A model generated the notes under the pieces. The model saw only the letters and a program-made list of their open reading frames with translations, had not been told where the DNA came from and did not search any database. This document shows, one piece after another, positions 1 through 64,000 of a stretch of 64,000 bases of DNA (the stretch's first letter is position 1; each line of letters begins with the position of its first letter). Origin of the DNA: Bacteroidota bacterium (GTDB lineage Bacteria; Bacteroidota; Bacteroidia; Flavobacteriales; Schleiferiaceae); NCBI GenBank assembly GCA_024742495.1, contig JANSYJ010000002.1:186001-250000 (forward strand), written 5' to 3'. The position numbers and the translations under genes were made by a program.

Positions 1-29
1 ACTGGGAAGCCGTTGAGGAATTAGTTTCT

Positions 30-64
30 GAGACGTGAGACGTGAGACGTGAGATTTGAGATGA
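30..64 (+). repeat. 7-bp tandem repeat array (GAGACGT units), left flank of S23 gene
   Basis: Three perfect GAGACGT heptamers at 30-50 are followed by two degenerate units (GAGATTT, GAGATGA) up to 64. The array lies just upstream of the four-helix-bundle gene, and a matching array in inverted orientation lies directly after that gene's stop codon. The two arrays could pair and enclose the whole gene in one large stem. Confidence 0.85.
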
Positions 65-100
65 GAGTATTGAATTACGAGAACTTAAAAAATACCATGT

Positions 101-460
101 ATGATGCATAATTTTAAAGAGCTGAAAATCTGGCAACAGGCAATGGTAGTTGCAGAAGAAGTATATAGATTAACGAACGCATTTCCCATTAAGGAACAAT
201 TCGGGTTAACTAGTCAGCTTAGGCGAGCAGTAATTTCAATACCATCAAATATTGCAGAGGGAGCAGGAAGGAGTACAAATAGAGATTTTAGCAGATTTTT
301 GGACATCACAAATGGCTCAATTAATGAAGTTGAAACCCAATTACTTTTAGCAACGCGCTTGGGTATGCTTGAATCTGAGAAAAAGCTAAAAAGCATTTTT
401 GAAAAACTGGATGCTATCCAAAAAATGGTCTTTTCCTTCCAGAAAACACTGAAGGCTTAA
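101..460 (+). CDS. Four helix bundle protein (S23 / 23S rRNA intervening-sequence protein family)
   Basis: This 119-aa protein has the family core: FKELKIWQQA at the N-terminus, then FGLTSQLRRA and IPSNIAEGAGR in the middle, and ETQLLLATRLG later. It is predicted to be four amphipathic helices with no signal peptide or membrane segment. Relatives are encoded inside intervening sequences of 23S rRNA in Leptospira and Coxiella, and the Avd protein of diversity-generating retroelements has the same fold; the function of free-standing copies is unknown. The start may be either of two adjacent ATGs (101 or 104). The gene sits between inverted arrays of 7-bp repeats and precedes a thiolase, so it looks like a cassette placed in an otherwise metabolic neighbourhood. 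Family call is firm; role is not known. Confidence 0.9.
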   Translation: MMHNFKELKIWQQAMVVAEEVYRLTNAFPIKEQFGLTSQLRRAVISIPSNIAEGAGRSTNRDFSRFLDITNGSINEVETQLLLATRLGMLESEKKLKSIFEKLDAIQKMVFSFQKTLKA

Positions 461-461
461 G

Positions 462-489
462 GTCTCACATCTCACGTCTCAAGTCTCAA
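462..489 (-). repeat. 7-bp tandem repeat array, right flank of S23 gene (inverted copy)
   Basis: Four heptamers (GTCTCAC, ATCTCAC, GTCTCAA, GTCTCAA) start two bases after the stop codon of the four-helix-bundle gene. On the minus strand they read as GAGAC-type units, so they are inverted relative to the array at 30-64. Confidence 0.85.
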
Positions 490-532
490 ATCCTTAGTCC
501 AAAATAATAATAATCTAAAAATAGTATTTAAT

Positions 533-1708
533 ATGAACGCATACATAGTAGCCGCCAAGCGCACCGCAGTAGGAAAAGCTCCAAAGGGAATGTTTCGTTT
601 TACGCGACCAGATAATTTGGCGGGAACTTTAATTCGGGAGATTTTAAAAGATATACCACAATTAGATAAGGATCGGATAGACGATGTGATTGTAGGTAAT
701 GCAATGCCAGAGGCAGAGCAGGGAATGAATATGGCCCGCTTAATTTCTTTGATGGGATTAGATACCGTTAAGGTTCCCGGGGTAACGGTTAATCGCTGGT
801 GTGCTAGTGGTTTAGAAACAATCGCCATGGCCTCCGCTAAAATTCATGCGGGTATCGCCGATTGCATTATTGCCGGTGGTGTTGAAAGCATGAGTTTCAT
901 CCCCATGGGAGGATTTAAGCAAGTGCCGAGTTACGAGCTGGCCAAGGAACATGCCGATTATTACAATAACATGGGTCTCACTGCTGAAGCGGTAGCCCAG
1001 AAATATAAGGTGTCGCGAGAAGATCAAGATGAATTTGGCTATCAATCGCATATGAAAGCCTTGCGTGCCATTGAAGAAGGTCGGTTCAAGGATGATATTG
1101 TTCCAATAGAGGTGGAAGAAGTTTACTTAGACGCCAAAGAAAAACGTCAAGTGCGCAGCTATACTGTAGATACGGATGAAGGTCCGCGCCTTGGTACCAA
1201 TGTGGAAGCTATGGGGCGATTACGTCCGGTGTTTGCTGCAAAGGGATCGGTTACTGCTGGTAATTCCTCGCAAATGAGTGACGGTGCTGCATTTACCTTA
1301 ATAATGAGTGAGAAAATGATGAATGAACTGGGATTAAAACCTATCGCTCGTTTGTTAAACTATCAAGTTGTAGGGGTAGAGCCTCGCATTATGGGTATCG
1401 GTCCAGTAGATGCAATTCCGAAAGCTTTAAAAGCAGCCGGCATGAAAAAGGAGGATATGGATTTGATTGAACTCAATGAGGCCTTTGCTTCTCAATCCTT
1501 AGCGGTGATTCGCGAATTGGACCTCGACCCAGCCAAGGTGAATGTTAATGGTGGTGCAATTGCCATGGGTCATCCACTAGGTTGCACCGGAGCGAAATTA
1601 TCGGTACAACTGTTTAATGAGCTCAAAAAACGCGACCAGAAATACGGCATGGTTACCATGTGTGTAGGGGAAGGTCAGGGAGCAGCAGGTATTTACGAGT
1701 TGCTGTAG
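533..1708 (+). CDS. Acetyl-CoA C-acyltransferase (thiolase), beta-oxidation type
   Basis: A full-length 391-aa thiolase, which cleaves 3-ketoacyl-CoA with CoA in the last step of fatty acid beta-oxidation. The acyl-accepting cysteine is C90 in NRWCASGLE. The family motifs NEAFASQ, NGGAIAMGHPLGCTGA and the C-terminal MCVGEGQGAAG with the second catalytic Cys are intact. It is cytoplasmic and has no signal peptide. The multifunctional FadB/J partner is not in the window; it may lie to the left, with the repeat-flanked S23 cassette between. The acyl-CoA dehydrogenase at 5782 may serve the same pathway. A biosynthetic acetoacetyl-CoA thiolase role is possible but the FadA/FadI-like motifs favour degradation. 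The gene is followed by a clear intrinsic terminator. Confidence 0.93.
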   Translation: MNAYIVAAKRTAVGKAPKGMFRFTRPDNLAGTLIREILKDIPQLDKDRIDDVIVGNAMPEAEQGMNMARLISLMGLDTVKVPGVTVNRWCASGLETIAMASAKIHAGIADCIIAGGVESMSFIPMGGFKQVPSYELAKEHADYYNNMGLTAEAVAQKYKVSREDQDEFGYQSHMKALRAIEEGRFKDDIVPIEVEEVYLDAKEKRQVRSYTVDTDEGPRLGTNVEAMGRLRPVFAAKGSVTAGNSSQMSDGAAFTLIMSEKMMNELGLKPIARLLNYQVVGVEPRIMGIGPVDAIPKALKAAGMKKEDMDLIELNEAFASQSLAVIRELDLDPAKVNVNGGAIAMGHPLGCTGAKLSVQLFNELKKRDQKYGMVTMCVGEGQGAAGIYELL

Positions 1709-1730
1709 ATTTATTTTTCATAGTAATTAG

Positions 1731-1757
1731 GCCTCAAGAAATTGAGGCTTTTTTTTT
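1731..1757 (+). terminator. Intrinsic terminator after thiolase
   Basis: A perfect 7-bp stem (GCCTCAA / TTGAGGC) with a GAAA loop is followed by nine T residues. Confidence 0.9.
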
Positions 1758-1852
1758 GGGGTAAAAGTTTTTTTGAAAATAATGCTAGGCGATTGTCCCT
1801 TAGGCGCTATTTCCTGCGTATTAGCTAATACAAGAATCAAAAATCTTTTAAA

Positions 1853-3412
1853 ATGAAGAATTTAGTACTATCAATTTTAAGTGTCTTGAGCTTTAGTTTA
1901 GCGGCTCAAAGCTCACTTAGCGTTACCGTTACCGATAGTGGTGTAGCGGCACACGGCGTTTCCGTGTTTTATTATAACTCTGTGTCGGCCTTTTATCCTA
2001 ATGGATATACAGGAGGTATTGATGTGAGTAATTTCACGAGTCGTGCCTTTACCAATCCCAATGGCGTAGCTACCTTCTCCTTAGCGGGTGTTACGGCTAA
2101 CGACACTGTTTTTTGGGCCACCCAAGATTGTGCAGGAAACGTAGTATGGGGAGCAGGTATGATTAATACCATGATGCCAAACCTCAACGGTACCCTTACA
2201 CTTTCTTGCCTTCCAGGAGATTGTGATGCGATCCTAAGAGTAGACTCATTCGCGAGTCCGGCCAATGGAACAACTTATTTGGTGCAGGCTTATGCTTTAA
2301 GAGCTTTTGCCCAAACTTCTTTAAGTTCTACCATTCCCGCTTATTGGACTGTTAATGGAAGTGGCTCTGTAGGTTTCACCAGCTCCAATTGGGATAGCGT
2401 AATGTTTAATAATATAAACTTTACCGCTCCTTATAGCATTACTTACTCAAGAGTTGATAGTATTTGTAGCCCTATTAGCACATCCATTGGTGGAGGTTCT
2501 GGTTCTAATCCAACCCAAGTTACTTGTAATCCAGCTTTCTGGGCCGATACCTTAGGTCAGACGGCAACAGGCTATGGTATGTTGTTTAGAAATGCCTCTA
2601 TTAGCAATGGAACTATTATTAACTATGCTTGGGATTTTGGTGACGGTACCATGACCAATGGAGCTAACCTTAGCAATCCTACTCATAGCTATGCTGCTAC
2701 TGGATTTTACAACGTTTGTTTAACCATTACTTCCGTATTAGGAGCAGACACATGTTCAGCTACTTACTGCGACAGTTCTGTTTACGTTGCTGGCGGTGGA
2801 TCAGGTGGCGGTGGAAATCCAATTAGCTGTAATGCTGCTTACTGGGTGGATACTGTAAATTCAGGATTATTCCAGAATCAATTGATTATTTGGGAAGCCT
2901 CATGGTCAACCGGAAATATCGTTAGCTATTCTTGGGATTTTGGTGATGGAACAACTATCAGCGCTCAATATCCAAGTCACACTTATGCCACAACCGGAGT
3001 TTATCCAGTTTGTCTTACCATTGTCGCTCTTGATAGTGCCGGTATCGACACTTGTGTGAGTACCTATTGTGATTCAATCGGATTCGATGCCAATGGAAAC
3101 TTGGTTTATAAAGACGGTCAAGCTGGATTTACTATTAACGTAATCGATCCTGCCACTGTTGGAATTGAGGACCTACTATTAAATCAAAGTTTAGCGATGT
3201 ACCCTAACCCTGCCAAAGAAAAGGTTAACCTTTCTTGGGATGAAGCTTTAGAAGTAGAGCGTGTTAATGTATTTAGCCTAACTGGTCAGCAGGTGAAAAG
3301 CCTTGAAGTTAGCGGAGGCTCAGCTGAAATTAGCGGATTACCAAGCGGTGCCTATTTGGTGCGCGTAGAATCTGCCAATGCGAGCAAGACCCTACGTTTA
3401 ATCGTAGAATAA
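1853..3412 (+). CDS. Secreted PKD-domain protein with T9SS type A sorting tail
   Basis: A 519-aa exported protein. It begins with a signal peptide (residues 1-19, ending LAAQS). After an N-terminal beta region it carries two copies of a module that starts CNPAFW or CNAAYW, contains a PKD domain (WDFGDG at about residues 259 and 360, followed by HSY/HTY) and ends in a Cys-rich CSATYCDS or CVSTYCDS segment. Gly/Ser linkers separate the modules. The last ~75 residues, starting at YPNP, form a type A C-terminal sorting domain, which directs the protein through the T9SS to the cell surface. No catalytic domain is visible, so adhesion or ligand binding is an inference. It has its own terminator. 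Confidence 0.88.
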   Translation: MKNLVLSILSVLSFSLAAQSSLSVTVTDSGVAAHGVSVFYYNSVSAFYPNGYTGGIDVSNFTSRAFTNPNGVATFSLAGVTANDTVFWATQDCAGNVVWGAGMINTMMPNLNGTLTLSCLPGDCDAILRVDSFASPANGTTYLVQAYALRAFAQTSLSSTIPAYWTVNGSGSVGFTSSNWDSVMFNNINFTAPYSITYSRVDSICSPISTSIGGGSGSNPTQVTCNPAFWADTLGQTATGYGMLFRNASISNGTIINYAWDFGDGTMTNGANLSNPTHSYAATGFYNVCLTITSVLGADTCSATYCDSSVYVAGGGSGGGGNPISCNAAYWVDTVNSGLFQNQLIIWEASWSTGNIVSYSWDFGDGTTISAQYPSHTYATTGVYPVCLTIVALDSAGIDTCVSTYCDSIGFDANGNLVYKDGQAGFTINVIDPATVGIEDLLLNQSLAMYPNPAKEKVNLSWDEALEVERVNVFSLTGQQVKSLEVSGGSAEISGLPSGAYLVRVESANASKTLRLIVE

Positions 3413-3426
3413 AAGCAATTAGCCCA

Positions 3427-3463
3427 AAGGAAGGCACCCCATTTTATACGGGGTGCTTTCCTT
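3427..3463 (+). terminator. Terminator-like hairpin after the PKD protein
   Basis: A 14-bp stem (AAGGAAGGCACCCC / GGGGTGCTTTCCTT, one G-T pair) with a 9-nt loop lies between the stop codon at 3412 and the sigma factor start at 3477. The following T tract is weak. Confidence 0.7.
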
Positions 3464-3476
3464 ATCTTGAGCTTAA

Positions 3477-4046
3477 ATGAAAAGGCAGCTTCATAATTTA
3501 ATTAAGAAGTGCCGGAAGAATGATCGCCAAGCGCAGTTTGATCTTTATCACTACTGTTTCGATTACCTTCTGGCTATTTGCTTTCGCTATCAGCGACAGC
3601 GTGAAGATGCCGTGTCATTGCTCAATGACGCCTTTTTGAAAATTCTGCTAAAGCTCGATGATTACGATGAGCAAAAGGACTTTTTCCCCTGGGCCGCTAC
3701 GATAACTGTTCGAACAGCTATCGACCAATTTAGATCGCAACATCAATATCAAGAAAATACCGATTTGATGGAACACGATGCAGATTTAGAAGCGGTTCAA
3801 TTGGCACCGGGGCAATTGAAAGTAATAGAAGAGTTAAGCAGCGAAGAAATACAGGAGATGGTGTTTGGATTACCTGAAAAAGAGCGATTAGTATTTGTTC
3901 TCTTTGAATGGGAAGGATATCAACATCAAGAGATTGCACAGAAGCTGGAGTGTTCGGAACGCAGTTCTAAGCGCTACTTGCAGTCGGCAAAAGAAAAATT
4001 AAAGGAAGTGCTCAGCCAAAAGCAAGGTTTAAAAAAAGTGATCTGA
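3477..4046 (+). CDS. RNA polymerase sigma factor, ECF type (sigma-70 family)
   Basis: A 189-aa two-domain sigma factor. Region 2 lies at about residues 20-95, with a CFRYQRQREDAVSLLNDAF core-binding segment. Region 4 lies at about 131-180 (LPEKERLVFVLFEWEGYQHQ followed by an EIAQKLECS helix-turn-helix). It has neither region 1.1 nor region 3, as expected for an ECF factor. The stop codon overlaps the next start (TGATG at 4044-4048), so the downstream membrane protein is translationally coupled and is the likely anti-sigma partner. Target genes cannot be deduced here. Confidence 0.92.
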   Translation: MKRQLHNLIKKCRKNDRQAQFDLYHYCFDYLLAICFRYQRQREDAVSLLNDAFLKILLKLDDYDEQKDFFPWAATITVRTAIDQFRSQHQYQENTDLMEHDADLEAVQLAPGQLKVIEELSSEEIQEMVFGLPEKERLVFVLFEWEGYQHQEIAQKLECSERSSKRYLQSAKEKLKEVLSQKQGLKKVI

Positions 4047-5635
4047 TGGCCGGAGATTGGAATAAAATGAAAGATAAGATGGGCTCTTCCGCTGGAGGCG
4101 CTCAGCCCGCGGATTGGGAGGCGATGCTTGGTAAAATAAATGCTCAGCCCGCCCTCGCACCAAAAAGCGCTGGCAAAGCTTGGCTAACTTGGATTATGGC
4201 CGCTAGCCTTGGTTTGGTATTGGGTATAGGTGGCTGGTATTTGGGATCTCGATCGGAGGCCAATGCAAATCAAAATGAGCCCGACTCACCACAGAATTTT
4301 AATCTAAACCAAGAATCAAACTTCTCAGGAAGAACCGATAACAAGGGCAATAGTCCTAAAGAGCAAGAGCGTGTTATTATAAAGGAGCCAAGTTTTCAAG
4401 AACAGGAACTTGAGAACCTTAATTATTCATCAGAACCAATTAGTCAAGCGGCAGCTTCATTTAAAGAAGAAACTAAACCAAACCAATTAAATAAGAAGCA
4501 GACTAATAATCCTGCTGAATTCACAAACACTACTAGTGCTACTAATACTACTGCTGCTGCTGCTGCTGCGCCTATTGTGGAAGGAGCAGTGCCAGAAGCG
4601 CTAAAGCCAGACTTGGAAAAACCGCTCGAAGATCCGAGTGCCATCATTGCTAGTGAAACAGAAGAACCAAATGAGAAGCAGCTAAATGATGAGACTAAAA
4701 CGGAGCCAGAGGCTAAGTCCAAGCCAGACTTGGCAACAATTGACGAGATAAACACCAGCTCTTCAGCTCCTGCTGATGAAAATCCTGGAGAAGAGTCTAT
4801 GAACGCTACTGATTACATAGCGACCAATGATTCCATTCCCACGAATGATTCTGTTGCAACAACAGTAATGATCAAGGCTAAAGATAGAGTGGATAAGGCC
4901 AGTCTGCCAGATGAAAATAATCCGCCTCCTTTTATTGATGCCCGTACCGGATTTAAGCTTAACGCGGCTAGCGCCTACCTTGGCTTTATGCACGAGATCC
5001 GCAGCAATTCGCCCTGGGCCTATGGTGCTGGCATGGAACTGCAATGGCAGCGAAAGCGTCAATACTTTAGTGCCGGACTAGCATACTACGAAATGAGACA
5101 GCCCTACGAGCTGGTTTCAAATCAACTTATAAGCACTATCGACAGTAGCTGGAATCAGCAGATTAGAGATCGGGAACTTATTGAAGTTAGCCGTATCTGG
5201 GTAATCGATTCCTTTCAAGCCGGTCGTTATGTTTACGATACTAATGTGCGCATTGTTAGCGATACCAACTACGTATTACAGGTAGATACAAACCAAATTG
5301 GCTCGAGAATCGTAAGTAATTTAGAACGTCCTTATTCCTTTGTGGAACTGCCACTAGTATATGGCTATAACTTCGGGAATGGACCTTGGCAATTTCGCCT
5401 CGCGGGTGGAGTAGCGCTTCAACAAGCTTTGGCTTACAGTGATAATGAATCACGAAGCAAGTCATTATTTGGGATAAGTGCTTTACTACAACCGCAGCTT
5501 GATTGGCATATTAACGAACAATGGTCGATTTTTAATCGTGTCCAAATTCGCTATCCAATTCAGCAAGAATTTGTCTTGTACGAACAAGTGAAATTAAGGT
5601 ACTCCTTCCAAATGGGTGTATCCTACCGTTGGTAA
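4046..5635 (+). CDS. Single-TM protein with disordered linker and C-terminal outer-membrane beta-barrel-like domain; candidate anti-sigma partner
   Basis: A 529-aa protein of unusual layout. Residues 1-45 are hydrophilic and probably cytoplasmic, containing a short DWEAMLGKI helix. Residues ~46-66 form one transmembrane helix (WIMAASLGLVLGIGGWYLG). Residues ~70-300 are low-complexity, rich in Asn, Glu, Ser, Thr and Ala. The C-terminal ~220 residues show alternating aromatic beta strands typical of an outer-membrane beta-barrel family (for example ELPLVYGYNFGNGPWQFRLAGG and a terminal aromatic strand ending SYRW). It is coupled to the ECF sigma factor, which suggests a sigma-binding N-terminus. 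The layout could bridge the inner and outer membranes. The anti-sigma role is inferred from position; no zinc-finger anti-sigma motif is present. Confidence 0.7.
   Translation: MAGDWNKMKDKMGSSAGGAQPADWEAMLGKINAQPALAPKSAGKAWLTWIMAASLGLVLGIGGWYLGSRSEANANQNEPDSPQNFNLNQESNFSGRTDNKGNSPKEQERVIIKEPSFQEQELENLNYSSEPISQAAASFKEETKPNQLNKKQTNNPAEFTNTTSATNTTAAAAAAPIVEGAVPEALKPDLEKPLEDPSAIIASETEEPNEKQLNDETKTEPEAKSKPDLATIDEINTSSSAPADENPGEESMNATDYIATNDSIPTNDSVATTVMIKAKDRVDKASLPDENNPPPFIDARTGFKLNAASAYLGFMHEIRSNSPWAYGAGMELQWQRKRQYFSAGLAYYEMRQPYELVSNQLISTIDSSWNQQIRDRELIEVSRIWVIDSFQAGRYVYDTNVRIVSDTNYVLQVDTNQIGSRIVSNLERPYSFVELPLVYGYNFGNGPWQFRLAGGVALQQALAYSDNESRSKSLFGISALLQPQLDWHINEQWSIFNRVQIRYPIQQEFVLYEQVKLRYSFQMGVSYRW
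4551..4568 (+). repeat. In-frame (CTG)6 triplet repeat
   Basis: Six CTG copies lie within a longer ACT/GCT-rich stretch (4530-4570) and encode part of the Thr/Ala-rich linker of the beta-barrel protein. Changes in triplet copy number would alter linker length without a frameshift. Confidence 0.85.
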
Positions 5636-5667
5636 GGTCTGTAGATTCAATAGGATACTCTGCAATG

Positions 5668-5704
5668 AAGGTGCTTCTTGGAAAAGGAGCACCTTTATTT
5701 TTTT
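5668..5704 (+). terminator. Intrinsic terminator after sigma/beta-barrel operon
   Basis: Stem AAGGTGCTTC / GGAGCACCTT (one G-T wobble) with an 8-nt loop, followed by TATTTTTTTTT. Confidence 0.88.
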
Positions 5705-5723
5705 CAATAAATCCTAAAGATAA

Positions 5724-5739
5724 ACTATGCATGCATAGT
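5724..5739. promoter_or_regulatory. Perfect 16-bp palindrome, likely operator of the acyl-CoA dehydrogenase gene
   Basis: ACTATGCATGCATAGT is fully self-complementary. It lies 11 bp upstream of the TACTTTTG -7 box, where the -33 element would sit, and no TTTG -33 motif is seen. A dimeric TetR- or MarR-type regulator is the likeliest binder; the regulator itself is not in the adjacent DNA. Confidence 0.65.
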
Positions 5740-5749
5740 AAATTTTTAG

Positions 5750-5757
5750 TACTTTTG
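5750..5757 (+). promoter_or_regulatory. Bacteroidota-type -7 promoter box (TACTTTTG)
   Basis: An exact match to TAnnTTTG, 24 bp upstream of the acyl-CoA dehydrogenase start codon, giving a predicted leader of about 20 nt. Confidence 0.6.
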
Positions 5758-5781
5758 GGCAAATCCTAAAAATTCCTGGAA

Positions 5782-7584
5782 ATGTCAGAAGGCGCAAATA
5801 CTAATTTTTTAAGAGGAGGCGAATTTCTTATTCGCGAAGTAAAGAGTGATGAAATCTTTATTCCAGAAGAGTTTACTGAAGAGCAGCGAATGATGGCTGA
5901 GGCCACTTCAGATTTCATTGAAAAGGAGGTTGCGCCTAAGCGAGAACGATTTGAAGCCAAGGATTATGCCTTTACGGAGGAGATAATGAAGAAGGCAGGA
6001 GAGCTAGGTCTTTTAGGGATCAGCGTACCTGAAGAATATGGCGGCTTGGGAATGGACTTTAATACCTCTATGCTGGTTTGCGATCGCATATCTGGCATAT
6101 CTGGATCACTTTCAACCGCCTATGGAGCCCATACTGGGATAGGTACTTTGCCCATCTTACTTTATGGGAATGAAGAGCAGAAGCAGAAATACATTCCAGG
6201 TTTAGCAACAGGTGAACTAATGGGAGCTTACTGTCTTACCGAACCCGGTGCTGGAACCGATGCCAATAGCGGTAAAACTAAAGCAGAGCTTTCAGCCGAC
6301 GGTAATAGGTATAAGATTAATGGTCAGAAAATATGGATATCAAATGCCGGTTTTGCTGATGTCTTTACCGTTTTCGCGCGCATTGAAGAGGATAAGTATT
6401 TAACCGCTTTTATAGTAGAAAAGGGCAATCCCGGAATGTCTTTCGGCGAAGAAGAGAATAAACTTGGTATTCGCGCCAGTTCCACTCGACAAGTGTTTTT
6501 TAATGATTGTGAGGTTCCCGCAGAAGCGCTCTTAGGGGAGCGTAATGGCGGATTTAAAATTGCCATGAATTCTTTAAACTACGGTCGCATTAAATTATCA
6601 GTTGCGGTTTTAGACGCTGCACGTCGCGTTACGGCTCATTCGGTGAGCTATGCTAATGAGCGCAAGCAATTTGGAACGCCAATATCCTCTTTTGGAGCCA
6701 TTCAGCAAAAACTGGCCGACATGGTAACCCGCACTTGGGTGGCCGAATCCGCAACCTATCGCGCTGGTCAGGATATTGAAAACAATATTGCACGCCTTAT
6801 GGAGTCCGGGATGGATCAAGGGGAGGCCAAACTGAAAGGGGTGGAAGAGTATGCCATCGAATGTGCGGTGCTGAAAGTTTTAGGTTCGGAAGCAGGAACT
6901 TACGTTGCGGATGAAGGAGTTCAGATTTATGGTGGTATGGGCTATAGTGCCGATGCACCTTTAGAGGCGGCTTACCGCGATATGCGTATAGCACGCATCT
7001 ACGAAGGAACCAATGAAATTAACCGCCTGCATTCGGTAGCCATGTTGCTAAAGAAGGCACTTAAGGGAGAATTAGATCTCATGAGTCCGGCAATGGCTGT
7101 GGCTAATGAATTAATGGAGATCCCATCCTTTGATAGTCCGGATTATGATGAATTATTTTCAGAAGAAAAGGAATACATCGCCAAACTAAAGAAGGCCTTA
7201 TTAATGGTAGCTGGTAAAGCGGTAGAGACTTTCGGAATGGATTTGGAGCAGGAGCAACAAATTATTATGAATGCCGCCGATATGCTTATCGAGATTTACG
7301 CCGCCGAATCAGCAATACTCAGAGCTGAAAAGCTAGCCCAAATGAAAGGTGAAGAGGCTGCCGAGATTCAAATTAAAATGGCGAAGCTCTATTTACATTG
7401 GGCGCAGGAAGCAGTGGCCAGTAAAGGTCGCGAAGCAATCTATAGCTTCATAGAAGGCGATGAGCAGAGAATGATGCTCATTGGTTTAAAACGATTTACC
7501 AAGCCCTCCAATCCCGTTAATGTTAAAGCCTTACGTCGCAGTATAGCCGCAACCGTTATTGAAGCAAATAAGTATCCTTTTTAA
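5782..7584 (+). CDS. Acyl-CoA dehydrogenase (VLCAD-like, 600 aa)
   Basis: An FAD-dependent dehydrogenase that introduces the 2,3-double bond into acyl-CoA during beta-oxidation. The N-terminal helical domain begins near residue 25. Substrate/FAD-binding motifs GAYCLTEPGAGTDA and KIWISNAG follow, then the central beta barrel, and the C-terminal helical domain with QIYGGMGYS and RIYEGTNEINR, the last holding the usual catalytic Glu region. At 600 aa it is longer than the ~380-aa short/medium-chain enzymes; the extra C-terminal ~170 residues place it in the VLCAD-like branch. It is cytosolic and monocistronic, with its own promoter, palindromic operator and terminator. Chain-length preference cannot be read from sequence. 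Confidence 0.93.
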   Translation: MSEGANTNFLRGGEFLIREVKSDEIFIPEEFTEEQRMMAEATSDFIEKEVAPKRERFEAKDYAFTEEIMKKAGELGLLGISVPEEYGGLGMDFNTSMLVCDRISGISGSLSTAYGAHTGIGTLPILLYGNEEQKQKYIPGLATGELMGAYCLTEPGAGTDANSGKTKAELSADGNRYKINGQKIWISNAGFADVFTVFARIEEDKYLTAFIVEKGNPGMSFGEEENKLGIRASSTRQVFFNDCEVPAEALLGERNGGFKIAMNSLNYGRIKLSVAVLDAARRVTAHSVSYANERKQFGTPISSFGAIQQKLADMVTRTWVAESATYRAGQDIENNIARLMESGMDQGEAKLKGVEEYAIECAVLKVLGSEAGTYVADEGVQIYGGMGYSADAPLEAAYRDMRIARIYEGTNEINRLHSVAMLLKKALKGELDLMSPAMAVANELMEIPSFDSPDYDELFSEEKEYIAKLKKALLMVAGKAVETFGMDLEQEQQIIMNAADMLIEIYAAESAILRAEKLAQMKGEEAAEIQIKMAKLYLHWAQEAVASKGREAIYSFIEGDEQRMMLIGLKRFTKPSNPVNVKALRRSIAATVIEANKYPF

Positions 7585-7609
7585 ATAGGGTATTTACCAT
7601 AAGTATTGA

Positions 7610-7637
7610 GGCCTCCTTTTTTAGGGGGCCTTTTTTT
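7610..7637 (+). terminator. Intrinsic terminator after acyl-CoA dehydrogenase
   Basis: Stem GGCCTCC / GGGGGCC (one G-T pair) with a short T/A loop and a following run of seven T. Confidence 0.88.
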
Positions 7638-7770
7638 GTTTAAAATCAAGGCAATTGGAGGACTTAGCTTTAAAATCTCGACAGAAAGGCCTCCGTCCTT
7701 TAATAGCCCGTGTTTTCTCCAGATTTAAGTCTCTAAATCTATCTACTGAGCCAGAGTAAGAAAACTATAT

Positions 7771-7808
7771 TTTGCTAAATTAATATATCTTTGCTAAATA
7801 AGTATATC
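7771..7808 (+). promoter_or_regulatory. Tandem 19-bp direct repeat containing a -7 box
   Basis: Two adjacent 19-bp copies (7771-7789 and 7790-7808), each starting TTTGCTAAAT and ending TATATC, differ at two positions. The junction forms TATCTTTG (7786-7793), a perfect TAnnTTTG -7 box. The second copy ends two bases before the ATG of the next gene, so the repeats cover the promoter and the whole leader. This is consistent with autoregulation by the encoded DNA-binding protein (inference). Confidence 0.7.
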
Positions 7809-7810
7809 TA

Positions 7811-8230
7811 ATGAAAGCACCAGTTTGTCCGAATTGCGGCGAGCAAGAAGCAACTAAAAGTGGTATCGTTAAGGGCCGTCAACGTTATAAGTGTAAATCA
7901 TGTAGCTATCATTATACGGTTAGTCGTTTAGGGAAGAAAATAGATAATTATTACGTTACTAAAGCGCTTCAACTTTATTTAGAAGGACTTTCCTACCGGG
8001 AGATTGAGCGTATTTTAGGGGTCTCGCACGTTAGTGTGATGAACTGGGTTCGTCAACATAAAGTTAAGCGCCCTTATAAGCCAAGCTACCATCCAACTTA
8101 TCGCATTCTTACCCATGCTGAGCTTCTTCGGTTTTACCAGGATCCATCAAATTTAAAAGGAGCGGGAATGGTGATTACAGAGCTAGGTGATAAGTATATG
8201 CTTATCCGCTGGGAGCGATTTAGAGACTAG
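7811..8230 (+). CDS. Zinc-ribbon/HTH protein related to IS1 InsA-type transposase N-terminus; no catalytic domain
   Basis: A 139-aa protein. Residues 5-34 form a CxxC...CxxC zinc ribbon (CPNCGEQEA and YKCKSC), and residues ~45-80 form a helix-turn-helix (YLEGLSYREIERILGVSHVS). Both resemble the DNA-binding part of IS1 InsA-type transposases. No DDE catalytic domain follows; instead there is a ~55-residue tail ending LGDKYMLIRWERF. No terminal inverted repeats or target duplication are visible, so this is not a recent IS fragment. It precedes the carboxylate-uptake genes and sits directly behind tandem direct repeats. A domesticated transcription factor is the best guess; an old transposase remnant is the alternative. 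Confidence 0.72.
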   Translation: MKAPVCPNCGEQEATKSGIVKGRQRYKCKSCSYHYTVSRLGKKIDNYYVTKALQLYLEGLSYREIERILGVSHVSVMNWVRQHKVKRPYKPSYHPTYRILTHAELLRFYQDPSNLKGAGMVITELGDKYMLIRWERFRD

Positions 8231-8357
8231 CTTATAGGAAGACAGTACTTTTTATTTACCAAAAAACTATACCGTTTTTCATTCTCTAAGGGAATAATGG
8301 AACCTTGGTCATCCCAAAGCTAAGTGCTTAAGATCAATTAACCAGACCTTTTTTAGA

Positions 8358-9665
8358 ATGAAAAAGTTAGTATTATTTACCGCCCTCTTATTGTCGGGAA
8401 CCACCTTTGCTCAAGGTTTTCAGGACTACTCTGGGGGTTTAAAAGTTACGCTCGACGAGAAGGGCGACAAGTATTTTCGGCTTATAACCTGGCATCAGGT
8501 ATGGGCCCGCTATAATCAGAATAATGATGGTAGTACCCGTGCTGGATTAGAACAGGAAGCTACTACGGATTTTGGCTTACGACGTTCCCGCTTTCTGATG
8601 TTTAGCCAAATCAACAAGAAATTTCTAATTGTCACCCATTTCGGCATCAATAACCAGAATGCAGTGAGTGGCGGTTTGCCCGGCGCCAATGGTAAAAAGC
8701 CACAGTTGTTTATGCATGATGCATGGGTGGAGTACACCGTACTGCCAAAGTATTTAAATGTTGGCGGTGGATTGCATTATTGGAATGGCTTAAGTCGAAT
8801 GACAAATGCCTCAACTTTAAATCTAATGTCTTATGATGCGCCCATCTTGAACTGGGCCACAATTGAGGCCACCGACCAGTTTGCCCGTAAATTGGGGATT
8901 TATGCGAAGGGAAAACTAGGGAAGTTAGCTTATCAAATAGCGGTGAATGATCCATTTGAAACTGGTGGTGCGCCGCAAGTAGATGTATCAGGCTATAATC
9001 CTCAAAATGATGGCAAAGTGTTCGAAGGCTATTTCCAGTATGAATTCTGGGAGGCAGAAGGAAACCTTTTGCCCTATCGTGTAGGAACTTACCTCGGCAC
9101 TAAAAAGGTGTTTAACATCGGTGCGGGCTTCATCAATAATAATAATGCCATGTGGCATATCGATGGAAATGGCGATACCTTGAAAACGGCCATGAATCTT
9201 TTTGCAGCGGATGTCTTTTTGGATCTACCCTTAAAAAATGGTGGCGCGCTTACCGCTTATGCGGCCGCCTATTTTAATGATTTTGGTCCTAATAATGTCC
9301 GAAACATTGGCATCTTAAATCCAGCCGATGGCTCTAGCATTAATACAGGCCTTCGCGGTAACGCCTTTCCAACCCTAGGAACCGGAACCAGTATTTATAC
9401 TCAGATCGGATACATGATACCAAAGAAACGGGATGATCTCATTTTTCAACCCTATGCCGCATTGATCTACAATGACTTTGAAGGCGTTCAGGATAGCAAG
9501 GGAACCAAGCTTGCCGTAAGTGTTTTCGACCTCGGATTAAACATGTATATCGCTGGACATCACTCCAAACTTACCCTAAACTATCGCAGCCGTCCTGATT
9601 TTACTAATCCAGACGATGTGAGCCGCAAAAGCGAAATCACCCTACAAGCGATGGTTTACCTATAA
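8358..9665 (+). CDS. Outer-membrane porin (phosphate-selective porin O/P-like)
   Basis: A 435-aa protein with a signal peptide (residues 1-18, ending TTFAQG) followed by a repeating pattern of amphipathic beta strands and a C-terminal strand ending MVYL, as in trimeric outer-membrane porins. The FRLITWHQVWARYNQN and RRSRFLMFSQINKKF segments resemble the porin O/P family. It lies directly upstream of the DUF4212/SSS symporter pair and two acyl-CoA synthetases, so the likely cargo is a small carboxylate rather than phosphate. That substrate is an inference from context. No terminator separates it from the symporter genes, so co-transcription is likely. Confidence 0.85.
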   Translation: MKKLVLFTALLLSGTTFAQGFQDYSGGLKVTLDEKGDKYFRLITWHQVWARYNQNNDGSTRAGLEQEATTDFGLRRSRFLMFSQINKKFLIVTHFGINNQNAVSGGLPGANGKKPQLFMHDAWVEYTVLPKYLNVGGGLHYWNGLSRMTNASTLNLMSYDAPILNWATIEATDQFARKLGIYAKGKLGKLAYQIAVNDPFETGGAPQVDVSGYNPQNDGKVFEGYFQYEFWEAEGNLLPYRVGTYLGTKKVFNIGAGFINNNNAMWHIDGNGDTLKTAMNLFAADVFLDLPLKNGGALTAYAAAYFNDFGPNNVRNIGILNPADGSSINTGLRGNAFPTLGTGTSIYTQIGYMIPKKRDDLIFQPYAALIYNDFEGVQDSKGTKLAVSVFDLGLNMYIAGHHSKLTLNYRSRPDFTNPDDVSRKSEITLQAMVYL

Positions 9666-9738
9666 TCAAAAGCCAAATTCTCTCTTGATCGACTTTAGCT
9701 GCTTGAAATAAGCATTTAGAAATTTAAATCAACAACAA

Positions 9739-9999
9739 ATGAAAGACCATACCGAAGCGCATAAATATTGGCGCGAAAACCTCCGACTATTAGTCATACT
9801 CTTAAGTATTTGGTTCTTGGTGTCCTACGGGGCTGGAATCATCTTTGTCGACTTCCTTAATCAGTTTCGTATGGGAGGTTTCCCAGTCGGATTCTGGTTT
9901 GCCCAGCAGGGGTCTATTGTCACTTTCGTGATTTTGATCTTCGTCTACGTTCGAAAAATGAATAAGCTCGATGCCAAATATGGCTATACCGAGAAATAA
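9739..9999 (+). CDS. DUF4212 protein, small subunit of sodium/solute symporter
   Basis: An 86-aa membrane protein with two transmembrane helices (about residues 17-37 and 49-70), starting with the family motif HKYWRENLRL and containing FPVGFWFAQQGSI. Members of this family are encoded just upstream of SSS-family permeases and form their small subunit. The symporter gene starts 16 bp downstream, which matches. It probably aids assembly or activity of the permease in the inner membrane. Confidence 0.93.
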   Translation: MKDHTEAHKYWRENLRLLVILLSIWFLVSYGAGIIFVDFLNQFRMGGFPVGFWFAQQGSIVTFVILIFVYVRKMNKLDAKYGYTEK

Positions 10000-10015
10000 C
10001 ATAAAAGCTTAAGAA

Positions 10016-11722
10016 ATGGATATTCAAATTATGACCTACATCATCGTAGGTATCACTTTCGCATTATATATCGGTATAGCTATTTGGAGTCGTGCCGGAT
10101 CAACTAAAGAGTTTTATGTTGCCGGTGGTGGTGTGTCGCCCTTGGCCAATGGATTGGCTACTGCCGCCGATTGGATGAGCGCCGCCTCATTTATATCAAT
10201 GGCCGGTTTAATATCAACCCAGGGCTATGATGGCTCGGTTTACCTGATGGGCTGGACTGGTGGTTATGTGCTGCTGGCCTTGCTTTTAGCGCCCTACCTT
10301 AGGAAGTTTGGAAAGTTTACCGTTCCAGATTTTATTGGCGATCGCTATTATAGCAATACTGCAAGAACGGTAGCTATTGTTGCGGCCCTCTTTGTGTCCT
10401 TTACCTATGTTGCCGGACAGATGCGTGGTGTTGGAGTGGTGTTTTCGCGTTTCCTTGAAGTAGATGTTACTACGGGGGTAATTATCGGTATGGTAATCGT
10501 GCTAATTTACGCAGTACTGGGTGGTATGAAGGGAATTACCTATACCCAGGTGGCGCAATATTGCGTGCTCATTTTCGCTTTTATGGTTCCCGCAATTTTC
10601 ATCTCAATGATGCTTACGGGTAATGTTATTCCTCAATTCGGGATGGGCGGAAAGCTAGAGGATGGAACTTATCTCCTCGATAAACTCAATCAACTCAATC
10701 AAGAGCTGGGCTTTGCCTCCTATACCGATGGCTCCAAAAGCAAGGTCGATATATTCTTTATAACCGCCGCTTTAATGTTTGGAACTGCGGGATTGCCCCA
10801 CGTGATTGTGCGTTTCTTTACGGTGCCTAAAGTTCGTGATGCCCGTAAATCTGCAGGATATGCACTTTTATTTATTGCCATCCTTTACACCACGGCGCCT
10901 GCAATTGCAGTGTTTGCCCGCACTAACTTAATTCAAACCGTTGATGGTAAAGCCTACACGGAAATGCCCGAATGGGTTGGAAACTGGGAACAAACCGGTT
11001 TATTAGCCTGGGAGGATAAAAATGCAGATGGTATAGTGCAAATGCGCGCTGCTCCAGATGCAAACGAACTGATGGTGGATAAGGATATTATCGTACTAGC
11101 CAATCCTGAAATTGCAAACCTTCCTGTTTGGGTTATCGCCCTGGTGGCAGCGGGTGGTTTGGCTGCAGCTTTATCAACGGCAGCGGGCTTATTATTGGTG
11201 ATCTCTACCGCTATTTCTCATGATTTATTAAAGAAACAATTGATGCCCGATATTTCTGAGCGCGGTGAATTACTTTCTGCTCGTTTCTCAGCTTTTATCG
11301 CGGTAACTGTAGCTGGCTACTTTGGAATTAATCCTCCAGATTATGTGGCAGCGGTTGTCGCTCTGGCCTTTGGATTAGCTGCGGCGTCCTTCTTTCCCGC
11401 GATTATTCTTGGCATTTTCATGAAGAAAATGAATAAAGAAGGTGCGATTGCTGGAATGATTGCCGGATTAGCCATCATGTGTTTCTACATCTTAAAGTTC
11501 AAATTTGGATTTTTTGATGGCGGTAAAGAAGCAGTGGCAGGATTGCAAAAAGACTGGTGGTTTGGCATTAGCCCCGAAGGCTTTGGTACTGTAGCTATGC
11601 TTATTAATCTGGCCGTGAGTTTAATTGTGATGCGTTTTACCGCAGATACTCCCGAGGATGTTCAGGAGCTAGTGGAAGACATTCGTATTCCGTCTGGTGC
11701 GGGCGAAGCTCACGCTCATTAA
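10016..11722 (+). CDS. Sodium:solute symporter (acetate/carboxylate permease type)
   Basis: A 568-aa inner-membrane permease of the SSS family with about 13 transmembrane helices. Recognisable segments are EFYVAGGGVSPLANGLATAA and DWMSAASFISMAG near the N-terminus, GLPHVIVRFFTVP in the middle, and AALSTAAGLLLVISTAISHD later. These match the VC_2705/ActP-like branch that pairs with DUF4212. A soluble loop of ~65 residues (about 315-365) separates two membrane halves. Pairing with a porin and two synthetases makes acetate, propionate or a similar short-chain acid the likely cargo. A strong hairpin follows the gene, before the sensor genes. Confidence 0.92.
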   Translation: MDIQIMTYIIVGITFALYIGIAIWSRAGSTKEFYVAGGGVSPLANGLATAADWMSAASFISMAGLISTQGYDGSVYLMGWTGGYVLLALLLAPYLRKFGKFTVPDFIGDRYYSNTARTVAIVAALFVSFTYVAGQMRGVGVVFSRFLEVDVTTGVIIGMVIVLIYAVLGGMKGITYTQVAQYCVLIFAFMVPAIFISMMLTGNVIPQFGMGGKLEDGTYLLDKLNQLNQELGFASYTDGSKSKVDIFFITAALMFGTAGLPHVIVRFFTVPKVRDARKSAGYALLFIAILYTTAPAIAVFARTNLIQTVDGKAYTEMPEWVGNWEQTGLLAWEDKNADGIVQMRAAPDANELMVDKDIIVLANPEIANLPVWVIALVAAGGLAAALSTAAGLLLVISTAISHDLLKKQLMPDISERGELLSARFSAFIAVTVAGYFGINPPDYVAAVVALAFGLAAASFFPAIILGIFMKKMNKEGAIAGMIAGLAIMCFYILKFKFGFFDGGKEAVAGLQKDWWFGISPEGFGTVAMLINLAVSLIVMRFTADTPEDVQELVEDIRIPSGAGEAHAH

Positions 11723-11731
11723 ATAATGCGC

Positions 11732-11787
11732 AAGATGAATACCCGGCCAATCCCCTCTTTTTGATTAGTGGTCGGGTATTTCATCTT
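11732..11787 (+). other. Long inverted repeat (hairpin) between symporter and sensor genes
   Basis: A ~17-bp stem (arms 11732-11748 and 11770-11787, with one G-T pair and one bulged T) encloses a 21-nt loop. It lies just after the symporter stop codon. No solid T tract follows, so it may act as a leaky terminator or an mRNA 3'-end stabiliser rather than a full stop. Confidence 0.65.
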
Positions 11788-11837
11788 AACTGATCTTTAT
11801 CATCTTCTTGTGCCTCTTTTTTTAGAATCTTTGGAAA

Positions 11838-12017
11838 ATGGAGAATATTAATATTCGAAATGTATTAGTGGTCATCTTAAGCCTAACGGTGATTTCTCCT
11901 TTGTTTTGGTCCTTTTTTGAAGGTTCCTTAAGTTATATTATTTACCTCTTTATGCTCTTTGCCTTTTGGGTGATCTACTTGGCACGAATGGCTAAAAAAT
12001 TAGAGAATAGGGAATGA
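11838..12017 (+). CDS. Small 59-aa, two-TM membrane protein translationally coupled to the symporter-kinase
   Basis: An ATG at 11838 opens a 59-codon frame ending at TGA 12015-12017. The product starts MENINIRNVLVVILSLTVIS and has two hydrophobic helices (about residues 8-27 and 32-50) around a short GS-containing turn, with a charged Lys/Arg/Glu tail. The stop overlaps the kinase start in an ATGA junction. A small frame overlapping the start of the related kinase gene cbrA (cbrX) has been described in Pseudomonas, from memory; no sequence relation was tested. It probably governs kinase translation or acts as a small membrane partner. Confidence 0.75.
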   Translation: MENINIRNVLVVILSLTVISPLFWSFFEGSLSYIIYLFMLFAFWVIYLARMAKKLENRE

Positions 12018-14698
12018 TTCTCCTCCTCATAGTAATAGCGACGGCCTATTTGGCTTTTATTTTCGGAGCCGCTTGGTTTTTCGAAAAGCGCATGGCCAAT
12101 CTTGGTTTTAAGAAGTGGATGCCCTATATCTACGCCTTGGCTATTGCTGTTTACTGCACCGCCTGGACATTCTATGGAAGCATCGGCAGGGCAACGGAAT
12201 CGGGTTTCGATTTTTTACTAATCTACATCGGGCCAACCTTAGCCATGTTTATATGGTATCCCATTGCCCGTAAACTATACTACATTAAAGTTAGTCAGGG
12301 AGTTGGCTCCTTGGCCGATTTACTCTCTGCACGTTATGGCAAGGATGCTACTCTGGGGAAATTAGTTGCTGCCCTTTCCTTAATTGGAGTTTTACCTTAT
12401 ATCTCGCTTCAGATAAAGGCCATCAGCGAAAGCTTTACCACCTTGGCAGGAGAGGACTTGCATTTAGCAAAGGGCTTTAGCTTGGCTGATCCGGCTTTAT
12501 ATGTAACCCTAGTTATGGTGGCCTTTACTATACTCTTCGGGACGCGCTACCTTCAGAATAATAGGCCTAAAGCGGGGTTAATTGGCACCATTGCCTTCGA
12601 AAGCTTGTTTAAGTTGATAGCCTTTGTAATCGTGGGTATTATTGGCCTATCTAGCTTTGTGAAGGATGATAGATTTTGGGTCGGAATTCAGGATTTTGCG
12701 CAAAAGCCAATTGATCTGCCTATAGCGGATTTTAGCAGCATTTTACTAATTTCTGCCTTATCATTTATGCTATTGCCACGCCAATTTCAAATGAGTGTGG
12801 TGGAGAACAATAGCGTGAAGAATATACCTAAGGCCTTATGGCTGGTGCCTTTATATATGCTAGTTTTAAATCTGTTTATCCTGCCCTTCGCTATCATGGG
12901 GCCAAGCCTAAGCCCAGAGACTAATGCAGATTTTTACCTCTTAGCGCTCGCTAATATTACGGGAGGCTCGGGCACTGCCGCCTTGGCTTTTTTAGGTGGA
13001 TTATCGGCAGCTACTTCTATGATCATTGTTTCGACCTTGGCCTTGGGGAATATGTTTAGTACCCATGTTTTGGTTCCTCAAATTGTAAGGAACAAAAATG
13101 TAAGCTTGGAACGACGCATCATTGCCCTTCGCCGCTGGGCTATTTTTGGAATTCTAATCTTAGCTTACCTCTACTACCATTATATTGCTCAAAAGGATTC
13201 CTTAGTGAGTATTGGGATGGTTTCCTTTGCCGCCATCAGTCAATTTGCCCCGGCTTTTTTTGGGGGACTATTTTGGAAGCAGGCACATCGCAAAGGCGCC
13301 ATTGCTGGGATAGCTTCGGGCTTCACCATTTGGTTTTTCTTTCTTGTGCTACCCGAGATATTGAATGCCATTACAGGGGATCCTAATTTCTTGGGCTTCT
13401 GGTCGCCACGAAATTTAGCTAACACCATGCAGATTAATGTGTTGAGTGCGGCAAGCATCTTTAGCCTCTTAGTAAATAGCCTAGTATTTATTGCGGCAAG
13501 CTTAGGGGCGGTACACAATCAAGAAGAAGAAAACCAAGCCACCTTATTTGTGGATGCAAATAGACTACTCTCGGGAAACCAAGCCCCAGAAATGTATCGT
13601 GGAACGGCGCCTTTCCCCAATGTGAAAAGCCTTCTCATTAACTTCTTAGGTGATAGCCGCACCGAAAAAGTTTTAGATCGTTATGCCCGCCTGAATAGTA
13701 TCAATTGGGATATTTCTTCGATGGCGGATAGCCGAATGATCAGCTATGCCGAACGTTTATTATCCGAAGCAATCGGTCCCGCCAGCGCAAAAATTATGAT
13801 TGCCTCGGTAGTGCAAAGGGAGGATTTAAGCCGGAATGAGGTTTTGGGAATACTGGAGGAAAGTCAGAAGGTTTTACGCCTCAATCGCGAATTAAGTCGA
13901 AGAGGGGATCAACTAAGGCGCGCTACGGAGGAATTGCAGGCGGCCAACGATAAACTCCAAGGCTTAACCCATTTAAAGGATGAGTTTCTTTACACCGTAA
14001 GCCATGAATTAAGGACCCCTTTAACGGCCATTCGCACCCAAGCCGAGCTCATTGAAGATGACCTTGATATGCCGGCCGAAGACCGACAGCGATTTCTGAA
14101 TAATATAGTTAAGGACTGTGATCGACTTACCCGATTGATTGGTAATGTTTTGGATCTGGAAAAATTTGAAAGTGGCAATCAGAAGCTTAGCCTAGTTCGA
14201 ATAGATCTTTGCGAACTTATTGAGAACATCGTAAAGCAATTTCAGGCTTTAGCTCAAAAAAGAGGACATTTACTAGAGATGGAGATTAGTAATCAAATTC
14301 CAGCTACCTATGCCGATGAAGATCGAATTTCTCAGGTTCTTCATAATCTAATTGGTAATGCCTTGAAATATGCCAAGTCTAATGAAGGGAAAGTGCTTAT
14401 TACCGCCTATCAATTGGATCAAGATCTGAAAGTGAATATTCATGATAATGGCAAGGGAATACCCGCTTCCGATCGCGAGTTGGTATTCGATAAGTTTTAT
14501 CAAGTGCGAAACCAAACCCGCCGAAAGCCTAGCGGAAGTGGCCTGGGGCTTGCCATTAGTAAGAATATCATTCAAATGCATAAAGGTCAAATTTGGATTG
14601 AAGAGAACCCCGGTGGAGGAACGAAGGTCTCCTTCACCTTACCTTTATATCAAGCCGAAGGCCTTTTAAAAGAAACGAAAATGCTACCTCATGCCTAG
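12014..14698 (+). CDS. Fused sodium:solute symporter-STAC-sensor histidine kinase (CbrA/CrbS-like)
   Basis: An 894-aa inner-membrane sensor. Residues ~1-490 form an SSS-type transporter domain with about 13 helices. Residues ~540-620 match the STAC domain that joins SLC-type transporters to kinases (DISSMADSRMISYAERLLSE, then IASVV). A coiled coil at ~620-655 leads to HisKA with phospho-acceptor H664 in YTVSHELRTPL, and HATPase_c with NALKYAKS, DNGKGI and GSGLGLAI. Relatives are CbrA of Pseudomonas and CrbS of Vibrio, the latter controlling acetyl-CoA synthetase. The start overlaps the 59-aa gene and the end overlaps the receiver gene by 8 nt. Sensing short-chain acid uptake is inferred from the two synthetase genes that follow. 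Confidence 0.92.
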   Translation: MILLLIVIATAYLAFIFGAAWFFEKRMANLGFKKWMPYIYALAIAVYCTAWTFYGSIGRATESGFDFLLIYIGPTLAMFIWYPIARKLYYIKVSQGVGSLADLLSARYGKDATLGKLVAALSLIGVLPYISLQIKAISESFTTLAGEDLHLAKGFSLADPALYVTLVMVAFTILFGTRYLQNNRPKAGLIGTIAFESLFKLIAFVIVGIIGLSSFVKDDRFWVGIQDFAQKPIDLPIADFSSILLISALSFMLLPRQFQMSVVENNSVKNIPKALWLVPLYMLVLNLFILPFAIMGPSLSPETNADFYLLALANITGGSGTAALAFLGGLSAATSMIIVSTLALGNMFSTHVLVPQIVRNKNVSLERRIIALRRWAIFGILILAYLYYHYIAQKDSLVSIGMVSFAAISQFAPAFFGGLFWKQAHRKGAIAGIASGFTIWFFFLVLPEILNAITGDPNFLGFWSPRNLANTMQINVLSAASIFSLLVNSLVFIAASLGAVHNQEEENQATLFVDANRLLSGNQAPEMYRGTAPFPNVKSLLINFLGDSRTEKVLDRYARLNSINWDISSMADSRMISYAERLLSEAIGPASAKIMIASVVQREDLSRNEVLGILEESQKVLRLNRELSRRGDQLRRATEELQAANDKLQGLTHLKDEFLYTVSHELRTPLTAIRTQAELIEDDLDMPAEDRQRFLNNIVKDCDRLTRLIGNVLDLEKFESGNQKLSLVRIDLCELIENIVKQFQALAQKRGHLLEMEISNQIPATYADEDRISQVLHNLIGNALKYAKSNEGKVLITAYQLDQDLKVNIHDNGKGIPASDRELVFDKFYQVRNQTRRKPSGSGLGLAISKNIIQMHKGQIWIEENPGGGTKVSFTLPLYQAEGLLKETKMLPHA

Positions 14699-15047
14699 TA
14701 AAATTCTAATAGTCGATGACGAAATAAACATACTCATGTCTCTAGAGTACCTCTTTAAAAGAAAGGGCTATGAAGTGTTTATTGCGCGCAATGGCACCGA
14801 AGCGATGGCCTTAGCCGATAAGGAAGAGCCGAATTTGGTACTTCTCGATATTATGATGCCAGACGTTGATGGCTATGAGGTATGCGATTACCTGAAGGCT
14901 AAAAACCCAGCCATTAAGGTGGTGTTCCTCTCCGCTAAGAGCAAAAAGGCGGATGTTCAAAAGGGATACGACCATGGCGCTGATTTATACCTACTAAAAC
15001 CTTTCTCCAATAAGGAGCTTCTAAATCATGTTAAAGACCTAAGCTAA
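14691..15047 (+). CDS. Stand-alone response-regulator receiver domain
   Basis: A 118-aa receiver with the acidic pair DDE at residues 9-11, phospho-acceptor D53 in LLDIMMPD, the conserved Ser in FLSAKS and Lys in LLKPF. There is no output domain; the frame ends immediately after the receiver. In the Vibrio CrbSR and Pseudomonas CbrAB systems the regulator carries a DNA-binding domain, so here output must run through protein contact or a phosphorelay. It overlaps the kinase gene by 8 nt and sits 4 nt before the synthetase gene. Confidence 0.92.
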   Translation: MPSKILIVDDEINILMSLEYLFKRKGYEVFIARNGTEAMALADKEEPNLVLLDIMMPDVDGYEVCDYLKAKNPAIKVVFLSAKSKKADVQKGYDHGADLYLLKPFSNKELLNHVKDLS

Positions 15048-15051
15048 ACTT

Positions 15052-16947
15052 ATGTTCTACCAAACCGAATACCTTAAAAGCTTGCAAGAGCCGGAGAAAT
15101 TCTGGCAAGAACAAGCCAATAAAATTGATTGGTACCGCCCCGCTGATGCCGTGCTATCCAAAGATGAAAATGACCTTTATCGCTGGTTTAAGGGTGCAAT
15201 GTGTAATACGGCCTATTTGGCGCTCGACTATCACGTGGAGAACGGAAGAGCTGATCAGGTGGCGCTCTTTTACGATTCACCCGTTACCCAAATAAAGGAG
15301 CAATATAGCTACCGGGAAATGCGGGATAAGGTGGCACTTATCGCAGGAGGCTTAAAGGCCCAAGGGGTTAAGAAAGGCGACACGGTAATTATATATATGC
15401 CCATGATTCCAGAGGCGCTAATGTCGATGTTGGCCTGTGCTCGTTTAGGAGCCATCCATTCCGTGGTTTTCGGAGGCTTTGCCCCTCATGAATTGGCGAT
15501 AAGAATAGATGATGCTAAACCAAAGGTATTAATCACTGCCTCATCTGGAATTGAAGTAGATCGCATTATTCCCTATAAGCCAATGGTGGATAAAGCCATG
15601 GACCTTGCGAATTACAAGCCAGAAAAAGTGATAATCTATCAACGGAAGTTAGGGGCCCTAGTGCCTAGTAAAGATTATGATATTGACTTTGAAGAGATGA
15701 TAAGTCGAGCAGAGTCGGTTGGCTGCACCCCTGTTGAAGCTACCGATCCCTTATATATCTTATACACCAGCGGAACCACGGGCAAACCAAAAGGGGTGCT
15801 TCGCGATAATGGCGGACATGCCGTTGCTTTGCGTTATAGCATGGAATACATTTACGGCATTAAGCCCGGAGATGTTTATTGGGCCGCATCGGATATTGGC
15901 TGGGTGGTAGGGCACTCCTATATCGTATATGCTCCTTTACTTACAGGAGCAACAACCGTTCTCTTCGAAGGGAAACCCATTCGCACTCCCGATGCCTCAA
16001 CCTTCTGGCGCGTGATTTCGGACTATAAGGTGAAAGTGATGTTTACCGCACCTACCGCCATTCGCGCCATTCGCAAGGAAGATCCAAATGGTGATTTCAT
16101 TAAGCAATATGATTTATCATCCCTGCAGTTTCAATTTTTAGCAGGGGAGCGCTGCGATGTAGATACCCTAACTTGGTTGCAAGAGCAATTGGAGATTCCA
16201 GTTATTGATCATTGGTGGCAAACCGAAAGTGGTTGGCCCATGCTTTCAAATTTCCCCGGAACTGAGCTCTTAAAGGCAAAACCAGGATCGGTAAGTAAGG
16301 CAGTGCCAGGATACGATTTGCGTATTTTAGGGGAAGATGGTAGCGAGTTAGCCGCTGGTGAAGAAGGCTATGTTGCCCTTAAATTACCGCTACCTCCTGG
16401 TTGCTTACCAAGCCTTTGGAATAATGTTGATGGCTTTAAATCTTCCTACCTTGAGAAATTCCCGAATTATTATTTTAGCGGGGATGGCGGTTTTAAAGAT
16501 GAAGAGGGCTTCACCTACATCACCGGAAGGGTAGATGATATTATTAATGTGGCAGGGCATCGTTTGAGCACGGTAGAAATGGAGGAGGTAGTGGCCGCCC
16601 ATCCCGCCGTAGCGGAATGTGCGGTAGTCGGTGCCAACGACAGCTTAAAAGGTCAAATCCCTTTGGCATTAATTGTTTCGCATCAGCATGATAAAACGAA
16701 TCAAGAAATTATTGAGGAAATTATAGCCGCCGTGCGAACGGAGATAGGCGCTATTGCGGCCCTTAAGAAGGTGCATTTCGTAAGCCGATTGCCCAAAACC
16801 CGATCTGGAAAAATCCTTCGAAAACTATTAAGAGCCATTGTCAATGGAGAGGAGTTAAAAATTCCGTCCACTATTGATGATCCGGCGATTGTTTCCGAAA
16901 TCAAAGAAGTAGTTCATCCGAGTTTAAAACAAACCAACAATTTATAA
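15052..16947 (+). CDS. prpE: Propionyl-CoA synthetase / acetyl-CoA synthetase-like (ACSS3/PrpE type)
   Basis: A 631-aa AMP-forming acyl-CoA synthetase that activates a short-chain acid through an acyl-adenylate. It shows the P-loop-like YTSGTTGKPKG, the substrate-pocket motif WWQTESGWPM (typical of PrpE/ACSS3, not WWQTETGG of Acs), LPLPPGCLPSLWNN, the hinge GRVDDIINVAGHRLS and the C-terminal PKTRSGKILRK with the acetylatable Lys. Propionate is the favoured substrate on these motifs, with acetate or butyrate possible. It shares a TAATG stop/start overlap with the acs gene and follows the two-component genes by 4 nt, so all are one transcription unit. Confidence 0.88.
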   Translation: MFYQTEYLKSLQEPEKFWQEQANKIDWYRPADAVLSKDENDLYRWFKGAMCNTAYLALDYHVENGRADQVALFYDSPVTQIKEQYSYREMRDKVALIAGGLKAQGVKKGDTVIIYMPMIPEALMSMLACARLGAIHSVVFGGFAPHELAIRIDDAKPKVLITASSGIEVDRIIPYKPMVDKAMDLANYKPEKVIIYQRKLGALVPSKDYDIDFEEMISRAESVGCTPVEATDPLYILYTSGTTGKPKGVLRDNGGHAVALRYSMEYIYGIKPGDVYWAASDIGWVVGHSYIVYAPLLTGATTVLFEGKPIRTPDASTFWRVISDYKVKVMFTAPTAIRAIRKEDPNGDFIKQYDLSSLQFQFLAGERCDVDTLTWLQEQLEIPVIDHWWQTESGWPMLSNFPGTELLKAKPGSVSKAVPGYDLRILGEDGSELAAGEEGYVALKLPLPPGCLPSLWNNVDGFKSSYLEKFPNYYFSGDGGFKDEEGFTYITGRVDDIINVAGHRLSTVEMEEVVAAHPAVAECAVVGANDSLKGQIPLALIVSHQHDKTNQEIIEEIIAAVRTEIGAIAALKKVHFVSRLPKTRSGKILRKLLRAIVNGEELKIPSTIDDPAIVSEIKEVVHPSLKQTNNL

Positions 16948-18851
16948 TGGAAGCTAAATTTAGAATTAACTCAATAGAGGAGTATAAAGAACAGTATCAA
17001 CTAAGCACCGAGAACCCAGAGGAATTTTGGGATCAAATTGCTAAAAATTACCACTGGCAAAAACCTTGGGATAAAACCTTGGAATGGGAGTTTGATACTC
17101 CGGACGTAAAGTGGTTTAGCAATGCAAAGTTGAACATTACCGAAAACTGCTTGGATCGCCACCTGGAAAAAAGGGGAAACAAATTGGCTTTGATATGGGA
17201 ACCCAATGATCCTAAAGAACGCTTTGTGCGGATGACTTATCGTGAACTCCACGAAGAGGTTTGTAAAACCGCAAATGTTCTAAAGAAACACGGAATTGGA
17301 AAAGGCGATCGGGTGGCGATTTACATGCCAATGATTCCCGAGCTCACCATTTGTGTTTTAGCCTGCGCTCGGATTGGAGCAGTGCACTCGGTTGTTTTTG
17401 CAGGCTTTTCGGCCCATGCCTTGGCTGATAGGATCAATGATTCATCATGCAAAATGGTAATAACCGCCGATGGTATGTATCGAGGTCCAAAGGAGATTCC
17501 CTGTAAAGCAGTAGTAGATGAAGCCCTGAAGTCTTGTACTAGTGTGGAGAAGGTACTTGTTGCCGAACGTACCCGCTGGAATGTGGCAATGCAGGAAGGT
17601 CGCGACTACTGGTTGCACACCGAGCTTTTAGGAGCGGATCGCGATTGTCCGGCGGAAGCAATGGATAGCGAGGACCTCCTTTTTATTCTCTATACCTCCG
17701 GATCTACCGGCAAGCCCAAAGGAGTAGTGCATACCTGCGGAGGATATATGGTTTATGCTGGTTATAGTTTTGCCAATGTATTTCAGTATGATGAAAGTGA
17801 TATTTACTGGTGTACCGCGGATATTGGTTGGATTACCGGACACTCTTACATAGTGTATGGACCTTTACTAAATGGTGCAACTACCCTCATGTTTGAGGGG
17901 GTGCCTACTTATCCGGACGCTGGTCGTTTTTGGCAAGTTTGTGATAAGCATGGGGTAAACCAATTTTACACAGCACCAACCGCTATTCGAGCTTTAATGG
18001 CCAAAGGAGAGGATCATGTTTTAAGCTATGGCCTTTATTCCTTAAAAGTACTAGGCACAGTTGGAGAGCCTATTAATCAAGAGGCTTGGGAGTGGTATCA
18101 TATCCACGTTGGAAAAGAAAAGTGCCCTATTGTAGATACTTGGTGGCAAACCGAAACCGGTGGAATTATGATTTCTGGTTTGGGTGCTCATAGCCCAATG
18201 AAACCGGCTCATGCGGGCTATCCACTTCCAGGTATTCAGCCAGTTCTGCTAGATCAAGAAGGGAAGGAAATTGTAGGCAATGATCAAGAGGGGTATTTGG
18301 CGATGCGCTTTCCTTGGCCTTCTATGTTGCGCACTACTTATGGAGATCATGAGCGATGCAAGAACACCTACTTTTCACATTATGAAGGATACTACTTTAC
18401 CGGAGATGGTGCCCGCCGAGATGAAGATGGGATGTATCGAATTATAGGTAGAGTGGATGATGTAATTAATGTGAGTGGCCACCGATTTGGAACCGCTGAG
18501 ATTGAAAATGCCATTAATTCAAATGACCATATTGTGGCCGAATCAGCGGTAGTAGGTTATCCGCATGAGATTAAAGGTCAAGGTATTTATGCCTATGTGA
18601 TCACTAAGGAACCGCCAAGCAACCCCGAGAAGTTACGAGCGGAAATTGTTGAAACGGTGGTGCAGGAAATTGGTAAAATCGCCAAACCAGATAAAATTCA
18701 GTTTGTAAGTGGTTTACCGAAAACACGCTCCGGAAAAATCATGAGACGCATACTTCGTAAAATAGCTGAAGGTGATACTTCCAGTTTGGGGGATACCTCT
18801 ACTTTACTTGACCCAGATGTGGTGGTAGAGATTAAAGAAGGCGCTTTATAG
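16947..18851 (+). CDS. acs: Acetyl-CoA synthetase (AMP-forming)
   Basis: A 634-aa enzyme converting acetate, ATP and CoA to acetyl-CoA, AMP and PPi. It has the N-terminal ACAS_N region (EEFWDQIAKNYHWQKPW), YTSGSTGKPKG, the acetate-pocket motif WWQTETGGIMI, the hinge GRVDDVINVSGHRFG and the regulatory-lysine motif PKTRSGKIMRRILRK. It is the last gene of the sensor-receiver-synthetase operon and overlaps the upstream synthetase by one base. A strong terminator follows. Regulation by the upstream kinase pair is inferred by analogy with CrbS and acs in Vibrio; acetylation control at the C-terminal Lys is known for the family. Confidence 0.96.
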   Translation: MEAKFRINSIEEYKEQYQLSTENPEEFWDQIAKNYHWQKPWDKTLEWEFDTPDVKWFSNAKLNITENCLDRHLEKRGNKLALIWEPNDPKERFVRMTYRELHEEVCKTANVLKKHGIGKGDRVAIYMPMIPELTICVLACARIGAVHSVVFAGFSAHALADRINDSSCKMVITADGMYRGPKEIPCKAVVDEALKSCTSVEKVLVAERTRWNVAMQEGRDYWLHTELLGADRDCPAEAMDSEDLLFILYTSGSTGKPKGVVHTCGGYMVYAGYSFANVFQYDESDIYWCTADIGWITGHSYIVYGPLLNGATTLMFEGVPTYPDAGRFWQVCDKHGVNQFYTAPTAIRALMAKGEDHVLSYGLYSLKVLGTVGEPINQEAWEWYHIHVGKEKCPIVDTWWQTETGGIMISGLGAHSPMKPAHAGYPLPGIQPVLLDQEGKEIVGNDQEGYLAMRFPWPSMLRTTYGDHERCKNTYFSHYEGYYFTGDGARRDEDGMYRIIGRVDDVINVSGHRFGTAEIENAINSNDHIVAESAVVGYPHEIKGQGIYAYVITKEPPSNPEKLRAEIVETVVQEIGKIAKPDKIQFVSGLPKTRSGKIMRRILRKIAEGDTSSLGDTSTLLDPDVVVEIKEGAL

Positions 18852-18873
18852 GTCGAGTTTATAATACTTAGCA

Positions 18874-18906
18874 CCCGCTTCTATGAAAATTAGGAGCGGG
18901 TTTTTT
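18874..18906 (+). terminator. Intrinsic terminator after acs operon
   Basis: Stem CCCGCTTCT / AGGAGCGGG (one G-T pair) with a 9-nt loop and a run of T at 18901-18906. Confidence 0.92.
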
Positions 18907-18995
18907 GATATTTACCCCACTCGAATAATAATTGAGACGTGTACTAGGTGACTAATGTACCCTGATTTTTAGCGCTCTTGATTTAAATTTGATAA

Positions 18996-19373
18996 ATGCT
19001 TCGGCCTGTTTCTATATTGCTAATCCTCTTGCTATTTTTAGCACAAAGCTTCAATTCGATGCTTTTTGTGCAGTATCAATGGCATAAAGATTACTATGCC
19101 AAGGAGCGCTGTGAGCAGAGGTATCTCGAAGAAAACGATTGTCAAGGATTTTGTCAAATTAAGGCCCTTTTACAAGAGGACCAAGGTTCTTCTCCGCAGC
19201 CATTACTGCCAAACTTCCAGGAGGAGGAAGCCAATTTGTTTTTAGACAGTAGCAATACTTGGCAAAGAAAGTTAGTCCAATTAGAGCTCGAAGAAAGTTT
19301 TAAGCTCAAACAAAATAACACCAAGCCTTTTAATGGTTTTTTAAAAGAAATCTGGAATCCTCCGCAAGTCTGA
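18996..19373 (+). CDS. Small exported Cys-containing protein upstream of MbnP/MbnH-like genes
   Basis: A 125-aa protein with an N-terminal hydrophobic segment (residues 4-22, signal peptide or anchor). The pattern YYAKERCE...ENDCQGFCQIKALL recalls a Bacteroidota family of small exported proteins with a C...CxGxC motif (often CNGKC) found near metal-related genes; this recall could not be checked by search. The rest is polar and rich in Glu, Gln and Leu. It starts 46 nt upstream of the MbnP-like lipoprotein and probably belongs to the same operon. Metal binding through the three Cys is a guess. Confidence 0.65.
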   Translation: MLRPVSILLILLLFLAQSFNSMLFVQYQWHKDYYAKERCEQRYLEENDCQGFCQIKALLQEDQGSSPQPLLPNFQEEEANLFLDSSNTWQRKLVQLELEESFKLKQNNTKPFNGFLKEIWNPPQV

Positions 19374-19418
19374 CTTATTTAAGACAAAAAATATCAGATT
19401 TCACAAAATTAAATTATC

Positions 19419-20213
19419 ATGAAAATTCAAAATATAAGCTTAGTCATCGCCGCGCTCTTCTTTTTTGCCGCCTGTGACGATGGCGACGATGATCCTGTAA
19501 GCCAACCGCTTGCGCAAGATGTGCCTGTATTCTTGCACTATGACTTTAAGTTTGGAGAGGATGACTTTCAATTAAATACTAATTACACCACCGACGGAGG
19601 TGCCGTAGTGCGCTATACATTGGCTTCATTTTATCTTTCTAAGCCAGTGATAATGGATGATGCTGGAGGCATGACGATGCTGAGTCCTGACTATCATATT
19701 ATCCGTCCAGATGTAATGATGAGTAATCTTGGAACCATGGAGCCGGGGCATGCCCACATGTTTAATGTGAGTATTGGTATTGATGAAGCCACTAATACCG
19801 AAGAGGGTGCCAACGGAATGCAGCCAACCGATTTCACCGATGCTAGTCATCCGCTAGCTCCGCAGGCCGAAGGAATGTACTGGTCATGGGCTAGCGGATA
19901 CATATTTGTAAAAATAGAAGGCGAAGTTGATTACGAAGGTGATGGCACATTTGATAATACCTTCAAGTATCACCTCGGTACTAATGAATTCCGCAAAGAT
20001 CGCAGTACCATGTTGCACAGTGATGTGGCAGCTAGTGACACCTTGGGGATTACCATGGCGGTAGATTATGAAATGTTCTTAGATGGCGTGGATTTGGAAA
20101 CGGAGTTTTTAAGTATGTCAATGGGTGATGGCCGTGCATTGGGCATTAAAATGATGAATCAATTTGATGCTGCCACGAGCTTTAGTTTAGGCGGTGGACA
20201 TGGACATAATTAA
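19419..20213 (+). CDS. MbnP-family copper-binding lipoprotein
   Basis: A 264-aa lipoprotein with signal peptide and lipobox ending FFAAC at residue ~20, followed by an acidic DDGDDD stretch. The body carries MbnP-family hallmarks: VRYTLASFYLSKP, PGHAHMFNVSIGID and GMYWSWASGYIFVKIEG, ending in a His-rich GGGHGHN tail. MbnP proteins bind copper, and in the characterised methanotroph case a Trp is oxidised to kynurenine by the di-heme partner MbnH. The Trp-rich YWSW segment is a candidate region for that, by inference. The partner-type gene follows at once. Cell location is the periplasm or outer-membrane face. Confidence 0.85.
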   Translation: MKIQNISLVIAALFFFAACDDGDDDPVSQPLAQDVPVFLHYDFKFGEDDFQLNTNYTTDGGAVVRYTLASFYLSKPVIMDDAGGMTMLSPDYHIIRPDVMMSNLGTMEPGHAHMFNVSIGIDEATNTEEGANGMQPTDFTDASHPLAPQAEGMYWSWASGYIFVKIEGEVDYEGDGTFDNTFKYHLGTNEFRKDRSTMLHSDVAASDTLGITMAVDYEMFLDGVDLETEFLSMSMGDGRALGIKMMNQFDAATSFSLGGGHGHN

Positions 20214-21267
20214 TTCTATATTCGGGTATAGATACCATAAAAGCCCCAGCTTGAAGCATTACTTCTTGCTGGGCTTTTTATGCTTTTTAGTTGCCTCTTG
20301 TCAAAATGAGAAAGTCATTTCTGGCGGGAATGAAGATCCAATGGTTCAAATTAGGATTGATCACTTCCCGGATATGGAATTGGAGGAAGGGAAGGAGTTG
20401 ACTCCCAAAAGAATTGCCTTGGGTAGGAAACTATTTTTCGATCCAATTTTAAGTCGAGACCAAACTATTTCATGTGCCACTTGCCATTTGCCGCATTTAG
20501 CTTTTAGCGATGGGCAAACCGTGGCCATTGGCATCGAAGGTCGCAGGCACTTCCGAAATTCACCTAGCCTCTTTAATGTGGCCTGGCAACCCTACCTCTT
20601 TATGGATGGCGGCAATCCTAGTTTGGAGAGTCAAGTTATTGGCCCCATCGAAGAGCATCGCGAAATGGATATCCCCTTCACCGAAGCTATGGCTAGGGTA
20701 GCGGCAAAGCAGGAATATCAAAACCTATTTCAAGCGGCATTTAAAGATGATGTAAATCCTTATACCCTAAGCTTAGCCTTAGCAACATATGAACGAAGCT
20801 TGGTGTCTTATAATTCCCCCTTCGATCGCTTTGAATATGCCCGCGATAGCACGGCGCTAAACACGCAGCAGCAAAGGGGATTGGAATTATTTAAAAGCGC
20901 CAGGCTCAATTGCAATGCTTGTCATCAGCTTCCGCTAACTACCGACTTTAGTTTTAAGAATAATGGACTTAAACTAAATTATGAGGATGAAGGAAGGGCG
21001 AGAGTAACAAACAATATGGCTGAGGATGAAGGCCGGTTTAAAGTGGCTACTTTGAGAAATATTGATTTAACGGCTCCTTATATGCACGATGGCTCCCTAA
21101 ACAGTTTAGAGGAGGTGATTGATCACTATGCCAGCGGCGGAAGTGGCCATCGATTGCAGAGTCCACTGGTGAAGGGCTTTAGTATAAGCCCTAATGAAAA
21201 AGTCGATTTAATAGCCTTCTTAAAGGCTTTAACCGATACTTCAAGTTATAAGGATTATCAGCTCTAA
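20194..21267 (+). CDS. Di-heme cytochrome c peroxidase/MauG family lipoprotein (MbnH-like)
   Basis: A ~357-aa exported di-heme protein with two CxxCH sites, CATCH (about residue 92) and CNACH (about 243), and the family motif APYMHDGSLNSLEEVI near the C-terminus. It has a lipoprotein signal ending FLVASC. The ATG at 20194 overlaps the MbnP gene by 20 nt and gives a long charged leader. An in-frame TTG at 20251 would start a more typical signal (KHYFLLGFLCFLVASC) 37 nt after the MbnP stop. Placement after an MbnP gene points to an MbnH-like Trp-oxidising role; a plain peroxide-reducing peroxidase is the alternative. A hairpin overlaps the start region. Confidence 0.85.
   Translation: MDMDIINSIFGYRYHKSPSLKHYFLLGFLCFLVASCQNEKVISGGNEDPMVQIRIDHFPDMELEEGKELTPKRIALGRKLFFDPILSRDQTISCATCHLPHLAFSDGQTVAIGIEGRRHFRNSPSLFNVAWQPYLFMDGGNPSLESQVIGPIEEHREMDIPFTEAMARVAAKQEYQNLFQAAFKDDVNPYTLSLALATYERSLVSYNSPFDRFEYARDSTALNTQQQRGLELFKSARLNCNACHQLPLTTDFSFKNNGLKLNYEDEGRARVTNNMAEDEGRFKVATLRNIDLTAPYMHDGSLNSLEEVIDHYASGGSGHRLQSPLVKGFSISPNEKVDLIAFLKALTDTSSYKDYQL
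20239..20279 (+). other. Terminator-like hairpin overlapping the start of the di-heme peroxidase gene
   Basis: AAAAGCCCCAGC (20239-20250) pairs with GCTGGGCTTTTT (20268-20279) except for one bulged C, with a 17-nt loop and a T tract. It looks like an intrinsic terminator but lies within the region encoding the signal peptide, so it may act as an attenuator or partial terminator after the MbnP gene. Confidence 0.6.
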
Positions 21268-21650
21268 TCTAAACGATCCTTAACATAGGTGATTTCACTT
21301 TTGCCATGTGGCGCGGGCTGACCGTCTTCATCCAGATTAACGAAAACCAATTTTTCAACTTTTAGGATGGCTTCGCGGGTAAGTTTGTTCCGAACCTCAC
21401 AGCGCATGGTTATTGAGGTTTTACCAAATTTCACTGCTTCAATTCCAAGTTCCACTATATCTCCTTGTCTAGGGGCGGATATGAAATTGATTTCTGACAT
21501 ATACTTGGTTACGATGTGCTTGTTTTCAAGTTGAATGATCGCGTATATAACCGCTTCTTCATCAATCCAAGAGAGCAAGCGACCGCCAAATAAAGTTTCA
21601 TTTGGATTGAGATCCTCGGGTTTAACCCATTTGCGTGTATGGAAATTCAT
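21264..21650 (-). CDS. Acyl-CoA thioesterase, hotdog fold (YciA-like)
   Basis: A ~128-aa single hotdog-domain thioesterase that hydrolyses acyl-CoA. The motif NPNETLFGGRLLSWIDEEA matches the YciA/BFIT-type active site, where the Asp at the start of the long helix is catalytic. The frame opens at 21677, but that ATG lies inside a hairpin; the internal ATG at 21650 gives MNFHTRKWVKPEDLN and is preferred. Its stop interlocks with that of the convergent di-heme protein (4-nt overlap). It follows the dps gene on the same strand. Confidence 0.88.
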   Translation of the reverse strand: MNFHTRKWVKPEDLNPNETLFGGRLLSWIDEEAVIYAIIQLENKHIVTKYMSEINFISAPRQGDIVELGIEAVKFGKTSITMRCEVRNKLTREAILKVEKLVFVNLDEDGQPAPHGKSEITYVKDRLD

Positions 21651-21665
21651 ATTTGTTTTTTTGTG

Positions 21666-21698
21666 AAAGCGCCCCAAGCATTAATGCTGAGGCGCTTT
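21666..21698. terminator. Hairpin between dps and the thioesterase gene
   Basis: Outer stem AAAGCGCC / GGCGCTTT with an inner AGCAT / ATGCT stem. A T6 tract follows only on the plus strand; on the minus strand only TTT follows. It could stop antisense read-through from the peroxidase side and weakly terminate dps. Confidence 0.55.
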
Positions 21699-21703
21699 TT
21701 TAA

Positions 21704-22177
21704 TTAGGATTGTAGGAAGGAGGAATACATCCAAACGGATTTCTCTTGCTCGCGGATATAATCACTCATTAAAGAGTTGCTACCTTCATCATTAAGTTCC
21801 CCAGAGAGATTTAGTATTTCGCGCTCTATTTCTAATAGGGTTTTAAATCCTTCTAAAACGGTTTCCACCGATTCGCGGGCCCCACTAATATTGGCGGCTT
21901 CTTTAATTTTCGCCACTTTTAGGTAATCGCTAAAAGTGTGCAATGGTGTATAGCCCAAGGTTAAAATGCGCTCCGCGATTTCATCTACCTTTTCAAATGA
22001 ATCCAAGTAGAGTTCTTCAAATTTTTGATGCAGTTCAAAGAACTTTTCACCCTTAATGTTCCAATGCAAAGCTCTGGAGTTTACATAGAATAATTGATAA
22101 TTGGCGAGTAAGGTATTCAGTTGATCGGCTAGTTCTTTAGCTTTATCGCTGGCCAAGCCTATTTGATTATTGGTCAT
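21704..22177 (-). CDS. dps: Dps family DNA-protection / ferritin-like protein
   Basis: A 157-aa four-helix mini-ferritin that stores iron and protects DNA from oxidative damage as a dodecamer. Ferroxidase residues are visible: H38 in ALHWNIKG, H50 in FFELHQKFEELY, and D65 and E69 in VDEIAER. Length is typical. It has its own -7 promoter box upstream (minus strand TATATTTG) and is separated from the POT transporter by a bidirectional terminator. Confidence 0.94.
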   Translation of the reverse strand: MTNNQIGLASDKAKELADQLNTLLANYQLFYVNSRALHWNIKGEKFFELHQKFEELYLDSFEKVDEIAERILTLGYTPLHTFSDYLKVAKIKEAANISGARESVETVLEGFKTLLEIEREILNLSGELNDEGSNSLMSDYIREQEKSVWMYSSFLQS

Positions 22178-22201
22178 GATTTTGATTATTTAATTCGAGT
22201 A

Positions 22202-22209
22202 CAAATATA
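22202..22209 (-). promoter_or_regulatory. -7 promoter box of dps (TATATTTG on minus strand)
   Basis: Plus-strand CAAATATA reads TATATTTG on the minus strand, an exact TAnnTTTG match 25 bp upstream of the dps start. No clear -33 TTTG is present. Confidence 0.55.
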
Positions 22210-22273
22210 GCTATTGATTATCGTAATTTTAATTTGATAGTATTTAGCGATATAAGTATATGCATGGGCCAAT

Positions 22274-22309
22274 AAAAAACCCTAGCAGATTTAACTGCTA
22301 GGGTTTTTT
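22274..22309. terminator. Bidirectional intrinsic terminator between POT transporter and dps
   Basis: A perfect 15-bp inverted repeat (AAAAAACCCTAGCAG / CTGCTAGGGTTTTTT) with a 6-nt loop gives a T tract on both strands. It lies downstream of the minus-strand transporter gene. Confidence 0.93.
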
Positions 22310-22331
22310 ATTGATTTTATAAAACTTAGGT

Positions 22332-23807
22332 TTAACGCACGCCGTGCATCAACTTATTTAGTGGTTTGCTAAATATTGCAATTACTATCGCAATGGCAAT
22401 TAACACATAACCAATATTGGTAAATACGCCAACATAGGTGTCAAAGGTGTCTGCGATGGAGACTTCTCCACCACCGGAGTTTTCGGCTCCAGTAAGAGTC
22501 GCGATTTTGCCAGCTACAAAATTCGCAATGGCATAACTGAGGAACCAGCCGCCCATTGCCGTGCCGGATATTTCCGAGGGAGCCAGTTTAGTTACCATAC
22601 TCAAACCAATAGGGGATAGGAATAATTCACCAGTGGTGTGTAAGAGGTATAAGAATACAAGGGTCATCAAAGGCACTTTGTAATCAACCGCGAATTGGCT
22701 GAATAAGAGTACCACAAGGAACCCGAGACCCGCTTGAAGAATTCCGTAGGAGAACTTCATTGGTATACTTGGATTACGTCCAATTTTACTAAGCCATATC
22801 CACATTTTGGAGAAGATGGCACCAATTACAATAATGAAAAAGGCATTAAATGATTGGGTCATAGTAGCAGGCATTTCCCAACCAAAAATCATCCGGTCTA
22901 CATTGCGTTTGGCAAATAAGGTTAAGGAGGTCCCTGCTTGCTCAAAGCTAGCCCAGAAGGCAATATTGATGATAATGAAAATGACCAAGGCAATCATTCG
23001 ATCCCGCCACATTGGTCCTTTCTCAATTCCTTTCTTAATTAAGGTGTAGGACACCATGATAAATACCGCGCCCAATAAATAGTCGATAATTTCATTTTGA
23101 GAAATCAGAAAATAACAGGCTGGAATAGTTGCTAGAGAACCAATGATCACCCAACTAAGTTTGGTGAATCCTAAAAGTCCTTTTTGTTTTCCTTCTTCAC
23201 GCACGTCTAGGCCATCAGCGGCAGCATAACGCTCTCTATAAAACCAGAAAATAACCAATGCGGAAAGCATCCCTAGACCTGCCAAGCCGAAGCCCCACTT
23301 ATAATCGTAAACTTCACCAATGTAAGCTACAATAGTAGTAGCCAAAAGAGATCCAAGGTTAATACCGATGTAGAAAATGGTGAAACCGGAATCCCTGCGA
23401 GGATCGTTTTCCTCATAGAGTTTACCAACGATGGTAGAAATGTTGGCTTTAAAATAACCATTACCAACTATAATTGCACCCATGCCAATAAGTAGCCAGG
23501 TTTCATTGCCTCCTAAAATCATGAATTCGCCAATAGCCATCAGAATGGCTCCAAGAATAATAGCAACCCGATAACCTAAATAACGATCCGCAAGCCGCCC
23601 TCCGAATACGGCCGCTGCATATACAAGACCAGTGTAAGCTCCATAAATTAGGAAAGCCTCGGAATCTCCTTTCATTAAGGAGTTAACCATGTAAAGGGCC
23701 AATAAGGCACGCATTCCATAATAACAGAAGCGTTCCCACATTTCAGAGAAAAATAAAATATACAGGCCATTTGGATGACCTTGTTTCACTTGTACGGAGT
23801 TTGACAT
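22332..23807 (-). CDS. POT/PTR family proton-dependent oligopeptide transporter (MFS)
   Basis: A 491-aa inner-membrane carrier with about 14 helices. The POT signatures are present: ERFCYYGMRALLALYM at the N-terminus (the E-x-x-E/R region is reduced to ERFCYYG), GNGYFKANISTIVGKLYEE, and FYIGINLGSLLA. It imports di- and tripeptides with protons. The dipeptidyl-peptidase gene lies upstream on the same strand, separated by 61 nt, so peptide release and uptake may be linked. Confidence 0.93.
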   Translation of the reverse strand: MSNSVQVKQGHPNGLYILFFSEMWERFCYYGMRALLALYMVNSLMKGDSEAFLIYGAYTGLVYAAAVFGGRLADRYLGYRVAIILGAILMAIGEFMILGGNETWLLIGMGAIIVGNGYFKANISTIVGKLYEENDPRRDSGFTIFYIGINLGSLLATTIVAYIGEVYDYKWGFGLAGLGMLSALVIFWFYRERYAAADGLDVREEGKQKGLLGFTKLSWVIIGSLATIPACYFLISQNEIIDYLLGAVFIMVSYTLIKKGIEKGPMWRDRMIALVIFIIINIAFWASFEQAGTSLTLFAKRNVDRMIFGWEMPATMTQSFNAFFIIVIGAIFSKMWIWLSKIGRNPSIPMKFSYGILQAGLGFLVVLLFSQFAVDYKVPLMTLVFLYLLHTTGELFLSPIGLSMVTKLAPSEISGTAMGGWFLSYAIANFVAGKIATLTGAENSGGGEVSIADTFDTYVGVFTNIGYVLIAIAIVIAIFSKPLNKLMHGVR

Positions 23808-23868
23808 ATGTTGGTGTTTATTAAAGACCGTCGAATTAACAAAAATTAATCCAAAGGTCGCTTGGTGT

Positions 23869-26046
23869 TTATAGGTTCTCTAAAATGAAGTTGGTCATTT
23901 TGGTGTAAAGATGGTTTCGGGTATTGCCACCATAAATGCCATGATTTTTATCGGGATAGATAAAAAGTTCAAATTGCTTATCCGCCGCCACAAGTTTTGA
24001 GATCATACGCATGGTATTTTGAACATGCACATTATCATCAGCACTTCCATGCACTAATAAATAAGCGCCAGTCATTTTATCCACGTGGTTTATAGGGCTA
24101 TTATCATCATAACCACTGGCATTTTCTTGAGGAGTGCGCATGTAACGCTCGGTGTAAATATTGTCGTAAAAACGCCAATTGGTAACCGGTGCCACGGCAA
24201 TGGCCATTTTAAATACATCAGCACCTTTAGTAATACCAAGGCTACTCATATAACCGCCATAACTCCAGCCCCAAATACCAATGCGGTCGCCATTTACATA
24301 AGATTGATTGGCAAGCCATTTGGCCGCAGCTATTTGATCTTCGGTTTCATATTTCCCTAATTGCTGATAAGTTTGAGTGCGGAAGTCACGGCCTCGCGCT
24401 CCCGTACCTCGGTTATCTACGCTTACCACTATATAGCCTTGAGCAGCTAGAGACTGATACCAAAAACTGTTAAAAGCATCATAGCGATCTTCCACCGTTT
24501 GAGAACCTGGACCTCCATACACGAACATTAAAACAGGGTAGGCTTTACTTTTGTCAAAGTCTTGAGGCTTAATCATCCAAGCATTTAAAGGCGTGCCATC
24601 GGCATTGGGGATTTGCATAAACTCCTTATCCGAAAGATTGTACTTGGCCATGCGATCCACGGTGGCAGCATTATCATTAATTACTCTTAACTCTTTGCCA
24701 TCCGAACGATGTAGGGTTTCGTAAGTCGGTGTTGAACTTGAGGAGTAACGATTGATGAAAAACTGGAAGCCACTGCTGAAAAAGGCATCATTCCAACCGC
24801 TCTGCTTATTTAATTTTTGCTTGCCTTTACCATCGAGCTTAACGCGATAAATGTCTCTGCGAAGAGGCGACTCTTCGGCTGCTTGATAATACAAGTAGCC
24901 ACTTTTTTTATCGTAACCATAAAATTTGGTCACTTCCCAATTTCCTTTGGTGATTTGATTGATCAGCTCTCCCTCCTCATTAAAGTGATAGAGGTGATTA
25001 AAACCATCCTTTTCGCTGGTCCATATAAAGCTTTCATCCTCTAAAAAGCGCAAGTTATCGTTGATGTCAAGGTAAGAGGGAGCCTTTTCCTCATACATCT
25101 TTTCTACCTCTAAGCCGCCTTTTTCAACTTCCACCTCCCAAAGGATCAAGTGGTCTTGATGACGGTTTAAACTACTAATTACTAATTCGTCATTTTCGGT
25201 GGTCCATTTAATACGTGGGAAGTATTCCACCGTTTCAGGGATTTCCACCTTATAGTCTTTTTGCTTGTTTACATCATAGATGTGGATGCTCACCTTTGAA
25301 TTTACTTCTCCAGCTTTAGGGTATTTAAAAACATCTTGGGCGGGGTATAGGCCCTCCCCAAAAACATCCATGGAAAAAGTTGGGACTTCCGACTCATCAA
25401 ATTGATAGTAAGCAATGTAATCCCCTTCTGGTGACCAATAAAAGCCCTTGTGGAAACTAAACTCCTCTTCATATACCCAATCAACCGCTCCAGCAATAAG
25501 TTCATCTTCTTTACCGAGACCAAAACTTTGATTTTTGCTAGGATCATCTAAATCCTGAATGTGCATTCGATTTTCATACACGTAAGCAACCTTGTTTGCC
25601 TTTGGGGAAAGATCCGCCAATTGCTGTTTACCTTCCGCATTTATGCGATTTAGGCTGGCATCTTTTAAATCGTAGATGTAATAGAAAGAACGCGAGGAGT
25701 GACGATAAATAGATTCGGTTTCGGTTCCCAATAGCAATTTATCCTCGGTGGCGTTAAATTGATAACTGTCAAAACTAATTTCAGTACCCGTTTTTTCTTT
25801 GATTTCCTCGGCACTAACAATGGTGGCCACCTTTTCACCAGTGGCATAACTGTATTTGTCTATGCTGCCTTCACGACCATTAAGCACGGTAAAGTGTATA
25901 CCGTCATTCATGCTTCTTAATCCGCTGGTACTTCTCGCGTAAAATGTTCCTCGCCAAACATCCTGAACAGTAACTTCGCGTTTTTGACCTTGAGCATTAA
26001 GGCCGATGAAAAGCCCAATAATTATAATAAAATTGCGATACGCCAT
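23869..26046 (-). CDS. S9 family peptidase, dipeptidyl-peptidase IV type
   Basis: A 725-aa exported serine peptidase that removes N-terminal dipeptides. The start at 26046 (MAYRNFIIIIGLFIGLNAQG) gives a clean signal peptide; the open frame continues upstream to 26247 but would overlap the divergent gene. Residues ~90-430 form the DPP-IV beta-propeller, and residues ~470-725 the alpha/beta hydrolase with nucleophile Ser in GWSYGGYMS, Asp in GSADDNVHVQN and His in KNHGIYG. It probably acts in the periplasm or at the surface and feeds the POT transporter downstream. Confidence 0.93.
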   Translation of the reverse strand: MAYRNFIIIIGLFIGLNAQGQKREVTVQDVWRGTFYARSTSGLRSMNDGIHFTVLNGREGSIDKYSYATGEKVATIVSAEEIKEKTGTEISFDSYQFNATEDKLLLGTETESIYRHSSRSFYYIYDLKDASLNRINAEGKQQLADLSPKANKVAYVYENRMHIQDLDDPSKNQSFGLGKEDELIAGAVDWVYEEEFSFHKGFYWSPEGDYIAYYQFDESEVPTFSMDVFGEGLYPAQDVFKYPKAGEVNSKVSIHIYDVNKQKDYKVEIPETVEYFPRIKWTTENDELVISSLNRHQDHLILWEVEVEKGGLEVEKMYEEKAPSYLDINDNLRFLEDESFIWTSEKDGFNHLYHFNEEGELINQITKGNWEVTKFYGYDKKSGYLYYQAAEESPLRRDIYRVKLDGKGKQKLNKQSGWNDAFFSSGFQFFINRYSSSSTPTYETLHRSDGKELRVINDNAATVDRMAKYNLSDKEFMQIPNADGTPLNAWMIKPQDFDKSKAYPVLMFVYGGPGSQTVEDRYDAFNSFWYQSLAAQGYIVVSVDNRGTGARGRDFRTQTYQQLGKYETEDQIAAAKWLANQSYVNGDRIGIWGWSYGGYMSSLGITKGADVFKMAIAVAPVTNWRFYDNIYTERYMRTPQENASGYDDNSPINHVDKMTGAYLLVHGSADDNVHVQNTMRMISKLVAADKQFELFIYPDKNHGIYGGNTRNHLYTKMTNFILENL

Positions 26047-26081
26047 TGTTGTAATTTTAAGCGGGCCTAAAATAGAATTTT

Positions 26082-27500
26082 TTGAAGAGACCAAAGGAAT
26101 ATTCTTCCGTGGAGGAAGAGGATAGATTACATTTTCGAAGCTTTCTGGCAATATCTGAAATAATTGATGAGCCAGAAGGAAGGGCTGCTTATGGCAGCGA
26201 TGAAACGGAGGACTACCATTTTCAGCCGGATATTGTTTTGAAGCCATCTACTAAAGAAGCGGTAGCTAAAATTGTGAAACACTGCAATTCGCGGTGTATT
26301 CCGGTTTATACCTCAGGCGCAAGAACTGGCTTAAGCGGAGGAGCACTTCCCTTACACGGTGGGGTGGTTTTATCTACAGAAAGGCTCAATCGTTTAATTG
26401 AGATAGATGTAAGAAACTTACAAGCCACGGTGGAGCCCGGCCTTATTAATCAAGTATTTCATGAGGCCTGTAAGGAAAAAGGACTCTTTTACCCGCCCGA
26501 TCCCAGTAGCTGGGGCTCTTGCAGCTTAGGCGGAAACCTGGCTTTAAATGCAGGTGGACCCAAGGCGGTTAAATACGGAGTTACCAATGCCTATGTCCTC
26601 GATTTGGAGGTAGTTCTTGCCAATGGCGAGATTATCAATACGGGCGCTCGGGTGTTAAAGAATAGCACAGGCTATAATTTAACACAGCTTTTTGTAGGCA
26701 GCGAAGGCACCTTAGGGATTATTACCAAAGCGGTATTTCGCCTAATTCCATATCCCAAACACGATAAGCTCATGTTAATTCCCTTTGCTTCCGCTGATGG
26801 CGCTTGCGAAGCGGTATCGGCTATTTTTCAAGCGGGAATTACCCCTTCGGCTATGGAGTTTATGGAGCGAGACGCCATTGATTATACCTTGAAATTTGTT
26901 GATGGAGTAAGCCTTCCTCTAGGGCCAAATGTAAAAGCGCATCTACTAGTAGAGCTGGACGGAAATAATGAGGAGGTACTGATGGATGACTGCCTGGCTA
27001 TTGGGGAAATCGTGGAGGGCTATGGAGCTGAGGAGGTGCTATTGGCGGAAAGCGCTTCGGAAAAAGCGGCTCTGTGGAAATTAAGGCGCAAAGTTGGGGA
27101 GGCCGTAAAGTCACATTCCATTTATAAGGAAGAGGATACCGTTGTTCCCCGTGCAGAACTTGCGAAGCTCCTAAAAGGGGTCAAGGAAATTGGCGCTAAA
27201 TATGGTTTTCAATCGGTTTGCTATGGTCATGCCGGCGATGGAAACCTGCATGTAAATATTCTTAAGGCGGATTTATCCGATGAAGCCTGGGAAAATGATT
27301 TACCAAAAGGAATTCGGGAGATCTTTCAACTTGTGAAAAGTCTTGGTGGTACCCTAAGTGGAGAGCATGGAATTGGTTTGGTACAAAAGGATTACTTGGA
27401 TATTGTTTTTAATAATACCGAGTTGGAAATAAGGAAGGCCATAAAAAAGCAATTGGATCCAAATTGGATTTTAAACCCTGGTAAGGTTTTTCCAGATTAG
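26082..27500 (+). CDS. FAD-binding oxidase, GlcD / D-lactate dehydrogenase family
   Basis: A 472-aa flavoenzyme oxidising a 2-hydroxy acid. The FAD-binding domain shows SGARTGLSGGALPL, DPSSWGSCSLGGNLALNAGG and VGSEGTLGIITKAV; the C-terminal cap has CYGHAGDGNLHVNIL and the terminal SGEHGIG. No ATG is available near the N-terminus: an in-frame TAG at 26073 leaves TTG at 26082 as the probable start (GTG at 26109 is an alternative). It diverges from the peptidase gene with only 35 bp between starts. The exact substrate (D-lactate, glycolate or another) is not determined. No iron-sulfur subunit gene is adjacent. Confidence 0.9.
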   Translation: MKRPKEYSSVEEEDRLHFRSFLAISEIIDEPEGRAAYGSDETEDYHFQPDIVLKPSTKEAVAKIVKHCNSRCIPVYTSGARTGLSGGALPLHGGVVLSTERLNRLIEIDVRNLQATVEPGLINQVFHEACKEKGLFYPPDPSSWGSCSLGGNLALNAGGPKAVKYGVTNAYVLDLEVVLANGEIINTGARVLKNSTGYNLTQLFVGSEGTLGIITKAVFRLIPYPKHDKLMLIPFASADGACEAVSAIFQAGITPSAMEFMERDAIDYTLKFVDGVSLPLGPNVKAHLLVELDGNNEEVLMDDCLAIGEIVEGYGAEEVLLAESASEKAALWKLRRKVGEAVKSHSIYKEEDTVVPRAELAKLLKGVKEIGAKYGFQSVCYGHAGDGNLHVNILKADLSDEAWENDLPKGIREIFQLVKSLGGTLSGEHGIGLVQKDYLDIVFNNTELEIRKAIKKQLDPNWILNPGKVFPD

Positions 27501-27591
27501 TTCATTAGTGAACAAATCTTTATTTTTATAGTTTAGATGTTCTGAGGGGGGCTGAAATTATCTTATTAATGGCATATCTGATACCATAATT

Positions 27592-29550
27592 ATGAAGTCG
27601 GCCCTTTCCCGTGATACCCAAATGCTCGAATTGCTTGGGAACATCCGAAGAGAATATTGCGCTCTTCTCGATTCAAATCTCAATTTTGTATACCAGAATA
27701 CCGCCTTCAAAAAGCTCATGGCAGTTTATGGCGTGGATGAAGATCAGGTGTCTCTAAAAGAATTGTTTAATCAATTCGAAGGGGAGACTTACACCAAACA
27801 TTGGCAACAAGCCTTGCAAAAGATCGATAAAGATCAAAGGCAAATCCAATTCTCCTATAACCTAAATTTAAATCAGCGCAAAGCTCGTATTGAGGCCGAG
27901 GCACATGCCGCTTACGATGGAGAGGAGCTGCAATTTTTAGCCATTGGCATGGATGAGGTTACCGACCTCTATTTAATGCACCGCTTTGAAAAGCTAAAGA
28001 GCAATTTCTTGGTTAAGGCCATTAAGGTTGATGATGAGAAAGAATTGCTTTGGGTGCTCATCGACGAATTGCTGTCTAAGCTCTACTTTGAGGATGCCCT
28101 TATTTTAAAGAAGGAAGGTGACCTTTTGATTCCAGTAGCCGCTTTTGGCAATCAAAGAAAGGACCTGCGCGATGTGGCTTCGATTGTTAAAGTGCCTATT
28201 GATCAAGGTATAACGGGACATGTGGCTAAAACAGGTAAATCCTATCTTACTGGCGATTGCGCAGAAGACCCTTATTATATCAGCCGCCATTTTGATGCCG
28301 GCTCTGAAGTGGCGGTACCCATTATGGTTCGTGGGAAAATTTACGGAGTAATTAATGGAGAAAGTGAGCAAAAACACTTCTTTAGAAGTGTGCACCAAGA
28401 GTTGCTAGAAAAGGCAGCTGAAGTTTTACAACATCGCATTGAGGAGCTTAATTCGAAAGCAGAGTTGCAACAGCTGGAACAAAGGCACTTGGCCATCATT
28501 AACTCTACTCCCAATAGCTTCCTTTTATTTGATCGTGCTTTCCAGTTGATGTCTTTTAATACCGCGGCCATAAAGGCTTGGCTTCATTTCACTAATGTTC
28601 ATCTTGCAGAAGGTCAAGATCATCAGGAGGCCATACCACCTACTTTAGTTGAAACTTTTTTACGATTAGGAAATCAAGCTTTGAAAGGCAATCATAAGCA
28701 AGAGTACCTGGCTTGGGATCGCGAATCGGATACCTATCAGTTAAAGCTGAATTTTGCTCCAGCTCGCGAGGCTTCAGGTGCTATTTTTGGTTTTACCATG
28801 CTGGTTGAAGATGTAACCGAGCTCTATGTTGCCAATGAATCCTTGCGAGAGAAAAATATTAATCTTGAGCTCAATAATAAGGAACTGGATCAATTTGTTT
28901 ACAGTATATCTCACGACCTGAGGGCGCCTCTTTCGAGTATCATGGGCTTGGTCAATTTAATTGAAAATTCAAAGCATTTACCAGAAACTAAGATTTATGC
29001 CAAAATGCTTCAGGATGCCACCGAAAGCATGGACAGCTATATCCGTAATATTTTAGAATACTCTCGTAACAAGAGATTTGAGGTGGATCTTAGCGAAGTT
29101 TTTGTTCCGAGAATTGTAGAGGAAATGCAGCATAAATTTCGATTTATCCCCGGCTATCGAGAACTGGATTTTATTACCGACTATGAGATTAAAACGCTCA
29201 TTAGTGATCCTTACCGAATTGAAATAGTTCTAAATAACCTCCTAACCAATGCCATTAAATACCGCGATATAGCAAAATCGAAATCTTGGTGCAAACTTAG
29301 GCTTGCCGAAAGTGATGCTTGGTATGAAATTGAAATTTCCGACAATGGAATTGGAATTCCGGCCGATAAGCATGCACAGCTCTTTGATATGTTCTTCAAA
29401 GTAAAATCGGAGCATCCAGGTTCTGGACTTGGCTTGTATATTTTAAAGGAAGTGGTGGATAGCTTAAAAGGTAAGGTAGAAGTAACTTCCAAAGAAAAAA
29501 AAGGAACTACTTTTACCGTTCTATTACCCAAAGAAACACTCAATGACTAA
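27592..29550 (+). CDS. GAF/PAS sensor histidine kinase (cytoplasmic)
   Basis: A 652-aa kinase without a membrane segment or signal peptide. Residues ~10-120 resemble a PAS domain, ~140-285 form a GAF domain (VPIDQGITGHVAKTGKSYL, VAVPIMVRGKIYGVINGES), ~300-410 a second PAS domain, and then HisKA with phospho-acceptor H441 in YSISHDLRAPLSSI and HATPase_c with NAIKYRD, DNGIGIP and GSGLGLYIL. A cytoplasmic redox or small-ligand signal is likely. It overlaps the next receiver gene by 8 nt, the same arrangement as the symporter-kinase pair at 14691. Confidence 0.92.
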   Translation: MKSALSRDTQMLELLGNIRREYCALLDSNLNFVYQNTAFKKLMAVYGVDEDQVSLKELFNQFEGETYTKHWQQALQKIDKDQRQIQFSYNLNLNQRKARIEAEAHAAYDGEELQFLAIGMDEVTDLYLMHRFEKLKSNFLVKAIKVDDEKELLWVLIDELLSKLYFEDALILKKEGDLLIPVAAFGNQRKDLRDVASIVKVPIDQGITGHVAKTGKSYLTGDCAEDPYYISRHFDAGSEVAVPIMVRGKIYGVINGESEQKHFFRSVHQELLEKAAEVLQHRIEELNSKAELQQLEQRHLAIINSTPNSFLLFDRAFQLMSFNTAAIKAWLHFTNVHLAEGQDHQEAIPPTLVETFLRLGNQALKGNHKQEYLAWDRESDTYQLKLNFAPAREASGAIFGFTMLVEDVTELYVANESLREKNINLELNNKELDQFVYSISHDLRAPLSSIMGLVNLIENSKHLPETKIYAKMLQDATESMDSYIRNILEYSRNKRFEVDLSEVFVPRIVEEMQHKFRFIPGYRELDFITDYEIKTLISDPYRIEIVLNNLLTNAIKYRDIAKSKSWCKLRLAESDAWYEIEISDNGIGIPADKHAQLFDMFFKVKSEHPGSGLGLYILKEVVDSLKGKVEVTSKEKKGTTFTVLLPKETLND

Positions 29551-29911
29551 AGTTGTCTTACTTATTGATGACAACCCCATTGATCTTATGATTAATGAAA
29601 AAACGGTGCTCCGTTTTAATCCTGAGATTCAACTTTATAAAGCCTCAAGCGGCCAACTGGCTTTAGACATGCTAAGTAGTGGCGAGCTATTACCGAACAT
29701 AATTCTATTGGATATTAAAATGCCATTAATGAATGGTTTCGAATTCTTGGATGCCCTGGAAACTTTGAGTATCGAGAAGAATTTCGCCATCCACATGCTT
29801 TCATCCAGTATCGATCCTTCTGATTTAAAGGAGGCCGAAGATCGTGAGATCGTTAAATCCTATATTGAAAAGCCCATTTCCATGGATAAACTAGCTAAGA
29901 TTTTTAACTAG
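29543..29911 (+). CDS. Stand-alone response-regulator receiver domain
   Basis: A 122-aa receiver with acidic residues DD at 9-10, phospho-acceptor D57 in LLDIKMP, SSS in MLSSSID at the Thr/Ser position and Lys in YIEKPI. It has no output domain. The gene starts inside the last codons of the kinase gene (8-nt overlap), so the two are coupled. Its stop codon interlocks with the convergent aminotransferase (4-nt overlap). Confidence 0.92.
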   Translation: MTKVVLLIDDNPIDLMINEKTVLRFNPEIQLYKASSGQLALDMLSSGELLPNIILLDIKMPLMNGFEFLDALETLSIEKNFAIHMLSSSIDPSDLKEAEDREIVKSYIEKPISMDKLAKIFN

Positions 29912-31098
29912 TCCAGTTTTTTAATTTCTTCCACAATCAGCTGGCAGGCGAATCGAATTTCTTCCTCGGAAATGTTTAGGGGCGGAGCGATGCGGAAACT
30001 ATGCGGACAGCTTAAAAACCAAAAGCTTATTAAGCCCTGCTCCAATAAACCAAGTACAATTTTTTGGACCTCTTCCTCGGTCTCAAAATCAATAGCAAAG
30101 TATAAGCCCCTTCTGCGGATTTCCACGATGCGTTTTGCCTGACTAAGCAGTTCTTCTATTAGAGCACCTTTGGCTTCTACTGTTTCGAGCAGATTTTCAG
30201 ATTCAATGATTTCAATAGTGGCGTGCGCAGCAGCACAGCATACTGGATTGCCGCCAAAGGTGGTAATATGACCAAGCATCGGTTTTTCAGTGAAAACCTG
30301 CATAATTTCTCGGTCACTTATAAAAGCTCCAATCGGTAAACCTCCGCCCAAGGCCTTGGCTGTACAAAGAATATCGGGTACAATCCCAAATTGCTCAAAA
30401 GCAAACCAAGTTCCACAGCGGCCCATGCCACTTTGAATTTCATCCAGGATTAAAAGCGCCCCGACCTCAGTGCATCTAGCGCGAAGTGCCTTTAAAAATC
30501 CAAGATCAGGAATGCGAACCCCAGCATCACCTTGTATGGTTTCTACAACAACTGCCGCTGTTTTATGAGTAATTTGAGAAAGCTCATTTACCGCATTGAA
30601 GTTTAGAAAACGGACATCATTTAGCAAAGGTCTATAAGCACGTTTTTTAGTTTCATTTCCGCTAACACTTAAAGCACCATGGGTACTGCCGTGATAGCCG
30701 CCACGAAATGCTACTAATTCACTTCTTTCCGTGTTGCGCTTAGCCAGCTTTAGCGCACCTTCAATCGCCTCAGCACCACTATTTACAAAGTAGCAGCAAT
30801 TTAGTTGCTCCGGTAATAGAGATACAAGTTTTTCCGCCAAGCGGCTTGGTCCAGATTGCACATATTCGCCATAAACCATGGTATGAAGATGGGATTCCAC
30901 TTGCTGGTGAATGGCCTCCTTTAATTTTGGATGCCCATGGCCAATATTGGAAACACCAACCCCGGAGATGAGGTCCAAATATTTTTCACCATTCGGCCCA
31001 TACAACCAAGAGCCTTCCGCCCTTTCAATTTCAATTCCCATAGGAAAGGGAGTGGTTTGAGCGAGGTGATCACGAAATATTTCAGCAGCCGTTTTCAT
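29908..31098 (-). CDS. Class III PLP-dependent aminotransferase
   Basis: A 396-aa aminotransferase of the acetylornithine/ornithine type. It shows YLDLISGVGVSNIGHGHP at the N-terminus, FVNSGAEAIEGALKLAK for PLP phosphate binding, ILDEIQSGMGRCGTWFA, and the PLP-binding Lys in TAKALGGGLPIGAF. TTFGGNPVCCAAA follows. The amino donor cannot be assigned from these motifs; no arginine genes lie nearby, so the specific name is left open. It is the sole gene on its strand apart from the VTT protein 25 nt upstream. Confidence 0.92.
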   Translation of the reverse strand: MKTAAEIFRDHLAQTTPFPMGIEIERAEGSWLYGPNGEKYLDLISGVGVSNIGHGHPKLKEAIHQQVESHLHTMVYGEYVQSGPSRLAEKLVSLLPEQLNCCYFVNSGAEAIEGALKLAKRNTERSELVAFRGGYHGSTHGALSVSGNETKKRAYRPLLNDVRFLNFNAVNELSQITHKTAAVVVETIQGDAGVRIPDLGFLKALRARCTEVGALLILDEIQSGMGRCGTWFAFEQFGIVPDILCTAKALGGGLPIGAFISDREIMQVFTEKPMLGHITTFGGNPVCCAAAHATIEIIESENLLETVEAKGALIEELLSQAKRIVEIRRRGLYFAIDFETEEEVQKIVLGLLEQGLISFWFLSCPHSFRIAPPLNISEEEIRFACQLIVEEIKKLD

Positions 31099-31123
31099 GC
31101 CGCTAAATTAAAGTACCTATTGC

Positions 31124-31753
31124 TTATAGTTTGAAAAGGAAGCTGGCATAAATGAAAAATCGCGCAAATCGGCTTAAAGCCAAGAGACTGTAACGCCTTC
31201 GCGAATATTCTAAGCTGCCGCTAAGTATGGAAATGGGGGAGAAGGGTAAAGGGGTTAGGGCCCCCAAAACAATAACTAAGGCCCCAAATTTTTGAAATTG
31301 TTCCAAGCTACTTTGATACTTGGTGTGCACCCATTGATGGAAGCGGGGAATATGATTAATCCATCTACCAATTTGAAAAGATACTTGACCACCTAAATAG
31401 CTAAGGGTGGCTAAAAAGCCAACTGTTAACCATTCGTTTGCTTGGCTTTTCGACCAAATAATGAAAAGGTCAGGAGGGAGTATGCCCAAAACGCTCTCAC
31501 TCATAAAAAACACCCCCAGCACTTGAAATTGACTCAGGTGGGAGATATGTTCTGCCATTAGTGCGTCAATGTCAATCAAATACTTGTTGACCAAAAATAA
31601 AGCTAGGCCAATCACTAAAATGCTGCTGACCAGTTTAATGAAATTCTTTCCTATAAAATGGTAGCTCCCTTTTCGCCGGTGATAGTGATGGTGGAGTTTG
31701 CCTTGCTCTAGGAGGCTGCGTTTGCGTAGGGAGGAGTCAGGTTTTGAGTTCAT
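31124..31753 (-). CDS. VTT-domain (DedA/SNARE-associated-like) membrane protein
   Basis: A 209-aa protein with a basic cytoplasmic N-terminus (~45 residues rich in Lys, Arg and His) and four to five membrane segments. The segment YLGGQVSFQIGRWI and the G-alpha-LTPLPFSPISILSGSLEYSRR region match the VTT family, whose bacterial members such as DedA affect membrane lipid and carrier homeostasis. It precedes the aminotransferase on the same strand. The specific lipid or substrate is unknown. Confidence 0.75.
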   Translation of the reverse strand: MNSKPDSSLRKRSLLEQGKLHHHYHRRKGSYHFIGKNFIKLVSSILVIGLALFLVNKYLIDIDALMAEHISHLSQFQVLGVFFMSESVLGILPPDLFIIWSKSQANEWLTVGFLATLSYLGGQVSFQIGRWINHIPRFHQWVHTKYQSSLEQFQKFGALVIVLGALTPLPFSPISILSGSLEYSRRRYSLLALSRFARFFIYASFLFKL

Positions 31754-31830
31754 GCAGGGTAGGGATTAATCCGCAATGTACAAAGACAAATAAGCAGCCT
31801 GATTGTTTACTTTAGCGCAAAATCCTTCTC

Positions 31831-33729
31831 ATGGCGAACTCGGCATCTAAGCCTCGTGGCTTCAGTATTATTTTTTGGTTAATGATGATCCTCCTGCCTT
31901 TAATCAAGGTAAGCGACCTTCAAGATGATACGCTTTTGTCTCGTTATTTACTCTTAGGTGCTTTGTTACTAGCTGGATTACTGCTAGATAGGTCAATCCT
32001 TAAGGCACGATTCCCAAGGTGGATTAGTTTAAGCTTAATTGCTTTCGCATTGCTGGTGGCTCTAAGCAGATCATGGGCTTACAATCCCTCAGAATCTTAT
32101 GCGCTCATGGCGCGGGTTTTTATTTTCGTAGTAGCCTTTTTCGCTCTTTGCCATCATATTGGATCGAAGAGTTTAAGTACTGAGCTACTCCTCAAAGCGA
32201 ACTTACTATTTGCGGCGGGGGCTGCTATACCTGCATTAGTTGAGCTGTTGGAAGCCCTTGGTTCCGGAGACTTCTTCGAAAATATTTATGTTATTCAAGC
32301 ACGCTTTAGTCATAAGAACCTTTTGGCCTCGGCCATTATGCTAAGCTTTCCTTTGGTTTTGGCGGCTTGGGCTATTTTAAAAGGAAGCTGGTCTAAAGGC
32401 GCTATGGTCTTAACGATTCACATGCTCATTGAGATGTTCGTTTTAAGAACTCGAGGTGTATGGCTGTCTCTTTTTATAGCCAGCGCAATAAGCGCCTTAA
32501 TTTGGCAAGTTAAAAAGCAAAGCGATATTAAGATTTCACGCAACTGGACTATTGGTTTAGTAGGTGGAGCATTACTCATTCTAATTGGCTTATTTGCCTC
32601 ACCACAAATAAAGGCGGGTTTTACCAATAGCAGTAATGTTCAAAAGCGGATGGCTTTTTGGGAGAACAGCATGGAGATGATTAAGGAGCATCCCATAAGC
32701 GGTGTTGGAGGGGGTAACTGGAAGCTGCTTTTTCCTAAGTACGGTTTAGAGAATGTAGATTTTAGCGTGGGTCAAGGAATTACTCATATTCAACGTCCGC
32801 ACAATGATTTCATATGGATTTGGGCGGAAATGGGCTTTCTGGGCTTAGTGCTATACCTGGCCTTATTTGTATTGGGTTTTCTACAAATCCTAAAGAACCT
32901 TAGCCGTTTGGAGGATAAAAACCAACGCACCTTAAATCTTGCGGCATTATTCGGTTTGCTGGCATTGGCTGCTTTTTCATTTTCCGATTTTCCCTTCGAA
33001 AGAGCTCCCCACATGCTTTTCTTTATGCTGTTTCTGGCTATTCCATTTGCTAGTGCCAAAGGAGCTAGTACTGTGCCATACCTTGGATATTTACTGCCGG
33101 CATTTCTAGTAATTGGTCTCTTTGTAAATTACCAACGCTTCAATAGTGAGCTAAAAATGGATGAGGTGTTAATGGCAAATGCTCAGCAGAATGCTCGCGC
33201 CATAATTCCTGCGGCGGAGGCGGTATTCGATCCAGCTTGGTACACGGTAGATAATTATGCCAACCCTATTCCTTATTATTCCGGAAAAGGACTGCTCTTT
33301 ACAGGCCAAGCCGATAAGGCATTAATTGAATTAGAGGCTGCCAAAAACTATGCGCCTTATAATGTTTTAGTTTGGGATGCTCTCATGCAGTATTATGCTC
33401 GAAAAGGAGCTGTTGATCAGGCTTTAGCCATGGCAGATACGGCCTTGGCAATTTCGCCACAATTTGAAAATGTACTACTCACCAAGGCTGAGCTGCATCT
33501 GCAGCGAAAGGAATTTGCGGATGCCTTGGCGGCCCTTAATTTGCATTCTCCCAATAGCAATAATCAGCGCTATCTTCAAAATTTAGCGAATGCATTAAGA
33601 GGTTCTTTAAACACCTATTCGGAGCATGGACGCTTTGAAGCCATGATGAAGCATTTACAACAAAGTGGCAGGCTTAAAGATCCAATGGATTACATCCGGG
33701 CTTACCGCCTTAAACGAGGTGTAAATTAA
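31831..33729 (+). CDS. O-antigen ligase family (Wzy/WaaL-type) membrane protein with TPR-like C-terminus
   Basis: A 632-aa protein with about 12 transmembrane helices in residues ~1-440, a large loop containing the Wzy_C motif (GVGGGNW, RPHNDFIWIWAEMGFLG) and a soluble C-terminal ~170 residues with TPR-like helix pairs (ALIELEAAKNYAPYN, ALAMADTALAISPQF). Such enzymes join or polymerise lipid-linked polysaccharide in the periplasm. It stands at the left end of the polysaccharide region and converges on a glycosyltransferase with interlocked stops. Ligase versus polymerase cannot be separated by sequence. Confidence 0.87.
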   Translation: MANSASKPRGFSIIFWLMMILLPLIKVSDLQDDTLLSRYLLLGALLLAGLLLDRSILKARFPRWISLSLIAFALLVALSRSWAYNPSESYALMARVFIFVVAFFALCHHIGSKSLSTELLLKANLLFAAGAAIPALVELLEALGSGDFFENIYVIQARFSHKNLLASAIMLSFPLVLAAWAILKGSWSKGAMVLTIHMLIEMFVLRTRGVWLSLFIASAISALIWQVKKQSDIKISRNWTIGLVGGALLILIGLFASPQIKAGFTNSSNVQKRMAFWENSMEMIKEHPISGVGGGNWKLLFPKYGLENVDFSVGQGITHIQRPHNDFIWIWAEMGFLGLVLYLALFVLGFLQILKNLSRLEDKNQRTLNLAALFGLLALAAFSFSDFPFERAPHMLFFMLFLAIPFASAKGASTVPYLGYLLPAFLVIGLFVNYQRFNSELKMDEVLMANAQQNARAIIPAAEAVFDPAWYTVDNYANPIPYYSGKGLLFTGQADKALIELEAAKNYAPYNVLVWDALMQYYARKGAVDQALAMADTALAISPQFENVLLTKAELHLQRKEFADALAALNLHSPNSNNQRYLQNLANALRGSLNTYSEHGRFEAMMKHLQQSGRLKDPMDYIRAYRLKRGVN

Positions 33730-34598
33730 ATTGTAATTCCTAATCGGTTTAAAATCCTTAAACCTAAAATTTTTAGGCTCTTACTATCCGCTACCGAGTA
33801 GTAGTGGTGTGCTTGATGATGATTTCCGCGCTTTTGGTAAAACCGTGCGGCTTCATAATATTTTCGTTGAGTGGCCATCTCATAGTCCTTTTTGCTAATT
33901 CGATTAAGGCGGTAAAAGTGTTCATAAACATTTAGAACATTCCTTAAATGGTCGTCAATGCGCGTGCTCATGCCACCTTCTTCACGATAATAGCTCAATG
34001 CTTCTGGCCAATAACAAAAGCTAGCTTTAGCCTTTAAAAGTTCCAACCATAAGTATAAATCCTCTGCACCGTGGAATTCGGAATCGGTTTGGAAATAGTA
34101 TTCTTGGGCTAAGGCGCATCTAATGATGCTTGCAGAGGGTACCAAGGGACAACCTTTTTCGATAAAATCATCAATGCCTTTAATGGGAAAGGTATGCCGA
34201 GCATAAGATTGGTTTAGTCCAAAGTTTTCTACCCGATGATAAAGAACATCTGTATCTAGGTTTCTTTGCAGATATTGATGGCAGGAATATAATTTTTGAG
34301 GATGCCAAATATCATCGGCATCAAGCAGCGCAATAAATTTCCCACCTGCTCGCTCAATGCCAGTATTGCGGGCGGCACCCAATCCTTTGTTTTCCTGATG
34401 TATGATGGAGAATTGCAATCCCGTCTTTTGCTCCGTCCAATTTTCTAAAAAGTCGCCACTTCCATCGGTACTACCATCATTAATAAGGATAAGCTCATAG
34501 TCGGATAGGCTTTGCTCCCAAACAGATTCCAAACAATCTTCCAAGGTGTCGGCCGCATTAAATACGGGAATTACTATGGAGTAGAAAGGGGCTTTCAT
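33726..34598 (-). CDS. Glycosyltransferase family 2
   Basis: A 290-aa GT-A fold glycosyltransferase with VIPVFNAADTLEDCLESVW at the N-terminus, the nucleotide-sugar motif LINDGSTDGS and the metal-binding LDADD. The C-terminal region is helical with HYY repeats. It is cytoplasmic or membrane-associated. It overlaps the next upstream GT by 4 nt (ATGA-like junction) and forms a minus-strand operon with it and a sulfotransferase. Sugar specificity is unknown. Confidence 0.93.
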   Translation of the reverse strand: MKAPFYSIVIPVFNAADTLEDCLESVWEQSLSDYELILINDGSTDGSGDFLENWTEQKTGLQFSIIHQENKGLGAARNTGIERAGGKFIALLDADDIWHPQKLYSCHQYLQRNLDTDVLYHRVENFGLNQSYARHTFPIKGIDDFIEKGCPLVPSASIIRCALAQEYYFQTDSEFHGAEDLYLWLELLKAKASFCYWPEALSYYREEGGMSTRIDDHLRNVLNVYEHFYRLNRISKKDYEMATQRKYYEAARFYQKRGNHHQAHHYYSVADSKSLKILGLRILNRLGITI

Positions 34599-35626
34599 TT
34601 AGTCCAATATTTACCAGGATACAATCTGGCTCTGAGGGTTTTTAAAGGTTTTAATATTCCTAGCCACTTCAGCGCATCACGTAAGTAACTAATTACGAAA
34701 GTTAGGAAAATGCGCCAGGGGAGATGATTCTTATAGCTTTTAAAAGTTTGATAGTGCTTACGATTTAAGCTTCGATTTTCGGAATCTAGACTGTGATAAG
34801 GTAAGTTGCCAATCCACCAATTCGCAAATTCATCCATGGCAGCATCCGCTTCCTTATCGGCTTTGTTTAGGCCTTCTCGCAATAGTTTGTTAATGGCGAT
34901 AAGCTCACTGTAAACCGAAGCGCGTTTAATCGATTTAGAACGCTGGGTTTTTTGATGAACTCTAAAGTAATTTAAAATTTGAGCTTTAAAAGCAAGGTCA
35001 TATTTCAGGAGAACTTTAGCATAAAAGTGCCAATCACCATTCAAACGCATTTCTGTTTCCGGACCGCCAATATCATCAATGGCCGATTTTCGGATTAGGG
35101 CGCCACTGGCATTGGGGATGGGGTTATGGTAAAACAACCATTTGCGACAAGCTTCTTTACCGCTTATTACAAAGTCTTTTTGCCAGGCCTCAGATTTATA
35201 GATAAAACGTAAATTCTCTTCATAGGAGTTGATCTGATCTCCTAATTCATCAATGAGCATCGACTGGGCATAAACGATACCTACTTGAGGCTTTTCTTCT
35301 AAAATCGGAACTAAGCTTTCTAAGAATTTAGGATCTGCAAAATCATCACTTTCGGCAAACCAAATAAACTCGCCGCGGGCATAATTAATTCCTTTTTGCC
35401 ATTGCTTAAAGGGGCTGGCACTATTGCTTTGATTTGGATAAAAGCTCCAATGCTCATGTTGATCGGCATAGGATTTCAAGATAGTCACGCTTTCATCCGC
35501 ACTCGCATCATCCAAAAGAATAACTTCAAAATTCTGGTATGTCTGTGAGCTAATGCTATCAAGCCGCTGCTTTAAATAGCGCGCATGCTGGTAGTTGGGA
35601 ACAATTACGGAGACCTTTGGAATCAA
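34595..35626 (-). CDS. Glycosyltransferase family 2
   Basis: A ~343-aa GT-A enzyme starting at PKVSVIVPNYQHARYLKQRL, with LLDDASADES and the WFAESDDFAD metal-binding region. There is no ATG. The open frame reaches a TTG at 35668, but a second TTG at 35626 overlaps the sulfotransferase stop codon in a TTGA junction and gives the usual N-terminal length, so 35626 is preferred. It sits between another GT2 and a sulfotransferase in one operon; polysaccharide assembly is the likely role. Confidence 0.88.
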   Translation of the reverse strand: MIPKVSVIVPNYQHARYLKQRLDSISSQTYQNFEVILLDDASADESVTILKSYADQHEHWSFYPNQSNSASPFKQWQKGINYARGEFIWFAESDDFADPKFLESLVPILEEKPQVGIVYAQSMLIDELGDQINSYEENLRFIYKSEAWQKDFVISGKEACRKWLFYHNPIPNASGALIRKSAIDDIGGPETEMRLNGDWHFYAKVLLKYDLAFKAQILNYFRVHQKTQRSKSIKRASVYSELIAINKLLREGLNKADKEADAAMDEFANWWIGNLPYHSLDSENRSLNRKHYQTFKSYKNHLPWRIFLTFVISYLRDALKWLGILKPLKTLRARLYPGKYWTK

Positions 35627-36270
35627 TGCAGGTATTTTTTTAGCTGTTTTACAATCGGTCTTTGACAAAACTGTTCCAGGGCCTTAATGCTTTCGGGCTC
35701 AAAATCGCGGAGTTTCTCGTAGTGTAATTCAAGGTATCGAGGTCCTAATTTATGCGCGAAGCTTTGACCTTGATTTACATATTCCAGCCATAGCTTTGCG
35801 CAATATTCGCGATCGGAAAGCTCGGGAGCCTCCACTTCCCCCGCTAATTTATTTCGCTTCTGTAAAGATGCAATAACATCCGATTGATTCCGGATTAAGT
35901 GAATCACCTTTGCATTTGGAAATTTGTCTAACCACATCTCTAGAGTGAAGGTATTTCGTGGGTCCTTCCATCCCCAGGCTTCATTGCGTAAGGCTTGTTT
36001 TAATTGTGCTATTTTTCCATTTAAACGAAAGTGCTCTCGGTAAAGCTCAGCGGCGGGAATAGCGTGCCAATCCTTTGCTAAGGGAATGCCGGGTTTATGC
36101 CAATCGAAGCCTCCTTTCCAAAGTACCTGCTGATTAATGCTAAGAAAATGCATGGCTTCATAATTATGGTCTTTTACAACGCCCATAAAGATGCCGGATT
36201 TCTCCAGTACTTTTGTCAGTATTGAAGTCCCGCTGCGGTGCATGCCAATGATTATAAATGGAGGACGCAT
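35623..36270 (-). CDS. Sulfotransferase family protein
   Basis: A 215-aa protein with the PAPS 5'-phosphosulfate loop GMHRSGTSILTKVLEKSG at residues ~8-26 and a 3'-phosphate-binding region VIHLIRNQSDVIASL. Such enzymes transfer sulfate from PAPS to sugars or other acceptors. It is followed by two glycosyltransferases with overlapping or interlocked junctions, which suggests sulfation of the polysaccharide made here. Only 8 bp separate its start from that of the divergent sulfotransferase. Confidence 0.85.
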   Translation of the reverse strand: MRPPFIIIGMHRSGTSILTKVLEKSGIFMGVVKDHNYEAMHFLSINQQVLWKGGFDWHKPGIPLAKDWHAIPAAELYREHFRLNGKIAQLKQALRNEAWGWKDPRNTFTLEMWLDKFPNAKVIHLIRNQSDVIASLQKRNKLAGEVEAPELSDREYCAKLWLEYVNQGQSFAHKLGPRYLELHYEKLRDFEPESIKALEQFCQRPIVKQLKKYLH

Positions 36271-36278
36271 AATTTGCT

Positions 36279-36986
36279 ATGAGCAATCAAAGAAAACTAA
36301 TTTTTCTGCACCTGCCTAAAACCGGTGGAAGTGCTTTGGTGAATATTCTTCATCAATACTATGGATTACCTAATTCGGCCCTTATCGCCGGTGACCAAGA
36401 CCCGGGGTTTAAAGAGGCCATTGAAAAGGATAGGTCTTTTATACACGGGCATTTTAGTAGCGTCCTTATGCAGGAAGCCGAAACGTATTATAAGGCTACT
36501 ATGTTGCGAAATGCAAGTGATCGGGTCATTTCCCGCTACGTTCATTTGGCGCATTCGAAAGAAGAAAGGCTGCAGAAGGAGTTTAGCAGCTATAATGGAT
36601 TTGAGGATTTTTTAGAAAGTTCATATGCCGATAATTGGCAAACGCGAATGCTGGCTGGTATTTGGCATGAAGGCAGGGTTAATGAGGAAAGCTACCTAAA
36701 GGCGATTGATCAACTACTTGAATTTGATTGGATTGCCTCCGCTGCCGACTTGCCCTTAGCAGCTCTAGATCTTAGTTTGAAGTTGGGCTTCGAGTCTTAC
36801 TATAATCCCAAGGTTAATCAGAGAGCCTCGGCTGCAATGTGGGAGGAGCTTAATGATAAGTATCGACCGCAAATTGAAGCTTTAAATCGTTTTGACGCGC
36901 AATTGGTAAAGGAGGCCCATGCCCGATTTAAACGCGAATTGCAAGTGCCTTTTTGGAAGCGTTTAAAATTGGCCCTTAAAACTTAG
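36279..36986 (+). CDS. Sulfotransferase family protein (heparan-type sulfotransferase-like)
   Basis: A 235-aa protein starting with the PSB loop LIFLHLPKTGGSALVNIL, which is typical of carbohydrate sulfotransferases of the Sulfotransfer_2 type, and a TMLRNASDRVISRYVH region for the 3'-phosphate of PAPS. It is soluble and cytoplasmic or peripheral. It diverges from the preceding sulfotransferase gene, so its promoter must overlap that gene. The acceptor is unknown; the glycosyltransferase setting favours a surface glycan. Confidence 0.82.
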   Translation: MSNQRKLIFLHLPKTGGSALVNILHQYYGLPNSALIAGDQDPGFKEAIEKDRSFIHGHFSSVLMQEAETYYKATMLRNASDRVISRYVHLAHSKEERLQKEFSSYNGFEDFLESSYADNWQTRMLAGIWHEGRVNEESYLKAIDQLLEFDWIASAADLPLAALDLSLKLGFESYYNPKVNQRASAAMWEELNDKYRPQIEALNRFDAQLVKEAHARFKRELQVPFWKRLKLALKT

Positions 36987-37057
36987 AACAAATGCCGCTT
37001 TATTGGCGTATCCTCGTTTTTTCTTTCGCTAAAATCAAGCTACTTCTTTAAGGATGT

Positions 37058-37065
37058 TATTTTTG
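37058..37065 (+). promoter_or_regulatory. Possible -7 box (TATTTTTG)
   Basis: An exact TAnnTTTG match 59 bp upstream of the ATG at 37125. No matching -33 element is clear. Confidence 0.35.
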
Positions 37066-37124
37066 CCTCAAGCAAGGGAAGCCCTCTTTTGGCGCTATTT
37101 GTACACTCCGGGAAAATTGAAAGG

Positions 37125-37868
37125 ATGAAGATCATAAAGCTCTACGGCGAAAGAAATACAGGAACGAATTATCTGTCGAAGCTCATTGATCAGAATTTTG
37201 AGGTAAATCAGCTGCGCGGCACGGTGCCAAGGAATAAGCTTTTATTGCTTAGTGAAGGTAGCAAGGACCTCTATTTCAATTTTACAAGTAAGCAAAATTT
37301 AGGCTGGAAGCATTCAGCGGTTCTCATGCCTTTAGTGGAAGATTTTAAGGATTTGCATCAATGCTGCTTTATAAGCCTTTCTAAAAATCCCTATTCCTTT
37401 CTTTTATCGCTCTATAAGCGTCCTTATCATTATCATGGACCGATGCCAGCTAGTTTTTCAGAATTCATAAGATCGCCATGGAAGCTAAGAGGAAGGGATC
37501 ACGCTCCCGCCAGTAAATTCGAGAACCCTATAGAGCTCTGGAATTTTAAAAATCAGTCTTATTTAAAGCTCAAATCCGCTTTCCCGGAAAAGACTTATAA
37601 TATGACCTATGAATCCTTATTAGCGGATTATGGGGCAGAGCTGCTAAAGATTCAAGCTTTTTTTGAACTTAAAACCATCAGTTCCGATTTTGCGAATTAT
37701 TCGAAATCTACCAAGGATGCGAATGTTTCGCATAAAGACTATCAGAAGTATTACCTCAATGAGGAATGGCGAAAGGATTTGAAGCCGGAGGATGTGGAAT
37801 ACATAAACTCCTATTTGAATAAAGAGCTGTTAAGCGCATTTGATTATAAAATCGTGAATCCTATTTAG
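37125..37868 (+). CDS. Sulfotransferase-like P-loop protein
   Basis: A ~247-aa protein. The start at ATG 37125 gives MKIIKLYGERNTGTNYLSKL, whose GERNTGTNYL loop matches a small family of sulfotransferase-like proteins. A longer frame opens at TTG 37089 but the extra residues do not resemble the family. The second half contains CFISLSKNPYSFLLSLYKRP, similar to a PAPS 3'-phosphate site. It is the third sulfotransferase-like gene in 2.3 kb. Enzymatic activity is inferred from the loop only. Confidence 0.7.
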   Translation: MKIIKLYGERNTGTNYLSKLIDQNFEVNQLRGTVPRNKLLLLSEGSKDLYFNFTSKQNLGWKHSAVLMPLVEDFKDLHQCCFISLSKNPYSFLLSLYKRPYHYHGPMPASFSEFIRSPWKLRGRDHAPASKFENPIELWNFKNQSYLKLKSAFPEKTYNMTYESLLADYGAELLKIQAFFELKTISSDFANYSKSTKDANVSHKDYQKYYLNEEWRKDLKPEDVEYINSYLNKELLSAFDYKIVNPI

Positions 37869-37915
37869 GGCTAGGTATTATCAGTAAGAATAGCATTTAG
37901 GCTGCAGACCTTTAT

Positions 37916-39061
37916 TTAGCCCTTATCGAAAAAATTCTCCCATTTATGATCAAGGAGAACACCCGGGTTTTGTCTCTGAACAGCAACTTCATTTTGTTCC
38001 CAATCGTCCGATACTACCTCGAAGTAGGAAGCGCGTCCAACAAAATCAGCCCGAATGCCATCTAAATAGAGATGACAGTTAAAGAAGAATTTACCGGGCA
38101 TTAGACTCAGGTTTGGAATAGTCAATTTTGCACTGTTTTGCCCGGCCTGAAGTGATTTTTGAAAAGTGCTTAGATAGTTTCCACGGCTATTAAAGAGGTG
38201 CAGCTCAATTCGTATTTCTGCACTTGGCTCGGAAGTGTCCCATTGGAGATCTACAGAAAGGGCTTCACCTGCACTAATTAAAATCGAATTAGCTTGGTTG
38301 CGAGCATTCACCTGACTAAATCGAGCTCGTCCGTCGCCCTCACGATCCTTGCGCTCGTGAATTGCAATGTTCTCATTTATTTGGTTTAGGCCTTCTAGGT
38401 ATTTTTCAATTATCTCATTGGGCTTGCCAAGCGCTTTTAATTGACCATTATCCAACCAAGCAACTCGGTCACAAAGACTGTGAATGGCTCCCATATTGTG
38501 GCTTACAAAAATGATGCTTCGGGCTTGCTCCTTAGCAATGTCTTCCATGCGGTTCAAGCATTTCTTCTGAAACTCGGCATCACCCACGGCTAGCACTTCA
38601 TCAATTAGGAGGATGTCGGCATCTAAATGGGCAGCCACCGAAAATGCTAGTCGAACGAACATGCCGCTGCTGTAGCGTTTCACGGGCATGTCTAAAAACT
38701 TTCGTACCCCCGCAAAATCAACTATTGCCTCAAAGCGTTTGCTGATGGCTTGGCGGCTCATTCCTAAAATGCTTCCATTTAAGTAGATATTTTCACGTCC
38801 ACTCAAATCCGGGTGAAAACCGGTTCCAACTTCGAGCAAAGAGGCTAACTTTCCATAGGCTTTAACTGTCCCTTCGCTAGGTATAGTAATTCGAGAAAGG
38901 ATTTTTAAAAGGGTAGATTTCCCGGCACCATTGGCTCCAATTAAGCCTAAAACCTCACCTTCTTTTAAATCGAGATTAAGCGCTTTAAGTGCCCAGAATT
39001 TCTCGGATTTATTGATCCGGTATTCCTTTCCTAATGATTTTATTTCTAGGGCATTACTCAT
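37916..39061 (-). CDS. wzt: Polysaccharide ABC exporter ATP-binding protein (Wzt-like)
   Basis: A 381-aa ATPase. Residues ~1-225 form the nucleotide-binding domain with Walker A GANGAGKSTLLKIL, signature YSSGMFVRLAFS and Walker B ILLIDEVLAVGD. Residues ~245-380 form a beta-rich C-terminal extension, like the Wzt C-terminal domain that recognises the finished polysaccharide. It overlaps the permease gene by 4 nt. The pair exports O-antigen, teichoic-type or capsular glycan across the inner membrane. Confidence 0.93.
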   Translation of the reverse strand: MSNALEIKSLGKEYRINKSEKFWALKALNLDLKEGEVLGLIGANGAGKSTLLKILSRITIPSEGTVKAYGKLASLLEVGTGFHPDLSGRENIYLNGSILGMSRQAISKRFEAIVDFAGVRKFLDMPVKRYSSGMFVRLAFSVAAHLDADILLIDEVLAVGDAEFQKKCLNRMEDIAKEQARSIIFVSHNMGAIHSLCDRVAWLDNGQLKALGKPNEIIEKYLEGLNQINENIAIHERKDREGDGRARFSQVNARNQANSILISAGEALSVDLQWDTSEPSAEIRIELHLFNSRGNYLSTFQKSLQAGQNSAKLTIPNLSLMPGKFFFNCHLYLDGIRADFVGRASYFEVVSDDWEQNEVAVQRQNPGVLLDHKWENFFDKG

Positions 39062-39900
39062 AATAAATCGGCCATTTTAGCCTCGGATCTTTGAAAATAG
39101 AGCCAACCGCTAAGAAATAGGAATAAGCAATTAAGGGAGCCAATAATTAATCCGGTGCTATGAAGCAAAGGTTCCAAGCCAAATACACCCAGGCGCCATA
39201 GCTCTAGTACGGTAAACATTGGATTTAAATACAATAGATAATGGTATTGCTGAGCGATATTTTCAGACCATAAGGCTGGGCTGTAAGCAATGGGGCTAAG
39301 GAAGAACAGAAGCTGACTAAAAAAGGGAATTATTTGCTGGAGATCGCGAAAGCGGATGCTTAATGCCGAAAACCATAAGGCTAATCCTTGCGCGGCCAAA
39401 AAGGCTAAAACTAATGCAGCAATAAAACTTGATAACATCTCTAGTCCAGAGCCTAAATCTGCGAAAGCAAGAACTAGGAATATGAGCAGAACAAATAGTA
39501 GATCTACTGCGGCTACCAAGCTTTTGGAAAGAACCAGAAGAATTCTTGGGAAATAGATTTTTTGCAACATAGTGCGCGCCTGAATTAAGGCCGATGCACC
39601 TTGGCTTAATGTGTAATTAAAGAAGCCCCAAAAAACCAATCCGCTGAGGGCATAACTTAAAAAAGGAATCTTGGCGGTATCAGCTTTTAAAGCGGTATTA
39701 AAAACCATATAAAGCACCGCAACCGTAATGAGTGGCTGGATAAATGCCCAAAGGGCACCTAAAAAGGTTTGGGCATAGCGCACCTGAAAATCGCGACGTG
39801 CAAAACTGATTAAGAGGCCACGGTATTGCCCTAGCTCCCTTAGCTGGTTTATTAAAGAGCGCGGCTTCGCGCTAATCTCTATGTGCTTTGCTTTTGCGAT
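39058..39900 (-). CDS. wzm: Polysaccharide ABC exporter permease (Wzm-like), non-canonical start codon
   Basis: An ABC-2-type permease of about 280 aa with six helices. The frame upstream of the first ATG/GTG/TTG (GTG at 39783) continues to a TAA at 39901-39903 and encodes the family's conserved N-terminal segment (PRSLINQLRELGQYRG and ISFARRDFQVRYAQT). No ATG, GTG or TTG lies between that TAA and 39783. Translation therefore probably begins at a rare codon such as ATC 39900, ATA 39882 or ATT 39876, or the gene carries a sequencing error or truncation. It is 17 nt downstream of the T9SS gene stop and overlaps the ATPase gene by 4 nt. Confidence 0.85.
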   Translation of the reverse strand: MAKAKHIEISAKPRSLINQLRELGQYRGLLISFARRDFQVRYAQTFLGALWAFIQPLITVAVLYMVFNTALKADTAKIPFLSYALSGLVFWGFFNYTLSQGASALIQARTMLQKIYFPRILLVLSKSLVAAVDLLFVLLIFLVLAFADLGSGLEMLSSFIAALVLAFLAAQGLALWFSALSIRFRDLQQIIPFFSQLLFFLSPIAYSPALWSENIAQQYHYLLYLNPMFTVLELWRLGVFGLEPLLHSTGLIIGSLNCLFLFLSGWLYFQRSEAKMADLL

Positions 39901-39917
39901 TTAACAAATATAGACCC

Positions 39918-41960
39918 CTAATTCTTAATTAAGCGTAAGCTTTGCCTATGATCTTCTTGAAGAAGGTGAACTAAGTAAATCCCTTTTTCTTCGGGCAATT
40001 CAAACTGGTATTCAAAGCCTGATTTTATAAGATCTTTATACAAGACTTTACCTTGAAGGTCGGTGATTAGAATTTGCGTATCATGGAAATTAAAATCCGA
40101 TTGTAGAGTAACTATGCCAGAACTGGGGTTTGGATAAGCACTCAGCATTTTCGGGAAGGGAATTTCTTTTACAGAAATCGGAATATTAAAACTAAGACAA
40201 GCACTGGTATCGACGCAATTTGTGGTGCTTACGATAACCGCATAATTGCCGGCAGTATCTGGAACAAAGCGCCCCGCTGTGGCACCAGGAATGGCTAGTC
40301 CAGTATTGCAATTTATCCATTGGTAGGTGGCTAAGCCTTGTCTGGCAGCCAGCGTACTATCGTTTAATTGATAGGCACTGGAGTCGATGAAGTTAATAGT
40401 AAGATTCAGAAAAACTAGGGAATCACAACCCCCGGGACTTTGTAGGATGTAACGGTCGCCGTTGCTATTGTCATTGTAATGATAGTTGTTAATCCAGCGA
40501 TAGGAGTTGCAAGCAGTTATGGTATCATAGCCATAAACCTCATTGCAATAGGTCATTTTTAGCAGGTAGGATTGTAAGCTAATAGCCGTGCCATTGTCGG
40601 TAATTGCTGGGTCTGGGTCAAAATCTTGAGTGCCAAAGAATCTCCCTGCTAAGTATAATTCGCCATTGCTATTTACCATCGCAAAACCGGGGTAATCTGT
40701 ATTAGAGCTCCCCCAAGTTTCACCATATAAATAGTCGCCGACCGAATCAATGTGAGCAACGAAAACGTCTTCAAAGCCTTGACTGCTTCGGCTATTTACG
40801 GCGGTTCCGGGATCTAAATCAATGCTGCTCGTAAAGGTGCCGGATAAAACGATGCCCTCACTTCCATCTCTACTTAGGTGCATGCTGCTTTTTCCTAAAG
40901 ATGCCGAATTCCACATTTTGGCCCAGGCAAAATTCCAGGCGGTATCAAGTTTCCAGGCAAACATTGGGTTTTGGGCGCCCACGGCATTAAGGTTAAAACT
41001 ACCAGTACTATCAGGGTCAAAATCTTGACTTCCACTAAAGAAACCCGAGAATAGAAGCTCCGTATTATTTAACAACTTCATGTGTTGTGGCACCAGGGTA
41101 TTAGAGAAGGCTGATTGAAAAGTACCTTGGGGACTAAGGTGTAAATAGAATCCTCCTCCACTCACTGTTTCATCCAAGTAAAAGGTCTCGGTGGCATTGG
41201 TGTCGGGATCAAAATCTACCGAATCTTTGTAGAAGCCTTGTAGAAATATTTCGCCATTATTTGCCATTTCCACATTAAGGCCTTGATCTTCCTTACTTGC
41301 GCCGAAATAACGCACCCAGAGAATACTGCCACTGCTTGAAAGACGAAGAACGAAAATATCTGATAGGCCATTATTAAAAACGGGGGCATAACCAGTGGTG
41401 GGATCCATATCTCCATTTCCCCAGAAAAAGCCGGTCATGGCAATTTCACCTTGATCATTTACGGAAATATCATTCGGACTTTCCAAGGAACCATCACCAA
41501 AGGACTTGGCAAATAACAAATCGCCATTCGGCTTAAGAGCCCAAAGAAAAATATCGGCAAAGCCTACAACGCTCAAGGTGGTAACTCCAGGCCCCGGATC
41601 AAAATCCATGCTGCGGGTAAATTCTCCAACCGCATAAATATTTCCATTGGCATCTACATCAATGGCTTTAATTTTTTCGGGATTGTTGTTGCCCAAGGAA
41701 TGGGCCCATAAAAGATTGCCGTAGGGATCATATTTCGCTACAAACATATCGTAAATGCCATCGGCGGTATCAAGTCGTGCATGTGGGCCATGGTCAAAAT
41801 CTACTATGCCGGTAAAGGTTCCGGCAAGGATAATATTACCAAAAGGATCCATCTCACTATCTACAACATTAATATTGTCGCTTTGAGTAAACCAAGCTAA
41901 TTGCAAATTTTGGGCGGAGAGGCTTAAACTTAGAATAAGGAAAAACAGAGTTCGAAGCAT
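39918..41960 (-). CDS. Secreted SBBP-type repeat protein with T9SS type A sorting tail
   Basis: A 680-aa exported protein. The signal peptide (residues 1-16, ending LSAQN) is followed by about eight ~60-residue repeats of the beta-propeller (SBBP/delta-60) type, each with an FDPG or DFDPD motif and phrases such as GNIILAGTF or GEIFLQGF. A Cys-containing Ig-like region follows (CNSYRWINN and CINCNTG-like segments) and then a C-terminal sorting domain starting AYPNPSSG. It is delivered by the T9SS. Function is unknown; such repeats suggest binding or an adhesin-type surface protein. Confidence 0.87.
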   Translation of the reverse strand: MLRTLFFLILSLSLSAQNLQLAWFTQSDNINVVDSEMDPFGNIILAGTFTGIVDFDHGPHARLDTADGIYDMFVAKYDPYGNLLWAHSLGNNNPEKIKAIDVDANGNIYAVGEFTRSMDFDPGPGVTTLSVVGFADIFLWALKPNGDLLFAKSFGDGSLESPNDISVNDQGEIAMTGFFWGNGDMDPTTGYAPVFNNGLSDIFVLRLSSSGSILWVRYFGASKEDQGLNVEMANNGEIFLQGFYKDSVDFDPDTNATETFYLDETVSGGGFYLHLSPQGTFQSAFSNTLVPQHMKLLNNTELLFSGFFSGSQDFDPDSTGSFNLNAVGAQNPMFAWKLDTAWNFAWAKMWNSASLGKSSMHLSRDGSEGIVLSGTFTSSIDLDPGTAVNSRSSQGFEDVFVAHIDSVGDYLYGETWGSSNTDYPGFAMVNSNGELYLAGRFFGTQDFDPDPAITDNGTAISLQSYLLKMTYCNEVYGYDTITACNSYRWINNYHYNDNSNGDRYILQSPGGCDSLVFLNLTINFIDSSAYQLNDSTLAARQGLATYQWINCNTGLAIPGATAGRFVPDTAGNYAVIVSTTNCVDTSACLSFNIPISVKEIPFPKMLSAYPNPSSGIVTLQSDFNFHDTQILITDLQGKVLYKDLIKSGFEYQFELPEEKGIYLVHLLQEDHRQSLRLIKN

Positions 41961-42045
41961 AGTAGTAGTTTCAAGGTAAAAATAATATTAAATGCTTGTT
42001 TAAAAAGGCCTATTGAGTAATTGGCATCTCTTTTTATTTGGACTC

Positions 42046-42053
42046 TATCTTTG
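42046..42053 (+). promoter_or_regulatory. -7 promoter box of recG (TATCTTTG), very close to the start
   Basis: An exact TAnnTTTG match ending 4 bp before the ATG at 42058. If used, transcription would begin at or just after the ATG, so the mRNA would be leaderless or the upstream TTG at 42013 is served by another promoter. Confidence 0.4.
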
Positions 42054-42057
42054 TGGC

Positions 42058-44160
42058 ATGTCGATTCTAAGCACGTCCATAGAATATCTAAAGGGAGTAG
42101 GGCCAGCAAAAGCGGATCTTCTAAAGAAGGAGCTTAATATTTTCCGTTATGCCGATCTTCTTCAACTATACCCTTACCGCTATGTGGATCGTAGCCGATT
42201 TTGTAAGATTAATGAGTTGATCGGGGCTTCGGCAGAGGTGCAATTATTAGGGAAAATAACACACTTGGAATCGCAAGCTGGTAAAGGGAGGTCTAAAATA
42301 CTGAAGGCTACTTTTAAGGATGAAACTGGAGAGGTAGAATTAGTTTGGTTTAAAGGAGCGCAGTGGATTGAGAAATCCTTAAAGCTCAACCAGAACTATG
42401 TGCTTTATGGCAAGCCAAGCCTATTTAATAGCAAGCTTAGCTTTGCGCATCCCGACCTTGAATTGGAGCTTGACTTTAAAAAAAGCCCTATTCGTGGTTT
42501 ACAGCCTCTTTATCCAAGTACCGAAAAGCTAAATCAGAAGGGCTTAAATAATAGGGGCTTGGCAAAACTTACGAAGGTGCTCTTACCACAACTGCATGGC
42601 GCCTTGCCTGATTTTTTCCCAGTTCACTTTCTTGAGCGCTACCAATTAATGAAGCGCGAAGAAGCCCTGATGCAAGTCCATTTCCCTTCAAGCTTAGAAC
42701 AGGCGGAACAGGCTCGACTTAGACTGAAGTTTGAGGAGTTATTCTTTTTTCAGATGGAGATGGCAGCCCAAAAACGCCAACATCACCGGGAATTCCAAGG
42801 TTATTCATTTCCTGAGGTTGCTTCGGTTTTTAATCGTTTTTATAAAGAGGTTTTACCCTTTGAACTTACTGGCGCTCAGAAAAGAGTACTCAAGGAAATT
42901 CGAAGCGACGTCCGCCACGGAAAGCATATGAATCGCCTTTTACAAGGAGATGTAGGTTCGGGAAAAACCATGGTTGCCTTGATGAGCATTTTGATTGCCA
43001 TTGATAATGGATTCCAGGCTTGCTTAATGGCGCCTACTGAAATCCTTGCCCAACAACATTTTCAAGGTATATCAGAATTACTTGAAGATATGCCAGTAGA
43101 GGTGGCACTATTAACCGGATCGGTGAAAACTGCTGAACGCAGAACGATACATAGTCGCTTGGAGTCGGGAGAAATCCACATTTTGATAGGTACCCACGCC
43201 CTGCTAGAAGATAAGGTGAAATATAAAAATTTGGGCCTAGCTGTAGTGGATGAACAACATCGCTTTGGTGTGGCTCAAAGAGCAAAGTTGTGGAAGAAAA
43301 ACAAATTGCCGCCACATATTTTGGTGATGACCGCTACGCCCATTCCACGTACTTTGGCGATGAGTGTCTATGGCAATTTAGATCTTTCGATTATTGATGA
43401 ATTGCCGCCCGGTAGAAAGCCGATAAGCACTAAGCATGCTTTTGATAAAGACCGTAATAGTCTGTTCGGTTTCTTGGAGGCTGAAATTGATAAGGGCCGA
43501 CAGATTTACATCGTTTATCCCTTAATTGAGGAGTCGGAAAAAATGGACTATAAAGACTTGATGGATGGCTATGAGAGCATTTGCCGAGCTTTTCCAAGGC
43601 CCAAATATCAAGTGAGCGTGGTTCATGGTAAAATGAAACCCGAGGATAAGGATTTTGAAATGCAGCGCTTTGCTTCTGGTAAAACCCAAATCATGGTAGC
43701 GACCACAGTTATTGAGGTAGGAGTGAATGTTCCTAATGCTTCAGTTATGGTTATTGAATCGGCCGAAAGGTTTGGCTTAAGTCAGCTGCACCAACTCCGT
43801 GGAAGGGTAGGCCGTGGAGCCGAGAAAAGCTACTGCATATTAATGACCGGTTCCAAGCTAAGCCGAGAGGCCAGAGTTCGAATGAAAACTATGGTGCGCA
43901 CCCAAGATGGCTTTGAGATTGCAGATGTTGATTTAAAGCTAAGAGGACCGGGGGACTTATTGGGTACCCAACAAAGTGGTATGCTTAATTTGCGTTTGGC
44001 AGATTTAAAGGAAGACACTCCAATTATGGATTTATCCCGCCGCGCTTTGCAAGATCTTTTCGATGCTGATCCGGAACTATCCGCCAAAGATCATCAAGAT
44101 ATTATCAAAGAATTTAGAAAACGAAAAGCGGGGAAAATGGATTGGGGTAGAATTGCCTAA
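42058..44160 (+). CDS. recG: ATP-dependent DNA helicase RecG
   Basis: A 700-aa helicase that remodels stalled replication forks and branched DNA. It has the N-terminal wedge/OB domain (about 1-190, TSIEYLKGVGPAKADLLKKE), the Walker A QGDVGSGKTMVA, the DEQHRFG box (a DExH variant), ATPIPRTLA, and helicase C-terminal motifs with VIEVGVNVPNASVMVIE and QLRGRVGRG. The ATG at 42058 is preferred; a TTG at 42013 would add a hydrophobic leader not seen in the family. It diverges from the T9SS protein gene. Confidence 0.95.
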   Translation: MSILSTSIEYLKGVGPAKADLLKKELNIFRYADLLQLYPYRYVDRSRFCKINELIGASAEVQLLGKITHLESQAGKGRSKILKATFKDETGEVELVWFKGAQWIEKSLKLNQNYVLYGKPSLFNSKLSFAHPDLELELDFKKSPIRGLQPLYPSTEKLNQKGLNNRGLAKLTKVLLPQLHGALPDFFPVHFLERYQLMKREEALMQVHFPSSLEQAEQARLRLKFEELFFFQMEMAAQKRQHHREFQGYSFPEVASVFNRFYKEVLPFELTGAQKRVLKEIRSDVRHGKHMNRLLQGDVGSGKTMVALMSILIAIDNGFQACLMAPTEILAQQHFQGISELLEDMPVEVALLTGSVKTAERRTIHSRLESGEIHILIGTHALLEDKVKYKNLGLAVVDEQHRFGVAQRAKLWKKNKLPPHILVMTATPIPRTLAMSVYGNLDLSIIDELPPGRKPISTKHAFDKDRNSLFGFLEAEIDKGRQIYIVYPLIEESEKMDYKDLMDGYESICRAFPRPKYQVSVVHGKMKPEDKDFEMQRFASGKTQIMVATTVIEVGVNVPNASVMVIESAERFGLSQLHQLRGRVGRGAEKSYCILMTGSKLSREARVRMKTMVRTQDGFEIADVDLKLRGPGDLLGTQQSGMLNLRLADLKEDTPIMDLSRRALQDLFDADPELSAKDHQDIIKEFRKRKAGKMDWGRIA

Positions 44161-44217
44161 TTCTTTTTTGGCACGATATTTTAATTAATAGAAATCGAAA
44201 TTTAAAAACGAATCAAA

Positions 44218-44769
44218 ATGAAAAAGCTCCTCATTCTCCTCCTCGGTTTAAGTATAAGTGCCTGTTCTTATCAAAGCAATGTTCCAGGTCCTCCAGGACC
44301 ACAAGGCCCTCCCGGTGCCGGACTAAGTTATCGTATTATTGACGCCATCGCGCTTTACGAAGACTGGTTGCCATTTAACAATCCTGGAGATCCCGACTTC
44401 CAGTATTATCAAGAATTTAACGCTCCAGAAATTGACCAATTCACTTACGAGAACGGAATCATAATTGGTTATCACGTTGATGGCGGAACCACCTATACCT
44501 TGCCAAATACCATTAACTTCAATGGCTTTACTCGTGAATACAGCCTTTATTACGGTGTGGGTTATGTAGGTTTTGTTTGTAAAGATTCTGACTTACAAAC
44601 CACTGCCCCGGATACGGATCAGTACTTTAAGGTTTACATTATTAATCCCTCAGCCGGAAAGCGCGATATAAAGAGTTTATCTCAAATAGAACTGCAACTT
44701 TACCTGGATGAATTAGAAGCGGAAGGTTCAGCGCGAGAAGTGAAGTTAAATCGTAAGAAACTAAAATAA
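44218..44769 (+). CDS. Collagen-like repeat lipoprotein
   Basis: A 183-aa lipoprotein with signal peptide and lipobox ending SISAC (Cys at residue 16), followed by a short collagen-like tract PGPPGPQGPPG. The remaining ~150 residues form a globular domain (DAIALYEDWLPFNNPGDPDF, YYGVGYVGFVCKD) without a recognised family. A Lys-rich tail ends the protein. The collagen tract is too short for a stable triple helix, but may be a linker. It stands alone with its own terminator. Function is unknown. Confidence 0.75.
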   Translation: MKKLLILLLGLSISACSYQSNVPGPPGPQGPPGAGLSYRIIDAIALYEDWLPFNNPGDPDFQYYQEFNAPEIDQFTYENGIIIGYHVDGGTTYTLPNTINFNGFTREYSLYYGVGYVGFVCKDSDLQTTAPDTDQYFKVYIINPSAGKRDIKSLSQIELQLYLDELEAEGSAREVKLNRKKLK

Positions 44770-44788
44770 ACCCTGATTTTTTTAAGAA

Positions 44789-44819
44789 GGTCGATGTTAA
44801 AGCATCGGCCTTTTTTTTT
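44789..44819 (+). terminator. Intrinsic terminator after collagen-like lipoprotein
   Basis: Stem GGTCGATG / CATCGGCC (one G-T pair) with a 6-nt loop, followed by nine T. Confidence 0.92.
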
Positions 44820-44901
44820 GGTCTCAACAGCCGCTTTATGCCTTGATGTGTTTTGGCTGCGCTAAGAATTATTTCGATTTTAGCCTCGCTTAATCCGGCT
44901 T

Positions 44902-47241
44902 ATGCTAAAACCCTTATACCTTTTTACGCTAGCTTTCCTTTTTTATACCTCAGCGCTTTCTGCTCAGGATTGCCAATCATTACATATAAAGGCCAGCTTC
45001 GATACAATTTCGGAATCAATTAATGCGGAAGTGGAGCTTAATATTCGCTTGGATGAGGAATTAGATACTTTAGTGCTTAATGCGATTCGCTTAGAAGTAG
45101 CGTATTTGTACTTGAATGGTGATCCAGTTTTTTACAGGCAAAATGATACGGCCTTGTTTATTCCCCTAAGGCCTGGGTTCGAGCGAATTAATTTAGCGAT
45201 TAAGTATGTGGCCCGCCCGAGAAAGGGACTCTATTTTATTGGTTGGCAGGATCAAAGTGAACGAGCCCGTCGCCAGATTTGGACGCAAGGTCAAGGTATT
45301 GATCACCGGCATTGGATTCCCCATATCGACAATCAAAAAGATAAAATCATTTTTTCCGCAGAATGGATCTTTAAGTCGGACTATGAGCTAATGAGCAATG
45401 GTCGCTTAGATTCGGTAAAAGAAGTTAATGGCCATAAGCACTGGCATTACAGCATGGATAAGCCCATGAGCTCCTATCTTATTGCCTTAGTTATTGGCCA
45501 ATATCATCAAAGCAAATGCAAGGTACTAGGCCATGAGCATTACCTCTATCACTATCCCGATCGAATTTCGGACAGTGCCTGGTATTACCATCAGCATCAA
45601 GAAATTGCTCGCTTTTTGGAACAAGAAATAAACTATAACTACCCTTGGCTTAATTACAAGCAGGCACCGGTAATGGACTTTCGCCATGGTGCCATGGAAA
45701 ATACGTGTGCCACTATTTTCGGCGATTTCTTTTTAGTTGATTCGATCTCCTTTAATGATCGCAATTACACTTATGTGGATGCTCATGAATATGCTCATCA
45801 ATGGTTCGGGAATTTGGTAACGGCCGCTGGCTCTAAGCATCATTGGCTTCACGAGGGTTTTGCTACCTATTACCAATGGCTAAGTGAAGAAAATCTTTAT
45901 GGTCGAGACTATTTCGATTGGGAGCTTCAGAAAGCAAAGGAAATGGTGTTTGAAGCCACCGCACAAGCTCCCTTGCCTTTAGCCCATCCCAAAGCGGGTA
46001 GCGCTCGCTTTTATCAAAAAGGAGCTTGGTTGCTCTATATGCTTCGGAACTTCGTTGGGGATTCCATCTACCGAAAGGTGATTGCCGAATACTTGAATGA
46101 AGGAGCTTACAAAGTTGTGGAAAACCAAGATTTGATCGCTTTATTTAAAAAGCATAGCAATAAGGATATTGATGGCTTTTTCGAGACTTGGCTGTATGCC
46201 GATAAGGAACCCGAGCTAAAAATTGAGCGTGAAGAGGGGAGCGCTAAAGTGCGTCTGACTTTAAAGGGAAAGCTCCTCCAGCCCTTATACATTCATCATT
46301 CTGAGGGCGATGTAAATCTTGTGGTGGATACTATTTTTTTGAAGGAAGGGGTAAATGAATTTCAATTGCCCAGCGAAGAGAGTCGCTTTTTCATCGCAAA
46401 TCATCAATATTTACTTTTAAAAGTAGAAGCCTTTAAAAACCTAAATGACTGGCGATTTCATGCCGTATACGATTCTAGTGTTTTAGGGCAGAACTTTGCC
46501 CTTAAGGGTTTAAGCGAGTTTACTTTTCGTGACGATTTAATGTTTGCGGCTGCTGCAGTAGAGAATACTGAACTTCATTTTTCCACTAGAGAAATTGCCT
46601 TGCAGTGGTATATTAAACAAATTGAGAAGGATCGCATTAAAGCAAAGTACCTTGATCAATTACTACTCAATTCGGGTAAATCGTATGATGAGGTTCAGTT
46701 TCAAAAATCGATAGTATCCCTTGCCTTGAAGGAAGAGATTAGACTGGACGATGCCCTCCTTGAGGAGCTTCGCAGCAGAGGAAGAAGTTATGATCTGAGA
46801 AGTATGGCCATAGAGGCGAGTATTAAGCCTAATGATCTAGAAGCGAACCGATGGTTATACGATTCCATTTGGAAAGAACAGCCCGGTACAGTAGGTAGAA
46901 ATGTGTATGTGAAAACCTTGTTTTTTCGCCTGGTCTTTTTTCGAGATGGGCAGGCTTATTCGGAGCTTTTAGATTTGGCAAGTCCATCTTTTGATTTTAA
47001 TACCCGCATGAATGCCTTGAGGTATTTGGCGGTTTTAGATATTGATAATGATGAATACTTAGCGGTGTTGTTCGAAGCCTTTTTCAATACCAATTGGAAG
47101 TTGGTGCGTGTAGCCCGAGAAAAGCTTTTGGAGATTCAAAAGTTGAAACCAGCGGTTTTTAACGATTTTTATGATGCCTCGAATAAATCTTGGTCAGACT
47201 TTCAAAAGCGCAAGGCAGCGCGTACTTTTGAAGGAGAATAG
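44902..47241 (+). CDS. M1 family zinc aminopeptidase, exported
   Basis: A 779-aa metallopeptidase. The signal peptide covers residues 1-21 (ending ALSAQ). The catalytic core has the exopeptidase motif GAMEN, the zinc-binding HEYAHQWFG (H295 and H299) and the third ligand Glu in HEGFATYYQW about 20 residues later. Residues ~420-520 form the beta-sandwich domain and the C-terminal ~260 residues are helical ARM/HEAT-like. It removes N-terminal residues from peptides in the periplasm or outside the cell. The sugar transferase gene starts 2 nt after its stop. Confidence 0.93.
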   Translation: MLKPLYLFTLAFLFYTSALSAQDCQSLHIKASFDTISESINAEVELNIRLDEELDTLVLNAIRLEVAYLYLNGDPVFYRQNDTALFIPLRPGFERINLAIKYVARPRKGLYFIGWQDQSERARRQIWTQGQGIDHRHWIPHIDNQKDKIIFSAEWIFKSDYELMSNGRLDSVKEVNGHKHWHYSMDKPMSSYLIALVIGQYHQSKCKVLGHEHYLYHYPDRISDSAWYYHQHQEIARFLEQEINYNYPWLNYKQAPVMDFRHGAMENTCATIFGDFFLVDSISFNDRNYTYVDAHEYAHQWFGNLVTAAGSKHHWLHEGFATYYQWLSEENLYGRDYFDWELQKAKEMVFEATAQAPLPLAHPKAGSARFYQKGAWLLYMLRNFVGDSIYRKVIAEYLNEGAYKVVENQDLIALFKKHSNKDIDGFFETWLYADKEPELKIEREEGSAKVRLTLKGKLLQPLYIHHSEGDVNLVVDTIFLKEGVNEFQLPSEESRFFIANHQYLLLKVEAFKNLNDWRFHAVYDSSVLGQNFALKGLSEFTFRDDLMFAAAAVENTELHFSTREIALQWYIKQIEKDRIKAKYLDQLLLNSGKSYDEVQFQKSIVSLALKEEIRLDDALLEELRSRGRSYDLRSMAIEASIKPNDLEANRWLYDSIWKEQPGTVGRNVYVKTLFFRLVFFRDGQAYSELLDLASPSFDFNTRMNALRYLAVLDIDNDEYLAVLFEAFFNTNWKLVRVAREKLLEIQKLKPAVFNDFYDASNKSWSDFQKRKAARTFEGE

Positions 47242-47243
47242 CT

Positions 47244-48608
47244 ATGCCTGCCTACCACAATCGATTGAGTCAGTTTTTGGTCCTATTGGGTGACCTCCTC
47301 CTTTTAAACCTTGCTTTTTTTGGGGCGGCTTATCAACGTTTCCGCGATTTACCCTTTTTAGATACTCCTTACTACAATTACTACCTTCAGCTGTGGCTGA
47401 TTTTAAACTTGCTTTGGTTGGTGCTGAGCTTTTTGTTTCGCACCTATGAATTGGCATTAAAGCCTGAGCCGCGCAAGTCGGTTTCGAAAACCTTAAACGT
47501 TTTTATTAGTCACCTTTTCATAGTACTTCTCCTATTAGTAGCCTTGCAAAAAGGCGAACAGTACAGTCGATTGTTTTTCGTGTATTTCTATGGGGTGGTG
47601 TTTTTCACTATTCTCCCTTGGCATTTCTTTTATTTAAGATTCCTTCGCTCTTTTCGCCGGCGCTCAAGGCCATTGCGTTCGGTATTATTAGTGGGTGAGG
47701 GGAGAGCCTTCGATGATTTTATTCAATTGGTAGGTCGCAATCCAGAGCTGGGAATCTTTGTTGAGAGAAGTTTTAAAACCAGCAGTAGCTCGGACCTTGA
47801 GCAATTGCAGGATCACCTTGTTCAAACTAAGGCCGAGGAAATGTTTGTGGCGCTAAATCCATCCCATCAGGCTTTTGCAGAATTGTATCGAATTGCCGAT
47901 AAACACTTACTTCATTTTCGGGCGTTGCCAGATTTAGGTTTGGCCCCAATGAAAAGTATGCGCATTGATTTTTACGATCAGCTACCGGTGCTAAGTTTTC
48001 GCCCCGAACCTTTGCAACAATGGCATAATCGTTGGCTAAAGCGATTTTCGGATATTTTGATTTCCCTTTTATTATTGATCTTCACTGTACCTACCTTATT
48101 TCCATTTTTGGCCATAGGCGTACGACTATCTGGAAAAGGCCCAATATTTTTTAAGCAACAAAGAAGCGGCTATCGCGACGAGGTATTTACCATTTTTAAA
48201 TTTCGAAGCATGGCCATTAATACGGAGGCAGATACCCATCAAGCGAAAGCGAATGACCCGAGATTAAGCAAATTTGGGAAATGGATAAGAGCCTGGCATT
48301 TAGATGAATTACCACAGTTATGGCAAGTGCTGAAAGGGCAAATGTCTATAGTTGGTCCCCGACCGCACATGCTTAGTCATACCGCCGAATACCGAGATTT
48401 GGTAGATCGCTATATGATGCGTCATCTCGTAAAGCCCGGCCTAACAGGATTGGCACAAGTTCAAGGGTATAAAGGGGAACACGATTTGGCCTCCATGGAA
48501 GCCAGAGTTCGTGCAGATGTTTATTACCTCGAGAACTGGAATTTATTATTGGACCTTAGCATTATCCTCCGAACGGTAGGGCAATGGCGTCATAAGCCCA
48601 AGGTTTAG
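47244..48608 (+). CDS. Polyprenyl-phosphate sugar-1-phosphate transferase (initiating, WcaJ/WbaP-like)
   Basis: A 454-aa membrane enzyme that starts glycan assembly by placing a sugar phosphate on undecaprenyl phosphate. Residues ~10-110 hold four N-terminal helices, a Rossmann-like CoA-binding region spans ~140-240, and the C-terminal ~200 residues form the transferase domain with FKQQRSGYRDEVFTIFKFRSM, LDELPQLWQVL and SIVGPRP. The 2-nt gap to the M1 peptidase suggests co-transcription, although their roles differ. It may start the polysaccharide built by the GT genes at 48898-51056 and 33726-37868. Confidence 0.93.
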   Translation: MPAYHNRLSQFLVLLGDLLLLNLAFFGAAYQRFRDLPFLDTPYYNYYLQLWLILNLLWLVLSFLFRTYELALKPEPRKSVSKTLNVFISHLFIVLLLLVALQKGEQYSRLFFVYFYGVVFFTILPWHFFYLRFLRSFRRRSRPLRSVLLVGEGRAFDDFIQLVGRNPELGIFVERSFKTSSSSDLEQLQDHLVQTKAEEMFVALNPSHQAFAELYRIADKHLLHFRALPDLGLAPMKSMRIDFYDQLPVLSFRPEPLQQWHNRWLKRFSDILISLLLLIFTVPTLFPFLAIGVRLSGKGPIFFKQQRSGYRDEVFTIFKFRSMAINTEADTHQAKANDPRLSKFGKWIRAWHLDELPQLWQVLKGQMSIVGPRPHMLSHTAEYRDLVDRYMMRHLVKPGLTGLAQVQGYKGEHDLASMEARVRADVYYLENWNLLLDLSIILRTVGQWRHKPKV

Positions 48609-48617
48609 TAATCTTAG

Positions 48618-48818
48618 CTAAACCTTACAGGTGCTTATTCCAAAGATTCTATAAAGGGGGCAAAAGTTAAGCACACTTGTAGCGAGTAAAACTCCACCGG
48701 CAATTAGGGCAATCATTCCCCAAGGAGAAGGAACTATCTCCCCGATATAGAGGTAGGCGGCAATTGCAGCGATTACAATTCGAACGATACGGTCGAGGCT
48801 GCTCATATTCTTTTTCAT
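48618..48818 (-). CDS. DUF2892 (YgaP-like TM) small membrane protein
   Basis: A 66-aa protein with two transmembrane helices, starting MSSLDRIVRIVIA after a short N-terminus and ending CPLYRIFGIST, the family signature. Such proteins are often found alone or fused to rhodanese domains; their role is unknown. It converges on the sugar transferase gene with a 9-nt gap. Confidence 0.9.
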   Translation of the reverse strand: MKKNMSSLDRIVRIVIAAIAAYLYIGEIVPSPWGMIALIAGGVLLATSVLNFCPLYRIFGISTCKV

Positions 48819-48897
48819 GACTTTGCTTGATTTGATTTAAGGCTAATTTATTTATTCGTTTTTTAAGGAGCTATATCCTCTAGCTATTTATTGAATT

Positions 48898-49992
48898 TTA
48901 GCCCTTTTGAATTAAACCCTGTTGCAAGGTAATTTCATATTCTTCACTGATGAGTTTCCAATTGAATCGCTGTTCAATTTTTAAGCGATTATGCGCAATT
49001 CGCTCCTTAAATACTTTAGACTCTAAGTGGTCAAGATGATTGGCGATATCCACCGAGTCGTTAAAATAATAGGCATCTTCACCAAGAATCTCGTGATTAA
49101 ATCGGTTGCGATGGGCCACAATAGCGCACTGACAGGCCATGGCTTCCAATAAGCTGGGATTGGTGCCACCAACGCTATGGCCATGGAAATAGAGGTTACT
49201 GTAATAGCGGAGGTTGTTTATTTTCTCTTTTTTATAAGTGCCACGCACAAAGCGAATTCGGGCATCTTTGAATTTCTCTTTTAAGTATTGCCCATAAGTT
49301 GTGTCATGATTTCCAACCACTAACATAATTCGCTGACTTTCACTTTTTACCACTCCGCTTAAAATCAGTTCCAAGTTATTCTCGGGTTCTAGTCGAGCTA
49401 CAATGATGTTGTATTCCCCTGGTTCCACTCCATAAGCTTTGAGGATTTCGGGATTAGGCTGTTTAAAGATTTTCGCACCATAAGCGATATGCACGGTATC
49501 GGTGCGGTATTGCGACTCTAAGTATTCCTTAATGACGGGCGAATCGGCAATTAGAATATCACTGCGATTTGCCGCCCATCTTTCGGAAACCTTTAAAAAG
49601 CGTTGCACATAAGGATGGTATTTACTCCGTTTCCATTCGAGGCCATCCATGTTGTTTACAATTAAAGACTTGGAGGGTAGTATGCTTTGCCAAATGGCGC
49701 TGCTGGTATAGCCTAAAAGTAGAATGGCATCGAAGTTTCTTTGCCGACTATCAATAATACAGTTGAGGTCATAAATAAACTGACCGATGGTACCAAAGCG
49801 ATGTTCAGGGTCGAATTTATGGATGATGTCCACCCCCTCATAAGTTTTTTGATCATAGGGATGACGATGCGAATTATAGACCCACACCTGATGTCCCATT
49901 TCCACTAAGCGAGTACTTAGGTGTTGAGCACACTCTTCAAAACCACCGTAAAGGTTTGGAATTCCTCTAGTTCCTAGTATGCCAATCCTCAT
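48898..49992 (-). CDS. Glycosyltransferase, DUF1972/GT4 family
   Basis: A 364-aa GT-B enzyme with a DUF1972 N-terminal domain (IGILGTRGIPNLYGGFEECA), characteristic of rhamnosyl-type transferases of capsule loci. The C-terminal Rossmann domain has IVARLEPENNLELIL and HSVGGTNPSLLEAMAC. It is cytoplasmic. It overlaps the neighbouring GT4 gene by 4 nt and forms a two-gene minus-strand unit with it. Confidence 0.93.
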   Translation of the reverse strand: MRIGILGTRGIPNLYGGFEECAQHLSTRLVEMGHQVWVYNSHRHPYDQKTYEGVDIIHKFDPEHRFGTIGQFIYDLNCIIDSRQRNFDAILLLGYTSSAIWQSILPSKSLIVNNMDGLEWKRSKYHPYVQRFLKVSERWAANRSDILIADSPVIKEYLESQYRTDTVHIAYGAKIFKQPNPEILKAYGVEPGEYNIIVARLEPENNLELILSGVVKSESQRIMLVVGNHDTTYGQYLKEKFKDARIRFVRGTYKKEKINNLRYYSNLYFHGHSVGGTNPSLLEAMACQCAIVAHRNRFNHEILGEDAYYFNDSVDIANHLDHLESKVFKERIAHNRLKIEQRFNWKLISEEYEITLQQGLIQKG

Positions 49993-51056
49993 GAGCTGGA
50001 TTTAAGCACTTCATCATAAATTTTCCGAATACTGGAAGCCGCTTCGCTCCAGCGGAAATTTTTCTGCAGCCAAAGTATATGATCTTCATTGGACTTAAGC
50101 GCCTCATTAACCGCTGCTTGAATTTTTTCGGGATCGTTTACATCGGTGTAAAAAGCATGATCTTCAAAAAGCTCGCGGCTGATTTCAGAATCATTTACCA
50201 CTATTTGGCAGCCATAATTGAGGGCCTCTAGACTGGCTAAACCGGTACTTTCGTATAAGGATGGTAAAACATGGACCTTGGCATTACTGTACATCGAAGC
50301 GCATTCCTCTTGGTTTCTCTGTTTGTGGAAGAGCACCTTGGGGCCGGCGGATTTCTTGCATTTTTCGAGGTAGGATACATGCGCAGGTGCAGCATCTCCC
50401 GCTAAGTGAAGTTTCCAATTTTGGCCTGCTTGTGCCTCAATTAACTTCACTTGGTTTTTAATGGGTTCTATTCGGGCAACGCAGAGTACATCCTTTTTTT
50501 CCTTGCCGGGATTTATTGGCGGAAGGTGCTCCGTTCCCAGTTTAACTACCGATTGGGCGCCACCGTAATTGAATTCACTTTGGATGATTTTAAATTCAGC
50601 TTGGCTGGCGGTAATTAGGTGCTGGCAATGATCGAGAATTTTTTGAATACTTCCTTTCTGGCCTTCTAAGAGGTAATCCCAGGAAGGCCATTTGTCGCGA
50701 CCACCGCGCACTCGTGCTAATAATTTTAAATAGTCTAAGGCATGCTGCCCCAGTCCTTTTTGCAGGAAGGCCCTTAATTTGGAACTCTTTCGATCTGCTT
50801 CGGAGTAATCAACATAGATGCTCGAAACGACAATCGGGACTTTAGATTTTAGGAGTGGAATTAATTCGGCAGGCCTACTAATTCCATAAAAGTGGATAAG
50901 ATCAAAATCCTTGGGATTCTGTTCACCATTCCACAGCTCGCTGTGTACGGCGAATTTTTTTAGATGCAAGCGATTTTGCTCTAAATGCAGGGTATCTCCT
51001 CCCTTCTGTTGATGGAGGTTTGGTCTAGAAACGAAGAGAACTCTTAGCGATTTCAT
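49989..51056 (-). CDS. Glycosyltransferase family 4
   Basis: A 355-aa GT-B enzyme. The N-terminal half is poorly conserved (RVLFVSRPNLHQQKGGDT); the C-terminal domain has VLCVARIEPIKNQVKLIEA and LPSLYESTGLASLEALNYGC, the donor-sugar binding motif of GT4. It is cytoplasmic. It overlaps the downstream DUF1972 GT by 4 nt. Sugar specificity is unknown. Confidence 0.92.
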   Translation of the reverse strand: MKSLRVLFVSRPNLHQQKGGDTLHLEQNRLHLKKFAVHSELWNGEQNPKDFDLIHFYGISRPAELIPLLKSKVPIVVSSIYVDYSEADRKSSKLRAFLQKGLGQHALDYLKLLARVRGGRDKWPSWDYLLEGQKGSIQKILDHCQHLITASQAEFKIIQSEFNYGGAQSVVKLGTEHLPPINPGKEKKDVLCVARIEPIKNQVKLIEAQAGQNWKLHLAGDAAPAHVSYLEKCKKSAGPKVLFHKQRNQEECASMYSNAKVHVLPSLYESTGLASLEALNYGCQIVVNDSEISRELFEDHAFYTDVNDPEKIQAAVNEALKSNEDHILWLQKNFRWSEAASSIRKIYDEVLKSSS

Positions 51057-51088
51057 TTATCGTCCTAAACTATAAAAAAAGCTTAGGA

Positions 51089-51601
51089 TTAGCGATACAG
51101 TAGTCTTCGAATTTGTGAAGCGATAATGCCACCAACTATACTCTTAATAATTAGACCCGGTAAAAGCTTCATTAAAGTAGCCCATAAATCGGCTCCGGGT
51201 AATTGGTAGTAGAGCACTAAAAAGCCAGGAATTAAAAGTAAAAGATGGGCTTGAACCAAAACCATTATGGCACGATAGAAGTGAAATTCTTTGCGGGCAC
51301 TTTCTATAGAAACGAAGATGGCGCACAGCACAAAGCCCCATAGGAAGCCAGAAGTGGCGCCGTGAAGTTTTTCGAAACCTGCAGTGTGATGACCAAAAAC
51401 AGGCAAGCCTAAAGCACCGCTAGCCAAATAAATTAAAACCACTGTTGCAGCACTGCGCCAGGATAACAAGCTGGCGCCTATAAAAATACAGAAGGTTTGA
51501 AGGGTTAATGGGATAGGGCCGAGGTCGATGCTAAATGGCGCAATTAGAAGTAGACTGGCTAAAACGCCCAGGGCAATTTTAATTTCGCGATTTTGATTCA
51601 T
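51089..51601 (-). CDS. bioY: Biotin transporter BioY (ECF S-component)
   Basis: A 170-aa membrane protein with about six helices. The family motifs are visible: IPLTLQTFCIFIGASLLSWR and YLASGALGLPVFGHHTAGFE. BioY binds and imports biotin. No ECF ATPase (BioM) or T component (BioN) gene lies nearby, so it may act alone or share a module elsewhere. It overlaps the upstream MATE gene by 23 nt, which is longer than the usual coupling overlap but within normal range. Confidence 0.93.
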   Translation of the reverse strand: MNQNREIKIALGVLASLLLIAPFSIDLGPIPLTLQTFCIFIGASLLSWRSAATVVLIYLASGALGLPVFGHHTAGFEKLHGATSGFLWGFVLCAIFVSIESARKEFHFYRAIMVLVQAHLLLLIPGFLVLYYQLPGADLWATLMKLLPGLIIKSIVGGIIASQIRRLLYR

Positions 51602-52937
51602 GATAATCCTTTAATAGTTGTCGGCTCCGAATTTCGAAGCGCCATGTAAGTAGGCAGGAAGCTACGATTAGCCCCACCGCCAATCCATACCAAATCCCAA
51701 GGGCACCCAAATTTAGGCTAAAGCCCATATAATAGGAAGTTCCCAAAGCTATTAGCCAATAGGAAATCATAACTATAATAGTAGGAATTCTCGTTTCAGA
51801 AAGTCCTCGCAAGGCAGCTAAAACAGCTACTTGCATGCCATCAAAAAGCTGAAAGGCTACCGCAACAATTAATAGTTGTCCTGCCAAGGCAATTACGGCC
51901 GGATCGCTGCTGTAAAAGGTCGGCAGTAGATTTCGACCAAAGAAAAAGACCAGGCCAAAAAATACCATCAGAATAAGCATTAGCACAAAATTGGTATGCG
52001 CGGCGCTTCGCATGGCAGGGATGTTTCCAGCTCCTAATTGATTGCTCACTCGAACATTAGCTGCTGCACCAATACCGCTGGCCGCCATATAACTAACCGA
52101 AGCTAATGAGATGGCAATTTGATGGGCCGCAAGGGCTTCGGCATTAATCCAACCTGCCATAACTGCCGCTATGGCGAAAGCAGAAACCTCAAAAATAAAT
52201 TGCAGGCCAGAGGGTACGCCTATATCCAGTAAAACTTTAAAATGAGTCCATTGGGTTTCCGCCCATTTAATACCGGCCGTATAAACTTTAAAAGCAGGTT
52301 TCCGAAAAACATAGAGCGCCATTGAAAATGCCATCAGCAGCCTTGCAATAAGAGTAGCTATTCCAGCTCCTTCCAAACCTAAAGCAGGGAAGCCCCAATG
52401 ACCATAAATCAATAAATAGTTTAAGCCGATGTTTATTAAGTTGGCCCCCACACTAATAAGCATGGCCATGCGGGTATCGCTAAGTCCTTCTGCAAATTGC
52501 TTAAAAGTTAAGAAGGTTAACAAAGGCACCAAACTGAAGGAAATAATACGGTAGTATCCTTTGGCTACAGAGAGTACTTCAGGCTCTTGGCCCATATACT
52601 GCAAGTAGTTCTCTAAAACCAGTAGTAAGAGAAAAATTAGAAAGGCAATGCTGGTATTTAAGTAGATGCCGTGTTTAAGGAAGCTCCTAGCTTTTTCTGG
52701 CTTTTTCTCTCCATCGGCATTGGCAACCGGGGTGGTCATTCCAAAAGCTAAACCAATACCAAAGACCATAGGAACCACAAATACAGAATTGGCAAAAGCG
52801 CCGGCGGCCAAGGGAACGGTGCCTAATGCTCCAACCATAATACTATCGGCAAGGCCTACCATTACATGACCAATTTGCCCAAGCATTACTGGCCAAGCTA
52901 AGCTTATATTTTTGCGATAGTGCTCTTTGCGGGTCAT
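51579..52937 (-). CDS. MATE family multidrug/cation exporter
   Basis: A ~452-aa transporter with 12 transmembrane helices in two halves. The N-terminal MATE segment SLAWPVMLGQIGHVMVGLAD and the later GLPSGLQFIFEVSAFAIAA-type segment (here DIGVPSGLQFIFEVSAFA) are recognisable. The frame is open to a TTG at 52961; the ATG at 52937 (MTRKEHYRKN) is preferred. It exports organic cations or drugs using an ion gradient; the substrate is not known. It is followed by bioY in an overlapping arrangement. Confidence 0.93.
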   Translation of the reverse strand: MTRKEHYRKNISLAWPVMLGQIGHVMVGLADSIMVGALGTVPLAAGAFANSVFVVPMVFGIGLAFGMTTPVANADGEKKPEKARSFLKHGIYLNTSIAFLIFLLLLVLENYLQYMGQEPEVLSVAKGYYRIISFSLVPLLTFLTFKQFAEGLSDTRMAMLISVGANLINIGLNYLLIYGHWGFPALGLEGAGIATLIARLLMAFSMALYVFRKPAFKVYTAGIKWAETQWTHFKVLLDIGVPSGLQFIFEVSAFAIAAVMAGWINAEALAAHQIAISLASVSYMAASGIGAAANVRVSNQLGAGNIPAMRSAAHTNFVLMLILMVFFGLVFFFGRNLLPTFYSSDPAVIALAGQLLIVAVAFQLFDGMQVAVLAALRGLSETRIPTIIVMISYWLIALGTSYYMGFSLNLGALGIWYGLAVGLIVASCLLTWRFEIRSRQLLKDYHESKSRN

Positions 52938-53033
52938 GAGATTAGAGATAAAAGCCCGCAAAAGTAGTTAAAAGCCTGCCGTCGCGGATTGAGTTTAAAA
53001 AACTATCCGTGGCAGATTATCGGCCTCGGACGA

Positions 53034-53264
53034 TTAATCCGCTTCTTCCAGTCGTTTCATTTCACGTTCATAGAAGGCTTCAGCCGTTTCTATTAGCGCA
53101 GCAACCTCATTCACCAGTTCTTCTTCCTCGCCTTCAAGCTCATCAAGCCATTCGATGTCGTCCCCTTGAATATCCCAAATAAACCGAGGGTATTGGGTAT
53201 GGATAATAAATAGGCTTTCTGGGAAATCAGTGTTATCTGCTAGTAAAAAATTGGGCAGGTTCAT
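53034..53264 (-). CDS. Conserved small acidic protein (Bacteroidota), function unknown
   Basis: A 76-aa protein beginning MNLPNFLLADNTDFPESLF with IHTQYPRFIWDI, followed by an acidic segment rich in Glu (DELEGEEEELVNEVAALIE). I recall the opening as strongly conserved in Bacteroidota hypothetical proteins, but no function is known to me. It is soluble and has no cysteines. It lies between the MATE and sigma-54 activator genes without a clear operon link. Confidence 0.75.
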   Translation of the reverse strand: MNLPNFLLADNTDFPESLFIIHTQYPRFIWDIQGDDIEWLDELEGEEEELVNEVAALIETAEAFYEREMKRLEEAD

Positions 53265-53304
53265 CTCTTAGGGCTATTTGGTTAAAGTATTATTATTCGA
53301 AAAG

Positions 53305-54474
53305 CTACTTTTCTATGCGTGCAAATTTCTGCACATCCTCCGATTGCACTTCGCTTCCACTGAGGATAATTAAGCGCTCCACAACATTTCTCAATTCGCG
53401 GATATTTCCGGTCCAATTAAGTTCGCTTAAAGCTTCTAATGCATTTGCCTGAAAGGTTTTAGGACTATTGCCATGCTCCTTGGCAATTTGCTTCGCAAAG
53501 TATTCGGTAAGAAGGGGGATGTCTTCCCTACGATCATTTAAAGCCGGAACTTTAATTAAGATCACACTCAGTCGGTGGTATAAATCTTCGCGAAATCTAC
53601 CTTCGGCAATTTCCTTTTGGAGATCCTTGTTGGTTGCTGCCAGTACCCTCACATCCACCTTTACTTCTTTATCGCTGCCTACTGGGCTTACCTTTCCTTC
53701 TTGCAAGGCTCGTAGCACTTTGGCTTGGGCCGATAAACTCATGTCTCCGATTTCATCGAGAAAGAGGGTCCCAGAATTGGCCTGCTCAAATTTCCCTGCA
53801 CGATCTTTAACTGCAGAGGTGAAGGCACCTTTCTTGTGACCAAACAATTCACTTTCAATAAGTTCGGATGGAATTGCGGCGCAATTTACCTCTACCATTG
53901 GTCCTTTGCTACGCTCGCTTTTCTGATGAATCCAATGGGCTACCAGTTCCTTTCCGGTTCCATTTGGACCAGTAATAAGCACCCTAGCGTCGGTGGGCGC
54001 TACTTTCTCTATAAGTTCTTGTACCTCCGAAATTGCCGGACTTTTACCAATCATTTGGTATTTGCGGCTCACTTTTTTCCGGAGACTTTTATTTTCTTGT
54101 TCTAGGTTATGACGGTCTAGGGCATTGCGAACCGTATTTAGCAAACGATTTAAGTCGGGTGGTTTGGAGATATAATCGAAGGCTCCTTTCCGCATGCTGT
54201 CTACTGCGGTTTCCAGGTCGCCATGACCAGAGATCATTACTACCGTGGTGTCGGGATGCTTAGCGCGGATGTGTTCTAGAACTTCCAAACCATCTACGCC
54301 TGGCATTTTAATATCGCAAAGAACAAGATCCTGTTCTTCTTGCGCCAATAGGTCTATAGCTGCCTTGCCGTGTTCCGCTTCTGAAATTTGATAGGCCTTG
54401 TTTTCGTCTTGAAGAATGTTTTTTAAAACATTACGAATTGCCTTCTCGTCTTCTACAATGAGGATTTTTGCCAT
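53305..54474 (-). CDS. Sigma-54-dependent response regulator (receiver + AAA+), lacking the C-terminal HTH
   Basis: A ~389-aa regulator. The receiver (1-120) has D54 in LCDIKMPG. The AAA+ domain (about 145-380) shows Walker A GPNGTGKE, the sigma-54-contact loop as GAFTSA instead of GAFTGA, Walker B LFLDEIGDM and the NWTGNIRELRNVVERL sensor region. The protein ends ~25 residues after that point without a Fis-type helix-turn-helix, so it may activate from solution or through partner proteins. The ATG at 54474 is preferred over a TTG at 54531. It overlaps the Ppx/GppA gene by 22 nt. The kinase partner is not adjacent. Confidence 0.9.
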   Translation of the reverse strand: MAKILIVEDEKAIRNVLKNILQDENKAYQISEAEHGKAAIDLLAQEEQDLVLCDIKMPGVDGLEVLEHIRAKHPDTTVVMISGHGDLETAVDSMRKGAFDYISKPPDLNRLLNTVRNALDRHNLEQENKSLRKKVSRKYQMIGKSPAISEVQELIEKVAPTDARVLITGPNGTGKELVAHWIHQKSERSKGPMVEVNCAAIPSELIESELFGHKKGAFTSAVKDRAGKFEQANSGTLFLDEIGDMSLSAQAKVLRALQEGKVSPVGSDKEVKVDVRVLAATNKDLQKEIAEGRFREDLYHRLSVILIKVPALNDRREDIPLLTEYFAKQIAKEHGNSPKTFQANALEALSELNWTGNIRELRNVVERLIILSGSEVQSEDVQKFARIEK

Positions 54475-55397
54475 TGATTCTCCTGATTTTCGAGGGAGTA
54501 ATATAAGCCTTCTTTTAAAGCAAAATTGCATTGCTGCAAGAGGCGAATACCAAATCGTTTAATAATAAAGTTGATTTCCAAACAGGCCATCACAATCATA
54601 TCGGCGCGCATCGGAATCATCCCGGGGGTGTTTAAACGCTCCTCAAAAGTGGATTCCAGCATTTTGTTTGAAATCTGCATATACTCATGCATGGAAAAAG
54701 TGTAGCTACTTTCATCTGGGTCAAAGCGGGAAGTTTGATAATTATCAGCACACATCTGCGCCAAGGTGTCGAAGCTACCGCTGCTGCCAATTAAAACACG
54801 AGGGTTTTCACCCCCACAAGCTTCTTTCAGGGATACCAGGGTTTCATCCAAATAATCGTCAATGGCTTCTACCTCTTCTTTTAATATTGGATCCGCAGGA
54901 CGAAAGCGGTTGAGCATCACGCTACTGCCGATGGGAAATGAGGCCTGCCATACGGGTTCTTGATTTCGAAGCAGTATAAACTCGGTGCTTCCCCCACCTA
55001 TGTCCATAATAAGGCTAGAAACATCCTTAAACTCGATACCTTGTTTTACCCCTTCATAAATTAGACTGGCTTCGGTATTGCCATCAATTACATTTATAGT
55101 GATGCCTAATTCATCAGCGGCCTTTTTTACTAAATCCTTGCCATTAGGTGCGGTTCTAATCGCGGCGGTGGCCACTACGTATAGGGCTTCAGCTTTCCAT
55201 TCTTTGGCTTTCGCCTGATGGGATTTTAGGGCGTCCATGGCACGCGATATAGCAGCCTCACTTAGGCTAAGGTCCGCATCAGAGCCTTCTGCTAATCGTA
55301 CGGAAATCTTAGTGTTAAATAGGGTTTTATTCTCTTCTTGAGAACGGACTAGCAGGTTAAAGGTATTGGTACCGCAGTCAATAACGGCTATTTTCAT
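54453..55397 (-). CDS. Ppx/GppA family exopolyphosphatase / pppGpp phosphatase
   Basis: A 314-aa protein of the ASKHA fold: the N-terminal phosphate-binding loop IDCGTNTFNLLV and the second loop LIMDIGGGSTEFIL are both clear. Family members hydrolyse polyphosphate or pppGpp. It is shorter than two-domain GppA (about 500 aa) because the C-terminal HD-like domain is absent, a common form in Bacteroidota. It overlaps the MscS gene by 4 nt. Confidence 0.92.
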   Translation of the reverse strand: MKIAVIDCGTNTFNLLVRSQEENKTLFNTKISVRLAEGSDADLSLSEAAISRAMDALKSHQAKAKEWKAEALYVVATAAIRTAPNGKDLVKKAADELGITINVIDGNTEASLIYEGVKQGIEFKDVSSLIMDIGGGSTEFILLRNQEPVWQASFPIGSSVMLNRFRPADPILKEEVEAIDDYLDETLVSLKEACGGENPRVLIGSSGSFDTLAQMCADNYQTSRFDPDESSYTFSMHEYMQISNKMLESTFEERLNTPGMIPMRADMIVMACLEINFIIKRFGIRLLQQCNFALKEGLYYSLENQENQWQKSSL

Positions 55398-56242
55398 TCT
55401 GTGTCTTTAGCAGGATTGTTTCTAAACCAGATGTCCCTTTGAGGGAAAGGAATGGCGACATTATTTTCCCGAAACTTTTTATCGATGGCAAATCGCAAAT
55501 CGCTTTTTGTGCGCTCAATTCTAAATAAATTTCGAGAGAAGAAGAAGAGAGTAAAGTCTAAGGAACTTTCTCCAAAATCTTTGAAAAATACAATAGGCTC
55601 TGGCTTTGCTATTACATCTTGATTTTCTGCTGCCGCTTCCAGTAAAAGCTTTTCTACTTTTTGGGTATCACTTCCATAAGCTACACCAACATCTACCCCG
55701 AAGCGGGTAACGCGGTTGTTTTGACTCCAATTGATAACATTGTCGTTGGTAAGCTTGGAATTTGGCACAATGAGCACGATGCCTTCACGGGTAAGCAGGC
55801 TAGTGGTTCTTATACCCACATCTTTTACCTCGCCTACAGTGCCAGCAATTTCAACTATATCTCCGGCGGTTACTGTTCGCTCAAAAAGGATGATGAAGCC
55901 GGCCACCATATCTTTAAATAGATCTTGAATACCGAGGCCTAAGCCTAATAATACAGCCGTGGAGGATGCTAATAAAACAGTGACATTAAAACCCAAGGAA
56001 TCAATGACCGTCATTATAGCCACAATAAATATAAAGTAACTGCTAACCGAAAAAATGGCATAGGACTTACCAGCATCAAGGCGTCCTAACTTTACCAAGC
56101 GGTTTAGGTATTTCCTAAAAAGCCAGCGCAATAAATAAGCGGCGCTAAGAATGAGGACTACCCATACCAGGTTAATGACCTTTAACTTCCACTCATTAAC
56201 GCTGAGTAATTCAAGCTCTAGAAAGTTTTTAATTTGATCCAT
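55394..56242 (-). CDS. MscS family mechanosensitive ion channel
   Basis: A 282-aa channel with three to four N-terminal helices. The pore-lining TM3 region is LLASSTAVLLGLGLGIQDLFKDMVAG, shown here as LLASSTAVLLGLGLGIQ plus DLFKDMVAG. It is followed by the cytoplasmic vestibule with GDIVEIAGTVGEVKDVGIRT and VPNSKLTNDNVINWS. It relieves osmotic pressure in the inner membrane. It overlaps the Ppx/GppA gene by 4 nt and shares one base with the upstream permease gene. Confidence 0.93.
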   Translation of the reverse strand: MDQIKNFLELELLSVNEWKLKVINLVWVVLILSAAYLLRWLFRKYLNRLVKLGRLDAGKSYAIFSVSSYFIFIVAIMTVIDSLGFNVTVLLASSTAVLLGLGLGIQDLFKDMVAGFIILFERTVTAGDIVEIAGTVGEVKDVGIRTTSLLTREGIVLIVPNSKLTNDNVINWSQNNRVTRFGVDVGVAYGSDTQKVEKLLLEAAAENQDVIAKPEPIVFFKDFGESSLDFTLFFFSRNLFRIERTKSDLRFAIDKKFRENNVAIPFPQRDIWFRNNPAKDTE

Positions 56243-57555
56243 TAGTTCTTATAGCGGGTCCAGCGATAAAGCTCTTTGAAGGTAGGTTTTTTACCATACA
56301 TCAGGACACCAATCCGGTAAATTTTGGCGGCAATCCAAACGCAAAATACAAAGCTTATTGCCAATATCACCATCGAAAGTAGAAGCTCCCAGCCGGGCAC
56401 TCCAAAGGGTATCCGTGCCATCATTACCAAAGGTGATGAAAGTGGGATGAAAGACATCCAGGTTGCAATGGCGCCATCGGGATTATCGAGAGCCCTAATA
56501 ATTACGAGTAGACTAAGTATTAAAGGAATGGTAATTGGCAGGATAAATTGCTGAGAGTCGGCTTCCTTGTCTACTGCCGATCCTATAGCCGCAAAAAGAG
56601 CCCCGTACAATAGATAACCACCCAAAAAATAAAAAATAAAACTTCCCAAGAGCTGCCACCAGTTTACGGTTTGAAGGCTGCGGTAAATTTCAAAACTAGT
56701 GGAATCCTGGAGGGCATTAAACTGCTCCGTGCCCGCTCCGGCTGGAGCCGATAAACTGGGGTCGATAAAAATTGCAGAGAAGAGCGTGAATATCAGGGCA
56801 CCCAAACCAATCCAAATTACAAATTGCAATAAGGCCAGGGCTCCAATTCCTATGATCTTACCCATCATTAGCTCGAAGGGTTTGATGCTCGAGATCATTA
56901 ACTCCATAATGCGGTTGGTCTTCTCTTCGATCACCCCTCGCATTACCTGCGATCCATAAATAAATATGAAGAGATAAATGGCAAAAGCACAAACATAACC
57001 GATACCCATTTTTAAAAGAGTGGCATTTTCGGCTTCTACTCCAGCTTTAGTATTGATAACCCTAAGCTTTACGTTTGTTTTAGTCCGGGCTACAATTTCG
57101 GGATCTACCCCTTCAAATTTCAGTTTCTCTTTTTGAAGGTATTTTTCTAAGCTGCGCTCAATGTGATTTTCAACGGCGATGCTAAGATCACCTTCTCGGA
57201 AAATTCGAATATTACGAGCTACAAAATCTGGATCGCCGCCTTCACTTAAAGGCACGTGTAAAAAAGCGTAATCGCCATTTCCCTCTGCCAGGGCTTTGGC
57301 GGTTTCAAAATCAAAATCCTTGGGATTTAAATAGCGAAAGCGAATTTCCTCCGTGCCTTTATCACGAATATCCATTAATACCGATTCATCGAGAATGGTA
57401 ATTAACTTTTCATCACCCGGAAGGGTAGCCAAATAGGCCGGCAGGAAAAGTAAAATGGCCATTAAAACCGGAGCGAGCAGGGTAAGGATAATAAAAGATC
57501 GCTTACGCACACGGGTACTAAACTCCCGACGAATAATGAGTCCTAGATTATTCAT
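56242..57555 (-). CDS. ABC-2 type transporter permease (NatB-like)
   Basis: A ~437-aa permease with an N-terminal helix (residues ~20-45), a large periplasmic domain (about 45-185) and five to six C-terminal helices, the layout of NatB-type exporters. The start at ATG 57555 (MNNLGLIIRREFSTRV) overlaps the ATPase gene stop by 8 nt and is preferred over the ATG at 57585. The segment GVIEEKTNRIMELMISSIKP is typical. The cargo (sodium, antibiotic or other) is unknown. Confidence 0.9.
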   Translation of the reverse strand: MNNLGLIIRREFSTRVRKRSFIILTLLAPVLMAILLFLPAYLATLPGDEKLITILDESVLMDIRDKGTEEIRFRYLNPKDFDFETAKALAEGNGDYAFLHVPLSEGGDPDFVARNIRIFREGDLSIAVENHIERSLEKYLQKEKLKFEGVDPEIVARTKTNVKLRVINTKAGVEAENATLLKMGIGYVCAFAIYLFIFIYGSQVMRGVIEEKTNRIMELMISSIKPFELMMGKIIGIGALALLQFVIWIGLGALIFTLFSAIFIDPSLSAPAGAGTEQFNALQDSTSFEIYRSLQTVNWWQLLGSFIFYFLGGYLLYGALFAAIGSAVDKEADSQQFILPITIPLILSLLVIIRALDNPDGAIATWMSFIPLSSPLVMMARIPFGVPGWELLLSMVILAISFVFCVWIAAKIYRIGVLMYGKKPTFKELYRWTRYKN

Positions 57556-58441
57556 GCCCGCTGGTACTTTTAATGAATATTTCATTTAAGCTGGGGGTTT
57601 CCTCTTGGAAATTAACAAGCTCCAGGCCTTTCACGGCATCTAATATTTTGGGGATATCCTTGCTCTCGAGCTTTATTCGATAGTGATAGCGATTGCTTTT
57701 GGAGTCAAGACTTTCCACAATCCAGTTTCCATCTGTAGGCTGCCATTCTTTACGACATTCCAACTTATACCAACCACTTCGGTACTGCGATTTTATTTCC
57801 GCAAGAGATCCTTCTAGAAGTTTTTCACCTTGGTTAATGAGTACAATGTTTTCACAAAGCTCTTCTACGGATTCCATTCGGTGGGTTGAAAAAATAATGG
57901 TGGCTCCTTCTTGATTAAGACGAAGAATCTCAGATTTAATATGTTCCGCATTAACGGGGTCAAAGCCGGTAAAGGGTTCATCTAAAATTAAAAGCTCGGG
58001 TTCGTGAATAACACTGGCTATAAACTGCACCTTTTGAGCCAATCCCTTAGAAAGGGCCTCCACCTTGGTGTTTACCCTATCCTTAAGTTCAAAGCGTTGA
58101 AGCCAATATTGGATTCGTTCATGGGCTTCCTTCTTAGTTAAGCCTTTTAGCTGAGCTAGGTAGAGTAATTGCTCCCCAATTTTCATTTTGGGATAGAGTC
58201 CTCGTTCTTCAGGCAAATAGCCGATTCGCCCGATATGACTGCTTTTTAAAGCTTCACCATTAAAAAGAACATGACCTTGATCGGGGGCGATAATTTGATT
58301 TAATATGCGAATGAAAGTAGTTTTTCCCGCTCCATTAGGACCAAGTAAACCGAAAACATCACCTTTTTGAATGCTGAGGTCTAAACCTTTTAAAGCTTGA
58401 TGCTTATCATACTTTTTAACTATTCCCTTCGCTTCAATCAT
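57548..58441 (-). CDS. ABC transporter ATP-binding protein (NatA-like)
   Basis: A 297-aa ATPase: Walker A LGPNGAGKTTFIRIL, Q-loop region PEERGLYP, signature LSKGLAQKVQ, Walker B ELLILDEPFTGFDP and H-loop STHRM. A C-terminal ~80-residue extension follows. It is coupled to the permease gene by an 8-nt overlap and starts one base before the dnaJ stop region (2-nt gap), so it belongs to the grpE-dnaJ unit. Confidence 0.93.
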   Translation of the reverse strand: MIEAKGIVKKYDKHQALKGLDLSIQKGDVFGLLGPNGAGKTTFIRILNQIIAPDQGHVLFNGEALKSSHIGRIGYLPEERGLYPKMKIGEQLLYLAQLKGLTKKEAHERIQYWLQRFELKDRVNTKVEALSKGLAQKVQFIASVIHEPELLILDEPFTGFDPVNAEHIKSEILRLNQEGATIIFSTHRMESVEELCENIVLINQGEKLLEGSLAEIKSQYRSGWYKLECRKEWQPTDGNWIVESLDSKSNRYHYRIKLESKDIPKILDAVKGLELVNFQEETPSLNEIFIKSTSGHE

Positions 58442-58442
58442 T

Positions 58443-59588
58443 TTAGCTAAACATCTCCTTTACCTTATCGAAAAATGATTTATCACTGCGCTCTGGTTTA
58501 GGGAGGAAGCTATCATCATTTTGCATTTCCTCAAACATTTTTCGGTACTTACTGTCCACACTCTTTGGTGTCCAAACATTTATATGTACCAATAAATCGC
58601 CAGTACCATAACTATCTACACTAGGCAGACCTTTGTTTCGGAGGCGCAAGATTTTGCCGCTTTGGGTACCCGGATCCAGTTTTATACGTGCTTTTCCACT
58701 TACGGTTGGCACATCTACTTTGGTTCCTAATACCGCATCGGGCAAACTGATGTATAATTCATAATGTAAGTTCTGACCATCCCTTTGAAGCTCCTCATGT
58801 GCTTGCTCTTCGATTTGCACCAGGAGGTCGCCGTTTACGCCATCAAGCGGGCCAGCATTTCCTTTACCGGCTACTTTTAACTGCATTCCTTCGGCAACGC
58901 CAGCAGGAATTTTCACTTCAACGATGTCTTCTTTTCGCACCATGCCGTGCTCATCAGCTCCAGCGGGCTTTTTTGTTACCTTCTTACCTAGGCCATTACA
59001 AGCAGGGCAGGTGCTGGCTGTTTGCATTTGACCTAAGATGGTATTGGTCACGCGATTTATTTGACCACGACCGCCACAGGTATTGCAAGTTTCAAAGCTT
59101 ACTCCATCAGCAGGAACCAATCGTTTTATCCTGAGCTTCTTGGAGGCGCCATTAGCAATTTCTTCAAGGCTTAGTTTTACACGTACTCGAAGGTTAGATC
59201 CTTTAAAAACCCGTCGGCCACCGCCACCGCGACCACCTCCGAATCCTCCAAATCCGCCGCCACCGCCAAAGGCTCCACCGAATACATCTCCAAATTGCTC
59301 GAAAATATCATCCATGCTCATGCCTCCACCGAAGCCACCTGCACCGCCTCCGGCAGCACCGCTCATTCCGGCATGACCGAAACGATCGTAGCGTTGTCGT
59401 TTTTGCTTATCGCTCAGCACTTCATAGGCTTCCGCCGCTTCTTTAAAGTTGGCCTCAGCCTGCGAGTCACCAGGGTTTTTGTCGGGATGATACTTTATTG
59501 CCAGTTTGCGATAGGCCTTTTTTATTTCAGCTTCGCTTGCATCCTTAGATAAACCCAGAACTTCGTAATAGTCTCTTTTACTGCTCAT
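58443..59588 (-). CDS. dnaJ: Chaperone DnaJ with a reduced zinc-binding domain
   Basis: A 381-aa co-chaperone that stimulates DnaK. The J domain (1-70) has the HPD triad in [10 protein letters not shown], the G/F linker (~75-125) is Gly-rich, and the C-terminal substrate domains are complete ([33 protein letters not shown]). The zinc region holds only two CxxCxGxG motifs, CNTCGGRG and CPACNGLG. Canonical DnaJ has four, so the outer pair (motifs 1 and 4) appears lost. It follows grpE by 9 nt. Confidence 0.93.
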
Positions 59589-59597
59589 GCCTGCTTA

Positions 59598-60179
59598 TTA
59601 TTCTCCTACTACCACGCGAGCGTAGCGCAAGATTTTTGTTCCTAAGTAGAAACCCTGTTCGATCTCATCTACTACCTTACCTTTTAAGTCTTTGCTCGGT
59701 GCAGGAATACGCGTAATGGCTTCCATGGAATCTACATCAAATTCTTTACCCACTGTGCTTTCCATCGGCTTTAAGCCTTTTTGCTTGAGGATGTTTTCGA
59801 ATTTGTTAAATATTAAGGCAATACCTTCTTTAGTTTCTTTGTCTTCAAGATTGTCCAAACCGCGCTTAAAGTCATCTATAATTGGCAGTAGAACTGACAT
59901 TAATTCTTGGTTGGCACTGCCAAAGAGTTCCAGCCTTTCCTTTGCCGTGCGTTTACGGTGATTCTCAAAGTCGGCATAAAGACGTAATTTTTGATCTTTC
60001 TCCTGTTTGAGTTCTTCCTCTAATGCTGCAATACGATCTTCAAGACTGGGTCCTTCAGTAGCATCTGCTTGATTCTCAACTGATTCTTTATCAGAGCTTT
60101 TTAGCTCTTCTTGCTTTTGTTCTTCGTTTGCCGATTGAGGCTCTGTATTGGGGTCTTGTACTTTTTCTTGAGTACTCAT
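59598..60179 (-). CDS. grpE: Nucleotide exchange factor GrpE
   Basis: A ~193-aa DnaK nucleotide exchange factor. The N-terminal ~55 residues are acidic and disordered (Gln, Glu and Lys rich), then a long coiled coil (ALEEELKQEKDQKLRLYADF, followed by ENHRKRTAKER), and the C-terminal beta wing ending GFYLGTKILRYARVVV. The ATG at 60179 (MSTQEKVQDPN) is preferred over 60221. It heads the grpE-dnaJ operon. Confidence 0.93.
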   Translation of the reverse strand: MSTQEKVQDPNTEPQSANEEQKQEELKSSDKESVENQADATEGPSLEDRIAALEEELKQEKDQKLRLYADFENHRKRTAKERLELFGSANQELMSVLLPIIDDFKRGLDNLEDKETKEGIALIFNKFENILKQKGLKPMESTVGKEFDVDSMEAITRIPAPSKDLKGKVVDEIEQGFYLGTKILRYARVVVGE

Positions 60180-60294
60180 TTCATACAAATTTGTGTGCTT
60201 AAAAGGCAAATTGTTTGCCATTGCCGCTATGATGACAGCATGGCACGCAAAAATTAGCCAGGTCTAGCTTATCGACTTAAGTCTTGATATATAT

Positions 60295-62121
60295 CTATTG
60301 ATAACCAGCGGCTTGGAGCTGGAATAGTTCAGCGTAAAGCCCATTCTTAGCTATTAACTCTTCGTGGCTTCCTATTTCTAAGGCATTACCATCTTTAAGC
60401 ACCAAGATTCGATCGGCAATTCGCACGGTGCTAAATCGGTGGGAAATGATCACCGCAGTTTTGCCTTGACTTAGTTTTATAAATCGGTCGAATGCTTCTT
60501 TCTCGGCTCTAGCATCTAGGGCTGAGGTTGGTTCATCTAATATCATAACCGGGGCATCTTTCATATAAGCTCGAGCCATTGCAACTTTTTGCCATTGTCC
60601 GCCGGAAAGGTCCTTACCTGCTTTAAAACGCTTGCCTAATTGCTGATTAATACCTGCTGGTAAATCGTCGATAACTTGATTTGCCAAACTGCGGTCTGCG
60701 GCATCAAGGATCCGTAATTCATTTTCGATTTCATCGATGGAACCTACCGCGATATTCTCTTTTAAAGTGAGTTCAAAGCGCACAAAATCTTGAAAAATAA
60801 CTCCAAAGTAGGCTTGATACTCTTCCGGCTCATAGTTCTGAATGGGAACCCCATCCAATCGAATTTCACCTTCACTGTGCTGGTAAAAACCTAGTAGCAA
60901 TTTTATAAGGGTGGTTTTCCCAGCTCCGTTTTCACCAACGAAGGCGAGTTTTTCGTCGGCCCTTAATTGAAAACTCAATCCCCTTACCACCCATTTATCA
61001 GTATTGGGGTATTTAAATCCAACATTGTCAAAATCAAATCCTTGCTTAATCTGCTGAGGCATTTTTAAGGATCCAGCTTCTTGCTTATGGTAAAAGCTTA
61101 GATCGAGAAAGTCAAAATAGTCCTGAAGGTAAAGGGCACGTTCGGTAATGGCCGTAAATCGAGTGAAGAAACCTTGAAGTCTTCCGCGCAAGCGATTGAA
61201 GGAGCCGGACAAAAAGCTGAGATCCCCCAAGCTTAAAATTCCCATGGCGGTTCTATAGACAATAATCACATAAGCGCCATAATAAGAGCCAGTGCCGATT
61301 AAGTTAAAAAAGGATCCCCATCGAGCTCGTTGCTTTGCCAGTTTCTTACTGGCCAAGTAATAGATATCTGAAAGTTTTTGAAAGCGATCCGCGATATAGC
61401 CTGTAAGACCGAAAAGTTTAACCTCCTTAGCGGTAAGGTCACTGGCACCGGCGTAGCGTAAATAATCTAGTTCACGACGCTCTTGGGTCCAACTGCGGGC
61501 TAATGAATAACCTGTTCCACTAAATTTAATTTCGTTTAAAATCGTGGGAACAACGGAAAGGATTAAGAGAATGATTAGCCATGGTTCGAAGGCCACCACA
61601 CCGGCTAATAAGCTAATGATAACGATAAGGTCTTCACCTTGAGTGAGAACATTAGACATGAGCGCAACGCGGCCTGTAGTTTGCCTGCGGGCTCGCTCCA
61701 TTTTATCATAGAAATCGGCATCCTCCAAATCGGCTAAGCGAATTTCGCTGGTTTTCCTAATTATGGAAACCGAGGATCTAATGGAATACTGATCTCCTAA
61801 TAGGGCATCGGTATAGCTTATGGCCCTGCGCAGTAGGTCGGAGCCTATGGCAAGCGCAAACTCAATTGCAATGAGGGACCAAAGTCGCTCAAAGACTTTT
61901 TCTTCAAGGTCGAGCTGAACAAAGACTTCATCAACAATTAGCTTCGCTACAAAAAGCAAGGCTAAAGGTAGAAAGGCACTAATTAAACGGGCTAAAATGT
62001 TCGCGTAGAACAAATGGGGATTTACCTTTCGAATTTCCCTGAAAAATCGGGGTATCGTTTTTAAAGAGGCAAAGCTTTCCCTTAGCTTGATTTTTTGAGG
62101 TTCCAAAGTGGATTTTGCCAT
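60295..62121 (-). CDS. ABC exporter, fused membrane and ATP-binding domains
   Basis: A 608-aa half-transporter. Six helices in residues ~30-330, then the nucleotide-binding domain with Walker A GENGAGKTTLIKLL, signature LSGGQWQKVAMAR, Walker B VMILDEPTSALD and H-loop ISHRFST. Half-transporters of this type work as homodimers and export lipids, peptides or drugs; the cargo is unknown. It is a single gene between grpE and a GNAT gene. Confidence 0.93.
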   Translation of the reverse strand: MAKSTLEPQKIKLRESFASLKTIPRFFREIRKVNPHLFYANILARLISAFLPLALLFVAKLIVDEVFVQLDLEEKVFERLWSLIAIEFALAIGSDLLRRAISYTDALLGDQYSIRSSVSIIRKTSEIRLADLEDADFYDKMERARRQTTGRVALMSNVLTQGEDLIVIISLLAGVVAFEPWLIILLILSVVPTILNEIKFSGTGYSLARSWTQERRELDYLRYAGASDLTAKEVKLFGLTGYIADRFQKLSDIYYLASKKLAKQRARWGSFFNLIGTGSYYGAYVIIVYRTAMGILSLGDLSFLSGSFNRLRGRLQGFFTRFTAITERALYLQDYFDFLDLSFYHKQEAGSLKMPQQIKQGFDFDNVGFKYPNTDKWVVRGLSFQLRADEKLAFVGENGAGKTTLIKLLLGFYQHSEGEIRLDGVPIQNYEPEEYQAYFGVIFQDFVRFELTLKENIAVGSIDEIENELRILDAADRSLANQVIDDLPAGINQQLGKRFKAGKDLSGGQWQKVAMARAYMKDAPVMILDEPTSALDARAEKEAFDRFIKLSQGKTAVIISHRFSTVRIADRILVLKDGNALEIGSHEELIAKNGLYAELFQLQAAGYQ

Positions 62122-62189
62122 AGCAGGCTTTTAGCAAAAATACCCCAAGCTAAAAACGCTGCCAATGCGTCACATTGCTTTAGCTTGCG

Positions 62190-62681
62190 CTATAAATCTT
62201 TTAAGAACCATAAATTGCAACCCGGATGTACCGTGCTTAAAGCTTGGTCGATTTGCTTAAAACCTTGCTTCAAATATATTTGAACCGCCTTTTTGAAAAC
62301 GCTTAGGCTTTCGAGGTATAACTGTTTATAGCCCAGTTCCTTTGCCGCCTCGGTGCTGCGCTCCATTAAGTCGCGGCCAATACCCTTTCCACGAGCTTCT
62401 TTGGCCAGGTAAAGCTTTACCAATTCTGCACAGCCTTCCGGTAAGCCAGGGCTAGGGAACACACCGCAGCAGCCCACAATTTCATCTTCTAAAAGCGCTA
62501 CATAAAATCGTGATTTCTCCTGTTTGAAAAGCTCGAAAAGCTGGTCGGTAGTAGGGTCGGAGTAAACCGTTCCTTTTTTTTCCGCATTAAATTCGTCAAA
62601 TACTGCGCGTATCATTTTGGCGACCGCGGCATTATCTTCCTTCCTTATCTCGCGAATCTCATGTTTCAAAGCATGGTCCAT
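62190..62681 (-). CDS. GNAT family N-acetyltransferase
   Basis: A 163-aa acetyltransferase with the acetyl-CoA-binding loop KEARGKGIGRDLMERSTEAA and strands GCCGVFPSPGLPEGCAELVKLYLA before it, shown in parts. It acetylates a small molecule or protein; the acceptor is unknown. It begins 26 nt downstream of the DUF5362 gene stop. Confidence 0.9.
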   Translation of the reverse strand: MDHALKHEIREIRKEDNAAVAKMIRAVFDEFNAEKKGTVYSDPTTDQLFELFKQEKSRFYVALLEDEIVGCCGVFPSPGLPEGCAELVKLYLAKEARGKGIGRDLMERSTEAAKELGYKQLYLESLSVFKKAVQIYLKQGFKQIDQALSTVHPGCNLWFLKDL

Positions 62682-62707
62682 ATAAGTTCTCTCACCCTTA
62701 AAAGCTT

Positions 62708-63166
62708 TTAAAAACTGGCCGCAGCAGCAATTACAAACAGGAAGGAAATGAGGTAAATCGACAAAATGACAATCGTAACAATTCCTGTGAATTTGTAGAA
62801 GGACTTTTGATTTTTAAAGGCTTCGGTTAACTCCATTTCGTTGTTGCGAAGCAGAGCTTCTTTAAGCTTGCGGGAATAGTTGTAAAGATAGAGGGTAGGG
62901 AAAAAATAGAGCACAGCCACAAGGATGTAAATAACACTTCCTATTAGTCCGAAGTTTGAGCTTAGGCCACTAACTGCATCGAAGTCATTGGAAATTAATG
63001 AGGAAAATGTGCCTGCGAAAAGTGCAAAAAGCACAAGAAAGCCGATGGCAATAAATCCTAATATGGCAAAGAAGAAGGTCCATTTTGCTGTTTCACGAAG
63101 GTAGGCTTGCGCAATACCTGAGACCATGAGATTATTCTCGCCGGAGTGATTTGTTTGGTTATCCAT
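62708..63166 (-). CDS. DUF5362 family membrane protein
   Basis: A 152-aa protein with four transmembrane helices (about residues 30-55, 70-95, 125-150 and one between) and a soluble central segment (NYSRKLKEALLRNNEMELTE) that is typical of this Bacteroidota family. The N-terminus is polar. The function is unknown. Confidence 0.8.
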   Translation of the reverse strand: MDNQTNHSGENNLMVSGIAQAYLRETAKWTFFFAILGFIAIGFLVLFALFAGTFSSLISNDFDAVSGLSSNFGLIGSVIYILVAVLYFFPTLYLYNYSRKLKEALLRNNEMELTEAFKNQKSFYKFTGIVTIVILSIYLISFLFVIAAAASF

Positions 63167-63261
63167 AATGTTGTTTAATTGGAGCCTGAAAATAGAGCTT
63201 TTTCGCGAGAATGCTCGGCAGAGATTAATATAAAGAGAGGATTTGCTCGCTTGAATTAGGC

Positions 63262-63293
63262 CAAAAAAAAACGCCTCCCAGATGGAAGGCGTT
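63262..63293 (-). terminator. Intrinsic terminator after the thioredoxin-like gene
   Basis: On the minus strand, AACGCCT (63293-63287) pairs with AGGCGTT (63276-63270) across a 10-nt loop and is followed by a run of T (63262-63270 as A on the plus strand). It lies 20 nt after the TlpA-like gene stop. Confidence 0.9.
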
Positions 63294-63313
63294 AAAGGTC
63301 TCTATTACCCTTA

Positions 63314-63871
63314 TTATTTTGTCATTTTCTCCAAAGCATTACGCAATGCGGAGCCACGAAGGTTTTTAGCGAGAATGGTGCCTTCACCATCTACTAGATA
63401 TGTAGCGGGGATGGATTGAATTCCATAGGCTCTTGCGGCGGCATTATTCCACTTGTTTAAATCACTTACGTGAGTATCCCAGGCTAGTTTATCCTGTTCT
63501 ATCGCGCGCATCCAATCGTTTTTGTTGCCATCTAAGGAAACTGATAAAACGGTGAAACCCTTTCCCTGCTTAAAATCAGCGTCTTTATATTTGTTGTAAG
63601 TGGCGACTACATTGGGGTTTTCCATGCGGCAAGGTCGGCACCAAGCGGCCCAAAAATCTATTAAAACAACTTTTCCTTTTAAATCAGAAAGCTTGATCAC
63701 TTTGCCATTTGGATCTTTCATCTCGATCTCTGGCGCTTTACTGCCAATAGCCGGACCACGTCCTTGCTCGTCTGGCATGTTATTCAAGCCTTCCATAAAC
63801 CCTAAGCCGATAAAGCTTAAGGCTGCTAGTCCTAAAATGAAAAGGGGTTTCTTGAAAATATTCATAATCAC
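63314..63871 (-). CDS. TlpA/ResA-like thioredoxin-fold protein, exported
   Basis: A 185-aa protein with an N-terminal signal or anchor (residues ~5-22, LFILGLAALSFIGLGF) and a thioredoxin fold with active site WAAWCRPC, then MENPNV and the cis-Pro region SIPATYLVD. It acts as a thiol-disulfide reductant or peroxiredoxin-like enzyme in the periplasm. The ATG at 63871 and another at 63865 both suit. It follows the murA gene by 2 nt. Confidence 0.92.
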   Translation of the reverse strand: MIMNIFKKPLFILGLAALSFIGLGFMEGLNNMPDEQGRGPAIGSKAPEIEMKDPNGKVIKLSDLKGKVVLIDFWAAWCRPCRMENPNVVATYNKYKDADFKQGKGFTVLSVSLDGNKNDWMRAIEQDKLAWDTHVSDLNKWNNAAARAYGIQSIPATYLVDGEGTILAKNLRGSALRNALEKMTK

Positions 63872-63873
63872 TT

Positions 63874-64000
63874 TTAGTTTAGTCTTACAATTTGTGCGCC
63901 AATAGCACGAAGGCGCTCGTCAATGTTTTCATATCCACGGTCGATCTGTTCGATATTGTGAATAGTGCTTGTGCCCTCGGCACTTAAAGCGGCAATTAAT
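63874..64000 (-). CDS. murA: UDP-N-acetylglucosamine 1-carboxyvinyltransferase (MurA), 3' end only
   Basis: The last 41 codons of a minus-strand gene that continues beyond the window. The C-terminal sequence [20 protein letters not shown] followed by [10 protein letters not shown] matches the end of MurA, the first committed enzyme of peptidoglycan synthesis. The frame ends at TAA 63876-63874, 2 nt before the thioredoxin-like gene start. Confidence 0.9.

Follow-up and report, generated by a model that had tools for sequence, protein, structure and literature searches.

S23 genes with inverted heptamer arrays as ends: a candidate REP/RAYT-like element in Bacteroidota and other bacteria

Near the start of a 64,000-nucleotide stretch of bacterial DNA (hereafter the window), an S23 gene is enclosed by inverted arrays of a 7-bp repeat. 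An S23 gene whose ends are inverted arrays of some 4-5 degenerate heptamers (TNRGWNN) appears to form a small genetic element, recognizable by its architecture, recurrence, left-right matching, polarity, motif, gene-less arrays with the unit of the resident S23, and presence or absence at equivalent sites. The pattern that defines REP/RAYT systems (a gene between inverted repeats, co-evolution of the two, and repeat abundance that follows the gene) led us to infer an S23/heptad-array element. We judge it reasonably probable that this element behaves like REP/RAYT, with an autonomous cassette and gene-less copies, but with an unrelated Avd-like protein.

Architecture of the window cassette

The features of the cassette and its neighbors are listed in Table 1. 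The left array comprises three TGAGACG units followed by TGAGATT and TGAGA at 29-61, and an extra out-of-phase TGAGA extends it to position 66. Its G-rich strand (TGAGANN) is the coding strand of S23. The right array reads TCTCACA TCTCACG TCTCAAG TCTCAAA and starts 2 bp past the S23 stop codon (458-460). Translation of S23 likely starts at the second ATG at 104 rather than at 101, as the resulting N-terminus (MHNFKELK) is conserved in relatives.

Table 1. Coordinates of the S23 cassette and neighboring genes in the window.
Feature	Position	Strand	Basis
Left heptamer array	29..66	+	Sequence; TRF 29-54, period 7, 100%; pattern with 0 expected by chance
S23/four-helix-bundle protein gene, 118-119 aa	101..460	+	PF05635, TIGR02436, AlphaFold model
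Right heptamer array, TCTCANN x4 (left unit inverted)	463..490	-	Sequence, TRF, pattern, RNA-fold pairing with left array
Thiolase (fadA-like), downstream neighbor	533..1708	+	PF00108/PF02803
fadJ-like 3-hydroxyacyl-CoA dehydrogenase, upstream neighbor	stop codon 22-24		Flank sequence L029

The pattern TGAGANNTGAGANNTGAGA has five matches in the 64-kb window, all within the two S23-flanking arrays, and none in 100 shuffles. These results confirm the original prediction that heptamer arrays bracket the gene, the right one beginning two bases after its stop. The further suggestion that the gene is the loop of a single stem agrees with the RNA fold, in which the left and right arrays pair around S23 (z -3.4). 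The cassette is placed between two co-directional genes, fadJ-like and fadA-like; the name of the former was assigned from its sequence and its position beside the thiolase, not from a family search. The arrays fill much of the space between the fadJ stop and the S23 start, and between the S23 stop and fadA. All same-genus genomes examined carry an equivalent cassette at the orthologous place.

Elsewhere in the window, at 7766-8230, a 19-bp tandem repeat (2.4 copies) lies directly 5' of a gene for a 139-aa orphan protein with weak matches to IS1595-type zinc-ribbon and HTH domains.

The S23 protein

S23 proteins are common in bacteria. Intervening sequences of rRNA were discovered more than three decades ago, and the function of S23 has been unexplained since. 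The window protein matches PF05635 (E 5.9e-37, 126.6 bits, cut-off 33.8) and TIGR02436 (126.6, cut-off 24), and scores 19.8 against NCBIfam Avd, below the cut-off of 80; its Pfam bAvd score is likewise below cut-off. Only S23/bAvd families appeared among its profile matches, which included no recognized nuclease, transposase, or other catalytic domain. The AlphaFold model (pLDDT 96.6) is a four-helix bundle with a TM score of 0.92 to 2gsc, and it also resembles 2rld. These two structures contain five chains each, and a Xanthomonas S23 protein is a homopentameric toroid of a family without known function (PMC4990558). By analogy, the window S23 probably forms a pentameric ring.

The gene is under purifying selection, with dN/dS of 0.05-0.08 among close relatives. 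Between most species of the genus, S23 proteins share 50-76% identity, compared with 88-93% for the neighboring thiolase; in the near-identical pair G001 and G005, the S23 identity is 97%.

Inverted arrays at other S23 loci

S23 genes are present in 67 of 149 related genomes. The original prediction proposed looking for arrays around S23 genes at different loci, and reading the flanks of 91 loci showed that most are bracketed by inverted arrays with a unit of about 7 bp. The array words differ among loci and include TGAGANN, TTAGTAN, TTAGANN, GTGATGA, TAGCCAA, AAAGTTT, and others.

We quantified the bracketing as the ungapped match between the 150 bp left of the gene and the reverse-complemented 150 bp to its right. 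The scored set contained 77 non-redundant S23 loci of the order, and the controls were 112 other genes with intergenic space from the same genomes. The mean left-right score of the S23 loci was 14.6, compared with 8.0 across loci (p 4e-35) and 8.7 for control genes (p 8e-21), and the inverted match of S23 flanks exceeded the direct match (p 1.5e-9). An excess of autocorrelation at lags 7, 14, and 21 was confined to the S23 flanks. Six of 338 control genes passed the threshold, and two of these six turned out to be overlooked S23-like genes, indicating that the score detects S23 genes blindly.

Array bracketing recurs in 79 measurable loci from 80 named GTDB matches. These are mostly from Bacteroidota, with others from Cyanobacteriota, Thermomicrobiota, Pseudomonadota, Kiritimatiellota, Armatimonadota, Gracilibacteria, and Myxococcota. 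It also recurs on IMG/VR contigs (a partly redundant set) and on plasmids of Nostoc, Calothrix, Geminocystis, and Stanieria. About 40-48% of S23 loci fall below the score threshold. A handful of loci (L089, L114, L097, L379 of Pseudanabaena, and L380 of Calothrix) are flanked by direct arrays or lack arrays altogether; among these, the S23 gene of Calothrix PCC 7716 lacks arrays and that of Pseudanabaena has direct ones. The motif scan found no S23 gene within 23S rRNA among the fetched loci, phage records gave no match, and the flanks that we read contained no consistent partner gene such as a reverse transcriptase or recombinase.

Several individual loci are worth recording. In the Pseudanabaena galeata plasmid pPg_01 (L379, ~2001-2360), a type I-D CRISPR locus contains S23 between its cas6 and cas4 genes, and the long AAAGCTA/AAAGCCA arrays that flank S23 are in direct orientation. 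In the Nostoc edaphicum plasmid pNe_5 (L378, 1995-2363), an S23 cassette with GGGAGTA arrays is inserted antisense between two ribonucleotide reductase subunit genes. One contig carries two identical copies of an S23 locus, flanks included, near its two ends (G003:C1:10223 and G003:C1:3393806; L069 and L083), probably reflecting an untrimmed overlap of a circular assembly.

Motif, heptad order, and polarity of the arrays

The arrays have a median of 4.3 units on the left and 4.6 on the right. The common degenerate heptamer TNRGWNN, derived from 164 arrays, is identical for left and inverted right arrays. The order of variant heptads is also matched between the left and the inverted right array (13.95 vs 12.35 after heptad shuffling, p 3e-8), which indicates that the cassette ends are true inverted repeats, not merely runs of a common word.

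The array polarity tracks the strand of S23, not the host operon. The G-rich side is upstream of S23 at 164 of 182 loci, and this rule holds for sense and antisense insertions alike. We therefore rejected the idea that arrays are polarized by the host transcript, since antisense insertions retain the S23 polarity. Left-right matching, gene polarity, and recurrence at other loci and phyla together bear out the view that the arrays belong with S23 as one cassette.

The array unit follows the resident S23 gene

The similarity of arrays between loci stays at background when S23 identity is below 50% and climbs with increasing identity. The same coupling is visible inside the genus of the window. 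Six genomes with the window type of S23 at the fadJ-fadA junction contain 8-54 matches to TGAGANN arrays, whereas G006, whose S23 has the unit TTAGTAN, contains none. Conversely, 31 TNAGTAN arrays occur in G006 and 33 in G002, a genome with an additional S23 of the TNAGTAN unit; the other five genomes have 0-2.

A wider survey used the general array motif TNAGW at period 7 with four units. Arrays were present in 47 of 57 genomes with clear S23 and in 5 of 92 without (p 4e-23, with statistics that ignore phylogeny and counts that include S23-adjacent arrays). Across genomes, arrays and S23 are correlated (Spearman 0.81, ignoring phylogeny). Both are rare in small genomes, and the association is significant within each genome-size class.

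Gene-less arrays, gain, and loss

The source genome has a single S23 gene and carries TGAGANN arrays at about ten further sites without S23. Many of the S23-less arrays belong to tandem units consisting of a left array, a 50-100 bp spacer, and an inverted array. The original prediction had taken repeats scattered independently of S23 as evidence against a cassette. Repeats away from S23 do exist, but they carry the unit that belongs to the genome's own S23 type, and hardly any are present where S23 is lacking; they therefore look like gene-less copies, not unrelated repeats.

Tandem units of 130-160 bp in the source genome (L033 2200-2800, L035 180-670, L039 2540-2990, and L030 2200-2580) combine inverted TGAGANN arrays with GCGAGCAAAGCGAGCG pieces and have about 23 genome matches, several at contig ends. 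At L317 (G002:C30, 1540-1830), tandem repeats of roughly 100 bp (CACTCACTTTTAGATTTGATCCTGC...) adjoin a TNAGTAN array.

The fadJ-fadA junction occurs in three states. The full cassette is present in G000-G006, G022-G024, and G043. Inverted TNAGTAN arrays without S23, separated by a 60-70 bp spacer and located upstream of the thiolase start, are found in G009 (L275) and G035 (L282). The junction is empty in a dozen genomes, with about 17-45 bp between the genes, so the empty sites that were anticipated do exist. Dispersed arrays also turn over: in G005 and G001 they occupy different positions, with flanking sequences 92-95% identical between the two, and the one array site checked in each direction was array-free in the other genome. 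No target-site duplication was recognizable by eye in the sites compared, and neither a transposition event nor an exact excision was seen.

The cassette at this junction appears to be mostly vertically inherited within the genus. AU tests of a single origin of all fadJ-fadA S23 genes gave p 0.158, which does not reject it, and p 0.047 when restricted to the within-family subset. The S23 of G006 is about 50% identical, has another array unit, and groups with other genera, which suggests a replacement of the cassette in this genome that the AU test does not prove (p 0.104).

Comparison with known systems

The S23-bearing intervening sequences (IVS) of 23S rRNA, for example those of Coxiella and Leptospira, resemble the window cassette in that the S23 gene is looped in an inverted repeat of about 28-30 bp, and a mobile origin has been proposed for them (PMC4990558). 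Terminal inverted repeats able to form a stem around the S23 ORF are likewise present in the window cassette. In contrast to an insertion in a 23S rRNA helix, this cassette sits in a protein-coding operon, between the fadJ-like and thiolase genes, and the first 3 kb of the window match no rRNA; its ends are heptad arrays, and it has gene-less relatives genome-wide. The proposed kinship with these intervening sequences or with a mobile cassette is thus partly borne out: the architecture of an S23 ORF in an inverted-repeat loop agrees with it, and mobility is presumed.

In REP/RAYT systems, a gene lies between inverted repeats, the repeat co-evolves with the gene, and repeat abundance follows the cognate gene (PMC2817692). 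The S23 element shares these properties: two inverted copies of a dispersed repeat flank the gene, array and gene change together, array abundance tracks S23, and the gene outpaces its neighbors in divergence. The two differ in their proteins and repeats. RAYT is an IS200/IS605-type tyrosine transposase, whereas S23 is an unrelated four-helix bundle without a known catalytic site; REPs are palindromes, whereas the S23 repeats are period-7 arrays.

The S23 model has the same fold as Avd of diversity-generating retroelements (DGR), with TM scores of 0.78-0.81 (4dwl, 8ub7); it resembles both free Avd (4dwl) and Avd within the solved ribonucleoprotein of a DGR (8ub7, 8ube). Avd works in a complex with RNA and reverse transcriptase and is encoded beside a reverse transcriptase and a variable repeat, whereas the S23 flanks examined contained no reverse transcriptase, template, or variable repeat. 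The TAACTGA repeats (PMC4679880) and the cyanobacterial STRR are, like the S23 arrays, intergenic direct 7-bp repeats. The reverse complement of TAACTGA, TCAGTTA, fits the motif TNRGWNN, and S23 genes on Nostoc and Calothrix plasmids are accompanied by 7-bp repeat arrays of this sort. The TAACTGA paper names no protein partner and does not mention S23 (PMC4679880). The presence or absence of sequence at orthologous sites, as expected of transposable elements, is seen both in the fadJ-fadA versions and in the dispersed arrays of G001 and G005.

We place the S23/heptad-array element outside RAYT by its protein and outside the intervening sequences by its location. It appears to work like a known kind, with mobility that we infer.

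Possible mechanism and alternative explanations

In the REP/RAYT-like explanation, S23, probably as a pentameric ring of the Avd fold, would recognize heptad arrays of its own type. One could speculate that each subunit reads one heptad, as five subunits would face about five heptads. S23 may then promote, in trans, the copying or spread of array-ended DNA, using host or undiscovered catalysis. This spread would yield both autonomous copies, the S23 cassette itself, and non-autonomous ones, the gene-less arrays. Insertion between co-directional genes would be tolerated because the operon is left intact.

The arrays might instead act at the RNA level, as a transcript stem at which RNase III or a similar enzyme releases the S23 mRNA from the transcript of the operon, making the cassette harmless, with spread rare and incidental. 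The pairing of the arrays around the gene and the matched heptad order fit this explanation. Cassettes also lie between co-directional genes at 165 of 182 loci compared with 71% of control genes (a count that retains IMG/VR redundancy), and RNase III cleaves the 28-bp stems of intervening sequences with an S23 ORF (PMC4990558). However, stem mismatches show no G-U bias on the sense strand (112 vs 160), so that neither selection for a sense-RNA stem nor the self-processing raised in the original prediction is supported. The S23 polarity retained in antisense insertions also speaks against an RNA-level role, and the gene-less arrays matching the resident S23 unit would be left unexplained. We consider this alternative unlikely.

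An explanation without mobility is that S23 binds the 5' and 3' arrays of its own mRNA or gene for expression control, with the dispersed arrays as its other targets. The arrays abut the S23 start and stop codons, and a common motif with dispersed units matching the resident S23 would be expected of a binding protein and its target sites. TAACTGA heptamers upstream of genes have been proposed as sites of a post-transcriptional regulator (PMC4679880). For such a regulon, however, a strict inverted pair of one locus-specific unit on both sides would be unusual, as would hypervariable units, the turnover of dispersed sites between close genomes, gene-less tandem hairpin units, and empty or array-only fadJ-fadA sites. 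We consider autoregulation quite improbable. Finally, it is hardly credible that arrays simply grow by slippage in the intergenic DNA of larger genomes, where S23 cassettes merely sit: arrays without S23 and the scarcity of both in small genomes would fit, but the idea is already contradicted by the control genes of the same genomes, among which bracketing is specific to S23, by the left-right inversion and polarity, and by the association persisting within genome-size classes.

Implications

The occurrence of S23 in rRNA intervening sequences, their proposed mobile origin, heptanucleotide repeats, and RAYT/REP were already known. In the literature covered, which mostly excludes subscription journals, we found no earlier description of heptad arrays around S23 genes or of a coupling between the two. 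The S23-array link gives a testable handle on both S23 and the heptanucleotide repeats, which have long been without a function or a partner. The handle consists of a defined protein, the period-7 motif TNRGWNN, matched protein-unit pairs, and empty sites.

More broadly, and tentatively, since we hold it to be slightly short of an even chance, S23 proteins may drive the mobility or replication of a widespread, unrecognized class of selfish DNA whose heptad-array ends are read by a pentameric Avd-like ring. The STRR/TAACTGA repeats of Bacteroidota, cyanobacteria, and others would be its gene-less copies, and the 23S rRNA intervening sequences would be copies that landed in rRNA genes. If S23 mobilizes array-ended DNA, it would do so with a fold for which neither DNA cleavage nor DNA joining is known.
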